This document shows positions 1 to 64,000 of a stretch of DNA of 64,000 nucleotides, one piece after another. Below the pieces are notes generated by a model, which was not told the DNA's origin, made no database searches, and saw only the letters and a list, made by a program, of their open reading frames with translations. The DNA lies in contig JAETQI010000001.1 in the NCBI GenBank assembly GCA_021770755.1, positions 62,001 through 126,000 of the forward strand, written 5' to 3'. Numbering within the stretch: position 1 is the stretch's first letter; the number at the start of each line of letters is the position of its first letter. Source of the DNA: Lachnospiraceae bacterium. GTDB lineage: Bacteria; Bacillota; Clostridia; Lachnospirales; Lachnospiraceae. Both the position numbers and the translations under genes were made by a program.

Positions 1-1
1 C

Positions 2-256
2 GCGGCGTGGGATGAGGCAGTGCCCGCGGGTGCGGCGCACTTTGCGGAAATGTGGTATTATGATGTGCACGGCGGGGAGCGGCACAACAATTATATCACG
101 AATCTGGAGGCAGGCAGGACGGCGACCGTGCACATGGCATGGCTCGTGCCCGAGGAGGAGCTGGGGTATCTGTATCTGGACCTGTGCACTTACGGCAGCG
201 CGTATGAGTTTGCCGAGGGCTCACTCGCGGTCGGGTATGTGGATATCCGGCAGTGA
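2..256 (+). CDS. C-terminal end of an unidentified protein (5' end outside window)
   Basis: An open frame enters from the left edge and stops at 254-256, giving about 84 residues. A GTG at 20 could be read as a start, but the frame is open to the first codon of the window and no ribosome site precedes it, so this is a truncated tail. The residues (FAEMWYYD, then an alternating pattern ending YVDIRQ) look like the last strands of a beta-sandwich domain, as in small Firmicutes surface lipoproteins. I do not recognise the family. A strong terminator follows 27 bases later. Confidence 0.6.
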   Translation, partial: AAWDEAVPAGAAHFAEMWYYDVHGGERHNNYITNLEAGRTATVHMAWLVPEEELGYLYLDLCTYGSAYEFAEGSLAVGYVDIRQ

Positions 257-282
257 TAGATCGATCGGATCATCAGGACAGG

Positions 283-316
283 CACAAAAACCACCGCATT
301 GGCGGTGGTTTTTGTG
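283..316. terminator. Rho-independent terminator, bidirectional
   Basis: A perfect 15-base inverted repeat (283-297 and 302-316) encloses the 4-base loop ATTG. The stem ends in an A-run on the left and a T-run on the right, so it can work in both directions. It separates the truncated gene at the window edge from the next operon. Confidence 0.9.
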
Positions 317-449
317 TGCAATATCCAGTGGACTTTCCGCGCCGCTCATGGTACAATAGATAATTATCATTACACATAATATGACGGCAAAGGTAAGGAG
401 TTATAAAGCGGGTGCAGCAGAGATCGCAAAGGACAAAAAGGAGAAAGAA

Positions 450-1211
450 ATGCAGGGCAATACGAAAATGATCGCAGTGGCAGGCAAAGGCGGTGTGGGC
501 AAGACCTCGCTGGCAGCAGCGATGGTGAAGGTGCTTGTGGAGCGGTATCCCGGCAGCCGGATCCTCGCCATTGACGCGGATCCGGCGGTCGGTCTGTCGA
601 CCGCGCTCGGTGTCGATGTACGGGAGACGATCGATGATATCAGGAAGGCAGTCGTGGCGACGGTGGAGGAGGGCGATACCAGGACGGCGCTGGAGCTGCT
701 GGCGGAATCAGAGTACCGCATTTACGATGCCATGACAGAGTGCGGCGGCTTTTCGTTCATCGCGGTGGGACGCCCGGAGAGCGCAGGCTGCTACTGCAGG
801 GTTAACAATTATTTGAAGGCGGTGATACAGCTTCTGGCAGACAATTTTGACTATGTGGTGATCGACGGCGAGGCGGGCATCGAGCAGATCAACCGCCGCG
901 TGATGGAGAAGGTAACGCACCTGCTGCTGGTGACGGACTCGAGCCGCAAGGGGACGCAGGTGATCCAGACGATCAGGAAGGTGGCGGACGAGCTTGTGAT
1001 GTATGAGCGGGCGGGCGCTGTGGTAAACCGTGTCCTGTCGGCAGAGTCCGTGAAGCTGATCGACACGGGGGATATCCCTGTCCTGAGCTATATCTATTCC
1101 GATGAGAGGCTTGCCGAGGCGGACTTAAAGGGGGAGAGCATATTGGCGCTGCCCGCGGACACGGAGCTTGTGCGGGGAGCAGGGGAAGTTCTCGACAGGA
1201 TGGGACTGTAA
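450..1211 (+). CDS. CooC-type nickel-insertion ATPase (MinD/ParA fold)
   Basis: The 253-residue protein has a deviant P-loop AGKGGVGKTS at residues 11-20, DADP at 42-45 and a CxC pair (C114, C116, in GCYCRVN). P-loop plus CxC is the signature of CooC, the ATPase that helps put nickel into carbon monoxide dehydrogenase; the CxC binds metal between two subunits. I chose ATG 450 because AAGGAG lies six bases upstream; the same frame is open from 381 but has no ribosome site there. It is followed after 52 bases by dehydratase-like genes and no CODH catalytic subunit is visible, so the client protein is unknown. It may load metal or iron-sulfur clusters into a neighbour. Confidence 0.8.
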   Translation: MQGNTKMIAVAGKGGVGKTSLAAAMVKVLVERYPGSRILAIDADPAVGLSTALGVDVRETIDDIRKAVVATVEEGDTRTALELLAESEYRIYDAMTECGGFSFIAVGRPESAGCYCRVNNYLKAVIQLLADNFDYVVIDGEAGIEQINRRVMEKVTHLLLVTDSSRKGTQVIQTIRKVADELVMYERAGAVVNRVLSAESVKLIDTGDIPVLSYIYSDERLAEADLKGESILALPADTELVRGAGEVLDRMGL

Positions 1212-1263
1212 TGTGCGCTGACAGGTTTCTGGATGCAGGCTGTCGGCAGAATGGGGAGACAGG

Positions 1264-2439
1264 ATGAGAGATTTATCGCAGTTATATTATTTTGAAAAGC
1301 TTCTGGAGGAGGCGGATAACGACCTGGTGCGCGAGGGTGCGGCGCAGGGGCTGCACGCGGTCGGGAGCGTGTGCTCGCTGATACCGGAGCCGCTTCTGAA
1401 CCTGCCGGGGTGTTTTTCCGTGCGGCTTCGGGCGCCGCGGACCGGTTCGATCGATATCGGTACATATTATATGTCGAGTCTGCTGTGCGAGTGCTGCCGT
1501 GCGGTACTGGAGCGCGCGGTGGAGGGCGGCTATCAGTTCCTCGACTGCATCATCGCGCCGGACGCCTGCTCGCAGATGAACCGGTGCGTGGAGAATATCG
1601 AGCATTTGAACTGCATTGAAAAAGAAGGATTTTTTGTCTCCTACTGCGACGCGCCCATGAAATCGGACGATGCCGCACTGCGGCATTATGTGAGGCAGAT
1701 GCGGACGCATGTGCTCGCGCCGCTGCAGGAAAAATTCGGCGTCGATATTTCCGATGAGAGCCTGCGCAGGGCGGTGGAGCAGCACAACCAGATCTGCAGT
1801 CTGCTGCAGGAGATGTCGGCGTACCGCAGGGAGGAGAATCCGCGCATCACAGGCTATGAGTTTGCAGTCCTGTGCACCGCCTCCTACTGCTGTCCCAAAG
1901 CGCTTCTGATCGACAGGCTCGCATCGACGGCGGAGGAGCTGCGGACGAGGGAGCCTGATGCGGGACCGGCATTTCGGGTGAAAGTCGTTGTCGCGGGTTC
2001 TGAGATCGATGATCCCGGATTGATCAGACTGATGGAGGAGGCCGGGGCGAGAGTTGTCGCTGACCGCTTTTGTTTTGGTTCGCTTCCGGAACGCCTGCCG
2101 ATCGCGCTGAACGACGCGGAGGACGTGCTGACGCAGGTTTGCAGGCATTATCTGCAGATGGGAAAATGTCCGCGCTATATGAACGCGGAGAAGGTAGCGG
2201 AGCGCCAGGACTATGTGCATCAGTTAGTGCAGGAGTACCATGCGGACGGCGTGATCTACCAGCAGATGAAGTTCTGTGATTACTGGGGGTACGAGCGCGC
2301 CTACGCGTCGAAAAATATGCGGGAAAGGTTCGGCGTGCCTACGCTCTCCATAGACAGGCCGTATGTGACAGGAAATTCCGGGCAGCTCAGAACCAGATTT
2401 CAGGCGTTTGTGGAGAGTCTGGAGATCAAGAAACTGTAG
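1264..2439 (+). CDS. 2-hydroxyacyl-CoA dehydratase-like subunit (HgdB/FldC type)
   Basis: This 391-residue protein has the length and feel of one catalytic subunit of the 2-hydroxyglutaryl-CoA dehydratase family. Cysteines in conserved-looking settings are C102 (PDACSQM), C302 (GKCPRYM) and C338 (MKFCDYWGYE); in this family such cysteines hold a [4Fe-4S] cluster. GGGGAG precedes the ATG. It is the second gene of a probable operon with a CooC-type ATPase, a second subunit and the activator. The substrate cannot be told from sequence: family members dehydrate 2-hydroxyacyl-CoAs, reduce benzoyl-CoA or, as double-cubane proteins, reduce small molecules. Confidence 0.8.
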   Translation: MRDLSQLYYFEKLLEEADNDLVREGAAQGLHAVGSVCSLIPEPLLNLPGCFSVRLRAPRTGSIDIGTYYMSSLLCECCRAVLERAVEGGYQFLDCIIAPDACSQMNRCVENIEHLNCIEKEGFFVSYCDAPMKSDDAALRHYVRQMRTHVLAPLQEKFGVDISDESLRRAVEQHNQICSLLQEMSAYRREENPRITGYEFAVLCTASYCCPKALLIDRLASTAEELRTREPDAGPAFRVKVVVAGSEIDDPGLIRLMEEAGARVVADRFCFGSLPERLPIALNDAEDVLTQVCRHYLQMGKCPRYMNAEKVAERQDYVHQLVQEYHADGVIYQQMKFCDYWGYERAYASKNMRERFGVPTLSIDRPYVTGNSGQLRTRFQAFVESLEIKKL

Positions 2440-2541
2440 GAGATCCGTGGCGCAGGGCTTTCGTGAGGGCATTGATAGATCCCCGGATGTCCAAAGTGAA
2501 TGATCTGCAGAAAAATAAAAGAAAGGCGTGGGAATAGACAG

Positions 2542-4080
2542 ATGGGAAAGCAGATGGGGAGCGAGAAGCTTGGCCTGTTTTATACGGGCAGAAAAGCAAA
2601 GAAGCGGCGTGAGTGGCGCGGAGTCAGGGACACGTTCTACGATTACCTGCAGTGGCTTCGGATCTGGGGCGTGCTGATCGGTTTCGCCGCAAAGCCGAAT
2701 AATGTAAAAGCGTTCTTCCGGTATCGCTGGATGGTCAATTACCTGGTGGTGCCCGATTTTTTCGACAGGCACACAGAGGGGATGCGCGGCACACAGCTTC
2801 GCATTACGCACACGGCGCTCAGCATCGTCGTCATTGATATGTGCAAAGCCATGACGAGAATGTTCCGGGCGGATCCGAATTGCGGAAACGACGGGAAGCT
2901 CCGGAAGAAAATGGTATTGTTTGATGAGAATATGATGAGCGAGATCATGAACGGGTTTCCGAATCTGATCTGGACTTCGGTGGAAGTGCCCGCGGTGTAC
3001 ACCTGTGCCATGATGGTCCAGGACGGCGTCGTGCACTACACGGACGCGGCGCAGACATACGGTGTCCCGTCGGATGTCTGTCCGATGCCGCTTGCGGAGC
3101 TTGGCGTCGCGCTCGAGGACGACTATCCGCGGATCGGGGCGTGTGCGGTGCACTGCAACACGACATGCGACGGCAGCCTGATGGGAAACAGCATCGAGGG
3201 ACAGTATTTTGGTATTCCGACGTTTGAGCTCGCGGTGCCGATCCGCCATACCTATGAGAGCGTGGAGCCGTATGCAGTCGAGGAGATCCAGAATTGCATC
3301 GCCTTTATCGAGAAGCACACCGGGGAGACCTTTGACTGGAACGCTTTTTTCAGGAGCATGGAGCTCTTCAATGCCGAGACGCAGAACATGCTCGACTGGT
3401 TCGAGATCAGCCGCACGAAATACCCGCAGATGATCGGGACGAATCTCGCGCTCTACCGCTACTGCGTCTACCAGGCGACCGGCGGCAGATACGAGGTGTT
3501 CCGCAAGGTCGAGCAGAAGCTGAACCGCTATGTGCAGTGGGGGTATGAGCAAAAAGAGCTTGTCTGCAGGGAAATCAGGCACCGCGCGATCACATGGGGC
3601 GTGCAGTCGGCATACTATACTGCCTTCACGGTCTGGCTGCAGAACTGCTGGGGTGTGGCGGCGCTCGTGGATATGCTCAGCCTCTGCTCGACGCGCATGG
3701 TCGACACGCAGGACAGGGAGCAGGCGCTGAAAGATCTGGCATACCTGTATGGGAAGATGATCATGCGCAGCCGCTCCAACGGCGGTTATGAGGTCGGTGT
3801 GGAGGATCTGTGGCGCTTCTGCGAGAGCTTTGATGTGGATGTGGTCATCATGTACTGCCACATGGGATGCAAGGCGATGTCGGGTTATCACGGGCTGTTT
3901 GAGGAGGAGGCGAGAAAGCGCGGTATCCATCTGATCTGGGTGAACCACAATCTGATGAAGCCGGAGGACGGTTCGAGGAAGGACATGCGCATGGAGGTCA
4001 ACCGATACATGCGGACAGTTTTCCGCGAGGAGCCGCTGGACCCGAGTCTGGAGGATTTTGATGATGACAGGAACTGGTAG
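2542..4080 (+). CDS. 2-hydroxyacyl-CoA dehydratase-like subunit (larger, second subunit)
   Basis: The 512-residue protein belongs with the 2-hydroxyacyl-CoA dehydratase family by its C-terminal part: VVIMYCHMGCKAMSGYHG at about residues 434-451 is a typical cluster-ligand and fold motif. A cysteine-rich stretch (IGACAVHCNTTCDG, about 198-211) may hold further ligands. It is longer than most HgdA/HgdB subunits. An upstream ATG at 2500 has no ribosome site; 2542 follows GGGAATAGACAG and is my choice, though 2554 is possible. It lies 102 bases after the first subunit and the activator begins 12 bases after its stop, so the three are probably co-transcribed. Confidence 0.75.
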   Translation: MGKQMGSEKLGLFYTGRKAKKRREWRGVRDTFYDYLQWLRIWGVLIGFAAKPNNVKAFFRYRWMVNYLVVPDFFDRHTEGMRGTQLRITHTALSIVVIDMCKAMTRMFRADPNCGNDGKLRKKMVLFDENMMSEIMNGFPNLIWTSVEVPAVYTCAMMVQDGVVHYTDAAQTYGVPSDVCPMPLAELGVALEDDYPRIGACAVHCNTTCDGSLMGNSIEGQYFGIPTFELAVPIRHTYESVEPYAVEEIQNCIAFIEKHTGETFDWNAFFRSMELFNAETQNMLDWFEISRTKYPQMIGTNLALYRYCVYQATGGRYEVFRKVEQKLNRYVQWGYEQKELVCREIRHRAITWGVQSAYYTAFTVWLQNCWGVAALVDMLSLCSTRMVDTQDREQALKDLAYLYGKMIMRSRSNGGYEVGVEDLWRFCESFDVDVVIMYCHMGCKAMSGYHGLFEEEARKRGIHLIWVNHNLMKPEDGSRKDMRMEVNRYMRTVFREEPLDPSLEDFDDDRNW

Positions 4081-4091
4081 GAGGTATGAAA

Positions 4092-4880
4092 ATGAGGTAT
4101 TTTGGCGGTTGTGACGCGGGGAGTACATACACAAAATGTGTGATCATAGACGAGAATGGCAGGATCGCGGCGCATGTCACCAGCAAGAGCCGCATCAATC
4201 CCGTGCTGAGCGCGGAGGCGGCGTTAAACGAGGCGGTCTCCCAGGTGGAGGGACTGCACTCGGCACAGGAGCTGGCGTACCTGGTCGGTACCGGTTACGG
4301 TCGGAACAAGGTGCCTTTTGCCGATGAAAATATATCCGAGATCAGTTGTCACGCGATGGGCGTACATATGGCGGATTCCAGTGTGCGTGCGGTCATCGAC
4401 ATCGGCGGACAGGATGTCAAGGGCATTGCCGTCGACACGGACGGCACGGTGCTCAACTTTGCGATGAACGACAAGTGTGCGGCTGGTACAGGGCGTTTTT
4501 TTGAGAGCATGGCAAACGCCTTTGAGATGTCGCTGGAGGATTTTTCCAAGCTGTCCTTAAAGGCGAAAAACGTGATACCGATCACCGCGCAGTGTACTGT
4601 GTTTGCCGAGAGCGAGGTCGTGTCCCTTGTCGGGGAGGGAAAGCCGATGGAGGAGATTGCGGCGGGCATACAGCTCTCCGTCGCGAAGCGGTGCTTTGTC
4701 ATGGCAAAGAAAGCGGGGGCCACAGACCACATCGCATTGACAGGCGGCTGTGCCAAGAACGAGGGGCTCAGGCAGGCGATCGAAAAAGTGCTCAGGATCA
4801 AAGTGGTGGATTTGCCGGTCGATCCGCAGTTGATGGGCGCGCTCGGGGCGGCGGGTTACGCAAAACGGAAAGGGCAGTAA
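4092..4880 (+). CDS. Acyl-CoA dehydratase activase (HgdC/BadF-type ATPase, archerase)
   Basis: This 262-residue ASKHA-fold ATPase begins MRYFGGCDAGSTYTKCVI, the normal phosphate-1 loop of dehydratase activators. C129 (NDKCAAGTG) and C168 (TAQCTVF) match the two cysteines per subunit that hold the single [4Fe-4S] cluster between two subunits, and DIGGQD is the second phosphate motif. Its family role is to drive one electron into the dehydratase at the cost of ATP. Two ATGs are in frame: 4086 touches AGGAGGT directly, while 4092 is seven bases from AGGAGG, so 4092 is preferred. It closes the dehydratase gene set. Confidence 0.88.
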   Translation: MRYFGGCDAGSTYTKCVIIDENGRIAAHVTSKSRINPVLSAEAALNEAVSQVEGLHSAQELAYLVGTGYGRNKVPFADENISEISCHAMGVHMADSSVRAVIDIGGQDVKGIAVDTDGTVLNFAMNDKCAAGTGRFFESMANAFEMSLEDFSKLSLKAKNVIPITAQCTVFAESEVVSLVGEGKPMEEIAAGIQLSVAKRCFVMAKKAGATDHIALTGGCAKNEGLRQAIEKVLRIKVVDLPVDPQLMGALGAAGYAKRKGQ

Positions 4881-4938
4881 ATTCTAAAGAAGTGTTTGTG
4901 ACGGAACGAACACAGGAAGGAATGAAAGGGAAAAGAGA

Positions 4939-6033
4939 ATGAGAAGAAAAACGGGTATTGTTTTGACTGCACTGATTATGGCATGTTCCGTGACAGCCTG
5001 TCAGGGAGCGGTTTCGACCATCACGAAAAATGTGATCGAGAGTAATAAGGCTGATAAAACGGATGATAATGCGGCGGCGCCGGAGACGCCAGAGAGCACG
5101 GAGACAGAGAGCGAGCTGTCCAGTGACGAGCAGGAGGAGCAGGAACAGGAGCTCTACAACTCGTACATCGAAGTGAATAATTTCATGCTGGGCAGAGTCA
5201 GTGATTCACTGGAGCGGTATTTCTATTATGTGGATATCGAGCAGGAGGAGTTTGCGCTGCTGGATGCGGATTCTGATTATTATGACTGTTATTCTTTGTC
5301 GGAGTACGACATCAAGGAAGTTGAGAATGCCTATGCGGGCGCGAGCGGCAAAGGGGAGAAGACAGCGCTGGATGAGTCCTATCTGAAACTGTATCCTTCG
5401 CTGAGCAAAGTCATCGCAACGCTCAATGAGATCGAACTCTATACGGATATGAAATCATATCTGGATGACGACTACCAGAAGGCAAAAGAATACCACACGG
5501 CGCTGATGGGTGCCCTGGTGGAGTACGTTGATGCCAGTGATGTGTTCATGGCAGAGCTGGATATCGTTGCCGCCGAGCGACAGGAAAAGGCATACGAACA
5601 GATGAAGGAAGAGGGGCTTGAGGTATTCTATGCGATGAACAGGGTATTGGATATCGCAGGCGATATCGAGACGGAGCTTTATGAGCAGGGCGTATGGGAC
5701 GATAATATCCTCGATATGGATCTGGAAAAGATCCAGCCGCTCTATGACGAGTTTGTCACCTATGTGGATGCGCTGCTGGAGTATGACAAGGATGAGGAAA
5801 AGCTCGCTGCGGAGGGAATCTCCAAGTATGGCTGGTGGGACAGCTTTATCAGGGATCTCAAGGACACGAAAGTCTCTCTTACAGAAGTGCTGCAGAAGGT
5901 GAAGGACGGGGAAGAACTCGACTACCATGACACGCTGATCACGCAGATGGCAGGCAGATGTTCCCTGACGTCCTTTGATGCAGGGCTTTCATCGCTGATC
6001 AATGACTACAACAACATGATCTCTGTCGGATAG
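4939..6033 (+). CDS. Secreted lipoprotein, DUF3829/YiiG-like
   Basis: A 364-residue lipoprotein precursor: positively charged MRRKTG, a hydrophobic core and lipobox VTAC with the acylated cysteine at residue 21. Residues 30-70 are an acidic, serine/threonine/glutamate-rich linker. The rest is mostly acidic helices starting YNSYIEVNNFML, which resembles the DUF3829 family; function is unknown. It starts 58 bases after the activase gene and a small membrane-protein gene follows ten bases after its stop, so it may be expressed with the dehydratase set although its site of action is outside the membrane. Confidence 0.65.
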   Translation: MRRKTGIVLTALIMACSVTACQGAVSTITKNVIESNKADKTDDNAAAPETPESTETESELSSDEQEEQEQELYNSYIEVNNFMLGRVSDSLERYFYYVDIEQEEFALLDADSDYYDCYSLSEYDIKEVENAYAGASGKGEKTALDESYLKLYPSLSKVIATLNEIELYTDMKSYLDDDYQKAKEYHTALMGALVEYVDASDVFMAELDIVAAERQEKAYEQMKEEGLEVFYAMNRVLDIAGDIETELYEQGVWDDNILDMDLEKIQPLYDEFVTYVDALLEYDKDEEKLAAEGISKYGWWDSFIRDLKDTKVSLTEVLQKVKDGEELDYHDTLITQMAGRCSLTSFDAGLSSLINDYNNMISVG

Positions 6034-6042
6034 GGAGTAGGT

Positions 6043-6207
6043 ATGATGGTATTAAAATTTTTATCGGGCGTGGTGGTCGCGGCAGCAGTATTTTTTGTAC
6101 TGACTTTTACGGTGTATTTTTTCAATCTCGACATGAAAGCGGCGGCAAAGATCATGCCGGTCATTTCGAAGCATTATGATAAAGTAAAGAAAGAAAGCCG
6201 CATATGA
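6043..6207 (+). CDS. Small single-span membrane protein (54 aa)
   Basis: This short frame encodes 54 residues: MMVLKF, then a hydrophobic span of about 22 residues (FLSGVVVAAAVFFVLTFTVY), then a basic tail with several lysines. AGGGAG lies five bases before ATG 6043. Its TGA overlaps the next gene's ATG (ATGA at 6204-6207), which argues for translational coupling and for its being real. No family recognised. The strong coupling suggests it works with the cysteine-motif protein encoded next, perhaps as a membrane tether. Confidence 0.65.
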   Translation: MMVLKFLSGVVVAAAVFFVLTFTVYFFNLDMKAAAKIMPVISKHYDKVKKESRI

Positions 6208-6926
6208 ACCTCTTCGACGACATGATAAAGGATATTTCGGCAGAACTGGACCGGCTTGCGCCCACAGAGTGCGCGCGGCTTGCAGAGCCGTCAAGGGTGT
6301 GGCGGGATGTGGGGGAGCATCACATGATCCTTGCCAGCGAGATGGCATACGAGCTTGGCGGGCAGAACACGCTTGGCCTGAGCGGCTGCTTTTACACGAC
6401 ACAGCCGCTGCTGTCCTTAGGGGGCGTGTATCTGTACGGAAGCGATCTTGCGCAGATTCAAGCAAACCGTTCCTATGCGCGGATCGTATTTGTCCAGTTG
6501 GAAGAAACGGGTGATGAGGAAGCGCAGTATCGGAAGTTTCGCGAGATCGATTATGTGCGTTACCATATCCACCCGGAGGGATATATGGCGCGCATCTCGC
6601 CGGTAAGCCAGCGGGAGCCGGTGCGCATCGCCAGAAAGGCGCTGGCGGAGAAAAAGATGAGCTTTGGCGATATCGGACAGATGTACCTTGGGCGGTATGA
6701 GAAGATTTCCGGGGTGTGCAATGTCAATGTGATCTTTGTCACGCACGAAAAATTCGACTATCGGGCGCTGGAGCAGAAACTTGGCAGGGCGGAGCAGATC
6801 ACACAGTCGCTCAGCCACATCTTCACGGATCTTAATATGGATTGCAGCACCTGCAGCCAGAAAACCGTGTGCGATGAGGTGGAAGGGCTGCGCGTGCTTC
6901 ATTTCGGACAAAACCGCAGGACGTAG
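6204..6926 (+). CDS. Cysteine-motif protein, possibly CdhC/acetyl-CoA synthase-like
   Basis: The 240-residue protein ends with a C-x2-C-x5-C motif (C214, C217, C223; DCSTCSQKTVC) suited to binding metal or an iron-sulfur cluster. From memory, proteins of this size next to 2-hydroxyacyl-CoA dehydratase genes in Lachnospiraceae are often labelled carbon monoxide dehydrogenase or ACS beta subunit; I cannot confirm that from the residues alone. The CooC-type ATPase six genes upstream makes a metal-dependent role plausible. It is coupled to the preceding tiny membrane protein by an ATGA overlap, and its stop codon sits in the loop of the following terminator. Confidence 0.5.
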   Translation: MNLFDDMIKDISAELDRLAPTECARLAEPSRVWRDVGEHHMILASEMAYELGGQNTLGLSGCFYTTQPLLSLGGVYLYGSDLAQIQANRSYARIVFVQLEETGDEEAQYRKFREIDYVRYHIHPEGYMARISPVSQREPVRIARKALAEKKMSFGDIGQMYLGRYEKISGVCNVNVIFVTHEKFDYRALEQKLGRAEQITQSLSHIFTDLNMDCSTCSQKTVCDEVEGLRVLHFGQNRRT

Positions 6927-6944
6927 TGCCTGCGGTTTTGTCCG
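6905..6944 (+). terminator. Terminator of the dehydratase/CooC gene run
   Basis: A perfect 16-base inverted repeat, 6905-6920 with 6929-6944, encloses an 8-base loop that contains the TAG stop of the preceding gene. The T-run is inside the right arm of the stem rather than after it. Confidence 0.75.
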
Positions 6945-7079
6945 TGTACATAAAATACATTATAGCATAAATACGTAAAAATGATCCGCATTTACACAAT
7001 ATTCTGGAAGAAAATCACAGATTAATGCTGTATACTAAAATAGAGAGAATGTTGAACAGGATGAGGAGAGGGAGACACA

Positions 7080-8885
7080 ATGAAAGATTTTGAGAGAAAA
7101 ATGTCGCCGAAAAAGCGCATCGACACGGAGAGCTGGTTTATCGAATGTTATCGGAGATATCAGGGACATCCGATGAAGATCCTGATCTCTTTGTATAAGG
7201 GAAATTATCACAAGTTCGTGCTGGCGGTGGTCAGCTTTTTTATCAAGCATGCCTGTGTGTGGGTACTGCCGATCCTGACGGCAAATATCATCAACGACGT
7301 GACGTCGGGAAATCCCAATACCGTTCGGAATATCGTATTCTACACAGTGTTTGAGGGCGTGCTCATCATGATCAATGTGCCCATGAACTATCTGTATACC
7401 GCTTACAAGAGCCTGGCGACGCGCTATGTGGAGACAGGGCTTCGCAAGGCGCTGGTGCGCAAGCTCCAGCAGCTCTCCATCTCGTATCATGTGGAGACTC
7501 AGTCGGGCAGGCTGCAGTCAAAGATCATGCGCGATGTCGAGGCGGTGGAGACGCTGTCGACGCAGATGTTCCTGAACATCTTAAACATCGTCCTCAACAT
7601 CGGTGTGGCGCTGATCGTCACAGGCTCCAAGAGCAAGACGGTTCTCGTATTCTTCGTGTTTGCGGCGCCGGTCGCGGCAGTCACGATGGTGTCTTTTCGG
7701 AATGTGATGAAGAATAAAAACAGGGAATTTCGAAAGGAGATGGAAGAGACTTCCGCGCGCGTCATGGAGATGGTGGAGCTTGTGCCCGTGACAAGAGCCC
7801 ACGCGCTCGAGGACGAGGAAGTGCGCAAGATCAGCAGCCAGCTCTTTGCCGTGGCGGAAAAAGGCTATCAGCTCGACGTGGTGCAGGCGCTCTTTGGCTC
7901 GGTCGGCTGGGCGATCTTTCAGATCTTCCAGGTGATATGCCTGGCGTTTACCGGGTATCTTGCGGTGAAGGGAAGCATCCAGGTGGGCGATATCACACTG
8001 TATCAGAGCTATTTTTCGACCGTGGTCAATCAGGTGTCCGCGATCGTGACATTGCTTCCGATCATCACAAAGGGCGTGGAATCGGTGAACTCGATCGGTG
8101 AGGTGCTGCTGTCGGAGGACGTGGAGCACAACGAGGGCAAGGAGGCGCTGGATGATGTGGACGGCGTCTTTGACTTTAAGGAGGTCAGTTTTCATTACGG
8201 CAACAATGAAAATCAGGTACTAAATCACCTGAACCTGCATGTTGAACAGGGACAGACGATCGCGTTTGTCGGCGAGTCGGGCGCCGGAAAGTCCACGATA
8301 TTAAATATGGTCATCGGTTTTCATATGGCGAGCGATGGGAAAGTCCTGCTTGACGGGCATGATATGAGCCAGATCGACCTGCGCAGTTACAGGAAGCATC
8401 TTGCCGTCGTGCCGCAGACCTCGATCCTGTTTTCGGGGACGATACGGGAAAATATCACATACGGATGTGATCATGTGACGGACGAAGAACTGGCGGAGGT
8501 AGTGCGCGCGGCAAATCTGACCGATCTGGTGGAAAGCCTTCCAAAAGGACTCGACACGGCTGTGGGAGAGCACGGCGGCAAGCTGTCCGGCGGGCAGCGC
8601 CAGCGGATCGCCATCGCAAGGGCGCTCATCCGCGATCCCAAGATCATCGTGCTGGACGAGGCGACTTCGGCGCTCGACAGCATCTCGGAAAAGATGATCC
8701 AGGAGGCGATCAGCAATCTGGTGAAGGGCAGGACGACATTCATCGTGGCGCACCGCCTGTCAACGATCCGCGATGCGGACAGGATCGCTGTGATCGCGGA
8801 TGGAAAGTGTGTGGAATATGGCACATTTGAGGAACTGATGGCGCTGAAAGGCGAATTTTACCGCATGAAGGTGCTGCAGAGCTGA
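7080..8885 (+). CDS. ABC exporter, fused membrane and ATPase domains
   Basis: A 601-residue half-transporter: six-helix membrane domain in roughly residues 40-340, then an ATPase domain with Walker A GESGAGKS near 397-404, signature LSGGQRQR near 502, Walker B IIVLDEA and switch histidine VAHR near 557. It would work as a homodimer exporting an unknown lipid, peptide or drug-like substrate. GAGAGGGAGA precedes the ATG, and TATACT at 7031-7036 may be its -10 box. No partner gene is adjacent; the next gene is convergent. Confidence 0.93.
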   Translation: MKDFERKMSPKKRIDTESWFIECYRRYQGHPMKILISLYKGNYHKFVLAVVSFFIKHACVWVLPILTANIINDVTSGNPNTVRNIVFYTVFEGVLIMINVPMNYLYTAYKSLATRYVETGLRKALVRKLQQLSISYHVETQSGRLQSKIMRDVEAVETLSTQMFLNILNIVLNIGVALIVTGSKSKTVLVFFVFAAPVAAVTMVSFRNVMKNKNREFRKEMEETSARVMEMVELVPVTRAHALEDEEVRKISSQLFAVAEKGYQLDVVQALFGSVGWAIFQIFQVICLAFTGYLAVKGSIQVGDITLYQSYFSTVVNQVSAIVTLLPIITKGVESVNSIGEVLLSEDVEHNEGKEALDDVDGVFDFKEVSFHYGNNENQVLNHLNLHVEQGQTIAFVGESGAGKSTILNMVIGFHMASDGKVLLDGHDMSQIDLRSYRKHLAVVPQTSILFSGTIRENITYGCDHVTDEELAEVVRAANLTDLVESLPKGLDTAVGEHGGKLSGGQRQRIAIARALIRDPKIIVLDEATSALDSISEKMIQEAISNLVKGRTTFIVAHRLSTIRDADRIAVIADGKCVEYGTFEELMALKGEFYRMKVLQS

Positions 8886-8902
8886 TCATGGCACCAGCAG
8901 CC

Positions 8903-9547
8903 CTATGCCACATAACAGTACATAAAGATAAAGTGGCAGATGCTTCCGCCCATGACGAACAGGTGAAAGATCTCATGCGAGCCAAAATATTTGTGCAGGG
9001 AGTTGAAGACAGGAAGCTTCAGCGCATAGATGACACCGCCGATCGTGTAGATGATGCCGCCCGCCAACAGCCATCCGAACGCCGCATGGGGCAGCGTGTT
9101 CCACAGGGTGCCAAAAACGAGCAGGCACAGCCAGCCCATGGCGATGTAAATAACCGATGAAAACCATTTCGGACAGGTGATCCACAGCGCTTTTACAAGC
9201 ATACCGGCGATGGCAACACCCCACACAAGCGCCAGCAGCGCATAGCCCATGCTGCCGCCAAGGACGATCAGACACACCGGTGTGTAAGAGCCCGCGATCA
9301 GCACAAAGATCATCATGTGGTCGATCTTGCGGAATACGCGCAGTACCTTTCCGGTGACATTGACGCTGTGATAGAGCGCGCTTGCGCCGTACAATAAGAT
9401 CATGCTCGCGGCAAAGACGGCAAGCGAAGCAGCCGCTATTCCGCCGTGCGCCTTTACGATGAGCGGCGACGCGGCGACCGCCGCCATGAGGCATGCGATA
9501 AAATGTGTGATCGCACTGCCGGGTTCCCTGATTGTCAATTGCATCAT
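8903..9547 (-). CDS. Hemolysin III / TrhA family membrane protein (PAQR-like)
   Basis: The 214-residue protein has seven hydrophobic segments and the family's histidines: ALYHSVN, RKIDHMMIF and HEIFHLFVMGGSICH, which in PAQR-fold proteins bind zinc. The annotated frame is open to 9634, but ATG 9547 has AAGGAGG five bases upstream and starts directly with MMQLTIREPG, so the longer start is rejected. The gene is convergent with the ABC exporter (17 bases apart). Family members affect membrane lipid homeostasis; actual haemolysis is not implied. Confidence 0.88.
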   Translation of the reverse strand: MMQLTIREPGSAITHFIACLMAAVAASPLIVKAHGGIAAASLAVFAASMILLYGASALYHSVNVTGKVLRVFRKIDHMMIFVLIAGSYTPVCLIVLGGSMGYALLALVWGVAIAGMLVKALWITCPKWFSSVIYIAMGWLCLLVFGTLWNTLPHAAFGWLLAGGIIYTIGGVIYALKLPVFNSLHKYFGSHEIFHLFVMGGSICHFIFMYCYVA

Positions 9548-9567
9548 ATATTCCTCCTTATCGTTTC

Positions 9568-9726
9568 CCGGAATCTCCTGCAATATCAGATACAGGCAGA
9601 TTCCGGAACCTTTTCTTGCCGCAATATCAGGCACAATGAGAACCAGAGCGTCTGTTGAATAGATGGTAGAGCCTGATATTGCACAATGTAGTATTGAAAA
9701 CTACGTATTGATTAATTCAATACTAC
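9568..9726. repeat. Intergenic block with nested inverted repeats
   Basis: Three dyads lie in the gap between two minus-strand genes. CCGGAATCT near 9568-9577 pairs with AGATTCCGG near 9597-9606. GCAATATCAGGC (9621-9632) is exactly inverted at 9671-9682, and a third direct copy of GCAATATCAG is at 9580-9589. An 11-base perfect dyad, GTAGTATTGAA (9688-9698), is mirrored at 9716-9726. The block lies in the 5' leader of the hemolysin III-family gene; it may be a structured leader or a remnant of a small mobile repeat. Confidence 0.5.
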
Positions 9727-9756
9727 TACTTATTATGTTCAATGTCAATCAGGATT

Positions 9757-9788
9757 ATCAAAAAATAAAAGAGGACCATTCAGTCCTC
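9757..9788 (-). terminator. Terminator overlapping the 3' end of the 88-residue gene
   Basis: Read on the minus strand, GAGGAC (9788-9783) and GTCCTC (9776-9771) pair around a 6-base loop and are followed by TTTTATTTTTT. The stop codon at 9780-9782 lies in the loop. Confidence 0.8.
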
Positions 9789-10046
9789 CTCGATCACATG
9801 GATCTCCAGATAATCAAAATCGATCGCCTCGATAAAATTGTCAGACGTAAAGCGCGTCTTGTCGTGCTTCTTGAAATCGGCGATCGTGGAATCAAGCCAG
9901 ATCGGTTTGCCGAGATCAAACTGGTAACAGACCGCCTCAAGCGCGTCAAACACTTTGTGCGTGCGCGTTTCCGGGCGGTCGTCGCAGATGACGGTATCCC
10001 GGAGCATATGGTTGTCCTTGAAAGTTCTTGCCCACAGTCTAAACAT
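9780..10046 (-). CDS. Conserved hypothetical protein (88 aa)
   Basis: An 88-residue acidic protein starting MFRLWARTFKDNHMLRD and ending HVIEED. AAGGAGA lies six bases before its ATG and a terminator overlaps its stop, so it is a complete single-gene unit. I have the impression of a small conserved Lachnospiraceae protein but cannot attach a function. No membrane segment, cysteine pair or known motif is visible. Confidence 0.7.
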   Translation of the reverse strand: MFRLWARTFKDNHMLRDTVICDDRPETRTHKVFDALEAVCYQFDLGKPIWLDSTIADFKKHDKTRFTSDNFIEAIDFDYLEIHVIEED

Positions 10047-10342
10047 TGTAATCTCTCCTTATTGAATCATGCGCAGATGGATCATTCACATTCTAACATG
10101 AAAGCGTGAAAATAGAAAGCACAAAAAATACGGAAAACAGATTTCATAAAATAAGTGTAAAATTTCAGAAATTATGTGGTCATGATCCGGCAAAGTATGT
10201 TAGAATAGTAGACGTTGTGCTCATAGTCTGCAGTTGTGGCTGGGAATTTCCTGATCGTCATGACTGCAGACCATTTTGAATGTGCAGCTATGTGTCCTGC
10301 CGGCCAGACCGCACAGGGACACACAGGAAGAGGAGAGGCGGC

Positions 10343-10990
10343 GTGTTTATGGAATACAGTGGAAATAAAAATTCTGACGTGGATAGCTGGAAGGAAGTCA
10401 TCCTGGTATACAGCTCTGCCTTGAAAGAGATCGGAACGAAGCTTGAGATCCTGAATGATGAGTTTCAGCATGTTCACCAGTACAATCCGATAGAGCATAT
10501 CAAGTCCAGGATCAAAACCTCGGAAAGCATCGTAAAGAAGCTCAAAAAGCATGGGCATGAGTCGACGATCGACAACATGATCCGCTATGTCAACGACATC
10601 GCAGGCATCCGGATCATATGCTCTTTTACGACAGATATATACAGGATCGCGGAGATGCTCGAGCGGCAGAATGATATCAGGATCCTGTCCGTGAAAGATT
10701 ATATCAGGAATCCCAAGGCGAGCGGCTACAAGAGCTATCATATGATCGTGTCGATCCCCATCTACCTGTCCGAGAAGCGGGTGGACGCCAAGGTCGAGAT
10801 CCAGATCAGGACGGTGGCGATGGATTTCTGGGCGAGCCTGGAGCACAAGATCAATTACAAATTCGATGTGAATGTCCCGGAACACATCAAGACAGAGCTT
10901 CATGCGTGCGCCAAAATGGTGTCGGAGCTCGATGCGAAAATGCTGTCGTTAAATGAGGAAGTAAAGCAGTTGTCACTGGATCAGGTGTGA
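10343..10990 (+). CDS. relQ: Small alarmone synthetase, RelQ type (GTP pyrophosphokinase)
   Basis: A synthetase-only RelA/SpoT homologue, 215 residues from GTG 10343 (AGGAG seven bases upstream) or 213 from ATG 10349. Diagnostic stretches are SRIKTSESIVKKLKK (donor site), DIAGIRIICSF, DYIRNPKASGYKSYHM and VEIQIRTVAMDFWASLEHK (GTP/GDP site). There is no hydrolase or regulatory domain, so it makes (p)ppGpp from ATP and GDP/GTP in the cytoplasm, probably under transcriptional or allosteric control. A longer frame from 10280 lacks support. The gene stands alone and is followed by a hairpin. Confidence 0.92.
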   Translation: MFMEYSGNKNSDVDSWKEVILVYSSALKEIGTKLEILNDEFQHVHQYNPIEHIKSRIKTSESIVKKLKKHGHESTIDNMIRYVNDIAGIRIICSFTTDIYRIAEMLERQNDIRILSVKDYIRNPKASGYKSYHMIVSIPIYLSEKRVDAKVEIQIRTVAMDFWASLEHKINYKFDVNVPEHIKTELHACAKMVSELDAKMLSLNEEVKQLSLDQV

Positions 10991-11000
10991 AATGAGGAGT

Positions 11001-11045
11001 GCCCCGGTCATTTCTAAGAATGAATCTTATGAAATGAACCGGGGC
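11001..11045 (+). terminator. Hairpin after the alarmone synthetase gene
   Basis: GCCCCGGT (11001-11008) pairs with ACCGGGGC (11038-11045), extended inside by CATTTC/GAAATG and TAAGA/TCTTA. The hairpin is long and stable but lacks a clear T-run. The rest of the gap to 11311 is AT-rich and shows no gene; TTGTAAGGG near 11236 and GATAAGATAAT near 11261 could belong to a promoter but are weak. Confidence 0.6.
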
Positions 11046-11311
11046 TATTATGAAAAAATTTATCTATGTGTAATGAAAACACTATGTTGTTGCCGTTTGC
11101 TATGTTTTAATATTACCATTGAGATATGAACAAATTATGAATAAAATGTTAGATTATTGTAAATATGCATACTGATATCTGCAAATGACAATCATTTATA
11201 GGCAAAATATACAAAGATGTTCATGAAACTTCTGATTGTAAGGGAATCAGTTTAATGATAAGATAATATCGAGGTCGGAGACAGAGGGCAAGAAAGGTAC
11301 GGTTGGGGAAG

Positions 11312-11968
11312 ATGGATAATTTCATGGATAAGCTTGCGCAGAAATTCAGTGCGCAGGAGATGATCAAGGCGAATTCGCAGGCAGAGGCGGAGGAGATGAA
11401 ACGGCTGCAGCTACAGGTGTCAGAGTACGAAAAGATCCTGCAGGAGATGCGGAAACTCAATTACCGCAATACAGAGCTTGCGGAGAAATTAGACCGGATG
11501 ATCGGGGACAATGCCGACAAGATCCAGGGGATGAAGGAGGACGAGCAGCGGCTGATCGCAGCGCTCCGCGATCTGACGGACGAACAGACAAGAAACCGCG
11601 AGGCGGAACTCGAGCGGAAAGCGGAGGAGCGCATCGAGCAGGAGCGCGCGTCGGAGGAACGCAAACAGACAGACCTGTCGGCGATCACAGACCTGCTCGA
11701 GAACAAATTTCAGAAGTCCGATGATTTTGTGCACAAGGAGAATGTCAAAGTGTACAGAAATGTGCAGGCGGTGGTCGTGGACGAGATCAGGCGCTGTGTG
11801 GAGAGCGTGGAAAAGGAGCGGACGGAGCTGAAAAGCGAACTGGCGGACGAGCTGAAAAAGGAGATGGACAAAAAGCTGAATAAAGTGATGGTATTCAGCG
11901 TGATGTCCGTGGCAGCATCCGCGGTCAGCGTGGCTTTGTGGGTACTCTTTGCAACGGGTGTGCTCTGA
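11312..11968 (+). CDS. Coiled-coil protein with C-terminal membrane anchor
   Basis: The 218-residue protein begins MDNFMDKLAQKF, continues as an almost unbroken charged coiled coil (many E, K, R, Q residues, about 20-190) and ends with one hydrophobic span of about 20 residues. It is therefore likely a tail-anchored cytoplasmic coiled coil. The frame is open from a TTG at 11303, but ATG 11312 fits better. Its TGA overlaps the next gene's ATG (TGATG), so it is translated with a flavin reductase-like gene; no functional link is obvious. Confidence 0.7.
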   Translation: MDNFMDKLAQKFSAQEMIKANSQAEAEEMKRLQLQVSEYEKILQEMRKLNYRNTELAEKLDRMIGDNADKIQGMKEDEQRLIAALRDLTDEQTRNREAELERKAEERIEQERASEERKQTDLSAITDLLENKFQKSDDFVHKENVKVYRNVQAVVVDEIRRCVESVEKERTELKSELADELKKEMDKKLNKVMVFSVMSVAASAVSVALWVLFATGVL

Positions 11969-12534
11969 TGGCAAAGATTTCATTTAAACCCGGAAATATG
12001 CTCTACCCGCTGCCGGCTGTGATGGTCAGTGCGGCAGACCGGGAAGGCAGGACCAACATTATCACAGTCGCGTGGGCAGGAACGATATGCACCAATCCGC
12101 CGATGGTGAGTATTTCCGTGCGCCCGTCAAGGTATTCGCATCACATGATCCTCGAGACGGGCGAATTTGTCATAAACCTCACGACCAGGGCGCTTGTGCG
12201 CGCCACGGATTACTGCGGGGTGCGCAGCGGCAGGGACGTGGACAAGTGGAAGGAAGCAAAGCTGACGCCGGTGCAGTCGGAAATTGTAAAGGCGCCATGC
12301 ATTGCGGAGAGTCCGGTGAACATTGAGTGCAGGGTAGTGCGAACAGAACAGCTCGGATCGCACGATATGTTTATTGCCGAGGTGGCTGCCGTGCATGTTG
12401 ATGACCGCTACATGGACGGGAAGGGGCGTTTTCATCTGGAAAAAGCCAGACCGATCGTGTACAGCCACGGCGAATACTACGATCTAGGCGAGCAGCTTGG
12501 CAGATTTGGGTACAGTGTGCAAAAAAAGCCTTGA
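11968..12534 (+). CDS. Flavin reductase family protein (FMN-binding split barrel)
   Basis: The 188-residue protein starts MAKISFKPGNMLYPLPAVMVS and contains ITVAWAGTICTNPPMVSISV followed by RPSRYSHHMI, the pattern of flavin reductase-like domain proteins that bind FMN. It is a soluble oxidoreductase of unknown partner. The start at 11968 overlaps the stop of the coiled-coil gene by one base; a longer frame from 11938 lies inside that gene and is rejected. Confidence 0.85.
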   Translation: MAKISFKPGNMLYPLPAVMVSAADREGRTNIITVAWAGTICTNPPMVSISVRPSRYSHHMILETGEFVINLTTRALVRATDYCGVRSGRDVDKWKEAKLTPVQSEIVKAPCIAESPVNIECRVVRTEQLGSHDMFIAEVAAVHVDDRYMDGKGRFHLEKARPIVYSHGEYYDLGEQLGRFGYSVQKKP

Positions 12535-12613
12535 CGGATGCGGCAAAAGCCATTATCATAAAATAGATTGGAACGTATGAAAAATAAATCACGGAAAAGT
12601 GCCACGAAGATGT

Positions 12614-12651
12614 AGCATCAGATTTTCTCAGGAAGATCTGGTGCTGTTTTT
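12614..12651 (+). terminator. Terminator, fused to a dispersed repeat
   Basis: AGCATCAGAT (12614-12623) pairs with ATCTGGTGCT (12636-12645) with one G-U pair, followed by a T-run at 12647-12651. Directly after it begins a short copy of the dispersed TTTATGCACAG repeat. Confidence 0.8.
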
Positions 12652-12653
12652 GC

Positions 12654-12696
12654 TTTATGCACAGTACCGGGCGGCGCGCGACCGCAATTCAATGGG
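12654..12696. repeat. Dispersed TTTATGCACAG repeat, short copy
   Basis: TTTATGCACAGTACCGGGCG and the following GC-rich run match the two ends of the repeat unit seen in full at 23206-23257, with the middle missing. It lies right after a terminator T-run and just before the ribosome site of the next gene. Confidence 0.5.
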
Positions 12697-12705
12697 AGGT
12701 GTCCT

Positions 12706-13254
12706 ATGAATCAGTTAGATAAAAACATCGCAATGAATCTAAAGAGGATCAGAAAGTCAAAAAATATGAGCCTGGATGTGCTCTCGGAGAAGACCGGGGT
12801 GAGCAAGAGCATGTTAGGACAGATCGAGCGCGGAGAATCCAATCCGACAGTGGCTACGATCGCAAAGATCGTGGATGGCATCCGGATCTCTTTCGAGGAG
12901 CTGCTCTATCCCAGACAGGAGTCCGTGCTCATCATAGACAATGACAAGCTTCCGCTGCTGCGGTCTGAGGAGGGGGCATACCAGGTGCGCTCGATCTTCC
13001 CGTATGACAGACGCCGAAACTTTGAGATGTACGAGATGCGAATAGAACCCGGTGAGGGATGCGGATGCTTCCTAAAGGGAGAAGGAGACTGCGAATACAT
13101 CATTGTGGTGCAGGGCGTGCTGACACTGGAGACGGCGGCGGGGACGTATGAGGTTTCTGCAAACCATGCCGTCAGGCTTGATGCCGCAGAGGATCACAGC
13201 TATCACAACAGCGGAAACAGCCAGCTTGTCCTGAATGTTCTTGCCGGGGGATGA
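12706..13254 (+). CDS. XRE-cupin transcriptional regulator
   Basis: The 182-residue protein has an XRE helix-turn-helix at residues 8-65 (NLKRIRKSKNMSLDVLSEKT and SMLGQIERGESNP) and a C-terminal cupin domain (about 105-180; EYIIVVQGVLTLE). This HTH plus cupin architecture is typical of regulators such as PuuR that sense small amino or polyamine ligands. GGGAGG precedes the ATG. It is a single gene followed by the promoter of the M23 peptidase gene; the target and ligand are not evident. Confidence 0.9.
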   Translation: MNQLDKNIAMNLKRIRKSKNMSLDVLSEKTGVSKSMLGQIERGESNPTVATIAKIVDGIRISFEELLYPRQESVLIIDNDKLPLLRSEEGAYQVRSIFPYDRRRNFEMYEMRIEPGEGCGCFLKGEGDCEYIIVVQGVLTLETAAGTYEVSANHAVRLDAAEDHSYHNSGNSQLVLNVLAGG

Positions 13255-13267
13255 ATCCACTTTTTTC

Positions 13268-13296
13268 TTTACAATATTTCAAAAGGCTGTTAAAAT
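13268..13296 (+). promoter_or_regulatory. Sigma-A-type promoter of the M23 peptidase gene
   Basis: TTTACA (13268-13273) and TAAAAT (13291-13296) are 17 bases apart, 43 bases before the start codon. Confidence 0.65.
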
Positions 13297-13338
13297 GATA
13301 TCTGTCAACAAATACAACAGATATTAAGGAATACATAT

Positions 13339-14907
13339 ATGCATTTATATAGAAAAATAAAGCTGTGTTATATAGAGGCGGCAGCGATCGCGCTGGCAGT
13401 CTGTGCGCTCCTGTTTCCGTCGATACGGCTTTTTAAACATACGGGAGATAATTTTTTTACAGTCAGGCTAAACGGGGTCGAAGTGGGAAATCTCTCATCG
13501 ACAGAGAATCTTGACGATCTTTTAGTGCGCGCAAGGCGCCAGGCGGTCCGGGAGATCGGAAGCGATGAGCTTGTTTTCATGGATACGGAGCTTCAGACGG
13601 AGGGCAGGGAAAAGCTCTGGGCAGTGGTGGACGATGAGGATGAAGTTGTGAGGAGAATGGCGGATGTCATGAAGCGCAGCACGCGCGAGACGCTGCACCG
13701 CTCTTATACGGTAAAAGTCAATGAGACTGCAGTCAATCTGGACTCCTATGATGCCGTGCTCGACCTGCTCGGACAGGCACTGTCGCCTTACGACACACAA
13801 AACCAGTATATGGTCGGGCTCGAGCTGGACAGCGACCGTGAGATCAATGTGCTGGAGGCAGTGATCCTGCCGCGCGAGGAAGCGCTGGCGGTGGAAGAGG
13901 AATTCGACACATCCGCAGGCGTGGAAGCGAAGATGGAAGATATGTTCGCGGCGGTGGAGCCGGAGGTGGAAAAAGGCTTTGAGGACTACACCGCGGGGCT
14001 GACGGGCATCGAATACGCGGAGAAGATCGAGGTTGTGGAGGCATATCTTCTGGAGGAGGAGTTGCACACCGTGGAGGAGGCTGTCAATCTGGTGACGAAA
14101 GAGCAGGAGACGCAGATCATCTACAAGGTGGTCTCCGGAGATACGCTCTCACAGATCAGCCTGACGAACAATATCCCGATGGAAGAGCTGATCGCGATCA
14201 ACGATGCCCTCGAGGATGAAAATACCATGATACGGGTCGACCAGGAGCTTGTGATCACAGTTCCGGAGCCGGAGCTCTCGATCCTGTGGAAGGAGGAGCA
14301 GGTATACACGGAGGACTACGAGGCGGAAGTGCAGTATGTGCCAAACGATGACTGGTACACGACACAGCGGGTGACGCTGCAGGAGCCGTCAGCCGGAAGG
14401 CGCAAGGTGGCGGCTATGGTCGAGTACAAGAACAGCCAGGAGGTCGGCAGGGAGATCCTGAAAGAACAGATCTATGCCGAGGCGGTTCCCAAGATCATCG
14501 AGCGGGGAACGAAGATCCCGCCGACGTACATAAAACCGATATCCGGCGGAAGGCTAAGCTCCGGATTTGGCGCGAGGAGCGCACCGACCAAGGGCGCCTC
14601 GACAAACCACAAGGGCGTAGACTGGGCAACGCCGATCGGAACCTCGGTGGTCGCATCCAACGCGGGTACGGTCGTGCATGCAGGATGGGCAAGCGGCTAC
14701 GGTTACGCAGTCTATATCAACCACGCGGATGGCAGGCAGACACGGTACGGTCATCTGAGCAAGGTTCTGGTCAAGACCGGTCAGACGGTAGCGCAGGGAG
14801 AGCGGATCGCACTGAGCGGAAATACAGGAAGGAGTACCGGGCCGCATGTTCATTTTGAGATCCGCATCAACGGGAGCGCGGTCAATCCGCTAAAATATCT
14901 AAACTAA
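13339..14907 (+). CDS. Membrane-anchored M23 peptidase with LysM and G5 domains
   Basis: The 522-residue wall enzyme has an N-terminal membrane anchor (about 12-30), a long helical region, a LysM peptidoglycan-binding module (about 262-310, VVSGDTLSQISLTNNIPMEE), a G5-like segment (about 315-390) and an M23 endopeptidase domain (about 405-520). Zinc-ligand motifs are NHKGVDW and GPHVHFEI. It should cut peptide cross-links in peptidoglycan outside the membrane. AAGGA is eight bases from ATG. It stands alone between its own promoter and a terminator. Confidence 0.92.
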   Translation: MHLYRKIKLCYIEAAAIALAVCALLFPSIRLFKHTGDNFFTVRLNGVEVGNLSSTENLDDLLVRARRQAVREIGSDELVFMDTELQTEGREKLWAVVDDEDEVVRRMADVMKRSTRETLHRSYTVKVNETAVNLDSYDAVLDLLGQALSPYDTQNQYMVGLELDSDREINVLEAVILPREEALAVEEEFDTSAGVEAKMEDMFAAVEPEVEKGFEDYTAGLTGIEYAEKIEVVEAYLLEEELHTVEEAVNLVTKEQETQIIYKVVSGDTLSQISLTNNIPMEELIAINDALEDENTMIRVDQELVITVPEPELSILWKEEQVYTEDYEAEVQYVPNDDWYTTQRVTLQEPSAGRRKVAAMVEYKNSQEVGREILKEQIYAEAVPKIIERGTKIPPTYIKPISGGRLSSGFGARSAPTKGASTNHKGVDWATPIGTSVVASNAGTVVHAGWASGYGYAVYINHADGRQTRYGHLSKVLVKTGQTVAQGERIALSGNTGRSTGPHVHFEIRINGSAVNPLKYLN

Positions 14908-14943
14908 AATAAAAATTTTGTGCAAAAAGGCTGAAAAATATCG

Positions 14944-14975
14944 ACGAAACACCCGCATCTGTGATGGGTGTTTCG
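14944..14975 (+). terminator. Terminator after the M23 peptidase gene
   Basis: ACGAAACACC (14944-14953) pairs with GGTGTTTCGT (14966-14975), extended by CATC/GATG across a small bulge. The T-run after it is short. Confidence 0.65.
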
Positions 14976-15029
14976 TTAATATAGACAAAAAAGTGCTTCT
15001 TTAGCTGTGTAAGGATAGCAGTCTGGCAG

Positions 15030-15058
15030 TTTACAAATGTATGAAAAAGGTATATAAT
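15030..15058 (+). promoter_or_regulatory. Promoter of murA with a long leader
   Basis: TTTACA (15030-15035) and TATAAT (15053-15058) are separated by exactly 17 bases. The start codon of murA is about 230 bases downstream. I see no known riboswitch in that leader and no short coding frame with a good ribosome site. Confidence 0.75.
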
Positions 15059-15292
15059 CGTAAGAGTTTAAATAAGATATAGGATACACAGAAGTTGGTA
15101 TTATAAGATTGAATATTATAGAATCGGATCGCGTATAACTGAATAGTGAAGATAAGATTAGGAATTTATGGGATCGTCAGCGTATGTATGCGGATGTGAA
15201 TACGGAATTGTGAGTGGATTTTGAATATAGAAGTATCTGTTCGGAGACAGATGGGATAGAGCCGGCAGTTACAGGAAATGATGAGGTGGACG

Positions 15293-16585
15293 ATGGAACA
15301 GTACGCAATTAAGGGGGGAAATCCCCTGGTTGGTGAAGTCGAGATCGGCGGCGCTAAAAATGCAGCACTCGGAGTGCTCGCCGCAGCAATTATGACAGAT
15401 GAGATGACAGTGATCGACAATATACCAGATGTGAGGGACATCAATGTTCTTCTGCAGGCAATGGAGAGCATCGGCGTCATAGTATACCGGTCGGACAGAC
15501 ATACAGTAAGGATCAACGCATCGATGATATCGGGACTTGTGATCGAAGATGACTATATCAAGAAGATCAGGGCATCCTACTATCTGCTGGGAGCGCTTCT
15601 TGGGAAATACAAGCATGCGGAGGTCGCGCTGCCGGGCGGCTGCAATATCGGAAGCCGCAAGATCGATCTGCACATCAAAGGGTTCAAGGCGCTCGGGGCC
15701 AGTGTGAAGATCGAGCACGGACTCATCATCGCGGATGCGCAGCATCTGAAAGGCGCGCACATTTATCTCGATACAGTGTCAGTGGGGGCTACCATCAATA
15801 TCATGCTGGCGGCCGCGCTGGCGGAAGGCAAGACGGTGATCGAAAATGCCGCCAAAGAGCCGCATGTGGTGGATGTGGCAAACTTTCTGAATTCCATGGG
15901 GGCAAATATCAAAGGCGCCGGTACGGATGTGGTCAGGGTATCGGGGGTCAGAAAGCTTCATGGATCGGACTATCCGATCATACCTGACCAGATCGAAGCG
16001 GGAACGTTCATGTTTGCGGCGGCGATCACAAAAGGGGACGTCACGGTCAAGAATGTGATCCCCAAGCACCTGGAGTCCACGACAGCAAAACTCATGGAGA
16101 TGGGATGCCAGGTGGAGGAATCGGATGACGCAGTGCGCGTCGTCGCCTCAAAACGGCTCGAAAACACACATGTCAAGACACTGCCGTACCCGGGCTTTCC
16201 GACGGATCTGCAGCCGCAGATTGCCGTGTCGCTGGCGCTTGCAAAGGGGACGAGCATTGTGACGGAGAGTATTTTTGACAACCGTTTCAAGTATGTGGAT
16301 GAGCTGGCGAGGATGGGTTCCAATATCAAGGTCGAGGGAAACACGGCGATCATAGAGGGCGTTGACCGGTTTACCAGCGCAAATCTGACGGCACCGGATC
16401 TGCGCGCGGGGGCGGCGCTCGTGCTGGCATGCCTCACGGCGGAAGGGTTCAGCACGGTCGACGACATCAAATACATCGAGCGCGGCTATGAGGATTTTGA
16501 GGTAAAGCTCCAGAGTCTGGGCGCGCAGATCGAGAAGGTGGCGTCGGAGAAGGAGCTGCAGAAATTCAAATTAAAAGTCGGATAA
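15293..16585 (+). CDS. murA: UDP-N-acetylglucosamine 1-carboxyvinyltransferase (MurA)
   Basis: MurA adds enolpyruvate from PEP to UDP-GlcNAc, the first committed step of peptidoglycan synthesis. The 430-residue protein starts MEQYAIKGGNPLVGEVEIGG with the substrate-binding KN of GGAKNAA following. The catalytic cysteine is C117 in LPGGCNIGSRK, so the fosfomycin target is intact; K rather than the usual P follows the arginine. GAGGTGG upstream favours ATG 15293 over the in-frame ATGs at 15278 and 15281. Confidence 0.95.
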   Translation: MEQYAIKGGNPLVGEVEIGGAKNAALGVLAAAIMTDEMTVIDNIPDVRDINVLLQAMESIGVIVYRSDRHTVRINASMISGLVIEDDYIKKIRASYYLLGALLGKYKHAEVALPGGCNIGSRKIDLHIKGFKALGASVKIEHGLIIADAQHLKGAHIYLDTVSVGATINIMLAAALAEGKTVIENAAKEPHVVDVANFLNSMGANIKGAGTDVVRVSGVRKLHGSDYPIIPDQIEAGTFMFAAAITKGDVTVKNVIPKHLESTTAKLMEMGCQVEESDDAVRVVASKRLENTHVKTLPYPGFPTDLQPQIAVSLALAKGTSIVTESIFDNRFKYVDELARMGSNIKVEGNTAIIEGVDRFTSANLTAPDLRAGAALVLACLTAEGFSTVDDIKYIERGYEDFEVKLQSLGAQIEKVASEKELQKFKLKVG

Positions 16586-16590
16586 GGCTA

Positions 16591-16619
16591 TTGACATCGC
16601 ATGCAAATTATTATATGAT
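16591..16619 (+). promoter_or_regulatory. Promoter of the SAM riboswitch-metK unit
   Basis: TTGACA (16591-16596) and TATGAT (16614-16619) with a 17-base spacer begin five bases after the murA stop codon. Transcription would start near 16626, about 40 bases before the riboswitch. Confidence 0.85.
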
Positions 16620-16667
16620 ATATCCGATATGACAATTCAATATTGTGAGTCACGTATATGTGAGATA

Positions 16668-16783
16668 CTCTTATTCAGAGTGGTGGAGGTACAAAGGACC
16701 TGTGAAGCTACGGCAACCCCGTTTTTGAAACGGAAGGTGCCAACCTGAGCGAGTTGCTATGAAAATAGTTCGAACAATAAGAG
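16668..16783 (+). ncRNA. SAM-I riboswitch (S-box) aptamer
   Basis: The P1 helix is CTCTTATT (16668-16675) with AATAAGAG (16776-16783). Between them lie the S-box core elements: AGAGTGGTGGAGG, TGAAGCTACGGCAACC and AAGGTGCCAACCTGAGC. This RNA binds S-adenosylmethionine and, when SAM is plentiful, lets the downstream terminator form, shutting off the SAM synthetase gene. Confidence 0.96.
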
Positions 16784-16810
16784 GATTTGATTATCGAGTA
16801 ACCAATCACT

Positions 16811-16843
16811 TCCGCTTATTTTGAGAAATAAGCGGATTTTTTT
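16811..16843 (+). terminator. Expression-platform terminator of the SAM riboswitch
   Basis: TCCGCTTATTT (16811-16821) pairs perfectly with AAATAAGCGGA (16826-16836), followed by seven T residues. The metK ribosome site AGGAGGAG starts directly after. The left arm can compete with upstream riboswitch sequence to form an antiterminator. Confidence 0.93.
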
Positions 16844-16858
16844 AGGAGGAGATTACCA

Positions 16859-18064
16859 ATGGAGAAGCTTTTATTTACTTCGGAATCAGTAACAGAAGGA
16901 CATCCTGACAAAGTGTGTGACGCCATCTCTGACGCCATTCTCGATGCGCTGATGGCGCAGGATCCGATGAGCCGCGTTGCCTGCGAGACAGCTACCTGCA
17001 CTGGTTTCGTGCTGGTGACAGGCGAGATCACGACCAAGGCGTACGTAGATATCCCTAAGATCGTGCGTGACACGGTCAAGGAGATCGGCTATGACAAGTC
17101 CGAGTATGGATTTGACGGAAATACATGTGCTGTATTTACCGCGATCGACGAGCAGTCAGGCGATATCGCGATGGGTGTGGACAAGGCTCTGGAAGCGAAA
17201 ATGTCCGACAACAATTCGGAAAATAAGATGAGTGACGCCGAGATCGAGGCGATCGGCGCGGGTGATCAGGGGATGATGTTCGGCTATGCTTCCAATGAGA
17301 CAGAGGAGTACATGCCCTATCCGATCTCCCTGGCGCACAAGCTGGCACTGCAGTTGACAAAAGTCCGCAAGGACGGCACACTTGGCTACCTGAGACCGGA
17401 CGGAAAGACACAGGTGTCTGTGGAGTACGATGAGAACGGCAAGCCAAAGAGACTTGAGGCGGTCGTGCTCTCCACACAGCATGACGACGATGTGACACAG
17501 GAGCAGATCCACAAGGATATCAGGGAGCATGTGTTTGACGTCATTCTGCCCAAGGAGCTGATCGACGCGGATACGAAGTTCTTCATCAACCCGACAGGGC
17601 GCTTTGTGATCGGCGGACCGCACGGTGATGCAGGACTCACGGGGCGCAAGATCATCGTCGACACCTATGGCGGATACGCTCGTCACGGCGGCGGGGCATT
17701 CTCTGGAAAGGACTGCACCAAGGTAGACCGGAGCGGGGCGTATGCGGCGAGATATGTGGCAAAGAACCTCGTTGCGGCAGGACTTGCCGACAAGTGCGAG
17801 ATCCAGCTCTCCTACGCGATCGGTGTGGCACAGCCGACTTCCATCAATGTAGATACATTTGGAACCGGCAGGCTTGACAGTGAAAAGCTGGTGGAGATCG
17901 TGCGCGAGAATTTTGACCTGCGGCCGGCAGGCATCATCAAGATGCTTGACCTGAGGAGACCGATCTACAAACAGACAGCAGCTTACGGTCATTTTGGGCG
18001 CAATGATCTGGATCTGCCATGGGAGAAACTCGACAAGGTAGATGTGCTCAAGAAATATTTATAG
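16859..18064 (+). CDS. metK: S-adenosylmethionine synthetase (MetK)
   Basis: The 401-residue enzyme makes SAM from methionine and ATP. Signature stretches are [27 protein letters not shown] and [16 protein letters not shown]. Length matches the family. It is the only gene of its transcription unit and is controlled by the SAM riboswitch just upstream, a product-feedback arrangement known in many Firmicutes. Confidence 0.98.
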
Positions 18065-18189
18065 GTAGAAGCAGACCATTTTATTAAGGAGCTGCGGGAA
18101 AATATCCAATGCGGGCAGCATCGGTTATTTTCGGACACGCTCTAAGGTTCGGATTATAATAAAATCGTCTCATAATATGAACTCAATAT

Positions 18190-18245
18190 AAATCCCAGTA
18201 TGATAAAATGGAATTGACTGCTTTATCATGCTGGGATTTTCTTTG
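18190..18245 (+). terminator. Terminator after metK
   Basis: An 18-base inverted repeat (18190-18207 with 18222-18239, one G-U pair) around a 14-base loop, with the T-run at its 3' side continuing TTTTCTTTG. The segment between metK and this hairpin holds no gene. Confidence 0.88.
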
Positions 18246-18289
18246 TGTACAGGGGCGTCCAGCGGAAAAAGTCAGCGTACGCAGCCGGA

Positions 18290-18385
18290 CGCCCGGCGCG
18301 CGGGTAGGGGAGAAAGTCGTTCCTCTGCTTTATGCACAGTCCCGTGAAGGCGGGATGTGCTAAGGCGGCGGCCAGGTGCATATGG
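18290..18385. repeat. Dispersed TTTATGCACAG repeat, diverged copy
   Basis: TTTATGCACAGTCCCGTG at 18329-18346 and TAAGGCGGCG at 18361 match the ends of the repeat unit of 23206-23257. The upstream stretch GTAGGGGAGAAAG resembles the flank at 23329-23341. Nothing else of note lies between 18246 and the regulator gene at 18471. Confidence 0.45.
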
Positions 18386-18470
18386 ATTGAGCGGTGTGGC
18401 AGGGCGGAAAAAATAGTTACCAGAGATAAGAGAACAGCGGCAACAGCAGTTGTGATGGGGGAAAAGGATC

Positions 18471-20357
18471 ATGAAGAAAAGTAAGAAATATTATGAGCTG
18501 CAGGCGCTCGACCTGTGGGATTTTCCTGCGCTCATCAGAAAGGCGAGGGAAATACAGGGCATCACGATGGAGGCATTGTGTAAGGATATCTGTTCATTCA
18601 GCATGATGGGAAAGATCGAGAGAGGAGAACGGCTTGCGGGTAAGGAACTTCGCGACCGCATCCTTGCAAGGCTCGGCGTGTGCAGCGACGGATACGAGAA
18701 CTTTCTCTTTTATGAGGATTATCTCGTGTGGAAGAGGAGACAGCGCATCGTGAATGCGATCGAGAAATCGGATTTTGATACAGCGGAGAAAGAGCTGGAA
18801 ATTTACGAGAAGACGAATGACGATTTCAATCTGGAGAGGCAGTTCTGCCTGGTGATGCGGGCGCAGATCATGCAGAAACGCCATGAAGATCCTGCCGTGA
18901 TCGCCGGGATCTATGAGGAGGCGGTGAAGCTGACAGTCTCTGATATCGACGACGTGTCGATCGGGGATCTCTGCCTCTCGGTGCAGGAGCTGGATATGAT
19001 ATTGGAATATGAGCGCTGCTGCAGACCGGAACGGCTGACTTCGCGGTGCGAGGAGATTCTGGCGTATATCAGCAGCGAAGTGTTCGATACGTACAGTTAT
19101 GTGAAGATCTATCCGAAGGTGATCTATTACCTGTATCTGAGTACGGCGGATTGGGACCGTGACTGGAACCGTCTGCTGATTCTTGCCAACAGAGGGATCG
19201 AACAGTTGCGGACGACAGGGAGAATGTATTATCTGTGGGAGCTGATCGAGATCAGGAGAGAAGGGCTGACATGGCTCTTGGACAGGATTGAAAATGACGG
19301 CGAGGGCAGGAAACGAAAGGCAGTCCAGAAGGTGATCGACACGATGACGGACTGGCTTGAAGCGCTTGATTTTGTGCATGATCTGTGCGGAACGCACAGA
19401 AGGATGGAGACGTCCTGCTATCTGTACCAGCAAAAGGAAGCGTACTGCATCAGCGATGTCATCCGCAGGAGACGCGAGATGCTGGGAATGACGAAGAAGG
19501 CGCTCTGCGATGGAATCTGTTCCGAAAAGACGATCGGAAGACTGGAAGCAAAGAAGACCAAACCGCAGATTGAGATCGTGAGACTGCTGTTCGAGCGGTT
19601 GAATCTGTCGGGGGAGTATCAGAGATGGCAGGTTGTGACGAAGGATGTGCGGGCGTATCCGATTGTTGATAAAATAATACGTAGTGCAAATATATGTGAA
19701 TATGAAAAAGCTAAAGAATCATTGCGAGAATTAGAAAGTTATATGGATATGCAAAATCCAATAAATAAGCAGTATAAGGAGAGGTACGAATCAAATCTGA
19801 GTTATAGACAAGGAAAGACAACCAAGAAGGATACACAAAAACAATTGCAGAACATATTGGAATATACTATACCTTATGTAGCGGCATTAAAAAGTGGGGA
19901 GAAGTATTTGACAAATGTAGAAATGCAATGTTTACTTGATATTGCAGTATATACCGGTAAATCAAGTTTGAATATTGAATTTGAGGTTCTTATTGAAATA
20001 TGTAATCAAATGGAAAAAGATGAAGGAATTCCAGAGCATATTTCAGCTTGGGAAATGATTATGATAAATGTTGCAAGTATATACGGAAATATAGGAGATT
20101 ATGACACATCAGATTCAATTAGTCTTGCAGTAATGAGAGAAAGTATTTTGTGTTATAGAATCAACATGTTGGAATTAAACATTTATAGCATTGTGTGGAA
20201 TAATGAAGAACGTAGAAAGAAAAAAGTTCCTGTACATCAGGAACTTGTAGAAGAAGAGTACTTAAAGAAATGCATTATATTGTGTCAACTCAACAAAAAT
20301 TCTTATAGAGAAAGAATAATCCGAAAAAGACTTACAGATTTGCATAATGTAACTTAG
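18471..20357 (+). CDS. Tandem-HTH regulator with helical-repeat receptor domain (RRNPP-like)
   Basis: The 628-residue protein has an XRE-type HTH at about residues 20-70, a helical region, a second XRE-type HTH at about 326-385 (ALCDGICSEKTIGRLE) and a C-terminal helical region (about 398-628) like the TPR-type receptor of PlcR/Rgg regulators. Base composition changes abruptly near 19660, just after the second HTH: the line 19561-19620 has 32 G+C of 60, the line 19681-19740 only 17 of 60. Its 3' end overlaps by four bases a facing gene for a 50-residue signal-peptide-bearing peptide. Family regulators of this shape are controlled by re-imported peptides; that role is inferred here. Two HTHs in one chain are unusual. 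Confidence 0.75.
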   Translation: MKKSKKYYELQALDLWDFPALIRKAREIQGITMEALCKDICSFSMMGKIERGERLAGKELRDRILARLGVCSDGYENFLFYEDYLVWKRRQRIVNAIEKSDFDTAEKELEIYEKTNDDFNLERQFCLVMRAQIMQKRHEDPAVIAGIYEEAVKLTVSDIDDVSIGDLCLSVQELDMILEYERCCRPERLTSRCEEILAYISSEVFDTYSYVKIYPKVIYYLYLSTADWDRDWNRLLILANRGIEQLRTTGRMYYLWELIEIRREGLTWLLDRIENDGEGRKRKAVQKVIDTMTDWLEALDFVHDLCGTHRRMETSCYLYQQKEAYCISDVIRRRREMLGMTKKALCDGICSEKTIGRLEAKKTKPQIEIVRLLFERLNLSGEYQRWQVVTKDVRAYPIVDKIIRSANICEYEKAKESLRELESYMDMQNPINKQYKERYESNLSYRQGKTTKKDTQKQLQNILEYTIPYVAALKSGEKYLTNVEMQCLLDIAVYTGKSSLNIEFEVLIEICNQMEKDEGIPEHISAWEMIMINVASIYGNIGDYDTSDSISLAVMRESILCYRINMLELNIYSIVWNNEERRKKKVPVHQELVEEEYLKKCIILCQLNKNSYRERIIRKRLTDLHNVT

Positions 20358-20506
20358 ATATAAAAATTAGTTTCAATATCTAAATCATGCATAGGGACAA
20401 TCCCATCATCATTTTGATGTGATGTTCCAGTAAATCCCGTATTTATTGTTACTGTGAGGGCAAGTAAAAATATAGCACTCATTGTTGTTTTAATTATTTT
20501 TTTCAT
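20354..20506 (-). CDS. PapR/Phr-like secreted peptide precursor (50 aa)
   Basis: This short minus-strand frame encodes 50 residues: a classic export signal (MKKIIKTTMSAIFLLALTVT), then a hydrophilic part and the C-terminal end DLDIETNFYI. AGAAGGA lies five to six bases before the ATG. Size, signal and aromatic C-terminus are like PapR, the pro-peptide of the PlcR system. It faces the tandem-HTH regulator, overlapping its stop by four bases, and shares its AT-rich composition (12 G+C of 60 in 20461-20520). I infer a quorum-sensing pheromone for that regulator; the active fragment would probably be the C-terminal 5-10 residues. Confidence 0.65.
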   Translation of the reverse strand: MKKIIKTTMSAIFLLALTVTINTGFTGTSHQNDDGIVPMHDLDIETNFYI

Positions 20507-20744
20507 TATAATCCTTCTTTCGTAAATGCATTAATTGATAAAACACATGTTGCAAATTCACTGTATCTTTGTTGAAAACATTGCATTTGCTAATATAAAA
20601 TATATTGTCAGTTGTTTCGTCTATTATAGGCGGAACAAGGTTGAGCAATTGGTTAACATACGACTCAACAATTTCATTTAACCCCAGCGGCACAACAAAA
20701 GCAATGCCCAGAGTTGTCCAAAACAAAGGGATACATTTGGACAA
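20490..20744 (-). pseudogene. Possible truncated frame upstream of the peptide gene
   Basis: A minus-strand frame of up to 84 codons ends 17 bases inside the peptide gene. The part after the palindrome (from about 20700 down) reads VVPLGLNEIVESYVNQLLNL and on to KKDYNEKNN, which looks protein-like, but the only starts (TTG 20744) lie inside the palindrome at 20701-20757. It may be the tail of a gene cut by that element. Not recognised. Confidence 0.3.
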
Positions 20745-20757
20745 CTTTGGGCATTGC
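20701..20757. repeat. Large near-perfect palindrome
   Basis: GCAATGCCCAGAGTTGTCCA (20701-20720) is mirrored at 20738-20757 with one G-U-type mismatch, around a 17-base loop. There is no T-run on either side, so it does not look like a standard terminator. The rest of the gap 20507-21021 is AT-rich up to about 20800 and holds no gene with a good ribosome site. Confidence 0.8.
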
Positions 20758-21021
20758 GAATGATGGGGGCGAATGGTATAATAAGAGCCATTAATATTAT
20801 AAAGTAACTGCTTTCAAGCGTTTTTGAGAAATCATTTCTGTCATCTGCCCATCGAGGTAAGTCGTTTTCATCATTTTGCGCGATATCAGCCAGATCCAGT
20901 TGATGCGGCACACCGCTCTTCTTTCATTTGGCAGCGGTCGTCCATGGATTTTGATATACATATGATAAAAGTTTTTTTCAAATATGCTGTAGGAATTGCC
21001 ACATCATGAAAGGGGGCAATC

Positions 21022-22293
21022 ATGAAAACTTCAAAATATTTCATTTCTGCCAGGATGGATGATTTTGTCCTGTACTACAATCTGGTCAATGATACTCTGC
21101 TCCAGCTTCCCGCCGATCGAAACGAAGGCTGCGTCGAATGCCTGCAAAACCCCAACAATACCAGATCGATCTACTGGTCAAAATTATATGAAGATAAATT
21201 TATCATCGAAGATGATTTCGACGAATTAAAAGAGATCCAGCGCAGACACTGGCGGACGGTGAACAGTGCGGACGAGCTAAATGTAACCGTGATCAGTACA
21301 TTGAGATGCAATAGCGACTGTATCTACTGTTATCAGAGAAACCTGGATTTTGAATATGCTGAGATGACGGAGGAGGATTTCGACAGACTTTATGCCTTTT
21401 TGCTGGGAGCGCCGCAGAAAAATATCCATATCAACTGGTATGGAGGCGAGCCGCTTCTGGTAAGGGATCGGATACTGAAATTCTGTGCGAAGGCAGATAA
21501 GGATAAAAAGCATACATACAGCTACTCCATCTCGACAAACGCCTCGATCTATGATGATAGATTTTTCAGAATGATGGAGCGCTACAGATTGACCAATGTG
21601 ACGGTGTCGATGGTCGGCACAGGAGAGATACACAATGGGCTGCGCCCGTCGGCGGAGTACGGATCGGACCGTGTGATCAGGAACATTATCAGCATGATGA
21701 GGCATACGAATGTAATAGTGAATCTAAATCTCTGCAAGAGCAATATCGGGAACATCATAGAAATCTTCGAAGAACTTTCAGGATACAGACATTCATCACT
21801 TTCTTTTTCCTTTAGCCGTATCGTTAGCTATGAACATAGGCCATGCGCGGAGATTGAGCTGGACGTCGACACGTATATGCAACATGTGATCAGGCTGGCG
21901 AACTGGGCGCTGGATCATCAGTTCCGCGTCAGCGATATGAGTTGTTTTCAAAATTTGGGTGTGTACTGTGGCGCTTATGCGAGGAATAATTATGTGGTTG
22001 GTCCCGGACTATACCTGTATCAGTGCGATCGCTCCTACGATCCGGAGGATTCCTTTGCGCAGATCGTCGATGGCGCCCTGCGTTATCAGCCAAACGGCAT
22101 TGGATGCGGGAACACGGAGCTTTGTCTGGATCCATACAAAGTGGACGAGTGCAATGCCTGCAGGCTGCTGCCGTACTGCAACGGCGGCTGTGATTATCTG
22201 AGAAAGATCGGAAAGAGTGCGTGCCCGCCGGAGAAAAATTATCTGGAGGAATATCTGAAACTGTATTACAGGATATTCTACGAGAGACGGTGA
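21022..22293 (+). CDS. Radical SAM/SPASM enzyme, RiPP-maturase-like
   Basis: The 423-residue protein has the radical SAM cluster motif C96-x3-C100-x2-C103 (TLRCNSDCIYCYQ), the SAM-binding GGEP (WYGGEPLL) and a C-terminal SPASM region with many cysteines (CGAYARN, YQCDRSY, ECNACRLLPYCNGGC). The N-terminal 85 residues could hold a peptide-binding part. SPASM enzymes of this size usually modify ribosomal peptides or mature sulfatases. AAAGGGGGC is four bases before ATG. Its base composition is host-like (29 G+C of 60 in 21061-21120), unlike the peptide cassette just upstream. No convincing precursor peptide is adjacent. Confidence 0.85.
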   Translation: MKTSKYFISARMDDFVLYYNLVNDTLLQLPADRNEGCVECLQNPNNTRSIYWSKLYEDKFIIEDDFDELKEIQRRHWRTVNSADELNVTVISTLRCNSDCIYCYQRNLDFEYAEMTEEDFDRLYAFLLGAPQKNIHINWYGGEPLLVRDRILKFCAKADKDKKHTYSYSISTNASIYDDRFFRMMERYRLTNVTVSMVGTGEIHNGLRPSAEYGSDRVIRNIISMMRHTNVIVNLNLCKSNIGNIIEIFEELSGYRHSSLSFSFSRIVSYEHRPCAEIELDVDTYMQHVIRLANWALDHQFRVSDMSCFQNLGVYCGAYARNNYVVGPGLYLYQCDRSYDPEDSFAQIVDGALRYQPNGIGCGNTELCLDPYKVDECNACRLLPYCNGGCDYLRKIGKSACPPEKNYLEEYLKLYYRIFYERR

Positions 22294-22338
22294 CTCATAT
22301 GCTGCGGTTGATGTGATTATGAAGCGGAAGATCCTTAC

Positions 22339-22394
22339 AAAAACCCCTGCTGATGTCTGGAGCATCTTGCAGGAATGTTTTGTTTAGGGTTTTT
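22339..22394 (+). terminator. Probable terminator after the radical SAM gene
   Basis: AAAAACCC (22339-22346) pairs with GGGTTTTT (22387-22394); an inner CCTGC/GCAGG helix and GATG/CATC helix lie between them. The stem is interrupted, so termination is likely but not certain. Confidence 0.45.
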
Positions 22395-22479
22395 CGCTTG
22401 TTTGTGTATACGTATATTTACTGTGGCATTTTGATGGAAAACGTGTTAAAATAAAATTAATAAAGGAGATTCATATACG

Positions 22480-22976
22480 GTGGAAGTTGATATTTTAATC
22501 GACAGGATCACGGACTGCCTGATCGATACGCGGACTGGCAGGGAAGTGGAGACATATTATCAGAGGCGTGAAACACCGATCAGGCCAAAAGACTATAAGG
22601 GATGGAAGTTTGACTGGAGTATCACAGAAAAAACGGTTATCATATATATGAGCTGTTTGTCAATGGAGACGATACGGTTCAGGGCAGGATATCGGTAAAA
22701 GTTGATGGTGGAGTTGCAGATGTGGATATCGTGGAAACGGCACCGCATAATTACAGCCATGCAGGAATATATGAGGGGGGGGGAGCGTATTTATTTGCAA
22801 TCGCCTGTCAGGTAAGTCTTGATGAAGGGTGTGATGGTTTTGTGGCATTTACATCAAAAAGTGATCTGGTCGAATATTATAAGGAAAAGTTGAATGCAGG
22901 GGTATTTCGTGACCGGAGAATGTATATTGATGAAAGAGCCGCACGAATATTGTTGGACAAATATATGCGAAAGTAG
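22480..22976 (+). pseudogene. GNAT-like acetyltransferase, frameshifted
   Basis: Two overlapping frames together give one continuous protein of about 165 residues. The first (GTG 22480, MEVDILIDRITDCL) reaches the A6 tract at 22628-22633; adding one A there leads straight into KNGYHIYELFVNG and then into the second frame, which ends at 22976. The second half (IYEGGGAYLFAIACQVS, then GFVAFTSKSDLVEYY) resembles GNAT acetyltransferases. A G9 tract near 22774 keeps frame. AAAGGAGA lies upstream. It is either a recent pseudogene, a phase-variable tract or a sequencing error. A 60-residue gene follows ten bases later. Confidence 0.7.
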
Positions 22977-22985
22977 GTGGTGGTG

Positions 22986-23168
22986 ATGTTGGCAATGGCT
23001 GATAAAATGACAAAGAATACACACGATATTGCTTATTATGCAAAAGATAGCAGGTTAACGGAGCCGTCAGATGGCATCAGATATGAATGGCGTGAAATGA
23101 TTGAGTTTTCAAAAGAACTGGGCAGACCGCTTACAGATGAAGAGGCAGAGGAATTCCGGATCAAATAA
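22986..23168 (+). CDS. Small acidic protein next to the GNAT-like gene (60 aa)
   Basis: The 60-residue protein starts at ATG 22986 with AGGTGG five bases upstream (a GTG at 22977 is also in frame but overlaps the ribosome site). It ends GRPLTDEEAEEFRIK. It lies ten bases after the GNAT-like gene and before a terminator, so the two form a small cassette, which could be a toxin-antitoxin-like pair. No family recognised. Confidence 0.55.
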   Translation: MLAMADKMTKNTHDIAYYAKDSRLTEPSDGIRYEWREMIEFSKELGRPLTDEEAEEFRIK

Positions 23169-23180
23169 CAGGAAGGGGAA

Positions 23181-23203
23181 GCAGGGGTAAGTCCCTGCTT
23201 TTT
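23181..23203 (+). terminator. Terminator of the GNAT cassette
   Basis: GCAGGG (23181-23186) pairs with CCCTGC (23193-23198) and is followed by TTTTT. The dispersed repeat unit starts within and right after the T-run. Confidence 0.8.
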
Positions 23204-23257
23204 ATGCACAGCCCCGTGCAGATGAAATATGCCGCTAAGGAGGCGCACGGGTCGCGC
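23203..23257. repeat. Dispersed repeat, full copy 1 of a tandem pair
   Basis: The unit 23206-23257 runs from GCACAGCCCCGTGCAG to CACGGGTCGCGC. It can fold: CCCGTGC pairs with GCACGGG around an inner CCGC-TAA-GG helix. It matches the second copy at 23273-23324 over 52 bases with one difference. Confidence 0.85.
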
Positions 23258-23272
23258 GCGAGTAACTCGATT

Positions 23273-23324
23273 GCACAGCCCCGTGCAGATGAAATATGCC
23301 GCTAAGGCGGCGCACGGGTCGCGC
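23273..23324. repeat. Dispersed repeat, full copy 2 of a tandem pair
   Basis: A 52-base copy of the unit at 23206-23257, offset by 67 bases, with a single difference (GGCGGC instead of GGAGGC) that restores full pairing of its inner helix. It lies in the leader of the response regulator gene. Confidence 0.85.
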
Positions 23325-23374
23325 ACAGGCAGGGGAGAAAGCCATGTCCGACTCGATGAAAAAGGAGCGTTTTG

Positions 23375-24055
23375 GTGGAAGGTGTCATTTTATTGCTGGA
23401 GGATGAGGAGAGCGTGAACCGCGGAGTGAGTTTCGCGTTGGAGAGGGCAGGGTATCAGGTATATGCCTGCGGCAGCATTTGTGAGGCACAGCGGGCGTTG
23501 GAGACGTATCGGCCGCAGATGCTGATCTGCGACCTGACGCTGCCGGACGGAAATGGGCTGGATTTTATAGAGAAGGTGCGAAAAGCCCGGAGCGATCTCT
23601 ATATTTTATGCCTGACAGCCCTGGACAGTGAGACGGATTATGTCAGGGGGTACGGCGCAGGGGCGGATGATTATGTGGCAAAACCATTTTCATTGTCCGT
23701 GCTGACCTTGAAGGTTCAGGCGTATTTCGGGCGGAACGGGAAAGCGGAGAAGAGTGTGTTATCTTTTGGGAAGATACGCGTCAGTGTGAATGAGATGCGC
23801 GCGTGGAAGCAGGATTCGGAACTTCTTTTCACAAAGACCGAGTGGAGGCTGCTGCTGCTGTTTGTGCAGAATCCAAACCGGATCCTGTCCAAGAGCCAGA
23901 TCCTGGAAGCGCTCTTTGACGCGGAGGGCGATTTCGTGGAGGAGAATACAGTCGCGGTCATGATCCGCCGCCTGCGAGAGAAGATCGAGGACGATCCGGC
24001 AAGACCGCAGTACATCAAGAATGTGAGGGGGATCGGGTATGTGCTGCGGATATAG
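23375..24055 (+). CDS. OmpR/PhoB-family response regulator
   Basis: The 226-residue protein has a receiver domain (acidic LLEDEE, phospho-acceptor D in LICDLTLPDG, K in AKPF) and a winged-helix DNA-binding domain ending NVRGIGYVLRI. AAGGAG is seven bases before GTG 23375; TTG 23372 is closer and less likely. It is followed by a lipoprotein and the cognate-looking kinase, so it probably controls the ABC transporter at 28193-31293. Confidence 0.92.
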   Translation: MEGVILLLEDEESVNRGVSFALERAGYQVYACGSICEAQRALETYRPQMLICDLTLPDGNGLDFIEKVRKARSDLYILCLTALDSETDYVRGYGAGADDYVAKPFSLSVLTLKVQAYFGRNGKAEKSVLSFGKIRVSVNEMRAWKQDSELLFTKTEWRLLLLFVQNPNRILSKSQILEALFDAEGDFVEENTVAVMIRRLREKIEDDPARPQYIKNVRGIGYVLRI

Positions 24056-24106
24056 ATAGAGGAAGAGCAGCGATGAAAGGATAAAATGAGTCTGAGGGGG
24101 ATTCCA

Positions 24107-24886
24107 ATGAAGAAAACAAAGGTATTAGTATTCGTACTGGCTTTCTTGTGCTGCTGTGTCCTGGCAGGATGTGCGGACATGCTGAAAAAGGAGGACATGG
24201 ATCAGGAAGTGGAGCGTCTGATCGCGGCGTTGAATGAGGACGATGCCGATGCGGTTTTTCAGTCTATGTATCCGGGTGTCGTTACCCGGGAGGAATTTGA
24301 CGATTCCTATGAGACGATCCAGAGCCTCTGGGAAAGATCGGATGAACATACTACGAAACTGCGATCGATCAGCACGAATAAGAATTTTGACAAGTTTGGG
24401 GAATCTCTTGTCTGCAAGGCGCAATATTATGTGTATACTCAGGATCAGTCGTATACGATCACACTGACGTACCGGTCCGATGATATCGGAGAAGGGATTT
24501 ACCGGTTCGATCTCAATGTTGGAGCGCACCCGGTGCTGATCAGTGGCGGCATCACGACTGCCAGTGAGAATTCCGCGCTTCAATGGGGACTATTGATCCT
24601 GAGTGCCCTGTGCTATGTCTTTGTGATCGTCACGGTGGTGGACATTCTGAGAAAACGTCCCAGGCTGTATGGGGTATGGCTCGTGGCGGCGCTGGTTTTT
24701 CTGGGGGTTCAGATACAGGCTGCGCCTGGCAGTTTTCATCTGGGCGGGCATGTGAGCGCGCTTACCCTGTCCGCTTTTAAAATATTCACAGGCGGCAGGC
24801 GGCTGTTTGTCTTTGCAGTTCCTGTGGGCGTTATCGTCTACTGGTGTATGAGAAAAAAGCTGTTGTCGCAGAAATTTAATATTTAA
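24107..24886 (+). CDS. Lipoprotein with C-terminal membrane spans, in a two-component operon
   Basis: The 259-residue protein has a lipoprotein signal with lipobox LAGC, an extracellular domain to about residue 160, then three to four hydrophobic spans. GAGGGGG precedes ATG 24107; the longer frame from 24086 lacks a signal-peptide start. Placed between the response regulator and the kinase, it may be an accessory sensor. No family recognised; the exterior domain vaguely resembles DUF3887-type folds. Confidence 0.65.
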   Translation: MKKTKVLVFVLAFLCCCVLAGCADMLKKEDMDQEVERLIAALNEDDADAVFQSMYPGVVTREEFDDSYETIQSLWERSDEHTTKLRSISTNKNFDKFGESLVCKAQYYVYTQDQSYTITLTYRSDDIGEGIYRFDLNVGAHPVLISGGITTASENSALQWGLLILSALCYVFVIVTVVDILRKRPRLYGVWLVAALVFLGVQIQAAPGSFHLGGHVSALTLSAFKIFTGGRRLFVFAVPVGVIVYWCMRKKLLSQKFNI

Positions 24887-24904
24887 TAAAAGAAATCAAA
24901 TCGT

Positions 24905-26215
24905 ATGAAAAAAGGAAAACAAGCGTATCGATCATATGTGATAGCGGTATTGATATTGATCATGTTGGCTCTGCCGGCGGGGTTACTGATGGTTCAGGCG
25001 CGGCGCGGCTATGAGGAAAAGATGGAGATTCTCTATGCGGTCCTGCAGGATGAGGAAATGGAATCTGTCGATATCGTGACAGGGCTGTTGAAAGGCCAGA
25101 TCAAGGCGGAGCCTGCAGAGGTGGAGCAGCGTCTGGCTTTGTATGGATTTCACAGGGATTTTGCAGACCGCTATAAAAAGTCCCTGTATCTTGACTGGAC
25201 AGTGATCGTTGTGATCTTTTGGCTGATGGGGGCGGGACTTCTGGCACTGCTTTTTCTGACGGACAGGAGACAAAAGCAGATGCGCAAGGCGGAACTGCTC
25301 GGGCTGCAGGAGTGTGTGACCGGACTGCGTGACAGTGTTGGGGGAAGTTTATCCGCAGACCTGTCAGATTCGATCGACAGTGAAACAGATGCACATGCGA
25401 TGGACAGCGGTCAGAACATGCTGGAAAACGTCGATGAGGATCTGGGGCGTCTGCTGATGGAATTTGCCGCACTGGCGGACAGCATCGGGCTGTTTGGCAG
25501 GCAGGCGGGTGCAGAGCGGGAGGGGACGAAGGCGCTTGTGACGGACATTTCGCATCAGTTGAAAACTCCGGTTGCGGCGCTTAAGACCTGTTTCGAGATC
25601 CTGCAGTCCGGCGGGTTGGATCCGGCGGAACAGCAGGAGTTTCTGGGGCGGTGCGGCGTCCAGATCCTGCGGCTGGAGGAGTTGGTGTCGGCGCTGGTCA
25701 ATATTTCGCGCATGGAGACGGGCATGATCAGGCTCAAAAAGGAGGAGCGGGATCTGTTCGACACGATCCTGCTCGCGGTGAACCGTATTTATCCTAAGGC
25801 GGAGGAGCGGGGGATCGAGATTGAGCTGGAGGCGGGGGAGGAGCTGCATCAGGTCAAGGTTCTGCACGATCCGAAATGGCTGTGCGAGGCGTTCCTGAAT
25901 GTGCTGGAAAACGCAGTGAAGTACAGTGCGGGTCAGACGAAGATCACGATTCGCATGATCAGGCTGACTGTCTATGTGCGTGTTGAGATCGAGGATGAGG
26001 GCATCGGGATTCCACGGAGTGACTGGAACCGGATCTTTCAGCGGTTTTACAGGGGCGGCGCCGATGAAGTGCAGCGGGAGTCCGGCTCCGGCGTAGGGCT
26101 GTACCTGGCGCGTGAGATCGCATCGCGGCACGATGGGACGCTGGTTGTCGCGACGCCGCGTCATGGGAAACGGGGGAGCTGTTTTGTGTTTCAGTTGCCA
26201 TATAAAATGTGTTGA
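24905..26215 (+). CDS. Sensor histidine kinase
   Basis: The 436-residue kinase has two membrane spans (about 12-30 and 98-120) around a short exterior loop, a dimerisation/phospho-acceptor helix with H217 in DISHQLKTPVAAL, and an ATPase domain with N-box ENAVKYS, G1 DEGIGIP and G2 GSGVGLYLA. Start ATG 24905 lies 18 bases after the lipoprotein stop. It should phosphorylate the response regulator at 23375. The small exterior loop suggests sensing in or near the membrane, perhaps of antimicrobial peptides, with help from the lipoprotein or transporter. Confidence 0.93.
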   Translation: MKKGKQAYRSYVIAVLILIMLALPAGLLMVQARRGYEEKMEILYAVLQDEEMESVDIVTGLLKGQIKAEPAEVEQRLALYGFHRDFADRYKKSLYLDWTVIVVIFWLMGAGLLALLFLTDRRQKQMRKAELLGLQECVTGLRDSVGGSLSADLSDSIDSETDAHAMDSGQNMLENVDEDLGRLLMEFAALADSIGLFGRQAGAEREGTKALVTDISHQLKTPVAALKTCFEILQSGGLDPAEQQEFLGRCGVQILRLEELVSALVNISRMETGMIRLKKEERDLFDTILLAVNRIYPKAEERGIEIELEAGEELHQVKVLHDPKWLCEAFLNVLENAVKYSAGQTKITIRMIRLTVYVRVEIEDEGIGIPRSDWNRIFQRFYRGGADEVQRESGSGVGLYLAREIASRHDGTLVVATPRHGKRGSCFVFQLPYKMC

Positions 26216-26324
26216 CTTGGTAATGATTTGACAGTATGATGAATGTAGTGAAATTGTATGGTAATTGAATCTGAAATGTAAAGTGGCAGTAGAGTCTATT
26301 GTTTGTCAGGGTGAGGGAGAATAT

Positions 26325-26624
26325 ATGGCGAGTATGATACAAGTCAGAGTTGACGATGAGTTGAAGATAAAATCGGACAGATTATTTAAAGATTTGGGGA
26401 CGGATACGACAGATGCGATCAGGATGTTTTTGACACAGGCTGTTGCTTACAATGGTTTTCCGTTTGAGATCAAAAGGGTTCATGATGAGCCGGATCATTA
26501 CAGGAAGATGACAGAGGATGAGGTGCTTGAGAAGCTGGAGATTTCTAGGGAGCATGTAAAACAGGGAAAGTGCAGGAAGGCGGATGAGATGATCTCTGAT
26601 ATGAGGGAAAAGTATGGATTATGA
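26325..26624 (+). CDS. RelB/DinJ-family antitoxin
   Basis: The 99-residue protein starts MASMIQVRVDDELKIKSDRL and contains TTDAIRMFLTQAVAYNGFPFE, the ribbon-helix-helix dimerisation region of RelB/DinJ antitoxins. AGGGAGA precedes ATG 26325; the frame is open from 26265 without a ribosome site. It overlaps the toxin gene by 11 bases. It should bind the toxin and repress its own promoter. Confidence 0.9.
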   Translation: MASMIQVRVDDELKIKSDRLFKDLGTDTTDAIRMFLTQAVAYNGFPFEIKRVHDEPDHYRKMTEDEVLEKLEISREHVKQGKCRKADEMISDMREKYGL

Positions 26625-26919
26625 GGTACTGGTTTCAGAGGATGCCGAGAATGATTTGGATCATTTTATCCAATATCTCCTTTTTGAGAAAGAGAATGAA
26701 CAGGCGGCAAGAAGCCTGCTGAATGATTTCGAGATGACAAAGCAGAGCTTGTCTCATGTGGCAGGCAGTTTGGGAGATTGTGCGAACCCGAGGCTGAAAG
26801 CACAAGGGTACAAAAGGATTCGTTTTATGGCACATCGGTATTTCATGCTGTATCGGATTGAGGGTAACAGAGTGGTCATTGATGCGGTGTTTCATGAATT
26901 GCAGGATTTCGAGAGTTGA
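26614..26919 (+). CDS. RelE/ParE-family toxin
   Basis: The 101-residue protein has the RelE/ParE pattern: MDYEVLVSEDAENDLDHFIQYL at the N-terminus, YKRIRFMAHRYFMLYRIEG in the middle and a final strand VVIDAVFHELQDF. Probably a ribosome-dependent mRNA nuclease or gyrase inhibitor; RelE-like residues cannot be settled by eye. It forms an operon with the RelB-type antitoxin and splits the two-component operon from the ABC transporter genes. Confidence 0.88.
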   Translation: MDYEVLVSEDAENDLDHFIQYLLFEKENEQAARSLLNDFEMTKQSLSHVAGSLGDCANPRLKAQGYKRIRFMAHRYFMLYRIEGNRVVIDAVFHELQDFES

Positions 26920-26948
26920 ATTACATTTTGAGCAGGAGTTGATATTAT

Positions 26949-28076
26949 ATGGAAGAACGAGATCCGAAACTGATCGATAAGAAAATAAAAGACATGGCGG
27001 AAACATTATGTGAAGACTGGGCCGGACATGATCGGTTTAGCGGCGTATGTATGATAAAATGCAAAGGACACACTGTATTTGCAGGGGCGTATGGTTTTGC
27101 AAACCGGGCATTTAAAATACCCAATAAGATCGACACGAAATTTGATACGGCATCTATTACGAAAGTGTTTACGGCAGCGGCCGTTTTGCAGCTTGTACAG
27201 GAGAAAAAACTGAAATTGTCAGATCACATAACGCAGATGATCGACCTGGAAGGAACAGAGATTTCTCCGGATGTTACGATCGAGCAGCTATTGAATCATA
27301 CGTCCGGCATTCATGATGATGCGGAGGAGGAAGCGGGAGAACAATATTCCGATCTTTTTGTCACTTCGCCTAATTATGCGATCAGGGAATGCAGGGATTT
27401 CTTGAAAAATTTTGCCTATAAGAAGCCTAATTTTGAACCGGGTACGGACGTCCGGTATTGTAACTGTTCCTATGTCCTGCTGGGACTTGCGATCGAAGCG
27501 ATCACAGGTATGGGCTATCGCGAATATGTGACAGAGAATGTGTTCCGAAAAGCGGGAATGAGAAATACGGCTTTTTTATCGATGGATTCCATCAATGAAA
27601 ATACGGCGGAAGGTTATCTGAACGTGTACAATGAAGATGGAGAAGTAGTCGGACATAAGAAAAATATTTACTGTTTTCCGCCTGTGGGAACACCGGATGG
27701 AGGGGCGTATACGACGGCGGAGGATATGAATCTTTTTCTGGCCGCAGTACAAAAGAAGATCCTGCTCGACGATACGCACGCAGAACTGCTTCTGACGGCT
27801 CACTGCCCATATACGCGGGAAAAGGGATGGTGGGGGATTCCCGGATTGTATGAAAGAAACGGTTATGCATTTGAGTTTCTTTTCCTGCCGGATCGGAAAG
27901 AACCCTTCTGTATCTACAAAGACGGGCAGAATGACGGCGTTGCCGCCAGATTTAACTATTATCCGAAAGAAGACATATCTGTGACAGTCCTGTCTAATCA
28001 GGACTGCGACGTGTGGGATCTGACGAGGCAGATACAGAGAGAAATATATAATACGTTTTATGCGGTATCGGATTGA
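26949..28076 (+). CDS. Cytoplasmic serine hydrolase, class C beta-lactamase fold
   Basis: The 375-residue protein carries the nucleophile motif S69-I-T-K72 (DTASITKVFTAA) and the Y170-C-N172 motif of the beta-lactamase/DD-peptidase superfamily. There is no signal peptide or membrane anchor, so an esterase or peptidase role inside the cell is more likely than antibiotic resistance. ATG 26949 begins 29 bases after the toxin gene. A strong terminator follows its stop. Confidence 0.88.
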   Translation: MEERDPKLIDKKIKDMAETLCEDWAGHDRFSGVCMIKCKGHTVFAGAYGFANRAFKIPNKIDTKFDTASITKVFTAAAVLQLVQEKKLKLSDHITQMIDLEGTEISPDVTIEQLLNHTSGIHDDAEEEAGEQYSDLFVTSPNYAIRECRDFLKNFAYKKPNFEPGTDVRYCNCSYVLLGLAIEAITGMGYREYVTENVFRKAGMRNTAFLSMDSINENTAEGYLNVYNEDGEVVGHKKNIYCFPPVGTPDGGAYTTAEDMNLFLAAVQKKILLDDTHAELLLTAHCPYTREKGWWGIPGLYERNGYAFEFLFLPDRKEPFCIYKDGQNDGVAARFNYYPKEDISVTVLSNQDCDVWDLTRQIQREIYNTFYAVSD

Positions 28077-28080
28077 GGGG

Positions 28081-28110
28081 AAAAGTCTTACAAAACTGTA
28101 AGACTTTTTT
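28081..28110 (+). terminator. Terminator after the serine hydrolase gene
   Basis: AAAAGTCTTAC (28081-28091) pairs with GTAAGACTTTT (28098-28108) around a 6-base loop, with two more T residues after. Confidence 0.9.
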
Positions 28111-28192
28111 CTGTTTCTGAAAGCAGATTGAAAGAAAGGTGTGGGATAATGAGGTAAGATGTTTATATGCATAAAAAAGGAGGCGGTTTTTG

Positions 28193-28876
28193 ATGAATAC
28201 GATCTTAAGAACGGAGCATCTTTGCAAATTTTACGGATCGGGAGAGAATGAGGTGCGGGCGGTGGACGATGTCACGATAGCTGTCGGGCGGGGCGAGTTT
28301 GTGGCAGTCGTGGGAAAGTCGGGTTCCGGGAAGAGCACGCTTTTGCATATGATGGGCGGTCTGGATGATCCGACGAGCGGGAAGGTGTACGTGGGGGACA
28401 TGGAACTTTTTTCATTGAAGGAGGACGCCCTTGCCGTCTTCCGCAGGCGCAGGATAGGGTTTGTCTTTCAGGCTTTTAACCTGGTCTCGTCGATCAATGT
28501 ATGGGAGAATATCGTGCTGCCGGTCGGACTGGACGGGAGAAGGACCGATACGGCTTTTGTGAAGGATATCGTCAGTACCCTGGGGCTGGACAGCAAGATT
28601 CACAATCTGCCCAACACGCTGTCGGGCGGCCAGCAGCAGCGCGTAGCGGTCGCGAGGGCGCTGGCGTCAAGACCGGATATCGTGTTTGCGGACGAACCGA
28701 CGGGAAATCTGGATTCGAGGACGGGCGACGAGGTGATCGGGCTGATGAAGATGTCCGCGCAGAAATACGGGCAGACGCTGGTGATGATCACGCACGATGA
28801 GGACATTGCCCAGTTGGCGGATCGGATCATTGTGATCGAAGACGGAAAGGTGGGGGAGATGCGATGCGGACGATAA
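28193..28876 (+). CDS. ABC transporter ATPase (MacB/LolD type)
   Basis: The 227-residue ATPase has Walker A GKSGSGKST, signature LSGGQQQRVA, Walker B IVFADEPTGNLD and the H-loop THDEDIA. PTGNLDSRTG is typical of ATPases that partner FtsX-type permeases. AAGGAGG precedes; ATG 28193 is preferred over TTG 28190. It overlaps the permease gene by 13 bases. Location downstream of a two-component system suggests it exports or disarms an antimicrobial peptide, or sends a signal. Confidence 0.94.
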   Translation: MNTILRTEHLCKFYGSGENEVRAVDDVTIAVGRGEFVAVVGKSGSGKSTLLHMMGGLDDPTSGKVYVGDMELFSLKEDALAVFRRRRIGFVFQAFNLVSSINVWENIVLPVGLDGRRTDTAFVKDIVSTLGLDSKIHNLPNTLSGGQQQRVAVARALASRPDIVFADEPTGNLDSRTGDEVIGLMKMSAQKYGQTLVMITHDEDIAQLADRIIVIEDGKVGEMRCGR

Positions 28877-31293
28877 CGGGGCTTGCGAGGGCAAATGTGA
28901 GAAAGGACAAAACAAGGAGTATCCTGATCGTCATATCGATCGCGCTCACGACGCTGCTTCTGACGGCTGTTTCCGGTGCCGGGTATGGCATCATCGGGAT
29001 GCAGCGGGCTAACGCGGCGGAGCTTTACGGGGAATTCTATGGCATATACAGGGACGCGACAGCGGAAAATATAGCAGAGATGGCGCGGCATGCGGCATTT
29101 ACCGAGATCGGGCGGAGTGCGGACTATGCGGAGGTGGACAGTGACAAAACGTTGATATTGACCTTTATGGACAGGACGGCGAGGGCGCTGTCGCACATGG
29201 AGCGTTCGATCACGGAGGGGCGTTATCCGCAGGCTGAAAATGAGATCGCCGCCGCGCCGGGATTTTTCAGAGAGCTGGGGATTTTGGATCCCCGGATCGG
29301 AGACACGGTCACCCTCGCGTTCCGGACGGATCTGAAATCGATGTATCAGCCGGGAGAGTTTGTCATCTGCGGACTTTTGCGGCAGTCTGATATCGAGACA
29401 AATGTAATGGCGGCGTGTACATCGGAAGCATTTTATGAGAAGTGCGTTGCAGGGGAGCACAGACGCTACAAGGTATTGTTCCGCCTTGATGACAGTGTGG
29501 GGATCACATTTGACAACAGGGAAGAGGTGCTCAGGGAACTTGCGTCGCGCTGCGGCATTGACGGGCGGAATGTGGCTGCCAACGATAATTACCTGATGTG
29601 GAAACTGGATCCGGGAACCGGGACGATCGCGGTCTGTGCGGTGGTCTGCGCCGGCATTATTTTCTTTTCAGTGATCGTTATCTACAATATCTTTCAGGTC
29701 GGTGTGATCCAGAAGATCCAGGAGTACGGGAGGTTGAAAGCGGTCGGTGCCACGAGACGGCAGATGCGGCAGGTCATTTTGCGGGAGGGCATGTACCTGG
29801 CGTGTATCGGTGTGCCGGCGGGGCTGCTGCTGGGAACCGGTGTTGCGCGGGCAGCGCTTGCCCTGATCATCAGGGATATGGACGCGGGCGGCATTGTCCT
29901 AAAAATGACAGGGGTGTCCGTTTTGAGCGTGCCGTTGCTGCTGATGTTGGCGGCGCTCTCTTTTTTGACGGTATGGCTTGCATTGAAAAAGCCGATGCGT
30001 GTGGTGGCATCGGTCTCCGCGGTGGAGGCGATGCGCTACCGGGAGCGTGGAAAGGGCGGAGGCATGCGAAGAGGAAAGCGTGAGCTGAATGTGGTCTCGC
30101 TGACGTTTGCCAACCTCGCAGATCACAAAAAGCGCGCGGTATCGACGATCCTGACGATGGGATTGTCCTGTGTGCTGTTTGTCGTGCTGGCAAACTGGCT
30201 GGGAAATATGGACGCGGAGTACATGGCGAGGGGTGAGGTTTGGCATGGGCAGTTTCAGCTCCAGTTAGTTTTCAGAATGGAGGACGAGGCGTATCCGGAA
30301 AATAACCTGGATCATGTCCTGGAGAAAAATCCCCTGAATGACGATCTGATCCAGGAGATCCGGGAGATCCCCGGCGTGACAGAGGTGCGGACACAGCATA
30401 TGCTCTATGGGGCGCGGCTGGACGCACAGGGAAAGGAGACGGGGGACGTGTACGGCATATTAGTGCTGGACAGGGAGGATTTTGACAGGCAGGTAAAAAA
30501 CGATGAGGTCAAAGGTCTGGACTATGATGCGATGAGCGCGCAGGATGCAGTGTGCTATGGGACGGGATATTATATGGAAGAAAACGGATTTGAGATTGGC
30601 GGGAGATATCATTTTTCATTGTACGACGGTGTGGAGGAGAAGGCGTGGGATCCGCAGATGGCGGGGACGTTCCGGTATCTGGGGGCACACATGGCGATGA
30701 CAAAGGATACGTATGACAGGCTGGGATTTGCGGGTGTTGCCATCTGCGATATCTGGATCGACTGCGCGCCAAAAGATGCGGATACGGTCAGGGAGGCGCT
30801 GAGACGAATGACAGAGGGAGTGGAACACATCAGAATGGACAGTTACCAGGATCAGCTTGCGGTCGCAAAGCTTTCCACGCGCGTCACAAAACTGCCGGCG
30901 TATCTGGTCTGTGTGATCGTGGCATTCATCAGTTTTATGAACATGGCAAACACGATGATCACAAGCATTGTCACAAGAAAGCAGGAGTTCGGGATCCTGC
31001 AGGCGGTCGGCATGACCAACAGACAGCTTGGCATGAGCCTGCAGTTGGAGGGGCTTATCTTTAGCATTGGCACGGCGGCAGTGTCGCTTGTCGTGGGGAT
31101 CCCGCTGGGGTATGCACTGTTTCGGTATTGCAAGGCTAATTCCTTTGCAGGGCTGGGCATCTATCACTTTCCGGTCGGGGAAGTGTTGTTTTTGTTTGTT
31201 TTCATAGGTGCACTGCAGGCGGTGCTGTCCTTTGTCCTGAGCAGGAATGTGAAGCGGGAGTCGCTGGTGGAGCGGATCCGGTATCAGGGATGA
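28864..31293 (+). CDS. FtsX-type ABC permease with two FtsX domains
   Basis: The 809-residue permease has one span near the N-terminus, a large exterior domain, three spans at about 255-385, a second set beginning near 425, another exterior domain and three final spans after about 680. It is the partner of the ATPase encoded just upstream. Such MacB-like permeases move substrates outside the membrane by mechanotransmission rather than carrying them across. The gene ends two bases before a structured repeat element. Confidence 0.92.
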   Translation: MRTITGLARANVRKDKTRSILIVISIALTTLLLTAVSGAGYGIIGMQRANAAELYGEFYGIYRDATAENIAEMARHAAFTEIGRSADYAEVDSDKTLILTFMDRTARALSHMERSITEGRYPQAENEIAAAPGFFRELGILDPRIGDTVTLAFRTDLKSMYQPGEFVICGLLRQSDIETNVMAACTSEAFYEKCVAGEHRRYKVLFRLDDSVGITFDNREEVLRELASRCGIDGRNVAANDNYLMWKLDPGTGTIAVCAVVCAGIIFFSVIVIYNIFQVGVIQKIQEYGRLKAVGATRRQMRQVILREGMYLACIGVPAGLLLGTGVARAALALIIRDMDAGGIVLKMTGVSVLSVPLLLMLAALSFLTVWLALKKPMRVVASVSAVEAMRYRERGKGGGMRRGKRELNVVSLTFANLADHKKRAVSTILTMGLSCVLFVVLANWLGNMDAEYMARGEVWHGQFQLQLVFRMEDEAYPENNLDHVLEKNPLNDDLIQEIREIPGVTEVRTQHMLYGARLDAQGKETGDVYGILVLDREDFDRQVKNDEVKGLDYDAMSAQDAVCYGTGYYMEENGFEIGGRYHFSLYDGVEEKAWDPQMAGTFRYLGAHMAMTKDTYDRLGFAGVAICDIWIDCAPKDADTVREALRRMTEGVEHIRMDSYQDQLAVAKLSTRVTKLPAYLVCVIVAFISFMNMANTMITSIVTRKQEFGILQAVGMTNRQLGMSLQLEGLIFSIGTAAVSLVVGIPLGYALFRYCKANSFAGLGIYHFPVGEVLFLFVFIGALQAVLSFVLSRNVKRESLVERIRYQG

Positions 31294-31294
31294 T

Positions 31295-31469
31295 GTAACA
31301 GTTCAGCCTTTGGCTTCCTGTTACGGGCATCAAGCCATGCAAATATCGCCAAACCGAACAAGGTTCGGCATGCGATGGGCTTGATGCTTCTCACCCACTA
31401 CGTATTCTTACGTGGCTTGTATAAGCCATAATTTGCAGCGTAGTGCAAAGTCCTGGGCTGAACTGTAAC
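31295..31469. repeat. Structured element with terminal inverted repeats
   Basis: About 175 bases bounded by inverted ends: GTAACAGTTCAGCC (31295-31308) and its mirror at 31456-31469, one mismatch. Inside are further exact dyads: GCATCAAGCC/GGCTTGATGC (31327-31336 and 31378-31387), CCGAAC/GTTCGG, TGGCTT/AAGCCA and CACTACG/CGTAGTG. It looks like a MITE-like or branched-hairpin intergenic repeat placed directly after the permease stop codon. No coding frame. Confidence 0.7.
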
Positions 31470-31490
31470 GGGATGATTCAATTTTTTGCG

Positions 31491-31519
31491 TTGTAAAATA
31501 GATTTTCATTTGTTATACT
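31491..31519 (+). promoter_or_regulatory. Candidate promoter in the gap before the GH25 gene
   Basis: TTGTAA (31491-31496) and TATACT (31514-31519) have a 17-base spacer. If used, the transcript would have a leader of about 370 bases before the GH25 gene, including a dispersed repeat copy and a hairpin. Confidence 0.5.
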
Positions 31520-31624
31520 GAAAAAAGGAGTAAAAGGGCGGAAGCTTCATGAGAGGTTATTTTTGCGATCCTGGGAAAATGATGCAAAAATGATGCAAGT
31601 TTGTTTTATGATAGAAAATGGATA

Positions 31625-31769
31625 TATACTGGCGGTCGAAAAGACTGACCACCAGTATAAAATCATGCACACAGCCGCATAGGGAAATATGCCGCTTCGC
31701 GGCTGCGGCTGGCGCGAGTATCGTATAATTGTTTGAGAAAAGGATTCTTCTGGCAGTTTGAACTGCCAG
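31625..31769. repeat. Hairpin plus diverged dispersed repeat plus second hairpin
   Basis: TATACTGG (31625) pairs with CCAGTATA (31651-31658). Right after it ATGCACACAGCCGC and GAAATATGCCGC (31664-31702) match the dispersed repeat core. A second, perfect dyad CTGGCAGTT-TG-AACTGCCAG is at 31750-31769. No gene is seen in 31470-31893. Confidence 0.5.
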
Positions 31770-31899
31770 AGGAATGTGTTCGGATATCAGTGCATGTGGT
31801 CTGGAGAGTAAATAGCGACAGTATGGTTATAATGTATTAGAGCATGTTTGAAAAACGCTCTAGAGGATTTGAGATGACTATCATAAAATAGAGGTGCCT

Positions 31900-32931
31900 A
31901 TGGAGCAGACGAAGTTGTTGGGACAGGAGAATCTGGATAGAGAAGATTTGAAAAAGGAAGATTTGAATAAGGAAGTTTCGAAGCATATAAGTTTAAATAA
32001 TATAGATCAAGAAAATATAGAACAGGACAACTTGAAGCAAGAAAATACAGATCAGGAGGACTTGGATCAGGTAAGTTTTGATCATTCAGATAGAGAAATT
32101 TTAGATCAGGAAAATATAGATCAAGGAACTTTGAGTGACAAGGTTCCGCACAGGAAGTCTGTAAATGCAGATAAAAAGACTTCAAATAAAAAGCGGTGGT
32201 TCTGGGCGGCAGGGTTTTGTGCCCTGACAGCGGCAGTGATCGTCACGGGGGTGCGTGTGCTGCGCAAGGAGATTAATATCAATCCGATCGTGGCGGAGGG
32301 ATATGAGGTTCACGGCGTGGATGTGTCCCACTATCAGGGGACGATCGACTGGGACGTGTTGTCGCAGGATCTGGACTTTGCCTTTATCAAGGCGACGGAA
32401 GGAAGCACGCACGTGGATGACCGTTTTCAGGATAACTGGCAGGCGGCAGAGCAGACGCATCTGTATCTGGGCGCCTACCATTTTTTCAGTTTCGACAGTG
32501 AGGGGCACAGGCAGGCGGCGTCCTACATCGACACGGTGGGCAGTCTGAATGGAAAGCTTGCGCCGGTGGTCGACGTGGAATATTATGGAGACAAGAGGAG
32601 CAATCCGCCGGGGCGCTCCGAGGTGATCGAGAATCTCAGATCGATGCTGGATACGCTGGAGCAGCACTATGAGATCAAGCCGATCATATATACGACTTAC
32701 ACAGTTTACAATGACTATATCAAGGGGGAATTCGAGGATTATCCGCTGTGGGTGCGGAGTGTCTACTGTCCGCCGTCTGTCCTCTTTGGGAATAAATGGA
32801 GTTTCTGGCAGTATATGGACACGGCGATGCTCGACGGCTATGCGGGCGACCAGAAATACATCGACGTGAATGTGTTCAAAGGGACAAAGCAGGATCTGGA
32901 AAAGCTGATGATACAGAAGATCATGTACTGA
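31900..32931 (+). CDS. GH25 muramidase with membrane anchor and repetitive cytoplasmic tail
   Basis: The 343-residue protein ends in a GH25 lysozyme domain (about 135-340): D141 in HGVDVSHYQG and D225/E227 in VVDVEYYG are the usual catalytic acids. A single span (about 97-120) precedes it, so the enzyme faces outward and the first 95 residues lie inside. That tail is a degenerate five-residue repeat (NIDQE, NIEQD, NLKQE, NTDQE, DLDQV) rich in D, E, Q, N and L, somewhat like pentapeptide repeats. AGAGG is five bases before ATG 31900. The cytoplasmic repeat is unusual for this family. Confidence 0.88.
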   Translation: MEQTKLLGQENLDREDLKKEDLNKEVSKHISLNNIDQENIEQDNLKQENTDQEDLDQVSFDHSDREILDQENIDQGTLSDKVPHRKSVNADKKTSNKKRWFWAAGFCALTAAVIVTGVRVLRKEININPIVAEGYEVHGVDVSHYQGTIDWDVLSQDLDFAFIKATEGSTHVDDRFQDNWQAAEQTHLYLGAYHFFSFDSEGHRQAASYIDTVGSLNGKLAPVVDVEYYGDKRSNPPGRSEVIENLRSMLDTLEQHYEIKPIIYTTYTVYNDYIKGEFEDYPLWVRSVYCPPSVLFGNKWSFWQYMDTAMLDGYAGDQKYIDVNVFKGTKQDLEKLMIQKIMY

Positions 32932-32958
32932 TTGGATAGGATATAGGAGGAGAGAATA

Positions 32959-33747
32959 ATGTACAAACATCATGAGGAATCTCTGGAGAGACTGATCAGG
33001 TATTTTTCGGACAAGGAGGAAGTGATCGCGGTCATTTTTGGCGGCTCTGTCGCGAAGGGCTGTGAGCGCCCCGATTCCGATCTGGATGCGATGGTCGTTA
33101 TCACGGAGGAAGCGTACCGGCTTCGTGTGGAGAGCAACACGACAGCGGAGACGATCGATGGATACTGCACTTACGAGGGCGGATATTTTGATATAAAATA
33201 TATGACAAAGGAATTCCTGGCAGATGCGGCAGAGAAAGGGAGCGAGCCGGCAAGAAATGCATTTCTGGGATCAAGGGTACTGTTCACAAAGGATGAGGAG
33301 ATTCCTCACATTGTGGATAAGATCCCCGTTTTCCAGAGACAGGAGAAAGAGGACAAGATGTTGTCTTTTTATGCTGATTTCTGGTTAAATTACTATTATT
33401 TTCTCAAATCGTGTCCGGTCGACGGCTATATGAAGCTCCATGCGGTGAATGAGGTGATCTACAGTATCTACCGCATGATCCTGCAGGAGAATGAGATCCT
33501 GTTTCCGTGCAACAGACGCCTGGAGGAATCTGTGGAAAAGATATCCGGGGAGACTGCCCGGCTGGCCGGTCTGGGAAGAATATCAGCAAAAACGCAGGAG
33601 ATGGCGGACGTGGATGCGTTTGTCAGTTTTTTTCTTGAGATCACATCATATGAGATCCCTGAAAATATCGGCAATGTGCTGTCAAGGTACACGACGGATT
33701 TTGAGCAGTGGTGGAGAGTGCCCAGACCGAATATCAATGAGTGGTAG
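32959..33747 (+). CDS. Nucleotidyltransferase-domain protein
   Basis: The 262-residue protein has the DNA polymerase beta-like signature GGSVAKG followed by DSDLDAMVV, with the two metal-binding aspartates, and a helical C-terminal half. This resembles aminoglycoside-type or MNT nucleotidyltransferases; the substrate is unknown. TAGGAGGAG precedes the ATG. It lies 27 bases after the GH25 gene and just before a NUDIX gene. Confidence 0.85.
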   Translation: MYKHHEESLERLIRYFSDKEEVIAVIFGGSVAKGCERPDSDLDAMVVITEEAYRLRVESNTTAETIDGYCTYEGGYFDIKYMTKEFLADAAEKGSEPARNAFLGSRVLFTKDEEIPHIVDKIPVFQRQEKEDKMLSFYADFWLNYYYFLKSCPVDGYMKLHAVNEVIYSIYRMILQENEILFPCNRRLEESVEKISGETARLAGLGRISAKTQEMADVDAFVSFFLEITSYEIPENIGNVLSRYTTDFEQWWRVPRPNINEW

Positions 33748-33791
33748 GGGAAGTGTCAGTGTCAGATTTTCTGGAAGGGAGAGGTATCAAC

Positions 33792-34283
33792 ATGCAGTTT
33801 CAATATTGTCCCCATTGTGGGAAGAAGGCGGAGATGAGGGAGATCGGTGACGAGGGTGTGATCCCGTACTGCGCACAGTGCGAAGTGCCGTTGTGGGATA
33901 TGTTCACTACCAGCATTATCGCGGCAGTTGTGAATGAATGCGGCGAGGTGGCGCTGCTGCGGCAGAACTATGTCTCGACAACGAACCATGTATGTGTCGC
34001 AGGGGTCATGAAGCCCGGCGAATCCGCCGAGGACACAGTGGTGCGTGAGGTCAGCGAGGAATTGGGACTGGACGTGAAGTCGGTGTCATATGTGAGGAGC
34101 TATCCTTACGAGAAAAAGGATATGCTGATGCTTGGGTTTCAGGCAGTTGTGGAAAAGAAAGATTTTGTGCTGTCGGGGGAAGTGGACGCTGCAGAGTGGG
34201 TGCGGTTCGAGGATGCACTGAGCCTGCTCCGGGAAGGCAGTGTTGCGTGGCAGTTGGTCAGGGAAGTGACCGCACGATCATAG
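33792..34283 (+). CDS. NUDIX hydrolase with N-terminal zinc ribbon
   Basis: The 163-residue protein opens with a zinc ribbon (CPHCGKK and CAQC) and carries a complete NUDIX box, GVMKPGESAEDTVVREVSEE followed by LGL. Zinc ribbon plus NUDIX recalls NudC-type pyrophosphatases, but the protein is shorter. ATG 33792 is chosen because GGGAGAGG precedes it; the upstream frame from 33741 overlaps the previous gene. Confidence 0.88.
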   Translation: MQFQYCPHCGKKAEMREIGDEGVIPYCAQCEVPLWDMFTTSIIAAVVNECGEVALLRQNYVSTTNHVCVAGVMKPGESAEDTVVREVSEELGLDVKSVSYVRSYPYEKKDMLMLGFQAVVEKKDFVLSGEVDAAEWVRFEDALSLLREGSVAWQLVREVTARS

Positions 34284-34295
34284 GATCTCGTCATC

Positions 34296-34355
34296 GCCAA
34301 AAAGCCTTGCTGTATGGGACATCATAAACTGTTCCATGCAGCAAGGCTTTTTGGC
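34296..34355 (+). terminator. Terminator after the NUDIX gene
   Basis: A 17-base perfect inverted repeat (34296-34312 with 34339-34355) with a further inner helix (ATGGGAC with GTTCCAT). The right arm holds TTTTT. Confidence 0.88.
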
Positions 34356-34435
34356 AGGCAACTGACAGGATGTGAGCTGCCGCTATTGTGCTGTCAGAGG
34401 TTTTCGTGTATATTAATAAGCATGGAGGGTACGGT

Positions 34436-36019
34436 ATGGGAAGGACATTTAACACGGCAGGGGTTTGTATTCCAGAACAAAATTATATGGTGGATATCAG
34501 TGCCAGGGTGGACATGATCATTGCAGATTATATTGATGAGGGAAAATACTTTACAGTGAACCGCGCAAGGCAGTATGGCAAATCAACGATGCTTTATCTG
34601 ATGGAACAGAAGCTGCGTGAACGGTATTTGGTCGTGCGGCTGAGCTTTGAGGCTGCTGATGAGATGTTTGTGTCGCTGTATACAATGGCAGTTGGACTGC
34701 TTCGGAAGATCAATCGCGTTTTAAAGAAGCAGGATATTGAACCGTCTCTTTTGGATGATTGGAACCAGCCGGTTTCAGAGCAGTTTCCGTTTGATGATCT
34801 GAGTGAGCGGATTACAGAATTATGCAGCCATTGCGACAAAGAGATCGTATTAATGATAGATGAAGTTGATAAAAGTTCAGATAATCAGGTGTTTCTCTCT
34901 TTTTTGGGATTGCTGAGAAATAAGTATCTGGAGCAGAGGCAGAAAAATGATAGGACTTTTTGGTCTGTGATACTGGCAGGCATTTATGATATAAAGAATC
35001 TGAATCTCAAACTGCATCCTGGTGAGGAGCCAAAGTACAACAGTCCATGGAATATCGCAGTGGATTTTGTAGTGGATATGAATTTTTCGTCGGGGGATAT
35101 CGCGACCATGCTGCAGGAGTACGAGGCAGATCATCATACGGGGATGGACATTGCATATATCGGCAGGCTGATCTACGAGTACACTTCTGGGTATCCCTAT
35201 CTGGTGTCGCGGATCTGTCAGTTGGCTGATGAACGGCTGGCGGGAACAGAAGATTTTCCCGACAAGCGGTCTGTCTGGACACAGAGAGGAATCGTGGCTG
35301 CTGAACAGATGCTCAGAAAGCAGCGTAATACGCTATTTGATGATATGATCAAGAAGCTGGTTGATTTTCCGAAGCTTAAGCGTATGATACAGGATATCTT
35401 ATTTTGCGGAGCTGCCTTTTTGTTTGAGGAGGACAATTACCTGATCAGCCTTGGGTTAACGTTTGGGTTTGTAAAAGAAAATAATGGAATGGTTGCAGTC
35501 GGAAACCGTATTTTCGAGACGAAACTGTATGATCTGTTTCTTTCGGAGATGGCGATCGAGGATACACTTGGTCAAACTGCCCCCATAGAGAAGAATCAGT
35601 ATATCGTTGATGGGAATCTGCAAATGAAGCTGGTGATGGAAAAGTTTTATCAGCATTTTACAGAAATTTACGGGGACAGTGACCAGACATTTGTCGAGAA
35701 GCAGGGGCGGAAGATTTTTTTGCTATATTTAAAACTTATCATAAATGGTACTGGAAATTATTATATTGAGGCACAGACAAGGGATTCGAAGCGCACGGAT
35801 ATTATTGTCGATTACCGCGGCAGGCAGTTTATTATAGAGCTGAAGATATGGCGGGGCAGTGAGTATAACCAGCGGGGAGAAAAGCAACTGTTTGCATATC
35901 TGGATCACTATGGAGCGGAAACAGGGTATTTGCTGAGCTTTAATTTCAATAAAAACAAGATGGTTGGCATACAGGAAATATCATTTGATGGAAAACGGAT
36001 TGTGGAAGTGGTTGTGTAG
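34436..36019 (+). CDS. AAA-family ATPase fused to PD-(D/E)xK nuclease
   Basis: The 527-residue protein has an N-terminal ATPase part with a P-loop-like RARQYGKSTM near residue 45 and Walker B VLMIDEVDK near 140, and a C-terminal nuclease-like region TDIIVDYRGRQFIIELKIW (D...ExK, about 455-475). This is the layout of the AAA-ATPase_like/PDDEXK_9 family, often expanded in gut anaerobes and of unknown role. The P-loop has QYGKST where relatives usually have RFGKS. ATG 34436 follows GGAGG; the longer frame from 34388 lacks a ribosome site. Confidence 0.82.
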   Translation: MGRTFNTAGVCIPEQNYMVDISARVDMIIADYIDEGKYFTVNRARQYGKSTMLYLMEQKLRERYLVVRLSFEAADEMFVSLYTMAVGLLRKINRVLKKQDIEPSLLDDWNQPVSEQFPFDDLSERITELCSHCDKEIVLMIDEVDKSSDNQVFLSFLGLLRNKYLEQRQKNDRTFWSVILAGIYDIKNLNLKLHPGEEPKYNSPWNIAVDFVVDMNFSSGDIATMLQEYEADHHTGMDIAYIGRLIYEYTSGYPYLVSRICQLADERLAGTEDFPDKRSVWTQRGIVAAEQMLRKQRNTLFDDMIKKLVDFPKLKRMIQDILFCGAAFLFEEDNYLISLGLTFGFVKENNGMVAVGNRIFETKLYDLFLSEMAIEDTLGQTAPIEKNQYIVDGNLQMKLVMEKFYQHFTEIYGDSDQTFVEKQGRKIFLLYLKLIINGTGNYYIEAQTRDSKRTDIIVDYRGRQFIIELKIWRGSEYNQRGEKQLFAYLDHYGAETGYLLSFNFNKNKMVGIQEISFDGKRIVEVVV

Positions 36020-36167
36020 CGGAGATTTGGAGATGGAACGGCTGCGTAATAGAGCGGTGGGAAAGGCAGTGAGAAATAAAAGAAAACTTGTAACGAAACA
36101 GTCTATCAGATATAATATAGATGATTTGACCGATCATGAATGAAATTAGGAAAGAAGGAATAGGACG

Positions 36168-36581
36168 ATGTGGCTTTTATTTGCGTTGTTGTCCGCAGTG
36201 TTTGCGGCATTGACTTCCATACTGGCAAAGGTGGGGATCGAGGGAGTCAACTCCAATCTCGCGACTGCCATCCGTACGGTCGTCGTGGTGGTCATGGCGT
36301 GGGGGATGGTCTTTCTGACAAACGCACAGGGAGGGATATCCGAGATCAGCAGAAAGAGCTGGATATTTCTCGTACTGTCGGGACTGGCGACGGGAGCGTC
36401 ATGGCTGTGCTATTATCATGCACTGCAGGTCGGGGAGGTTTCCAAGGTCGTGCCGATCGACAAGCTCAGCGTTGTCATCACGCTGGTGCTCGGATTCGTG
36501 TTCCTGCATGAACAGTTCAGCGCCAAGTCGCTTATCGGCTGTGTCCTGATCGGGGCCGGGACGCTGGTGATGGTGTTGTAG
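36168..36581 (+). CDS. EamA/DMT-family transporter, single-domain
   Basis: The 137-residue membrane protein has four to five hydrophobic spans and one EamA repeat. Most family members have two repeats in one chain (about 300 residues); this half-size form resembles EmrE-like or paired small transporters that work as dimers. GAAGGAATAGGACG precedes ATG. Substrate unknown. Confidence 0.85.
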   Translation: MWLLFALLSAVFAALTSILAKVGIEGVNSNLATAIRTVVVVVMAWGMVFLTNAQGGISEISRKSWIFLVLSGLATGASWLCYYHALQVGEVSKVVPIDKLSVVITLVLGFVFLHEQFSAKSLIGCVLIGAGTLVMVL

Positions 36582-36604
36582 AGTTGATTACAGGAGGTGC
36601 TTAT

Positions 36605-36943
36605 ATGTGTACAGTGTCGCAGTTAAGCGTGATCTCGAAGCAAATGGCAGAATGTTATCAATTGATTTACGGAACGGATATCTCAGGAGTTTTTCTTTAT
36701 GGTTCGTATGCGAGAGGGGATAATGATGTACACTCTGATATTGATATTGTTGCCATTGTCAGGGGAAACAGGTTGGAGCTGCAGCAGAAGCTGAAAAAAG
36801 TATGGGATCGGGCGGCGGATATTGGAATGGAAAATGATGTGGTTGTTTCTCCTACAGTCATTCCATATGATGAGTTTGAAAAATATAAGGATACGCTTCC
36901 TTATTATAGAAATATATTGAGGGAGGGAAAAAGGATTGGATAA
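36605..36943 (+). CDS. MNT-type nucleotidyltransferase antitoxin
   Basis: The 112-residue protein has the minimal nucleotidyltransferase signature GVFLYGSYARGDN followed by HSDIDIVAI. AGGAGG precedes ATG 36605. It overlaps a HEPN-domain gene by eight bases; in such pairs (MntA/HepT type) the nucleotidyltransferase neutralises the HEPN RNase by attaching AMP or by binding. Assignment as antitoxin follows from the pairing. Confidence 0.85.
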   Translation: MCTVSQLSVISKQMAECYQLIYGTDISGVFLYGSYARGDNDVHSDIDIVAIVRGNRLELQQKLKKVWDRAADIGMENDVVVSPTVIPYDEFEKYKDTLPYYRNILREGKRIG

Positions 36944-37310
36944 TCTGTCAAAATATAGATTGGAAAACGCTGAAGAAAAACTTGAGTCCGCCAGGATTCT
37001 TTTGGATGCAGGGAAATATAAGGACTCGATAGGACGGTCTTACTATGCAATCTTTTCAGCAGTGCGCGCAGTTTTAGCAAAAGATAAAGTGGATTTTTCA
37101 AAACATGCCGGAGTGATTGCATATTTCCAGAGGGAATATATTAAAACAGAAGTTTTTGAAAAGAAATATTCAAAGTATCTGCAATCAGCATTTCAAATCA
37201 GAAATAGTTGTGACTATGATGATTTCTTTATTGTGTCAAAACAGGATGCCGAGGAACAATATCAGAATGCAAAGGAGTTCTGCAAAACAATAAAGAACTA
37301 TTTGATATAA
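36936..37310 (+). CDS. HEPN-domain protein, toxin partner of the MNT gene
   Basis: The 124-residue protein has the HEPN helical pattern (SIGRSYYAIFSAVRAVLA) and near the C-terminus IRNSCDYDDF. In this HEPN subgroup the usual R-x4-H nuclease motif is replaced by R-x3-DY, so RNase activity is uncertain. The start is TTG 36936, after GGGAGGGAAAAAGGA. It ends 20 bases before dnaE and shares no terminator with it, so read-through into dnaE is possible. Confidence 0.82.
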   Translation: MDNLSKYRLENAEEKLESARILLDAGKYKDSIGRSYYAIFSAVRAVLAKDKVDFSKHAGVIAYFQREYIKTEVFEKKYSKYLQSAFQIRNSCDYDDFFIVSKQDAEEQYQNAKEFCKTIKNYLI

Positions 37311-37330
37311 AAAGAACATAGGAGAAAGAT

Positions 37331-40300
37331 ATGGCATTTACACATTTGCACGTGCATACGGAGTACAGTCTGCTCGACGGCTCCAATAAGATCAAGGAGT
37401 ATGTCAAGCGCGTCAGGGAGCTTGGCATGGATAGTGCGGCGATCACGGATCACGGCGTCATGTACGGCGTGATCGATTTCTATAAGGAGGCAAAGGCAAA
37501 CGGCGTCAAGCCGATCCTCGGCTGCGAGGTCTATGTCGCACCGGGCTCGCGCTTTGACAAGGAAGTTGGCGGCGGGGAGGAGCGGTATCATCATCTCGTG
37601 CTGCTGGCGGAGAACAACGCCGGCTATGCCAATCTGATGAAGATCGTCAGTAAGGGCTTTACCGAGGGGTATTACTACAGGCCGCGCGTGGACATGGAAG
37701 TGCTGCAGCAGTATCACGAGGGTCTGATCGCGCTCTCCGCGTGTCTTGCGGGCGAGGTGCCGAGACTTCTGGCAAAAGGGCTCTACCAGGAGGCGAAAAA
37801 GACTGCGCAGAAGTACGAGGATTGTTTCGGCAAGGGCAATTATTTCTTTGAGCTGCAGGATCACGGGATCCCTGAGCAGAGGACGGTCAACACGGCGCTC
37901 CTTCGCCTGAGCAGGGAGCTCGACATACCGCTCGTGGCGACAAACGATATCCATTATACGTATAAGGAGGATGCGCAGTCGCACGATATCCTGCTCTGTA
38001 TCCAGACGGCGAAGAAGGTCTCCGACGAGGACAGGATGCGCTACGACGGAGGGCAGTATTTTGTCAAGAGCGAGCTGGAGATGCGGGAGCTGTTTCCGTA
38101 CGCGCAGCAGGCGATCGACAACACGGCGATGATCGCGGACCGGTGCAATGTGGAGATCGAGTTTGGCGTGACGAAGCTGCCGAAGTTCGACGTCCCGCAG
38201 GGATACGATTCGTGGAGTTATCTCAACAAACTCTGTACCGACGGACTGTCAGAACGTTATCCGGACGATGACGGAGAGATCAGGGAAAAGCTGGACTATG
38301 AGCTTGGCGTGATCCAGAAGATGGGGTATGTGGACTATTTCCTGATCGTGTGGGATTTCATCAACTGGGCGCGGGAGCACGACATTCCGGTCGGGCCGGG
38401 GCGCGGTTCGGCGGCGGGGAGCATCGTCTCGTACTGCCTGCATATCACCAATATCGATCCGATCCGGTACAGTCTGCTGTTTGAGCGCTTCCTGAACCCG
38501 GAGCGCGTGTCGATGCCCGATATCGACATTGATTTCTGTTATGAGCGGCGGCAGGAAGTGATCGATTATGTCAGTGAAAAATACGGTCATGACAAGGTCG
38601 TTCAGATCGTTACGTTCGGTACGATGGCGGCAAAGGGCGTGATCCGCGATGTCGGGCGGGCGCTCGACCTTCCGTATAATTATGTGGACGGGATCGCCAA
38701 GATGATACCGAGCGAGGGCAATGCGCCGGTGAACATCACGCGCGCGCTGGAGATGAACCCGGAGTTCCGCACGCTTTACAAGGAAGATGAACAGGTACAT
38801 TATCTGATCGATATGTGTCTGAGGCTGGAAGGCCTTCCGCGCCATACCTCCATGCACGCGGCAGGCGTCGTGATCTGCCAGAAGCCGGCGGACGAGTTCG
38901 TGCCGCTGTCGCGCGGCAGTGACGGCGCGATCACGACGCAGTTTACGATGACCACGATCGAGGAACTCGGACTGTTGAAAATGGATTTTCTGGGGCTCCG
39001 CACGCTGACGGTCATCAAGGATGCGGTGGACAATGTGGAAAAGACAAAGGGAGTCCATATCGATGTCGATCACATAGACTACGATGACAAGAAGGTGCTC
39101 GCCTCTCTCGGAACGGGACGGACGGACGGCGTGTTCCAGCTTGAAAGTCAGGGCATGAAGAACTTTATGAAGGAACTCAAACCGCAGACTCTGGAGGACG
39201 TCATTGCCGGGATCTCGCTCTACCGCCCGGGACCGATGGATTTTATCCCTGCATATATCCGGGGAAAAAATAACCATGCCGCGGTTAAGTACGCCTGTCC
39301 GCAGCTCGAGCCGATCCTGGCGCCCACCTACGGCTGCATCGTCTATCAGGAGCAGGTCATGCAGATCGTGCGGGATCTGGGCGGCTATACATTGGGGCGC
39401 AGCGATCTCGTGCGGCGTGCGATGAGCAAGAAAAAAGCTTACGTCATGGAGCAGGAGCGCAAGAATTTCGTGCACGGCAACGCCGAGGAGGGGGTTCCGG
39501 GGTGCGCGTCATGCGGTATTTCGGAGGAAGTGGCGGACCAGATCTACGGGACGATGATGGATTTTGCCAAGTACGCGTTCAACAAGTCCCACGCGGCGTG
39601 CTACGCGGTGGTGGCATACCAGACGGCGTATCTGAAATATTATTATCCGGTGGAGTTTATGGCGGCATTATTGACATCTGTCATCGACAACGCCTCCAAA
39701 GTGTCGGAGTATATCATGGTCTGCAAGAGTATGGGGATCCAGATCCTGCCGCCCGATATCAATGAGGGCGAGTGCGGATTCTCGGTGTCAAACGGCGCGA
39801 TCCGCTACGCGCTCAACGCGATCAAGAGCGTGGGGAGGACTGTCATCGAAGGCATCGTCGAGGAGCGGCAGGCGCATGGAGATTACCAGAATCTCAAAGA
39901 TTTTATCGAGCGGACACAGCATGTCGAGATGAATAAGCGTGCCATCGAGAATTTCATTAAGGCGGGTGCCTTTGACAGTTTTGGCGCGACCAGGAAGCAG
40001 CACATGAGCGTCTACGCGACGATCCTCGACAGCACCGTGCACAGCAAGCGCGGCGTGACGGCAGGGCAGATGTCGCTGTTTGACATCGTCTCGGAGGAGG
40101 ACAAGAAGGAGCTGGAGATCAGGATGCCCGATGTCGGGGAGTATGAGAAGGAGCTGCTGCTGAGCTTCGAGAAAGAAGTGCTGGGTTTTTATATCAGCGG
40201 ACACCCGATGCAGGAGTACCAGACGGTGTGGGAGAAGCGCATCACGGCAAAGACGTCGGATTTTTATCTCGACGAGGAGACGGGGCTGACACATGTCCAG

Positions 40301-40789
40301 GACAATACCAAGGCGACGATCGGCGGCATGATCATGGACAAGAAGATCAAGTACACCAAGCAGGATAAGATCATGGCGTTCCTCACGGTGGAGGATCTCG
40401 TGGGCAGCATCGAGGTCATCGTGTTTCCGAATGCGTATGAGAAGTACTCGTCAAAGCTTTTGGAGGAAAATAAAGTGTTTATCGAGGGCAGGATCCAGGT
40501 GGAGGACGAGCGCGACGGAAAGCTGATCTGCGAGCGGGTCACCGCCTTTGACGAGATCCCGAGAAAAGTCTGGCTCAAGTTTCCCGACATGCGTACATAC
40601 CAGGATAAGGAAGCAGAACTTTTCGGCGCGATCTACGACTCGGAGGGGATCGACAACGTTGTCATATATATAGAAGAAACGCGTCAGAAAAAAGTTCTGC
40701 CGCCCAATAGAAACATCAAGGCGGACAGCACGATCCTCGACAAACTCCGCAGTCTGTTCGGCGAGGAGAATGTAAAGGTGGTAAGTTGA
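37331..40789 (+). CDS. dnaE: DNA polymerase III alpha subunit (DnaE type)
   Basis: The 1152-residue protein begins with a PHP domain (FTHLHVHTEYSLLDG) and has the polymerase core with GPGRGSAAGS near 355 and catalytic PDIDIDF near 395, a helix-hairpin-helix region near 830 and a C-terminal OB fold near 990-1070. No proofreading exonuclease insert is present, so it is DnaE, not PolC. AGGAG lies before ATG. It replicates DNA together with PolC and is followed by pfkA, a common Firmicutes order. Confidence 0.97.
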   Translation: MAFTHLHVHTEYSLLDGSNKIKEYVKRVRELGMDSAAITDHGVMYGVIDFYKEAKANGVKPILGCEVYVAPGSRFDKEVGGGEERYHHLVLLAENNAGYANLMKIVSKGFTEGYYYRPRVDMEVLQQYHEGLIALSACLAGEVPRLLAKGLYQEAKKTAQKYEDCFGKGNYFFELQDHGIPEQRTVNTALLRLSRELDIPLVATNDIHYTYKEDAQSHDILLCIQTAKKVSDEDRMRYDGGQYFVKSELEMRELFPYAQQAIDNTAMIADRCNVEIEFGVTKLPKFDVPQGYDSWSYLNKLCTDGLSERYPDDDGEIREKLDYELGVIQKMGYVDYFLIVWDFINWAREHDIPVGPGRGSAAGSIVSYCLHITNIDPIRYSLLFERFLNPERVSMPDIDIDFCYERRQEVIDYVSEKYGHDKVVQIVTFGTMAAKGVIRDVGRALDLPYNYVDGIAKMIPSEGNAPVNITRALEMNPEFRTLYKEDEQVHYLIDMCLRLEGLPRHTSMHAAGVVICQKPADEFVPLSRGSDGAITTQFTMTTIEELGLLKMDFLGLRTLTVIKDAVDNVEKTKGVHIDVDHIDYDDKKVLASLGTGRTDGVFQLESQGMKNFMKELKPQTLEDVIAGISLYRPGPMDFIPAYIRGKNNHAAVKYACPQLEPILAPTYGCIVYQEQVMQIVRDLGGYTLGRSDLVRRAMSKKKAYVMEQERKNFVHGNAEEGVPGCASCGISEEVADQIYGTMMDFAKYAFNKSHAACYAVVAYQTAYLKYYYPVEFMAALLTSVIDNASKVSEYIMVCKSMGIQILPPDINEGECGFSVSNGAIRYALNAIKSVGRTVIEGIVEERQAHGDYQNLKDFIERTQHVEMNKRAIENFIKAGAFDSFGATRKQHMSVYATILDSTVHSKRGVTAGQMSLFDIVSEEDKKELEIRMPDVGEYEKELLLSFEKEVLGFYISGHPMQEYQTVWEKRITAKTSDFYLDEETGLTHVQDNTKATIGGMIMDKKIKYTKQDKIMAFLTVEDLVGSIEVIVFPNAYEKYSSKLLEENKVFIEGRIQVEDERDGKLICERVTAFDEIPRKVWLKFPDMRTYQDKEAELFGAIYDSEGIDNVVIYIEETRQKKVLPPNRNIKADSTILDKLRSLFGEENVKVVS

Positions 40790-40809
40790 TACTTTTTTAT
40801 CAAAGAGTA

Positions 40810-40838
40810 TTGTATTCTTGCAAAAAAAAGGGTACAAT
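40810..40838 (+). promoter_or_regulatory. Promoter of pfkA
   Basis: TTGTAT (40810-40815) and TACAAT (40833-40838) with a 17-base spacer, about 70 bases before the pfkA start codon. Confidence 0.65.
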
Positions 40839-40910
40839 CATTTTAGAAAAAAATATTGGAGTTTACGGATATAAATAAGAAGGCAGGTATCATATAGGAG
40901 GTAAAAGGAG

Positions 40911-41885
40911 ATGTCAAAAGAGATCAAGACGATAGGTGTGTTGACAAGCGGGGGCGATGCACCGGGAATGAACGCTGCACTGCGTGCAGTGGTGAGAAAG
41001 GCTCTGACAAACAATGTGAAGGTGAAGGGTATCAAGCGCGGTTACATGGGACTGCTCAACGAGGAGATCATGGACATGGAGGCGTTCAGTGTAGCGGATA
41101 TCATTCAGAAGGGTGGTACGATCCTTGGTACAGCGAGATGCCTTGAATTTAAGGAGGAGAACATACAGCAGATGGCAGCGGAGATCTGCCATAAACATGG
41201 GATCGACGGACTTGTGGTGATCGGAGGTGACGGTTCCTACAGGGGTGCGCAGGGACTTGCGAGACATGGTATCAACACAGTCGGCGTTCCTGGCACGATC
41301 GATCTTGACATTGCGTGTACGGAGTATACGATCGGATTCGACACGGCGATCAATACGGCGATGCAGGCGATCGACAAAGTCAGAGATACCTCTTCCTCGC
41401 ATGAGAGATGTTCCATCATAGAAGTTATGGGAAGACATGCCGGGTACATCGCGCTCTGGACAGGCGTTGCAAACGGTGCGGAGGACATTCTCATTCCCGA
41501 GAAGTACGATTATGACGAGCAGGAGCTGATCAACAATATCGTGCGCAGCAGAAAGAAGGGAAAGACGCACCATATCATTATCAATGCCGAGGGGATCGGA
41601 CACTCCACATCGATGGCGCGGCGGATCGAGGCGGCGACCGGCGTGGAGACGCGCGCGACCATTCTCGGATACCTGCAGCGCGGCGGCAATCCGACCTGTA
41701 AGGACAGGTTCTACGCGTCGATTATGGGTGCTTATGCGGCGGATATCCTCTGCGACGGCAAGTCAAACAGAGTGGTTGCCTACAAGCATGGTTCGTTCGT
41801 GGACTATGATATCGAGGAAGCATTAAATATGAAAAAGACGATCGACGAATATCAGTTTGATATCTGCAGGAAATTGTCGATGTAA
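40911..41885 (+). CDS. pfkA: ATP-dependent 6-phosphofructokinase
   Basis: PfkA phosphorylates fructose 6-phosphate, the committed step of glycolysis. The 324-residue protein shows GVLTSGGDAPGMNAA, VIGGDGSYRGA (glycine after GGD as in ATP-using enzymes) and EVMGRHAGYIAL. The catalytic loop reads PGTIDLDI where most enzymes have PGTIDNDI; the catalytic aspartates remain. AGGAGG lies upstream. It has its own promoter and terminator. Confidence 0.96.
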   Translation: MSKEIKTIGVLTSGGDAPGMNAALRAVVRKALTNNVKVKGIKRGYMGLLNEEIMDMEAFSVADIIQKGGTILGTARCLEFKEENIQQMAAEICHKHGIDGLVVIGGDGSYRGAQGLARHGINTVGVPGTIDLDIACTEYTIGFDTAINTAMQAIDKVRDTSSSHERCSIIEVMGRHAGYIALWTGVANGAEDILIPEKYDYDEQELINNIVRSRKKGKTHHIIINAEGIGHSTSMARRIEAATGVETRATILGYLQRGGNPTCKDRFYASIMGAYAADILCDGKSNRVVAYKHGSFVDYDIEEALNMKKTIDEYQFDICRKLSM

Positions 41886-41912
41886 CACAGATACGAAAAG
41901 ACCGGATAGGCA

Positions 41913-41941
41913 AGCCAGGCTGTCAGAGCCTGGCTTTTTTT
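41913..41941 (+). terminator. Terminator after pfkA
   Basis: AGCCAGGC (41913-41920) pairs with GCCTGGCT (41928-41935), followed by a T-run. Confidence 0.93.
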
Positions 41942-41954
41942 CGCAATTTGCAGA

Positions 41955-41982
41955 TTGTTTTCTCATCCAAACGTGATATAAT
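41955..41982 (+). promoter_or_regulatory. Promoter of the ktrB-ktrA operon
   Basis: TTGTTT (41955-41960) and TATAAT (41977-41982), spacer 16 bases, 47 bases before the ktrB start. Confidence 0.65.
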
Positions 41983-42028
41983 AAAAATAATTTGTCAGGA
42001 AAAACCGAGTTAAAGGAATTATAGAATC

Positions 42029-43387
42029 ATGGGATTATCGTTTAAGAAAAAGAAGATCAAGGCAAGGAGATCCACGACGAGGCAGATCGCGTTTGGCTTT
42101 GCGATGATCATACTGGCGGGGACTCTGCTGCTCACACTGCCCATAGCTAACAGGTCTGGACATGGAGATCTGCTGAGGGCGCTCTTTACGGCGACATCCG
42201 CAACCTGTGTCACGGGGCTGGTGGTCGCGGATACGTATCAGAACTGGACTTTTTTTGGACAGCTTGTCATACTGTGCATGATACAGGTCGGTGGATTGGG
42301 ATTTATGACGATCGGTGCCTATATCTCCGTGCTGCTCAAGAAGCGTATCGGACTGAAAGAGCGGGAACAGTTGCAGGAGAGTGTCAATACGCTGGAGATC
42401 GCGGGTGTCGTCCGGCTGGTCAAGAAGATCGTGCAGGGAGCGCTCTGCATTGAGGGATTGGGCGCGGTGCTGCTGGCGGGCAGATTCATACCGCGGTTTG
42501 GCGTTATGCGGGGGATCTATTTTTCGATATTTCATGCGGTGTCTGCTTTTTGCAACGGCGGATTTGACCTGATGGGTGTGAATGAGGCGTACTCTTCGCT
42601 TGTCGCTTTCGAGGGAGATGTCGTTGTCAATCTTGTCGTGGTGACGCTGATCCTGGTCGGCGGTATCGGTTTTATCGTGTGGGATGACGTGGCGCGGCAC
42701 AAGTGGCATGTCAGAAGATATTTACTGCACAGCAAGATCGTGATCACGACGACGCTGGTCTTGACGGCGGCGGGTACGGTGCTGTTTCTGATCACAGAAG
42801 ATCAGGCGGCTTTTGCTGGAATGAGCCCGCTTGAGCGATTTCTGGGAGCGTTGTTCTCGTCTGTCACGCCAAGAACCGCGGGATTTAACTCAGTGGATAC
42901 GGCGGCGCTGTCGAACTCCGGCAAAATAATAACAATGGTTATGATGTTCATCGGGGGCAGCCCGGGTTCCACCGCAGGCGGGGTCAAGACGACATCGATG
43001 GTCGTGCTGCTGTTCTATGCGGTGGCGATGGTGCTGAACAGGGAGGATATCAATCTCTTTGGAAGGCGGCTGACTGACGAAGTGGTGAAAAAGGCGAATG
43101 CGGTGGTGATCATCAATTCGACGCTGACGATCATCGCGACAGTCATCATAATGACATTACAGCCGCTATTGAATTTTGAGGACGTGTTGTTTGAAGTGCT
43201 CTCTGCGATCGGGACAGCGGGAATGACGGTGGGGATCACGAGGGATCTGAATATGATATCGCGTGTTATTATTATCGTACTGATGTACTGCGGGCGGCTG
43301 GGAAGCCTTTCCTTTGCGCTGGTTTTTGCGCAGAAAAATACCCAGGCGTCTGTCCGGCGGCCGCAGGAAAAGATCATTGTGGGGTAA
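42029..43387 (+). CDS. ktrB: Potassium uptake channel subunit (KtrB/TrkH)
   Basis: The 452-residue membrane protein has the four pore-loop repeats of the TrkH/KtrB family: SATCVTGL, SAFCNGGFDL, PRTAGFNSVD and GSPGSTAGGVKT. It forms a dimeric K+ (Na+-coupled) channel in the membrane, gated by the KtrA ring encoded next. Length and motifs are complete. Confidence 0.95.
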   Translation: MGLSFKKKKIKARRSTTRQIAFGFAMIILAGTLLLTLPIANRSGHGDLLRALFTATSATCVTGLVVADTYQNWTFFGQLVILCMIQVGGLGFMTIGAYISVLLKKRIGLKEREQLQESVNTLEIAGVVRLVKKIVQGALCIEGLGAVLLAGRFIPRFGVMRGIYFSIFHAVSAFCNGGFDLMGVNEAYSSLVAFEGDVVVNLVVVTLILVGGIGFIVWDDVARHKWHVRRYLLHSKIVITTTLVLTAAGTVLFLITEDQAAFAGMSPLERFLGALFSSVTPRTAGFNSVDTAALSNSGKIITMVMMFIGGSPGSTAGGVKTTSMVVLLFYAVAMVLNREDINLFGRRLTDEVVKKANAVVIINSTLTIIATVIIMTLQPLLNFEDVLFEVLSAIGTAGMTVGITRDLNMISRVIIIVLMYCGRLGSLSFALVFAQKNTQASVRRPQEKIIVG

Positions 43388-43419
43388 TGAATATGAGAAG
43401 AATTTCTAGGAGGTAGGGA

Positions 43420-44115
43420 ATGAAATCAATATTGATCATAGGAATGGGGCGTTTCGGACATCATCTGGCGGCTAATTTTCTGGAAAATGGCCACGATGTC
43501 ATGATTGTGGATGAGGATGAGGAAAAGCTTGAGGATATGGTTCCGTATGCGACAAGCACCAGGATCGGCGACTGCACGAGCGAGGAGGTGCTAAAGAGCA
43601 TCGGAGTCCGCAATTTTGATGTCGTGTTTGTCTGCATCGGTACTAATTTCCAGAGCAGCCTGGAGATCACAAGCCTTGTGAAAGAGCTTGGGGCGAAGCG
43701 TGTGATCAGCAAGGCGACCAGGGATATCCAGGCGAAATTCTTACTGCGCAACGGAGCGGATGAGGTGATCTATCCGGATAAGGATATCGCGGAGAAGTGG
43801 GCGGAGCGGTACAGCCTCGACAATATTTTTGACTACATCGACCTGCCGGGCGCTTTTGGGATCTACGAGATGCCGCCCCTTAAGGAGTGGGTAGGCAAGA
43901 GCATCCGGGAGTCCAACATTGCCGCGACGCACAAGGTTTCCATACTTGGCATTAAGAAGAAGCATGAGGAGGAGATGAGCGTGATGCCCTCGGCGGATTA
44001 TATCATCAGGGACACCGACCATCTGATGGTGATGGCTGGAAACGAGGTTGCGGAGCGGCTGCTGGAACAGAACAGGCATAATTTTGCAAAAGGGGCTTCG
44101 GAAAGGAAACGGTAA
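43420..44115 (+). CDS. ktrA: Potassium uptake regulator (KtrA/TrkA, RCK domains)
   Basis: The 231-residue protein has an RCK_N Rossmann domain (IIGMGRFGHHLA, acidic VDEDEEK) and an RCK_C domain. It binds nucleotides (ATP/ADP, possibly cyclic di-AMP in the C-domain) and gates KtrB. It follows ktrB by 32 bases with AGGAGGTAGGG before the ATG, and the rRNA methyltransferase gene starts 9 bases after its stop. Confidence 0.95.
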   Translation: MKSILIIGMGRFGHHLAANFLENGHDVMIVDEDEEKLEDMVPYATSTRIGDCTSEEVLKSIGVRNFDVVFVCIGTNFQSSLEITSLVKELGAKRVISKATRDIQAKFLLRNGADEVIYPDKDIAEKWAERYSLDNIFDYIDLPGAFGIYEMPPLKEWVGKSIRESNIAATHKVSILGIKKKHEEEMSVMPSADYIIRDTDHLMVMAGNEVAERLLEQNRHNFAKGASERKR

Positions 44116-44124
44116 GGTTCAGAT

Positions 44125-44940
44125 ATGATATCAAGCACAGCAAACAGCAAGGTAAAGCGGCTTACGGCACTGGTGCAGAAGGCAAAGATGCGTAGGGAAG
44201 AACAGCTCTTTGTCGTGGAGGGAGTCCGCATGTTCCGGGAGGCGCCGGATGAATGGATCAGAGAGGTGTACGTGTCGGAATCTTTTTTGCATAAATGGGA
44301 ACAGGAGAATGATCCGGAATCAAGAGAGCGAATAAAAAAACATCATTATGAAGTGCTTGCGGATGAAGTGTTTCGGAAAGTCTCTGACACACAGACGCCC
44401 CAGGGAGTGCTCTGCGTATTGTCCATGCCGGTCTATGAGCTGGAAGAGAGCCTGGACAACTGGATGGCGGATCCGCGCAAAGCGCCGCTGGTCGTGCTCC
44501 TTGAGGATCTGCAGGATCCGGGGAATCTGGGAACGATACTGCGCGCCGGCGAGGGGGCAGGCATTGACGGTGTGATCATGACAAAACGGACAGTGGATAT
44601 GATGAATCCCAAAGTTATCCGTGCGACAATGGGCTCGATATACAGGGTCCCGTATTTTATCGTGGAAGATCTGGCAAGGGCGATCGAGCTGCTGATCCGC
44701 AAGGGCGTGTCAGTCTACGCGGCGCACCTTGACGAGAGCATGGACTATGACGAGCCGGATTACACGAAGCCGACAGCGTTTCTGATCGGGAATGAGGGAA
44801 GCGGGCTTCGGCGTGAAACCGCGCAGCGGGCATCGCAGTACATCAGGATCCCCATGGCAGGGCAGGTCGAGTCTCTCAATGCGGCGGCCGCTGCAACCGT
44901 ACTGATGTACGAAGCAGCGCGGCAGCGCAGGAAACAGTGA
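44125..44940 (+). CDS. TrmH/SpoU-family rRNA 2'-O-methyltransferase
   Basis: The 271-residue protein has an N-terminal substrate-binding domain and the knotted methyltransferase domain with LLEDLQDPGNLGTILRAGEG, GNEGSGL and PMAGQVESLNAAAAATVLMYE, the three SpoU motifs. It transfers methyl groups from SAM to rRNA or tRNA ribose. It is tightly spaced after ktrA and probably co-transcribed. Confidence 0.93.
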   Translation: MISSTANSKVKRLTALVQKAKMRREEQLFVVEGVRMFREAPDEWIREVYVSESFLHKWEQENDPESRERIKKHHYEVLADEVFRKVSDTQTPQGVLCVLSMPVYELEESLDNWMADPRKAPLVVLLEDLQDPGNLGTILRAGEGAGIDGVIMTKRTVDMMNPKVIRATMGSIYRVPYFIVEDLARAIELLIRKGVSVYAAHLDESMDYDEPDYTKPTAFLIGNEGSGLRRETAQRASQYIRIPMAGQVESLNAAAAATVLMYEAARQRRKQ

Positions 44941-45013
44941 CCATTAAAAAAGATCAAGGTAAATCAGATGAAGGTTCATTGTAAAGTACATATTAAGGAA
45001 GGGGCGCAGGATC

Positions 45014-45826
45014 ATGAAGATCGGTTTTATAGGACTTGGCAATATGGCGGCGGCAATGATCGGGGGAATGCTTGGAACAGGTGTGTTCCAGGCGGATGAG
45101 ATCATCGGTTCAGCCAGAACACAGGAGACAGCGGACAGGATCGCAAAAAAATACGGGATCGTCACGGGAACGGACAACAGGGAGACCGCAAAGCAGGCGG
45201 ACGTGCTGATCCTCGCTGTGAAACCGGTATTTTTGACGGAAGTGATCGCAGAGATCATGGATCTCGTGGATGGGGAAAGGACGCTGGTGATCTCCATCGC
45301 GGCAGGCAGATCGATCGACTGGATCGAAAAAGAATTTGGAAAAACACTTCGGATCATTCGCTGTATGCCCAACACGCCCGCCATGGTGGGTGAGGGCTGT
45401 ACTTGTGTCTGCCTGAAAGAAACGTTTTCTGATCGGTGTGTCTATGATAACGATAAGGAGCTTGCGCTCCGGATCATGAACAGCTTTGGCAAGGCGAGTA
45501 TTCTTCCCGAACGTCTGATGGATGCTTTTATCGGTGTGGCGGGGAGTGCGCCTGCATATGTATTTCTTTTTATCGAGGCGATGGCGGATGCGGCTGTCAT
45601 GGCTGGGATGCCGAGAAAGCAGGCGTATGAGTTTGCATCGCAGTCCGTGCTTGGCAGTGCAAAAATGGTGCTTGAGACGGGAAGACATCCGGGAGAGCTC
45701 AAGGACATGGTGTGCTCGCCGGCAGGAACGACGATCGAGGCGGTCAGGGTGCTGGAGGAGAAAGGGATGCGCGCGGCGGTCATCGACGCGATCCAGGCAT
45801 GTGTGGATAAAGCAGGGAACATGTGA
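45014..45826 (+). CDS. proC: Pyrroline-5-carboxylate reductase
   Basis: The 270-residue enzyme makes proline from pyrroline-5-carboxylate with NAD(P)H. It opens with the dinucleotide motif IGFIGLGNMAAAMIGG and has the family signature VCSPAGTTIEAVRVLEEKG near the C-terminus. GGAAGGGGCG lies before ATG. It stands downstream of the rRNA methyltransferase with a 73-base gap. Confidence 0.95.
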   Translation: MKIGFIGLGNMAAAMIGGMLGTGVFQADEIIGSARTQETADRIAKKYGIVTGTDNRETAKQADVLILAVKPVFLTEVIAEIMDLVDGERTLVISIAAGRSIDWIEKEFGKTLRIIRCMPNTPAMVGEGCTCVCLKETFSDRCVYDNDKELALRIMNSFGKASILPERLMDAFIGVAGSAPAYVFLFIEAMADAAVMAGMPRKQAYEFASQSVLGSAKMVLETGRHPGELKDMVCSPAGTTIEAVRVLEEKGMRAAVIDAIQACVDKAGNM

Positions 45827-45878
45827 GGACGGCTGAAATAAAAAACGCATGATATCTTTATAATCTCAAAAAACAGGG

Positions 45879-45916
45879 GTTCGAGACTTGACAAGTCGCG
45901 AACTCTTTGCTATTAT
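45879..45916 (+). promoter_or_regulatory. Promoter with overlapping palindromic operator
   Basis: TTGACA (45888-45893) and TATTAT (45911-45916) have a 17-base spacer. The -35 box lies at the centre of a 25-base near-perfect dyad at 45879-45903 (GTTCG.GACTTG and CAAGTC.CGAAC), a good repressor site. A second small dyad ACAAATAT/ATATTTGT lies near 45940-45960 in the leader. Confidence 0.7.
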
Positions 45917-46049
45917 ATAAAATCGTAATAGGTGTTAACAAATATGTAATATTTGTCGATAAAATGTAAAACAAGAGTAATCATTGATGGGTCAATTGTT
46001 ACAGGGTTATGGACAGATAGCATATTGATAACAGGAAATGGAGCAGGTT

Positions 46050-47366
46050 ATGAAGACAAATTGTAAAAAGTGGAAATATCTGTTGTGCATCACAGCAGTT
46101 ACGACCGCGTTTGCGTCCATTCCGTTCAGCACACAGGCGGCAGACACGCAGGTGAGCCTGACGGATCACTTGGACAAAAAACAGGAAACCACATCAGACA
46201 AGATGAATTCAGCAGAGAACAAGAATCAGTCAATGGTAACAGCAGGGGCGGCAGATATCCTGGATGCGATGGTTCTGAATACAGTGACCACGGAATTCAT
46301 GGATGGAAGCGTTCCAAAGGTAGTGGACTCAGATGCTTCAGATGCAAATGACGCGAATATCGTGGATCACACAACGATGGTAAACAGTGCGAGCGATCTG
46401 ATCGCAGAGGATCAGGAGGCGCACGTTTCGACAAAGGGCGAGGCGCTGTCTGCGTTCGCAAAGGGCATGATGGTGTTACAGCCCAAGATCGAGCCGGAGT
46501 CGACCCTTGTGATGGCGAAGGTCAATGAGTATGTCAATATCAGACTGGATGCGGATCAGGATTCGGAGAAGGTCGGCGTGCTCTACAAGGACTGCGGCGG
46601 AGATGTCATAGAGAAAAACGACGAGTGGACGAAGATCAGATCCGGTGATGTCATCGGGTGGATCAAGAATCAATATTTATACTTTGGAAAAGAAGCGGAG
46701 GAGCTCGCAAAAGATGTGGGTGTTCTCACAGCATACTCCGAGACTGAGACGCTCAGAGTGCGCAGGGAGCCGAGCCTGGATGCCGGTATTGTCGGCCTTC
46801 TCGCAGACGGTCAGGCAGTGGAAGCGATCGCAGAGGAAGGTGACTGGGTGAAGGTCAGTTACGAGGGCGAGACAGGGTTTGTGTCGGCAGAGTATGTCCG
46901 GGTAGAGTTTGGCATCGACACGGCGGAGTCCATGGAGGCGATCCGTGCGAGAGAGGAAGCTGAGCGCGCAAGGGCGAAGGCTGAGGCAGAGTCCAGGAGA
47001 GTCCAGCAGAAGGAAGCGGTGCTCGCATCGGCATCAGAGCTTGAGATCCTCGCGGCGCTGATCCAGTGTGAGGCGGGCGGAGAGCCCTATGAAGGGCAGG
47101 TGGCAGTCGGCGCTGTTGTTATGAACAGAGTGCGCTGCGGTGGTTATCCCAATAACATTACAGATGTTATCTATGCATCGGGGCAGTTTGTACCCGCGTC
47201 GGGAGGACGCATGGAGTCGCTGATCCTGAATAAGACGACGAAGGCTTCCTGCGTACAGGCGGCACAGGAGGCGATCAACGGTGCCTGCAATGTCGGAGAT
47301 GCGCTGCATTTCCGCAGGAACAACGGCAGGGACGGACTGGTGATCGGAAATCATGTGTTCTGGTAG
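46050..47366 (+). CDS. Secreted cell wall hydrolase, SleB-type with SH3b domains
   Basis: The 438-residue exported protein starts MKTNCKKWKYLLCITAV with a signal peptide cleaved near STQA/AD. Residues 155-215 and 228-290 are two bacterial SH3 domains (VNIRLDADQDSEKVG and LRVRREPSLDAGIVG), then a charged linker, and the C-terminal 110 residues are a SleB-like hydrolase domain (LIQCEAGGEPYEGQVAVGAV, with the catalytic glutamate). It should cleave spore or vegetative peptidoglycan. ATG 46050 gives a cleaner signal than ATG 46038. Confidence 0.92.
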   Translation: MKTNCKKWKYLLCITAVTTAFASIPFSTQAADTQVSLTDHLDKKQETTSDKMNSAENKNQSMVTAGAADILDAMVLNTVTTEFMDGSVPKVVDSDASDANDANIVDHTTMVNSASDLIAEDQEAHVSTKGEALSAFAKGMMVLQPKIEPESTLVMAKVNEYVNIRLDADQDSEKVGVLYKDCGGDVIEKNDEWTKIRSGDVIGWIKNQYLYFGKEAEELAKDVGVLTAYSETETLRVRREPSLDAGIVGLLADGQAVEAIAEEGDWVKVSYEGETGFVSAEYVRVEFGIDTAESMEAIRAREEAERARAKAEAESRRVQQKEAVLASASELEILAALIQCEAGGEPYEGQVAVGAVVMNRVRCGGYPNNITDVIYASGQFVPASGGRMESLILNKTTKASCVQAAQEAINGACNVGDALHFRRNNGRDGLVIGNHVFW

Positions 47367-47402
47367 AAAACAGCCTGCAGGAGATCAATAGAAATTCGTG
47401 GG

Positions 47403-47434
47403 AAAGCGTAGTTCAGAAAAGAACTGCGCTTTTT
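47403..47434 (+). terminator. Terminator after the SleB-like gene
   Basis: AAAGCGTAGTTC (47403-47414) pairs with GAACTGCGCTTT (47421-47432, one G-U), followed by further T residues. Confidence 0.88.
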
Positions 47435-47435
47435 C

Positions 47436-47464
47436 TTGCCCCTTTCGGATAAATGTAGTAGAAT
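47436..47464 (+). promoter_or_regulatory. Candidate promoter of argF
   Basis: TTGCCC (47436-47441) and TAGAAT (47459-47464), 17-base spacer, 57 bases before the argF start. Confidence 0.5.
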
Positions 47465-47520
47465 ACAGATATTGGCTGGAATAGTGATTGTGGACAATGT
47501 GTAAGAGGAGGAAAGATGAG

Positions 47521-48510
47521 ATGGATTTGAGAGGACGCAGTTTTTTGACATTAAAGGATTTTACGCCGGAGGAGATCGTTTATCTGATCGATCTGGCGGC
47601 GGAGTATAAGGACAAGAAGAAGAAGGGGATCCTGCACGATACGCTCCGCGGGAAAAATATCGCCCTGATCTTTGAGAAGACGAGCACGCGCACGCGCAGC
47701 TCTTTTGAGGTGGCGGCGCATGATCTCGGCATGGGGACGACTTACCTCGATCCCTCGGGCTCGCAGATCGGCAAGAAGGAGTCCATCGCGGACACGGCGC
47801 GCGTGCTCGGCAGAATGTACGAGGGGATCGAGTACCGCGGCTACGGGCAGGTGATCGTGGAGGAGCTGGCAAAGTACGCGGGCGTTCCCGTGTGGAATGG
47901 TCTCACGAATGAGTACCACCCGACGCAGATGCTGGCGGATGCGCTCACGATCAGGGAGCATTTCGGGTATCTGAAAGGCATTAAGCTCACATACATGGGA
48001 GACGCCCGCTACAACATGGGCAACTCCCTGATGATCCTGTGCGCGAAGCTCGGCATGCACTTTACGGCGTGCACGGCGAAGGCGTATTTTCCCGAGGAGG
48101 CGCTTGTGGCGCAGTGCAGGGAATATGCGGCAGGATCGGGCGCGACGATCACGCTGACAGAGGATGTGGACGCGGGGACGAAGGGCGCCGATGTGATCTA
48201 CACGGATGTGTGGGTGTCCATGGGAGAGCCCGACAGCGTGTGGGAGGAGCGCATCAGGACGCTCTCTCCCTATAAAGTGACGAGACAGGTGATGGACAAC
48301 GCGGGTGAGGGATCCATATTCCTTCACTGCCTGCCGGCATTCCATGATTTAAAGACAAAGATCGGCAGGGAGCAGGGAGAGAAATATGGTTTTACGGAGC
48401 TTGAGGTGACGGACGAGGTGTTTGAGTCGGAGCAGTCCCTTGTATTCGACGAGGCTGAGAACCGCATGCACACGATCAAGGCTGTGATCGCGGCGACGCT
48501 CGGGGCGTGA
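47521..48510 (+). CDS. argF: Ornithine carbamoyltransferase
   Basis: The 329-residue enzyme condenses ornithine with carbamoyl phosphate to citrulline. Motifs: STRTRSSFE (carbamoyl phosphate), [15 protein letters not shown] (ornithine side) and HCLPAF. A longer frame from 47488 has no ribosome site; AGGAGG precedes ATG 47521 at a somewhat long distance of 11 bases. No other arginine gene is adjacent, so anabolic versus catabolic use is open. Confidence 0.95.
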
Positions 48511-48618
48511 TAGTACAGCGATGCCTGAATATCGGTGAAAAGCAGTGCCTGATATCTGTGCAATGATGTACTATTCCGATGTGTATAAGATGCATCTTTG
48601 AGATACGGGGAATTTGTG

Positions 48619-49611
48619 ATGAAAAGTGAAGAGATTCTGAAAAAGCTGCGCGATGCGGGGGATTATGTGAGCGGACAGGAGCTCTGCGAGCATTACGGCG
48701 TGTCGCGCACGGCTGTGTGGAAGGTGATCAAACAGCTCGAGAAGGACGGCTATGTGATCGAGGCACAGAACAATAAGGGGTACCGGCTTGTGGAGAAGGA
48801 CAATGCGGATGTGTTCACCAGGGTGGAGATCGAGAGCTGTCTGGATACCTCGTGGATCGGGAGAAAGCTGGTTTTTCACAGGGAGACCGGCTCTACCAAT
48901 CTGGACGCGAAGGCACTCGCGGAGAGCGGGGAAGCGGCAGGGGCGGTCGTTGTGGCGGACATGCAGACTGCAGGGCGCGGCAGGCGCGGCAGGGGCTGGG
49001 TGTCCCCGGCGGGAAAGGATATCTACATGTCGCTGATGCTCCGGCCGGAGTGCAGACCGGAGAAAGCGTCTGTGCTGACGCTGGTCATGGCGGTCTCGGT
49101 GCAGGAGGCAGTGCAGGAGGCCGTCCCGCAGACCTGCAGCATCAAATGGCCTAATGACATCGTCGTCAATAACAAAAAGGTGTGCGGCATTCTGACAGAG
49201 ATGAGTGCGGAGCTTGACGGCATTCACTATGTCGTGATCGGTGCGGGCATCAATGTGAACCAGGAACAGATGGCTGATGAGATCCGGGACAAGGCGACCT
49301 CTCTATATATCGAAGGCGGTGAAGTGATAAAGCGCGCGAGGCTGGCGGCGCGCGTGCTGCATTATTTTGAAAAAAACTATGCTGTGTTTGAGCAGAACTG
49401 GGATTTTTCGGGTCTGGTGGATCAGTACAATCATTTTCTGGTCAATCGGGACAGGGAAGTGCGCGTGCTGGATCCCAAGGGAGCGTATGACGGCATCGCC
49501 AGAGGCATCAATGAGAAGGGGGAGCTGATCGTCGAGCGCAAGAGCGACGGACAGACACAACTGGTCTATGCGGGCGAGGTATCGGTGCGCGGTATTTACG
49601 GGTATGTGTGA
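48619..49611 (+). CDS. birA: Biotin ligase / biotin operon repressor BirA
   Basis: The 330-residue protein has an N-terminal winged helix (YVSGQELCEHYGVSRTAVWK) and a biotin-protein ligase domain with GRGRRGRGWVSP (biotinyl-AMP loop) and KWPNDIVVNNKKVCGIL. The DNA-binding domain indicates it also represses biotin genes. ATG 48619 starts right at MKSEEILKKL; the longer frame from 48598 is rejected. A small conserved gene follows 16 bases later. Confidence 0.95.
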   Translation: MKSEEILKKLRDAGDYVSGQELCEHYGVSRTAVWKVIKQLEKDGYVIEAQNNKGYRLVEKDNADVFTRVEIESCLDTSWIGRKLVFHRETGSTNLDAKALAESGEAAGAVVVADMQTAGRGRRGRGWVSPAGKDIYMSLMLRPECRPEKASVLTLVMAVSVQEAVQEAVPQTCSIKWPNDIVVNNKKVCGILTEMSAELDGIHYVVIGAGINVNQEQMADEIRDKATSLYIEGGEVIKRARLAARVLHYFEKNYAVFEQNWDFSGLVDQYNHFLVNRDREVRVLDPKGAYDGIARGINEKGELIVERKSDGQTQLVYAGEVSVRGIYGYV

Positions 49612-49627
49612 TCCTGTGGAGGAGAAT

Positions 49628-49984
49628 ATGGGAGAAAACAGCGGGCGTGTCGTCCTGTGCGGGGCAAATGCCTATGAGCAGAAATATTATTTTAATGAAA
49701 AATTTAGCAGGATTCCTGAATCCATCAAAGAAGAACTGCATATCATATGTGTGTTGTTCACGGAGGAGGTCGGCGGTGTTTTCACGGTCGTGTTTGAGGA
49801 GGACGGGAGCGTGAGCCTCGAGACGGATGCCTGCGAGGAAGATATTTTATATGACGAGATCAGCAGCGGGCTGCTGGTCAGGGAAATCCGGATGCAGCGG
49901 CAGGAGCTGTTGGAGTCGCTTAGCCTGTACTACAGGGTGTTTGTGCTTCGCGAGCCTGTCGATACACTCATTAGAGAAGACTAG
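49628..49984 (+). CDS. Small conserved protein (DUF6145-like)
   Basis: The 118-residue protein starts MGENSGRVVLCGANAYEQKYYFN. From memory this matches a small family found in Lachnospiraceae between birA and coaX (DUF6145). GGAGGAGAAT precedes ATG 49628; the frame is open from 49568 inside birA. Mixed alpha/beta, acidic, no motif of known function. Its stop codon lies in the left arm of the palindromic element that follows. Confidence 0.75.
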   Translation: MGENSGRVVLCGANAYEQKYYFNEKFSRIPESIKEELHIICVLFTEEVGGVFTVVFEEDGSVSLETDACEEDILYDEISSGLLVREIRMQRQELLESLSLYYRVFVLREPVDTLIRED

Positions 49985-50144
49985 TACATCGAATAATAAT
50001 TAACCAGCCATATGGCTTGCCTGAATTTCCATCTGCGGCGTTGTCGTCAATCGACGTAGCCACCGCTACGCCTCATTCCTCCGCCTTGCATATGAAAATC
50101 CATTCTGCGCCATATGGCTAGAAACTTATTATTCGATGTACTAG
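49981..50144. mobile_element. MITE-like element with 19-base terminal inverted repeats
   Basis: The 164-base element starts CTAGTACATCGAATAATAA (49981-49999) and ends with its exact mirror (50126-50144). A second inverted pair, AGCCATATGGC (50006-50016) and GCCATATGGCT (50109-50119), lies just inside. The centre has small hairpins (CGTC/GACG, GTAGC/GCTAC). It has no coding frame. The inner part resembles a repeat I recall from several Lachnospiraceae genomes. It could fold into one long hairpin in DNA or RNA. Confidence 0.75.
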
Positions 50145-50196
50145 CAGATGCAGGAACTTGAACGATTGATCTGTATGGCATACAAGAGGTGTAGAT

Positions 50197-50967
50197 ATGA
50201 TTTTAGTAGTTGATGTTGGAAACACGAACATAACATTCGGGGTATATGACAGGAGGGATCTGGTCACGACATTCCGCCTGATGGCAAAGACGCAGCGGAC
50301 TTCGGACGAATACGGGGTGCTGATCACAGAGCTGCTGGCCAAGAACCATGTCCATACCAGGGAGATCGAGGGCGCGATCATTGCAAGCGTCGTGCCGAAT
50401 GTGATGCATTCGCTCACGGGCGGCATCAAGCGCTATGTGATCGAGCGGATCATGATCGTGGGCGCGGGGATCCGGACGGGGATCCGGATCGTGACAGAAA
50501 ATCCAAAAGAAATCGGCCCGGACCGCATCGTGGACGCGGTTGCCGCATATGAATTATATGGGGGACCGGTGCTCGTCCTGGATTTTGGTACGGCGACGAC
50601 CTATGACCTGGTCGATGAAAAGGGATGCTTCTGCGCGGGGATCACGGCGCCGGGGATCCGCATCTCGGCGAAGGCGCTCTGGGAGGACGCGGCAAAGCTC
50701 CCCGAGATCGAGATCAAAAAGCCTGCCTCCATTCTGGCACAGGAGACGATCACCAGCATGCAGGCGGGACTCGTATACGGTCAGATCGGACAGACGGAGT
50801 ACATCGTAAACCGGGTGAGAAAAGAGACCGGTTATGATGATCTCAAGGTGGTGGCGACGGGAGGGCTCGGGCGCATCATCGCGGAGGAGACGGACGTGAT
50901 ACAGGAATACAACAGTGCGCTCACGCTGGAGGGACTCAGGATCATCTATGAAAAAAACAACAGATAA
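50197..50967 (+). CDS. coaX: Type III pantothenate kinase
   Basis: CoaX phosphorylates pantothenate, the first step of coenzyme A synthesis. The 256-residue ASKHA-fold protein has [13 protein letters not shown] (phosphate loop), [13 protein letters not shown] and [11 protein letters not shown] (catalytic aspartate). AAGAGGTG precedes ATG. It overlaps dusB by 20 bases. Confidence 0.95.
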
Positions 50968-51964
50968 TACAGGCAGAAAGCTGCGGATCGGGGATGTCGT
51001 CCTTGACAATAACGTTATGCTCGCACCGATGGCAGGGGTTACAGACCTGCCATTTCGACTGATCTGCAAGGAGCAGGGGGCGGGTCTTTTGTGCATGGAG
51101 ATGATCAGCGCCAAGGCGGTGCATTTTCACAACAGGAATACGGAGGCGCTGATGGAGATCCATCCGGAGGAAATGCCAGTGTCGCTGCAGTTGTTTGGCT
51201 CGGAGCCGGATATCATGGCGGAGACGGCAGCGCGCATTGAGGAGCGTCCCTTTGCGATACTGGATATCAATATGGGATGCCCTGTGCCCAAGGTTGTCAA
51301 CAACCATGAGGGAAGTGCGCTGATGAAGGATCCAAAACTGGCGGGGGAGATCATTTGCGCGGTTGTCCGCGCGGTCAGAAAGCCTGTGACGGTCAAGATC
51401 AGAAAGGGTTTTGACGATGATTCCGTCAATGCCGTGGAGATCGCCAGGATCGCTGAGGCGAACGGCGCGGCGGCAGTTGCCGTGCACGGCAGGACGAGGG
51501 AGCAGTATTATTCGGGAAAGGCGGACTGGGATATCATACGGCAGGTGAAGCAGGCGGTGTGCATTCCGGTCATCGGAAACGGGGATGTGACGGATGCGCT
51601 GTCAGCGGCAAGGCTTCTCGAGCAGACGGGCTGCGACGGGATCATGGTAGGCAGGGCAAGCCGCGGCAACCCGTGGATATTCCGCGAGATCAACAGCTAT
51701 CTTGACACGGGAAGCATTCCTGAACGGCCGGCGGGGAAGGAAGTCTGCGACACGATCTTAAAGCATGCCGGGCTGCTGCTTTCCTGTAAAGGAGAGTATG
51801 TCGCCGTGCGCGAGATGCGAAAGCATGTGGCGTGGTATACGGCCGGATATCCGCACTCAGCGAGGCTGCGCAGGATGGTGAACGAGATGGAGACGTATGA
51901 CGAACTTGTCGGGAGCGTTCAGAAGATCTTCCTGGAAGGCGGGGCGGCAGATGGGGAGATGTAG
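50948..51964 (+). CDS. dusB: tRNA-dihydrouridine synthase (DusB type)
   Basis: The 338-residue flavoenzyme reduces uridines in tRNA. Motifs: [14 protein letters not shown], the active-site [10 protein letters not shown] with catalytic cysteine, KIRKGFDDD and [12 protein letters not shown]. The start ATG 50948 lies within the end of coaX; the longer frame from 50915 is rejected. The next gene starts 14 bases before its stop, so three genes are translationally linked. Confidence 0.94.
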
Positions 51965-53150
51965 GAACCGGATCTGGGCGGTGATGGTGTGTGCAGCGGT
52001 GATTTTCTTATGCGCAGACCTGTGCAGAGGAAATATGCCGCCAGTGCGGGAAGATGACTCTTTTTCAGAGAAGGCACTGCCGCAGGAGCTGCCGGAGGTC
52101 TGGCAGCAGATGTTGCTGTATATTCAGGAGGGGCTCTATACACATGGGATTGACGGAACGTACCAGGTCTATTTTGACGGCAGTGAATCTGACTGGCACG
52201 CCGGGGCATACAGGGAGTATGCGGAGGATCATTCCTGTGAACTGCTGCTGGAAGGGGAGGGAAAGCTGTGGAGGGAAAAGCTGGCATATTCTTATGACGC
52301 GGACAGCGGCTGGTATACTTTTTATGGTCAGTATGAGCCGGTGCTTGTGGGAGAGACGGCACGGGCAGAGTTCGAGGATTCTGATTTTGTCACCAATATG
52401 AAGACGGACTGTGCATGTATCCAGGAGGTTTCCGGAGAGATGCATTTGCCGTATCCCAGACGGTATCATGCAGAGAGCGGACCAGTCGAGCGGGACGCAC
52501 GCGTCGAGACATCGATCCATGGTGACCGTGACGGCATTGATTCCTACAGTATATGGACGATGCTGTACACTTATGTGGATGAGCGGCTGTACACGAATAT
52601 AACAATTTTGTATCCCAAGGTCAGTATGCCTGGGGTTTATGAAGATGCAGAGATGCAAAAGCTGCAGGATTCCATCAATGATCAGATCAGGGATGCCTTT
52701 TTTTATTCCTATGGTTTTGATGAGGGAGCACTGCAGCCGCAGGAGCATATGTATGGAAGCATAGACAGGAATTATACCATCACAAGAATGGATGAGAATT
52801 ATCTCTCGATGCGCATATATGAAAATAATGTTTTTCGGAGTGCTCCCCACCCAAATGAGTGGGAGACAGGTATCACGATCGACATGCACACAGGAAAGGT
52901 GCTGCAGTTTCGCGATGTTGTGGGGGAGGACTTCGATCTGGAGGCTTTTATCGACAGCGGTGCTTTTCGGTGCAGGTGGTTTTGGGAGAATGATACAGGG
53001 GAGTACTGGCTGGAACACTTTGACAGGGAGCGGGACTGGGATACGCATTTTTATCTGACGGATGAGTCGCTGGGGCTGATCACGACGGAATCACGGTATT
53101 ACACGAATATCGAAGCGGACTTTGAGGATCTGGAAATCGGCGGTTTTTAA
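51951..53150 (+). CDS. Exported or anchored DUF3298/RsiV-like protein
   Basis: The 399-residue protein has a short basic start and one hydrophobic segment (about residues 8-24) that acts as signal or anchor, then an exterior domain. Its C-terminal third (EWETGITIDMHTGKVLQFRD) resembles DUF3298/RsiV-like domains, which include lysozyme-binding anti-sigma factors; that role is not shown here. ATG 51951 overlaps the end of dusB. A copy of the dispersed repeat (52009-52041) forms codons for about residues 20-31 just after the membrane segment, so the juxtamembrane sequence LCADLCRGNMPP derives from a repeat. Confidence 0.65.
   Translation: MGRCRNRIWAVMVCAAVIFLCADLCRGNMPPVREDDSFSEKALPQELPEVWQQMLLYIQEGLYTHGIDGTYQVYFDGSESDWHAGAYREYAEDHSCELLLEGEGKLWREKLAYSYDADSGWYTFYGQYEPVLVGETARAEFEDSDFVTNMKTDCACIQEVSGEMHLPYPRRYHAESGPVERDARVETSIHGDRDGIDSYSIWTMLYTYVDERLYTNITILYPKVSMPGVYEDAEMQKLQDSINDQIRDAFFYSYGFDEGALQPQEHMYGSIDRNYTITRMDENYLSMRIYENNVFRSAPHPNEWETGITIDMHTGKVLQFRDVVGEDFDLEAFIDSGAFRCRWFWENDTGEYWLEHFDRERDWDTHFYLTDESLGLITTESRYYTNIEADFEDLEIGGF
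52009..52041. repeat. Dispersed repeat core inside a coding sequence
   Basis: The 33-base core TATGCGCAG...ATATGCCGC matches 29 of 33 positions of the full copy at 23203-23235. Here it is read in frame in the gene at 51951 and contributes about eleven residues. Confidence 0.75.
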
Positions 53151-53188
53151 GGTTTTTCCGGGCAGGGTTGAGATTCGTTCTCAATATC

Positions 53189-53217
53189 TTGACATGACAG
53201 TTAAAAAACGCTATAAT
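53189..53217 (+). promoter_or_regulatory. Consensus promoter of greA-lysS
   Basis: TTGACA (53189-53194) and TATAAT (53212-53217) are both perfect consensus with a 17-base spacer, about 75 bases before greA. Confidence 0.92.
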
Positions 53218-53298
53218 GGGCTGAATGTAAAGGAAATATCAGGGTGCCCGCGGGCATAAAAAATATAAGTATAAGTAGTAGTGAAAGGGAGTAATCAC

Positions 53299-53787
53299 AT
53301 GGAAGCAAAGAAGAATTTATTAACGCGCGAAGGTCTTAAAAAATATGAGGATGAGCTGCACGAACTCAAAGTAGTCAAGCGAAAAGAAGTGGCGCAGAAG
53401 ATCAAGGAAGCAAGGGAGCAGGGAGATCTCTCGGAGAACGCGGAGTACGATGCTGCAAAGGACGAGCAGCGCGACATCGAGGCGCGCATCGAGGAGCTCG
53501 AGAAGATCCTGAAAAATGTGGAAGTCGGCGATATGGACGAGGATGGACACGATCTCGACAGGGTGAGCTTCGGACTCGCAGTCAAGGTGAAGGACAATGA
53601 GTTTGACGATGAGATGGAGTTCAAGATCGTGGGCGCGACAGAGGCAAACAGCCTGAAAGGCAGGATCTCCAACGAGTCGCCGCTCGGAAAGGCGCTGATT
53701 GGCGCACAGCGGGGAGATGTAGTGACGGTGGAGGCTCCGGCGGGAGTTATTGAGTATACGATATTGGATATTTACAAGCCGGAATAG
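53299..53787 (+). CDS. greA: Transcription elongation factor GreA
   Basis: The 162-residue protein has the GreA layout: N-terminal coiled coil with LTREGLKKYEDEL and the tip acidic/aromatic region DLSENAEYDAAKDEQ, then the globular domain ending EYTILDIYKPE. It rescues backtracked RNA polymerase by stimulating transcript cleavage. AAAGGGAG precedes ATG 53299. It is co-transcribed with lysS 52 bases downstream. Confidence 0.96.
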   Translation: MEAKKNLLTREGLKKYEDELHELKVVKRKEVAQKIKEAREQGDLSENAEYDAAKDEQRDIEARIEELEKILKNVEVGDMDEDGHDLDRVSFGLAVKVKDNEFDDEMEFKIVGATEANSLKGRISNESPLGKALIGAQRGDVVTVEAPAGVIEYTILDIYKPE

Positions 53788-53839
53788 TGAAGATCAGGGC
53801 TTTGCCTGACCGGCGGAAACATGTGAGAGGAGAATTTGA

Positions 53840-55780
53840 GTGGCACAGGATCATAACAGGAACCAGAATAACCAGGGCAATCAGCAGCAGGATATCAACC
53901 AGCTTTTAAAAGTGCGCAGGGAGAAGCTTTCCGCACTGCAGGAGGCGGGAAAAGACCCGTTTCAGATCACGAAATATGATGTGACGCATCACAGCCAGGA
54001 TGTGAAGGACAACTTTGACGCGCTGGAGGGGCAGCGCGTGACGATCGCGGGCCGCATGATGTTCAAGCGCGTCATGGGGAAAGCGTCATTCTGCAACATA
54101 CAGGATCTAAAGGGAAGTATCCAGTGCTATATCGCCAGGGACAGCATCGGGGAGGAGCCTTATGCGGATTTCAAGAAGTATGATGTGGGAGATATCCTCG
54201 GCATCAGCGGAGAGGTGTTTCGGACTAAGACCGGCGAGATGTCCATTCACGCCGCGTCGGTGACGCTTTTATCGAAGAGCCTGCAGATCCTTCCGGAGAA
54301 ATTCCACGGTCTGACGGACACCGATACGCGCTATCGTCAGCGCTATGTGGATCTGATCATGAACGCGGAGGTGAAGGATACTTTCGTAAAGCGCTCCAAA
54401 GTGCTCTCGAGTATCCGCCGCTATCTCGACGATCAGGGATTTATGGAGGTGGAGACGCCGATGCTCGTGTCCAACGCAGGCGGTGCGGCGGCAAGGCCGT
54501 TCGAGACGCATTTCAATGCGCTTGACGAGGACTTAAAACTCCGCATCTCACTGGAGCTGTATCTAAAGAGACTGATCGTGGGCGGTATGGAGCGCGTCTA
54601 CGAGATCGGGCGCGTGTTCCGCAACGAGGGGCTTGACACGAGGCACAATCCCGAGTTTACACTGATGGAGTTGTATCAGGCATACACAGATTACCACGGC
54701 ATGATGGATCTGACAGAGAATCTTTACCGCTATGTGGCGAAGGAAGTCACGGGATCGGAGATCCTCACATACGGCGAGCATCAGATGGATCTGTCAAAGC
54801 CGTTTGAGCGCATCACGATGGTGGATGCCGTTAAGAAGTATTCCGGCGTTGATTTTAATGAGATCCATACACTGGAGGAAGCAAGGGCGATCTCCAGGGA
54901 AAAGCATGTGGAGTTTGAGGAGCGTCACAAGAAGGGCGATATCCTGAACTTATTCTTCGAGGAGTTTGTGGAGGAGCATCTGATCCAGCCGACATTTGTC
55001 ATGGATCACCCGATCGAGATCTCACCGCTCACCAAGAAAAAACCGGACAATCCCGAGTATGTGGAGCGTTTTGAATTTTTCATGAACGGATGGGAGATGG
55101 CAAACGCCTACTCCGAGCTCAACGACCCGATCGACCAGCGCGCGCGCTTCGCGGCGCAGGAGGAGCTGCTGGCCGCGGGCGACGACGAGGCAAACCATAC
55201 GGACGAGGATTTCCTGAACGCGTTGAGCATCGGCATGCCGCCGACTGGGGGCATCGGGTTTGGCATCGACCGGATGGTCATGATGATGACGAACTCGCCT
55301 TCGATCAGGGATGTGCTGGCGTTCCCGACGCTCAAATCGCTCAATGACACGAAGCCGAAGGCTCCACAGGTTGTGGCACAGGCGCCAAATACATCTGATC
55401 CGATTGATTTTTCCAAGGTGGAGATAGAGCCGCTGTTTCAGGATTTTGTGGATTTTGAGACTTTTAGCAGGTCGGATTTCAGAGCCGTCAAGGTTCTTGC
55501 ATGCGAGGCAGTTCCCAAGTCGAAGAAGCTCTTAAAGTTTATTCTGGATGACGGAACAGGCGAGAACAGAACGATCCTGAGCGGCATACACGAGTATTAC
55601 GAGCCGGACGAACTGGTCGGAAAGACCTGTATTGCCATCACAAACCTGCCGCCGCGCCCTATGATGGGGATCGATTCCTGCGGTATGCTGATCAGCGCGG
55701 TACATGCGGAGGAGGGCCAGGAGAGGCTGCATCTGCTGATGGTGGATGACCACATTCCGGCAGGGGCAAAGCTGTATTAA
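53840..55780 (+). CDS. lysS: Lysyl-tRNA synthetase (class II) with C-terminal tRNA-binding domain
   Basis: The 646-residue enzyme has the OB-fold anticodon domain, class II motifs (motif 2 FRNEGLDTRHNPEFT and motif 3 GIGFGIDRMVMMMT) and an added C-terminal EMAPII/Trbp111-type domain from about residue 535 (DFSKVEIEPLF, then FRAVKVLACEAVPKSKKLLK). Standard LysS ends near residue 500, so this is a fusion that should increase tRNA affinity; such a tail is common on MetRS. AGGAGA precedes GTG 53840. Confidence 0.95.
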   Translation: MAQDHNRNQNNQGNQQQDINQLLKVRREKLSALQEAGKDPFQITKYDVTHHSQDVKDNFDALEGQRVTIAGRMMFKRVMGKASFCNIQDLKGSIQCYIARDSIGEEPYADFKKYDVGDILGISGEVFRTKTGEMSIHAASVTLLSKSLQILPEKFHGLTDTDTRYRQRYVDLIMNAEVKDTFVKRSKVLSSIRRYLDDQGFMEVETPMLVSNAGGAAARPFETHFNALDEDLKLRISLELYLKRLIVGGMERVYEIGRVFRNEGLDTRHNPEFTLMELYQAYTDYHGMMDLTENLYRYVAKEVTGSEILTYGEHQMDLSKPFERITMVDAVKKYSGVDFNEIHTLEEARAISREKHVEFEERHKKGDILNLFFEEFVEEHLIQPTFVMDHPIEISPLTKKKPDNPEYVERFEFFMNGWEMANAYSELNDPIDQRARFAAQEELLAAGDDEANHTDEDFLNALSIGMPPTGGIGFGIDRMVMMMTNSPSIRDVLAFPTLKSLNDTKPKAPQVVAQAPNTSDPIDFSKVEIEPLFQDFVDFETFSRSDFRAVKVLACEAVPKSKKLLKFILDDGTGENRTILSGIHEYYEPDELVGKTCIAITNLPPRPMMGIDSCGMLISAVHAEEGQERLHLLMVDDHIPAGAKLY

Positions 55781-55792
55781 GATATATATGAT

Positions 55793-55852
55793 AGGACTAA
55801 ATGAAGAGAGGCTCGATAGATTCAAGAGCTTGCACTGATTTAGTCCTGTTTT
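55793..55852 (+). terminator. Terminator after lysS, followed by a dispersed repeat fragment
   Basis: AGGACTAAAT (55793-55802) pairs with ATTTAGTCCT (55838-55847), with an inner GCTC/GAGC helix, followed by GTTTTATG. The T-run runs into TTTATGCGCGGACTTGTGCA (55850-55869), a diverged start of the dispersed repeat. Confidence 0.75.
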
Positions 55853-55939
55853 ATGCGCGGACTTGTGCAGATTCACAAGGCAAGGGAAGAATTGGTATGA
55901 TTTCTTTCCATTTACATGCGGATATATGGAGACAGATTT

Positions 55940-56422
55940 ATGCTCAGATTAGAGAAAGTTACAGGGAAAAACGTATGGGATCTTCTGAAACTAAAGGTTT
56001 CTGATGACCAGAGAAGTTTTGTTGCGGGCAATGATATCAGCATGATTGAGGCTTATACGGCAATTACCGGGAATGGATATGCTTTCCCCTTTGGCATTTA
56101 TGAAGATGATATGCCGGTTGGATTTCTTATGATAGGGTTTGATGTTGATGATTACTGGGATGATGCGCCTGAAATAGCTAAAAACAACTATAATCTGTGG
56201 AGGCTTATGATTGACAGGTCCTATCAGGGAAAAGGATTTGGCCGGGAGGCTGTCAAACTTGCATTGGATTTTATTAGGACGTTTCCCTGTGGGAAAGCAG
56301 CGTATTGCTGGTTATCATATGAGCCTGATAATGATACTGCCCGAAAGCTATACAGTTCGTTTGGGTTCTCTGAAACAGGCGAAATGGATGGTGAGGAATT
56401 GATAGCCGTTCTGAAGCTTTAA
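55940..56422 (+). CDS. GNAT acetyltransferase
   Basis: The 160-residue protein has the acetyl-CoA loop RSYQGKGFGREAVKLAL and the GNAT end strand SFGFSETGE. It resembles spermidine/diamine acetyltransferases (BltD-like), but the substrate is uncertain. GGAG lies nine bases before ATG 55940. Its last codons and terminator resemble a second, broken copy of such a gene end at 58387-58600. Confidence 0.88.
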   Translation: MLRLEKVTGKNVWDLLKLKVSDDQRSFVAGNDISMIEAYTAITGNGYAFPFGIYEDDMPVGFLMIGFDVDDYWDDAPEIAKNNYNLWRLMIDRSYQGKGFGREAVKLALDFIRTFPCGKAAYCWLSYEPDNDTARKLYSSFGFSETGEMDGEELIAVLKL

Positions 56423-56494
56423 AATTTCATAGTAATAATAGTTTTGGGGTGTATGGTATGGAGAAAATCAATATCATGCACCTTGTTAAAAGCC
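56420..56494 (+). repeat. Direct repeat, copy 1: acetyltransferase tail and terminator
   Basis: About 75 bases that recur with scattered changes at 58527-58601. It holds a hairpin, GGTGTATGGTAT (56448-56459) with ATATCATGCACC (56471-56482). It directly follows the intact GNAT gene. A second hairpin GCCCATGCC/GGCATGGGC with TTTT lies at 56513-56549. In 56550-56836 I see no gene apart from a protein-like scrap ending at 56693. Confidence 0.75.
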
Positions 56495-56836
56495 AACCTT
56501 GCTTCTTCCCTTGCCCATGCCATCATCAAGTGTGGGGGCATGGGCTTTTAATCAATCATTAAGGGTGCCAAGTTTTCGAATCACGGAAGAAGTACTTGTT
56601 CCTTTGTCATTAATAGAACCAAACGCCCGAGTTTTGATTTTGAGGCATGAGGATGTTGTATTTCCGGTAGTTTCCGATTATAATATAAAGTAGATGTTAG
56701 CAGCGATGAGAAAGAGGTATGTTTAATGAGTGAAACAGAACAGCAGAGAAAAGAAATAGTTTGTAAAAGCAGATGGTGTTAAAAAGATAAGATGGATGTA
56801 AAATGATATAATGGATAATTGCAGGGGGTAAGTGTG

Positions 56837-57766
56837 ATGTCGCTACAAAAGATAAAACAGGTTTTTAGTAAACTGGACAATTGTACCATGTGGTCTCTCC
56901 AGCTGCTAAACGCCAGGGAGGTTCATGGTGAATTTGTATATAATGCTCATGATATCATGGTGACGACGCAAAACGCAATTATGGAATTTATCAAAGAATT
57001 GGAACTTGCATATACTAAAGAAAAGGGCAGGCTTTCAAAATATCAAACAGTTTGTGATTATGACGGGAGTGCAGAAGGCGATAGGATATATAAGATTGAA
57101 CGTTCAAGTGAACTTGTCTGTGAATCTTGGGAAAAACTCTTACATGCCATGGCAAATCCGGATATGAAAGGAAATGCGTTGGACTTTTCAGCAAACGCTT
57201 ATGTTCTTAAAGGGGATATCCTTATAGACGGGATTCAACGGTCCGTCAACTTGTTCACAATTATCAACCCATTCAAGGTATTTAAACACACTTTTGCGTG
57301 GGACGGCGATAGCTTCAAAGTTTTACCGGACAAATATCTATTGTTGCACAGATATGTTGATGCAGCAATGATCAATGATGCTGTATATCTATTTAATATG
57401 AATGGAGAAAAGCTTTTTAATATGGAAAGAGCGTATAAATCTATTTGTTGCAATAGAGTTGAGGAGATTATCAGCAGCGGAATTGTATCGGATGAAAGCA
57501 CGTTCAGACAATATGCAACATCTGGACATAATCCAAGAAAATTTGTGGCATATGATGAAAACAGGTTGCGAAAGATTAAAGATGATGCAAGTTTTAAAAA
57601 TAGAATAGCCGAAAAGTTTGGAATTATTCAGATGCCGGATGGAACATTTGACTCATCTGACAATGAAAATGTGAACAGGATTGTTAAATTCCTTTGTAAG
57701 AAAGGAATGATTGATCCGGTAAATGATGATCCGGTAGAGGTGGGTGGAGCAAGACGATGGATGTGA
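56837..57766 (+). CDS. kwaB: KwaB-like (DUF4868) protein of a Kiwa-type phage defence pair
   Basis: The 309-residue protein ends in a region (FKVLPDKYLLLHRYVDAAMI then NDAVYLFNMNGEKLFNMERA) that fits the DUF4868 family, to which KwaB belongs. The next gene encodes a four-span membrane protein of KwaA size. In the Kiwa system KwaA senses phage at the membrane and KwaB acts on DNA; the order here is B then A, the reverse of the published pair. GGGGGT precedes ATG 56837. AT-rich composition marks it as acquired. Recognition is from memory and size, not a search. Confidence 0.6.
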   Translation: MSLQKIKQVFSKLDNCTMWSLQLLNAREVHGEFVYNAHDIMVTTQNAIMEFIKELELAYTKEKGRLSKYQTVCDYDGSAEGDRIYKIERSSELVCESWEKLLHAMANPDMKGNALDFSANAYVLKGDILIDGIQRSVNLFTIINPFKVFKHTFAWDGDSFKVLPDKYLLLHRYVDAAMINDAVYLFNMNGEKLFNMERAYKSICCNRVEEIISSGIVSDESTFRQYATSGHNPRKFVAYDENRLRKIKDDASFKNRIAEKFGIIQMPDGTFDSSDNENVNRIVKFLCKKGMIDPVNDDPVEVGGARRWM

Positions 57767-57775
57767 GGTGACAGA

Positions 57776-58351
57776 ATGTCAATCCTATTTCTCATGAGTA
57801 TGTTTTTCTTATCATTTATGCCATTGTGGCTTTGTGTTGTATGTATTGATATGAAAAGCCTGATAGATGGGACAGATTATCCATATACAGAGTGGATTGG
57901 TTTAGGTCTGATAACATTTGTGTTATTTATCAGTGTACTGGTTACAATAAAAACGCTAAGAAAACAGACACCTCAGAATACTGGGGGAGAATATATGGTC
58001 GTTGCTGCTGAAAAAGATACTGTTTCGACAACAGCATACCTTTTATCCAATGCACTGCCTCTTCTTGCGTTTGATTTTACACAATGGTTTAATATGGTTC
58101 AGTTTATGATCATTTTTGGATTTCTTGCTGTATTATGTTTACTGCATTATAGATGTGACAGTAATGTGTGTCTGGAACTTATGGGATATCGGCTATATAA
58201 ATGCAGTCTGCACAAAGGATCTGATGATAAGGAAGGAATAACAATCTTGATTCGGCGCAAACAACTAAATGTGAATGATGAGGTTAGTATCCAAAAGCTA
58301 AATGACGAATTATATATAGGTAAATACAAGGTTTCGGAAGAACAGCCGTAA
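57776..58351 (+). CDS. kwaA: KwaA-like four-span membrane protein
   Basis: The 191-residue protein has four hydrophobic spans (about 3-24, 39-60, 84-104 and 110-130) and a cytoplasmic tail of about 60 residues. GAGGTGAC precedes ATG, which lies nine bases after the KwaB-like stop. Size, topology and pairing with a DUF4868-like gene support the membrane sensor KwaA of a Kiwa pair. Confidence 0.6.
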   Translation: MSILFLMSMFFLSFMPLWLCVVCIDMKSLIDGTDYPYTEWIGLGLITFVLFISVLVTIKTLRKQTPQNTGGEYMVVAAEKDTVSTTAYLLSNALPLLAFDFTQWFNMVQFMIIFGFLAVLCLLHYRCDSNVCLELMGYRLYKCSLHKGSDDKEGITILIRRKQLNVNDEVSIQKLNDELYIGKYKVSEEQP

Positions 58352-58386
58352 TGAACCGATAAGGGTAAGCACATTAAAGCATGGTT

Positions 58387-58506
58387 ATCTTTTGGGAGGC
58401 GGCGAATGAGGAAAGGCTTTAATCTTTCTATTGTGAGAAGGGCTTTCAACAGTTTGATACAAGGCTGACAGATTCTGCCAAAGAGGAGCCGTATGAACTG
58501 ATATAG
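58387..58506 (+). pseudogene. Remnant of a GNAT acetyltransferase C-terminus
   Basis: One frame reads ANEERL, an in-frame TAA at 58420-58422, then SFYCEKGFQQFDTRLTDSAK and EEPYELI before a stop. This is the usual last strand-helix of a GNAT protein. The bases after the stop still resemble the last codons of the intact GNAT gene at 56395-56422. Confidence 0.65.
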
Positions 58507-58526
58507 TTATTAAAGTTGTTTTAGAT

Positions 58527-58601
58527 TTAAAAATTTCATAGTAACAATAATTTTGGTGTATGGTATAGAGAAATTAATATCATACACCTTTTTAAAAGCT
58601 T
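58527..58601 (+). repeat. Direct repeat, copy 2: terminator
   Basis: Second copy of the 56420-56494 segment. Here the hairpin GGTGTATGGTAT (58555-58566) with ATATCATACACC (58577-58588) is followed by TTTTT, a working terminator. Together the two copies bracket the Kiwa-like pair. Confidence 0.8.
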
Positions 58602-58639
58602 GAATCTAAGATGCGTAACTCCATGCACAGTTACGGAAA

Positions 58640-58990
58640 TGTCATCACAGTGCTTCGCAGACAGCGCAGGAAGTGCTGTACGAAGTAAATGCCAAATATA
58701 TGTACGGTCTGACCGCCACGCCAAAGCGCGAGGACGGACAGGAGAAAAAAATTTATTCAGTTTGGGGCTGTGATGAAAATAAACGATGTCAACAGATTTG
58801 TCATTCAGAGCAAAATCAGGAATCAAAAGATCATAGAAGATGTCATAGATTGTCTGGAAAAGAAAAGGATACATCTGGTTCTGACAAAAAGCAGGGAACA
58901 TGCTGCATGGTTGTACGAGCATCTACACAGGGATCGTGAGACGAAAAAAGATGTTATTATCTATGATTACGTGGATACAAACATTAGTTT
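58640..58990 (+). pseudogene. Debris of a DEAD/DEAH-type helicase gene
   Basis: Frame pieces show CHHSASQ (end of a DExH box), then VLYEVNAKYMYGLTATPKRE (motif III region), and in another frame IIEDVIDCLEKKRIHLVLT and KKDVIIYDYVDTNI. These are parts, in order, of one long helicase family often found in gut Firmicutes mobile regions. Internal deletions and frameshifts leave it non-functional. 58990-59123 holds no gene. Confidence 0.7.
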
Positions 58991-59123
58991 GGAGGGAGTT
59001 TTGGTTCTTCTACCCGTAAAAGCATGTTTCAAAAATAAATGCAAAATTATTTGTAAAGTCTACCAATTAAGGTATTCCCATTGTATAATATATAAAAAGT
59101 AAGTCGAAAAAAAGGAGTATCAG

Positions 59124-59441
59124 ATGGAAGTTTCAAAAAGAGACTGGAAACTATTTAGAGAGAAGATTGCCGACTGGCAGGAAAGCTACATGGATCATCT
59201 CAATAAGGAGTATATAAAACTTTTGAGTAGAGACAAAAATCCTTCTGACAAGTTCTGGGCCTTGGAAAAAAGAATTAACAGAGATAAGAAAAAGCCGGGA
59301 GTAATGCTGGAAATGCATAAATCAGAAATGATTTATGATATTGCGCAGCTTATACATGACAAGGTGATCTGTTTTGACGATCTGGATGAGTTCAGTGATG
59401 ACTTGAAGGATGCAGTGAGATTGTTCCTTGACAGGAGGTAA
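59124..59441 (+). CDS. Conserved hypothetical protein (105 aa)
   Basis: The 105-residue protein starts MEVSKRDWKLFREKIADWQE and is helical and charged. I recall similar small proteins in Lachnospiraceae, sometimes mislabelled as multidrug transporter; there is no membrane span. AAAAGGAG precedes ATG. TATAAT near 59083-59088 may be a -10 box. Confidence 0.7.
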   Translation: MEVSKRDWKLFREKIADWQESYMDHLNKEYIKLLSRDKNPSDKFWALEKRINRDKKKPGVMLEMHKSEMIYDIAQLIHDKVICFDDLDEFSDDLKDAVRLFLDRR

Positions 59442-59499
59442 AGGGCATTGTATCGGATAACGAAAGATGAAAGGTAAGATTATGATGGGGTGATGAGCG

Positions 59500-59586
59500 A
59501 TGGTTCAGTTTGATTCTGCGGGAAATAGAAATATGTGTGATGGGAAAACAGAAGAAATTGAATTAATGATTGATGAAATGACGTAA
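59500..59586 (+). CDS. Possible small protein (28 aa)
   Basis: ATG 59500 is preceded by GGGGTGATGAGCG and encodes MVQFDSAGNRNMCDGKTEEI plus eight more residues. It reads like a real short protein or the remnant of one. No function can be given. The stretch 59587-59692 has nothing recognisable. Confidence 0.3.
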   Translation: MVQFDSAGNRNMCDGKTEEIELMIDEMT

Positions 59587-59692
59587 GCGTGTAATCATAT
59601 AATAAGGCAGAATTATGATTAAAAGTATTTAAGGCAGAGTTGTTATATTGTTTTTGGATTTATGCGATTGTTGAGAATGGTTGGGCATTTAA

Positions 59693-60124
59693 ATGGCAAA
59701 TGTATTTGATACTGCGAAATATATTCTTGAACGATCTGGAGAGATGTCTACAATGAAATTGCAGAAGCTGTGTTATTATGCACAGGCGTGGTCTCTTGTA
59801 TGGGATGATATGCCTTTGTTTCAAGAGGATTTTCAAGCGTGGGCAAATGGTCCGGTGTGCCCGGAGTTATTTTACAAGACACAAGGAAAGTACTCGGTAA
59901 TTGCAAGCGATGAAACTGGCGGAGAGGGTGATCTGTCAGAGGATCAGAGGGATACGGTGGAGCGGGTTTTGAAACATTATGGAGAACATGACGCGCAGTG
60001 GCTAAGCCATCTGACGCATATGGAAGATCCGTGGATCATTGCAAGGAAAGGCATTCCGGCAGGAACCGGCTGTAACAATATAATTACCAAAGAAAGTATG
60101 GCAATCTATTATGGCGGACTCTAA
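59693..60124 (+). CDS. Panacea-domain (DUF4065/SocA-like) antitoxin
   Basis: The 143-residue protein has the domain's hallmark stretch MKLQKLCYYAQAWSLVWDD, followed by FQAWANGPVCPELF. Panacea domains neutralise many unrelated toxins. It overlaps the next gene by 14 bases, the usual two-gene layout, with the antitoxin first. The ribosome site is weak. Confidence 0.85.
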   Translation: MANVFDTAKYILERSGEMSTMKLQKLCYYAQAWSLVWDDMPLFQEDFQAWANGPVCPELFYKTQGKYSVIASDETGGEGDLSEDQRDTVERVLKHYGEHDAQWLSHLTHMEDPWIIARKGIPAGTGCNNIITKESMAIYYGGL

Positions 60125-60578
60125 GAGGAACAAACAAATAAAGCAAGATAAGATTCCAAAAGGAAAGAGTATTTCCCAGGGTGGCAATCCTGATCAATAC
60201 TATTCAGAAAATCCATCATGGAGTTTTGCAAATTCAGATCAGGATATGTGGTCGTTTACGCAGGGACATATAGGTGAACGGATCTGGACAGAAATATTCC
60301 CACGTCTAAAAGCATTAGAAAGCCAAACATGGAATGAGATACTTGTCAGGGATAAAATACAGAATCATTCGATCGATGTTGAAAAATTAAATAAAGTGGC
60401 GCAGGACAGGTTGGCTGCTAAATTTATAGAGGCAGAGTCTTTAATCTCATTACGCTTAACAGGTAATCATCGGCTATATGGATATATAGTTGGAAGAGTT
60501 TTTCATGTTTTATGGTATGATGATGATCATGGAGATAATAATACTTGTGTGTGCAGGTCATATTTGAAGCATATCTAA
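60111..60578 (+). CDS. Candidate toxin paired with the Panacea antitoxin
   Basis: The 155-residue protein has a basic start (MADSKRNKQIKQDKIPKGK), a middle helical part and a C-terminal strand-rich end (HRLYGYIVGRVFHVLWYDDD). I cannot assign it to a known toxin fold. Being translationally coupled to a Panacea gene makes it the presumed toxin. Confidence 0.6.
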   Translation: MADSKRNKQIKQDKIPKGKSISQGGNPDQYYSENPSWSFANSDQDMWSFTQGHIGERIWTEIFPRLKALESQTWNEILVRDKIQNHSIDVEKLNKVAQDRLAAKFIEAESLISLRLTGNHRLYGYIVGRVFHVLWYDDDHGDNNTCVCRSYLKHI

Positions 60579-60664
60579 TTATGGAAACAATTTAATGGTA
60601 ATTGTGGTGATATTTGTGGTATAGTTCAGGTAGATAAAGTAAAGAGAAAACCGGAGGAATCATA

Positions 60665-62416
60665 ATGAGAGAGCTTATTTGTCCCAAACATATGTGTAAG
60701 ATATCGTTTGGAAAATGTATGGAATGGGATATTGATGAGGCTACAGGACAAAAAGTGCAATGCGAGCAAAAACCGGTGATGTCAACGACATTGTATTGGT
60801 GTAGTGAATGTAATATTCCAATATATGAAGAATTCTGTCCGGTGTGTGGTAGTAAAGGCGAATATATTGCGACGGATATAAGACCTGTATTTCCAGAGGA
60901 AAAAGTATTGCTGGCAATACTCTTAGAAAAAGAAGATCCATTATGTTTTGAGAATGCGTCTATTTGGAACAATACAAATTATTATTTTGTTAACGGTGAA
61001 AAATTACAAATTTCTATCAAAGAGTTGAATGGTAAGCCATTAAAAGAAGTAAAGGCGATTAAGGCAAAGTATGATAACTATGTGACAAAGGTTGACTATG
61101 AGAAGTTTAATTCAATCATTCATAAGTTTATTGAAGCAAATCAGAACAGATACAATGACATAACAGATGAAGCAATCTGTTTTGTTCAGGGATATAGAGA
61201 ACGATATCTGATAGATGATATGTTTGTGTCTTTTAGTGGAGGAAAAGATTCTACAGTTACATCAGATATTGTGGGAAGGGCGTTTGCTTCCAATAAGGTC
61301 TTTCATATCTTTGGAGATACCACGTTGGAATTTCCATTAACATATGAATATAAAAAGCGGTTTGCCCGTGAACATAGAGTGCTGTCAGCAAAAAATTATG
61401 AAAAGAATTTTGAGGATCTTTGCGGACAGATCGGTCCACCAAGTCGTGTAATGCGATGGTGCTGTACGGTGTTTAAGACGGGAGCAATTACGCAAACAAT
61501 CGCATCTGCATTTAAAAATAAGACGAATATTTTATCTTTTCAGGGAATTCGACATAACGAGTCATTAAGCAGGAGTAAGTATGACAGGGAAAGTAAGAGC
61601 CCTAAAATTACAAAGCAGACAGTTGTGGCACCGATTATTGAATGGACAGACTTTGATGTATGGCTGTATATCCTGACTACTGGAATTGACTTTAATGAGG
61701 CATACCGTCTTGGATATTCTCGAGTTGGTTGTTGGTGTTGTCCGAACAATGGTGCATGGTCAGAGTTCTTATCAAAGGTGCATATGTATGACCAATATGT
61801 ACATTGGAGAGAAATACTTGTTGATTTTGCAAAGAAAATAGAGAAGATAGATCCAGAAGAGTATATCAATCAGGGTGGGTGGAAAGCGAGACAAGGCGGT
61901 AACGGAATTGATATTGCGGAGAGATCCGTTATCTCGTATGAACCTTGTGCTACGGAAGATAATGCATTTAACTATGAACTGCAAAGACCAATCACTACAG
62001 AGTTTTATGAATTGTTTAAGCCTTTTGGCTATATTAATACACATCTGGGTAATGAACGTTTGGGGGAAGTGTATGTCCTTGATAAAAAAGGAAATGTTGT
62101 TCTTGTACTTCAAGGACGAATTGGGTATACGAAGCTAAAAGTTACAATCAAAAATGAAAGGCTTGCCGGAGCTGTAAATTTAAAAGCAGCAGAGGGAAAG
62201 ATTCAATGTCAACTGACAAAATATCAAATGTGTATTGGTTGTAAAGCCTGTGAAAGTGTTTGTAAACACAATGCAGTCAGAATAAAAGAATTAGAAGATG
62301 GAAGCATTTCGTATAAGATTGATGATGAAAAGTGTGTAAGGTGTACCGAGTGCGTGAATCATTTCAATGCAGGATGTTATTTAAGAAAAGTGCTTACCAT
62401 CAAGAGGGAAGGATAA
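60665..62416 (+). CDS. brxP: PAPS reductase-family protein of a type 4 BREX-like system
   Basis: The 583-residue protein has N-terminal zinc-ribbon cysteines (CPKHMCKISFGKC and CSECN...CPVCG), the PP-loop SGGKDST near residue 190 and a C-terminal pair of ferredoxin-like motifs (CIGCKACESVCKHNAV and CVRCTEC). This domain order matches BrxP/DndC-related proteins, used for DNA phosphorothioation or in type 4 BREX. GGAGGAATCATA precedes ATG. The next genes (DUF4007-like and BrxC-like) follow with almost no gap. Confidence 0.75.
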   Translation: MRELICPKHMCKISFGKCMEWDIDEATGQKVQCEQKPVMSTTLYWCSECNIPIYEEFCPVCGSKGEYIATDIRPVFPEEKVLLAILLEKEDPLCFENASIWNNTNYYFVNGEKLQISIKELNGKPLKEVKAIKAKYDNYVTKVDYEKFNSIIHKFIEANQNRYNDITDEAICFVQGYRERYLIDDMFVSFSGGKDSTVTSDIVGRAFASNKVFHIFGDTTLEFPLTYEYKKRFAREHRVLSAKNYEKNFEDLCGQIGPPSRVMRWCCTVFKTGAITQTIASAFKNKTNILSFQGIRHNESLSRSKYDRESKSPKITKQTVVAPIIEWTDFDVWLYILTTGIDFNEAYRLGYSRVGCWCCPNNGAWSEFLSKVHMYDQYVHWREILVDFAKKIEKIDPEEYINQGGWKARQGGNGIDIAERSVISYEPCATEDNAFNYELQRPITTEFYELFKPFGYINTHLGNERLGEVYVLDKKGNVVLVLQGRIGYTKLKVTIKNERLAGAVNLKAAEGKIQCQLTKYQMCIGCKACESVCKHNAVRIKELEDGSISYKIDDEKCVRCTECVNHFNAGCYLRKVLTIKREG

Positions 62417-62417
62417 G

Positions 62418-63278
62418 ATGGAGAACAAGGTTAATTACAAAATAAAAGGGCATGAAAAGTTTCCATTACGTGAAGGATGGATGAATAAGGGAATCTCCGC
62501 AGCAAAAGAGAATGGAACTCACATTTTCCTAGAGGATAGGGGGCCTGATGTGTTAGGCGTTGGTACGAATATGGTGAAGTCTATCCGTTATTGGATGCAG
62601 GCGTGCGGAATGTTAATAAAAGATGGAAATAAAGAAATACTTTCGGATATGGCAGAGATTATTTTTGAAAAAGACCCATATTTTGAGGATTTCTTTTCTC
62701 TGTGGCTACTTCATTCAAATATTGCAAAGAATATTGAGCAGGCGACAGTATGGTATATGTTTTTTAACAAATTTAAAGCGGATTCTTTTTCCAAGGCAGA
62801 TTTGCATGAAAAGATGAAACAGGAGCTCTTTCATTATGTGGGGCAGAATGTGACGGAGAGTTCATTAAGAGATGATATAGATGTATTGCTAAATATGTAT
62901 TCTAAGGGTGAGATTGGCAATGAAGACCCTGAGGACAAGATTGTATCTCCATTATCTGTGCTGGGAATCTTGAAAAAGGAAGATGAGATATTTTATAAAG
63001 TGCAGCCGGATTTAAGAAAGATAGATGATGAGCTGGTATTATATGAAATTAGCTGTCTGTTCGAAAATGAGAAATCCCTTAGTATCGAACGAATCGCAAC
63101 AGGAGAAAGGAGTCTTGGGGCGATATATCATATGACGATGGTTACTGTAAATAAATATTTAGACGATCTTGATTCTTTGGGATATATCCGAGTGGACAGA
63201 ACAGCAGGCCTTGATATGGTTTATCCGTCAAATATGAAGGAACCAATTGGGGTTATAAAGGACTATTACAACAAATGA
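62418..63278 (+). CDS. DUF4007-family protein
   Basis: The 286-residue protein starts MENKVNYKIKGHEKFPLREG and contains LEDRGPDVLGVGTNMVKSIR, which I recognise as DUF4007. From memory, members sit beside PAPS-reductase genes of phosphorothioation or type 4 BREX systems. It begins one base after the preceding stop. C-terminal part may be a winged helix (TMVTVNKYLDDLDSLGYI). Confidence 0.75.
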   Translation: MENKVNYKIKGHEKFPLREGWMNKGISAAKENGTHIFLEDRGPDVLGVGTNMVKSIRYWMQACGMLIKDGNKEILSDMAEIIFEKDPYFEDFFSLWLLHSNIAKNIEQATVWYMFFNKFKADSFSKADLHEKMKQELFHYVGQNVTESSLRDDIDVLLNMYSKGEIGNEDPEDKIVSPLSVLGILKKEDEIFYKVQPDLRKIDDELVLYEISCLFENEKSLSIERIATGERSLGAIYHMTMVTVNKYLDDLDSLGYIRVDRTAGLDMVYPSNMKEPIGVIKDYYNK

Positions 63279-63292
63279 GGGTGGATAATTAT

Positions 63293-64000
63293 ATGGCAAT
63301 TAGTAATATAAGCCAAATAGTCAAGTTAAATGGTAATTTTAAAAATTCCATTAATCTGTACTTGAACTTAAATAAAAAAGAAAAAATAGAAAGTTATATT
63401 CCCACAAAATCGTCTCTGAACGTATTGAAGCGATACATGAATTCCGTGAAACAAAATAAAAATCATTCCACGATACTAATAGGTTCTTATGGCAAGGGAA
63501 AGTCTCATCTGTTGTTAATTCTTTTGGCGATCACCAGCATGGAACGGTCAAAAGAAAATGATAGTGTTGTGCGAGTGTTATTAAAGCAAATGCAATCAGT
63601 AGATGTAGACGCGTATCATTTGGCGAAAGATGTCTGGAAGAACAAGGGACGTTTCCTGCCGGTTATTATCTCAGGTTGCCAGGAGGACGTCAGTCGCTCT
63701 TTTATGATTGCATTAAATGATGCGTTAAAAAGAGAAAAGGTAGCAGACCTTATGCCTGATACTTTCTTTAGTATTGCAAGAGAAACTGTTGCACGCTGGA
63801 AGACAGAGTATCCAGCAGTATATGAAAGTTATGAAAAAGCGTTACAGGAAAAGGGAACATCAGCAGAGGAAATCGAACATGGTTTGAAAGTTTGCAATCC
63901 TGAACAATTAGAGTTATTCAGAGAAATTTATCCTTCCTTAATGGGGGGGGAACAGTTTAATCCGCTTACAGGAAGTGAAGTGCTGCCTATGTATCAAAGT
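63293..64000 (+). CDS. brxC: BrxC/PglY-like ATPase (3' end outside window)
   Basis: The open frame from ATG 63293 runs off the window (236 codons seen). AGGGTGG is eight bases upstream; ATG 63275 is also in frame and overlaps the previous stop, but lacks a ribosome site. The Walker A is IGSYGKGKSHLLL near residue 63-75, as in BrxC-type P-loop proteins that begin a BREX operon. The frame continues through a G8 tract at 63943-63950. Confidence 0.7.
   Translation, partial: MAISNISQIVKLNGNFKNSINLYLNLNKKEKIESYIPTKSSLNVLKRYMNSVKQNKNHSTILIGSYGKGKSHLLLILLAITSMERSKENDSVVRVLLKQMQSVDVDAYHLAKDVWKNKGRFLPVIISGCQEDVSRSFMIALNDALKREKVADLMPDTFFSIARETVARWKTEYPAVYESYEKALQEKGTSAEEIEHGLKVCNPEQLELFREIYPSLMGGEQFNPLTGSEVLPMYQS

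Follow-up and report, generated by a model that had tools for sequence, protein, structure and literature searches.

Does a long regulator with two HTH regions, lying tail to tail with a gene for a very short exported peptide, serve as the receptor of a peptide-pheromone circuit, and what part might the convergent order of the two genes play in it? The locus that raises this question lies in the window, the whole stretch of 64,000 nucleotides of Lachnospiraceae DNA that was analyzed. An earlier note on this DNA had described a 628-residue regulator and an opposite-strand gene of 50 codons, with a ribosome site before the small gene and a four-base tail-to-tail overlap, and had proposed an RRNPP-type circuit. 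The coordinates of both genes are borne out (Table 1), their stop codons coincide over 4 bp at 20354-20357, and the ribosome site, as read from the sequence, is AGAAGGA, preceding the propeptide MKKIIKTTMSAIFLLALTVTINTGFTGTSHQNDDGIVPMHDLDIETNFYI. In addition to what had been recorded, the G+C content drops from about 0.52 to 0.30 near position 19650, within the regulator gene, and stays low through and past the peptide gene. The genome that carries the locus is 4.7 Mb in size and has five more homologues of the regulator besides the one in the window.

We consider it very probable that the pair is a PlcR/RRNPP-type peptide-pheromone circuit, in which the receptor is doubled within a single chain and a specificity cassette spans the tail-to-tail junction. 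The main point of the locus is that the sensor half of the receptor and the tail of the peptide are exchanged together.

Table 1. Positions of the features discussed in the text, in window coordinates; functional names are predictions.
Feature	Coordinates	Strand	Remarks
Tandem HTH-TPR regulator gene	18471..20357	+	628 aa; one chain composed of two homologous RRNPP-type units
First HTH	18519..18680	+	~residues 17-70; family profile matches HTH of PrgX, ComR and Rgg2
First helical (TPR-like) repeat block	18711..19388	+	~residues 81-306; from the model and from hhalign homology to the C-terminal half
Second HTH, end of the conserved part	19449..19619	+	~residues 327-383; Pfam HTH_3 and family profile
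Putative exchangeable specificity cassette	19626..20414	.	Sensor domain (residue 386 to end) and 3' part of the peptide gene; low G+C
Propeptide gene, Phr/PapR-like layout	20354..20506	-	50 codons; kept in orthologues
Variable C-terminal tail HDLDIETNFYI, proposed to hold the mature pheromone	20357..20389	-	Covariation; identical in G014
Propeptide signal region	20417..20506	-	Codons 1-30; shares the history of the regulator N-half
Inverted repeat, left arm (candidate operator)	20702..20722	.	Paired repeat in carrier genomes
Inverted repeat, right arm (candidate operator)	20736..20756	.	Paired repeat in carrier genomes
Promoter-like TTGCGA-17-TATAAT toward the radical SAM gene	20754..20782	+	-35 begins inside the right arm; recurs in relatives
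Radical SAM/SPASM peptide-maturase-like gene (possible target)	21022..22293	+	Divergent from the peptide gene

Two stretches of the regulator match Pfam HTH_3 at a lax limit, and only the second (331-383) reaches E 0.01 alone; the first HTH is weak in Pfam and is recognized by the family profile, which matches PrgX, ComR and Rgg2 at residues 14-123. The AlphaFold2 model of the full protein (pLDDT 89.4, pTM 0.88) is all-helical, in the order HTH, repeats, HTH, repeats, and residues 320-628 modeled alone give pLDDT 90.4 and pTM 0.88; both models were built from 37 sequences each. The profile of the C-terminal half (residues 331-620) matches residues 10-282 of PlcR with E 1.5e-9, covering both the HTH and the TPR, and the profile of the N-terminal half (residues 15-123) matches Rgg2 with E 2e-5. 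In Foldseek searches, the PlcR-PapR7-DNA structure 3u3w ranks first for the full and the C-half models, with a TMq for the C-half of 0.57 at best and a large rmsd. Ranks 1-30 of the C-half search are PlcR, ComR, Rgg2/Rgg3 and two other bacterial transcriptional regulators; for the full model, eukaryotic TPR proteins (APC/C subunits) are also among the top matches. PrgX is likewise among the Foldseek matches of the C-half. Pfam TPR models have no match in the window protein, and among the 37 relatives TPR matches are scattered, with RNPP_C in one. The C-terminal part, which the earlier note had described as helical, is by profile and by predicted fold an RRNPP/TPR-type domain nearest PlcR.

The N-half and the C-half are homologues (hhalign probability 99.6% over 242 columns), and elsewhere they exist as separate proteins: in G312, in G253 (two loci) and in G260 the halves are two adjacent, slightly overlapping genes coding for 308-319 aa, and all eight of these genes match best the profile of their own half. 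A facing peptide lies behind the C-half gene in G312 and at one G253 locus; we looked for one at the other G253 locus and in G260 and saw none. At 628 aa, the regulator exceeds the 250-500 aa range used as an operational filter for RRNPP receptors (PMC10075063), and each half measures ~310 aa. The receptor is made of two homologous HTH-TPR units per chain, rather than being a single receptor with a spare HTH; both of the HTH domains reported earlier are present, with the revision that each belongs to its own HTH-TPR unit and that two-gene versions exist. We read the window protein as a probable fusion of a two-gene receptor pair, the alternative being a one-chain form that was later split, and such a chain would presumably act as a single-chain dimer.

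The propeptide begins with a basic, hydrophobic stretch and closes with a polar tail whose last residues are ETNFYI. Its N-terminus resembles NCBIfam Phr_nterm with E 0.0015 and 18.9 bits, under the cut-off of 25, and the last ~11 residues of the propeptides start with SD or HD. Peptides of this layout accompany the regulator widely. Within its own genome, five of the six homologues (window included) have a facing exported-peptide ORF, and the five peptides have different tails; the sixth homologue is a 360-aa fragment. Across the genus, 13 of 15 orthologous loci (14 from the first genus genome set and one in G357) have a facing peptide: G000, G014, G012, G017, G033, G005, G003, G015a, G021, G022, G034, G032 and G002. 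The peptide ORF of G032 lies 226 bp behind the regulator stop, and that of G002 is split by a contig end, its tail on one contig and its signal start on another; L003 likewise has a facing peptide ORF behind it. G015b and G357 keep the regulator and the repeat described below, and a search for a recognizable facing peptide at these loci found none. The orthologous loci sit behind metK, as seen at the 12 loci with enough contig and also in G357.

By a single criterion, fixed after the family had been seen, a facing signal-peptide ORF is present at 30 of 38 homologous regulators versus 7 of 202 control genes; five of the seven positive controls are regulators of the same family inside the control set, and of the eight family regulators that lack such an ORF by this criterion, three (L010, L026, L031) are at the edge of a contig. 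The tail of the window peptide is identical in G014, with two synonymous changes across the last 12 codons. A chance ORF is ruled out by the control-gene rate and by these synonymous changes under an identical tail. In the family Lachnospiraceae, 21 of 299 genomes, our own counted, hold a relative at E<=1e-40. Among 27 loci of other genera, surveyed with a slightly wider criterion and sharing seven loci with the 38 regulators, 13 have a facing peptide, in ten genera, and 14 have none by the criterion. All 14 named records with homologues are labeled Lachnospiraceae, for example Lachnospiraceae bacterium A4 and IMSAGC_011, both from mouse gut. The same convergent pair, which had been suggested as a check in related genomes, is found both at the 13 genus loci and in ten other genera, and the proposal of an RRNPP-type circuit is supported by the facing peptides in homologues and by the PlcR-like C-half.

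Plasmids and phages were also considered as the main home of the family, and rejected: plasmids gave no match to the regulator, and phages gave one, an unannotated 6-kb phage-labeled scaffold at 22% identity, in which we looked for a facing peptide and saw none.

The conservation of the regulator changes abruptly along its length. Compared with G000, G014 and G012, the orthologues are 71-97% identical over residues 1-388 and mostly 44-56% identical over residues 395-628, with higher values for G000/G014 (84%) and G012/G015a (65%). In the N-half, G014 and G017 group as sisters (97% at the amino acid level, with metK at 99% and murA at 100%, rounded). Their C-halves share 50% identity, whereas G014 and the window protein share 84% in this half. 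At the DNA level, the identity of G014 and G017 is 97.7% as far as codon ~385, falls to 68% for 795 bp and recovers to 93% in the 330 bp that follow. Synonymous differences (pS) are 0.07 outside this tract and 0.65 inside it, so that selection on the protein sequence is no explanation. Because the tract ends within the peptide gene, G014 has a G017-like signal sequence followed by the last 12 residues of the window peptide. In G014/G017, a tract of ~795 bp comprising the sensor and the peptide tail was replaced. Both tract ends are mapped in this pair only, since G002 meets a contig end and G015b has no peptide, and the cassette limits given for the window are those of the G014/G017 tract carried over. 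In G002/G005 and in G015a/G015b, identity drops inside the same 90-bp window, and pS rises at the step, from 0.32 to 0.67 in the first pair and from 0.48 to 0.66 in the second. These comparisons indicate that the sensor half and the peptide tail are exchanged together as one DNA block.

A step in identity at residue ~386 could also reflect fast diversifying selection on the sensor, with no exchange of a cassette. Indeed, pN is high in the C-half among species, and synonymous sites are near saturation in most pairs, so those pairs cannot discriminate between the two. Such selection would not, however, account for the jumps in pS seen in G014/G017 and G002/G005, nor for the lack of a comparable jump in pairs that share a tail (G000/G014, 0.59 and 0.53; G032/G034, 0.42 and 0.53). 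Identity also returns to above 90% past the G014/G017 tract, and the trees of the two halves conflict. We regard diversifying selection as a highly improbable account of the step, and for G014/G017 it is largely refuted.

The conflict between the halves is strong: in the OG1 set, the N-half and C-half trees reject each other, with AU p values of 1.6e-6 and 1.7e-23. Distances between peptide tails follow those between C-halves (Mantel r 0.76, p 1e-4) versus r 0.01 (p 0.43) for N-halves, over 13 loci, and the correlation with the C-half is 0.71 (n = 11) after dropping one locus per identical-tail pair. Along the receptor, in 40-residue windows, the correlation with the tail differs from zero by no more than about 0.1 as far as residue 370, reaches 0.68-0.70 at 391-460 and 0.76 at 541-580, and is 0.43 at 571-610; the profile has no simple rise toward the peptide gene, as the values of 0.70 at 421-460 and 0.43 at 571-610 illustrate. 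The signal region of the peptide goes with the N-half instead (partial r 0.84, p 1e-4). It also correlates with the C-half when this is taken alone (r 0.36, p 0.004), but r becomes -0.06 (p 0.68) when the N-half is allowed for (n = 12). Judged by these trees and distances, the C-terminal sensor shares its history with the last 11 peptide residues, and the history of the N-half and the signal sequence is a different one. Linkage inside one exchanged tract would by itself make tail and sensor correlate, with or without binding, and it contributes to the correlation seen here, which therefore shows co-inheritance and is no more than consistent with binding. In the OG2 paralogues, the trees of the halves conflict too (AU p 6.7e-5 and 0.0017; 11 sequences, omitting L029, truncated at its N-terminus by a contig end). 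Here, the tail tracks both the C-half (r 0.55) and the N-half (r 0.61), so modular exchange is clear in OG1 only.

The gene that diverges from the peptide gene codes for a radical SAM/SPASM protein. It adjoins 8 of the 12 OG1 loci with enough sequence (G000, G012, G017, G033, G005, G015b, G021, G357), is absent beside G003, G022, G032 and G034, and is also found at contig starts that probably continue G002 and G015a; the sequence of G014 is too short to judge. At the distant paralogue L006, a radical SAM enzyme and an ABC exporter lie beyond the peptide. The facing ORF might be a secreted peptide with another job, such as a small bacteriocin or a radical SAM substrate, which the regulator controls without sensing it, and the enzymes beside these loci favor that idea, as does the fact that we looked for a separate precursor gene near the window enzyme and near the L006 enzyme and recognized none. 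Yet the four loci without the enzyme have the peptide all the same, and the tail covaries and is exchanged with the sensor half, a pattern for which a plain product would have no need. The receptor fold, moreover, is that of peptide-sensing regulators. We judge this explanation improbable; in the pheromone circuit that we prefer, the radical SAM gene is a candidate target and no essential part.

The DNA that separates the peptide gene from the divergent radical SAM gene contains an inverted repeat, CAATGCCCARAG..GTCCAAA, at 20702-20756. The genome has one full copy of it and two other single arms, at 3 mismatches only, which rules out a genome-wide repeat. In the 38 genus genomes searched, the paired repeat occurs in 13 of the 14 that carry the regulator and in none of the 24 others, a group that includes G358, which was not checked for the regulator; the carrier G021 has degenerate arms only, and G028 has one lone arm. 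The arms are nearly unchanged beneath different peptide tails, and in every pair they are spaced by 37 bp from start to start with a loop that varies.

Promoter-like sites abut the repeat. In 14 copies, the outer end of the right arm forms the TTG of a -35-like hexamer that agrees with the consensus at 3 to 5 of 6 bases. All 14 also have a -10-like box 17-18 bp on, on the radical SAM side (TATAAT or one change from it in 10, two changes in 4). The best -10 on the peptide side has 4-5 of 6 matches, with a 17-bp spacing in 8 of 14 and other spacings elsewhere; it was picked among spacers of 14-21 bp, a choice that favors a match. Since a promoter scan of the region gave 3 promoter-like sites versus 3.9 expected from shuffles, and so no excess, only the conservation of these sites counts. 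A related half-site, CAAGGGACAGARTTG.CCAA, occurs in the paralogues: of 15 loci, 12 have it on the peptide side and 5 have it upstream of the regulator. Of the five exact half-sites in the genome, three lie on the peptide side of family regulators, one lies upstream of such a regulator, and the fifth is ~5 kb from L004 on the same contig; three of four further half-sites with one mismatch are likewise near L004.

The repeat might instead act as a transcribed hairpin, an attenuator or terminator, given that its arms are able to pair almost completely and that a short T-run comes next on the minus strand in several species. Searches of the repeat region for terminator-like and Rfam matches returned none, however, and the constant 37-bp spacing despite a variable loop, the uncompensated arm changes (for example in G014, G017 and G022), the TATAAT-like box at 17-18 bp past the arm on one side in all 14 copies, and the related half-site in paralogues all speak against a hairpin, which we think unlikely. 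The inverted repeat beside the peptide gene is probably an operator, and we take the half-sites and the repeat to be the predicted DNA site of these regulators.

On this basis we propose how the circuit might work. The signal sequence would direct export of the 50-aa propeptide, and trimming would then release a short C-terminal peptide from within the last ~11 residues. An oligopeptide permease would take the trimmed peptide back in; genes of PF00496, a broad family, are found at three places in the genome. Once inside, the peptide would bind the groove of the C-terminal TPR domain, residues ~386-628, and change the action of the two HTHs of the regulator on the 20702-20756 repeat. Because the repeat lies between the peptide gene and the divergent promoter, whose -35 runs into it, the signal would control its own peptide gene and probably the adjacent radical SAM gene. 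PlcR is an activator, and the weak -10 on the peptide side would fit activation as a possible sign of regulation here. The two HTH-TPR units would correspond to the two-gene receptor pair of other genera. Export, trimming, import and binding, the sign of regulation, the target genes, and fusion rather than splitting are all points that we infer.

The same proposal gives the gene order a role. Because the genes lie tail to tail, the ends that code for the sensor and for the message form one block of ~0.8 kb, which recombination could swap in one step between conserved flanks, the HTHs on one side and the signal sequence on the other; such a swap would change the pherotype and leave the DNA target unchanged. 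We see evenly balanced prospects for a more specific reading, in which the regulator is a single-chain pseudo-dimer RRNPP receptor derived from a fused pair, the tail-to-tail order is kept as a pherotype-switch block that moves in one tract, and the convergent order is a language-switching adaptation in gut Lachnospiraceae. The homology arms would then be HTH2 and the signal sequence, with the DNA target, the promoter and the export signal held constant.

These results suggest a functional reason for a convergent, overlapping gene order. They also offer a natural experiment in which receptor and ligand specificity shift together without a non-communicating intermediate, and here the exchanged block, its limits and its recipient are located. 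A single-chain double receptor would, in addition, be useful to dissect the role of each half in an RRNPP dimer. Among the literature matches listed, drawn from sources with subscription journals mostly outside their scope, there is no description of a doubled HTH-TPR receptor or of this family in Lachnospiraceae, and neither was found in the accessible portions of PMC9765709 and PMC12700828. No work joining RRNPP, Lachnospiraceae and quorum sensing is among the matches listed, which would make the system a candidate private peptide language for gut Lachnospiraceae. The novelty had earlier been placed in the two HTHs and the convergent peptide gene. A doubled receptor is undescribed among the matches listed; convergent overlap by itself is already known from the Group III Rgg/SHP systems of streptococci, in which, according to the available text of PMC13361665, the peptide gene is convergent and overlaps the end of the receptor gene.

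Several known systems can be set beside this one, the closest being PlcR-PapR of the Bacillus cereus group, which likewise joins an HTH and TPR receptor to an adjoining short propeptide and which the C-half matches across both HTH and TPR. PapR is a short exported propeptide, and PlcR is a single HTH-TPR unit that acts as a homodimer on the PlcR box. Unlike PlcR-PapR, the window locus has two HTH-TPR units in a 628-aa chain and a convergent, overlapping peptide gene, and its candidate operator is a longer inverted repeat than the PlcR box. The PapR7 peptide, ADLPFEF in the excerpted text of PMC6568020, is comparable to tails found here such as SDIPGPTGFEY.

The likeness to Group III Rgg/SHP lies in the convergent, overlapping geometry only. 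Rgg receptors are single-unit. Unlike Rgg/SHP, our system has a propeptide of ~50 aa with a long signal region and a separate polar tail, and the C-half is nearest PlcR, though the N-half matches Rgg2. SHPs are exported by PptAB, as stated in the part of PMC10075063 at hand, and the title of PMC13361665 ties Rgg/SHP to radical SAM RiPPs. TprA/PhrA of Streptococcus pneumoniae is also a regulator with a Phr-type peptide, set beside the window pair by description only. It has a convergent orientation and a single-unit receptor. In the passages available from PMC13361665 and PMC10075063, it is a quorum-sensing regulator with its cognate Phr-type peptide in the PlcR branch of RRNPP.

Candidates from RRNPP_detector resemble our pair in having a receptor and an adjacent small secreted propeptide. 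The filters of that program, as given in the available text of PMC10075063, are a receptor of 250-500 aa and a match to a TPR model, and a 628-aa receptor that lacks a Pfam TPR match would fail them; the two-gene versions, at 308-319 aa, might pass the length filter. The system would work like RRNPP, with a PlcR-related C-half, and the receptor length and doubled architecture place it outside the usual definition, as far as the same text sets it out (PMC10075063). Finally, the comR/comS alleles of Streptococcus suis are described, in the excerpt of PMC4072589, as mutually specific and transferable together, and pherotype switching by gene replacement was proposed there. The exchange in S. suis is experimental, whereas the tracts that we describe are natural, and the one that is mapped has a boundary inside each of the two genes.

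The sensor part of the regulator and the facing peptide gene have a G+C content of about 0.30 in the window, compared with about 0.5 in the conserved N-terminal half. A similar fall is found in most orthologues of the window regulator within the genus (OG1) and most members of the paralogue group (OG2); it is missing, unlike in these, from L019, L020, and L054-L055. The fall hints at low-GC donors or at a different regime within the cassette.

At four loci (L115, L116, L117, and L119), the halves of the one-chain regulator are two neighbouring HTH-TPR genes that overlap slightly, and two of the four have a facing peptide. The orthologous loci of G015b and G357 (L042 and L150) keep the regulator, the inverted repeat, and the radical SAM gene, and have no recognisable peptide; these are possibly eavesdroppers or broken loci. 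A 627-aa relative with 22% identity is encoded on MT837868.1, a 6-kb scaffold from human faeces labelled 'Bacteriophage sp.', which may be a bacterial fragment.

The half-site related to the inverted repeat also lies 5' of the regulator's own gene in the paralogues L002, L004, L022, L023, and L024, and this position suggests autoregulation of the receptor. Two further paralogue-type half-sites, set apart from the regulators in the window's own genome (G000), could mark regulon members.

Separately, near-identical short ORF segments (e.g., ..PVQMKYAAK..) recur in the window and 3' of L004, and are probably a dispersed DNA repeat.

Locations of the features discussed
Feature	Location	Detail
Low-G+C region	window 19650-20600	sensor part and peptide gene
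Short ORF segments	window 23036-23345	
Half-site	G000 C98:46627	exact
Half-site	G000 C118:33278	one mismatch
Regulator relative	L164:1876-3759	MT837868.1
L006 locus	L051:8004-13226	distant paralogue and facing peptide, then radical SAM/SPASM peptide-maturase-like gene and ABC exporter

Apart from the facing peptide, no RiPP precursor was recognised across the L006 locus; with its maturase-like gene and exporter, it is possibly a quorum-controlled RiPP locus.
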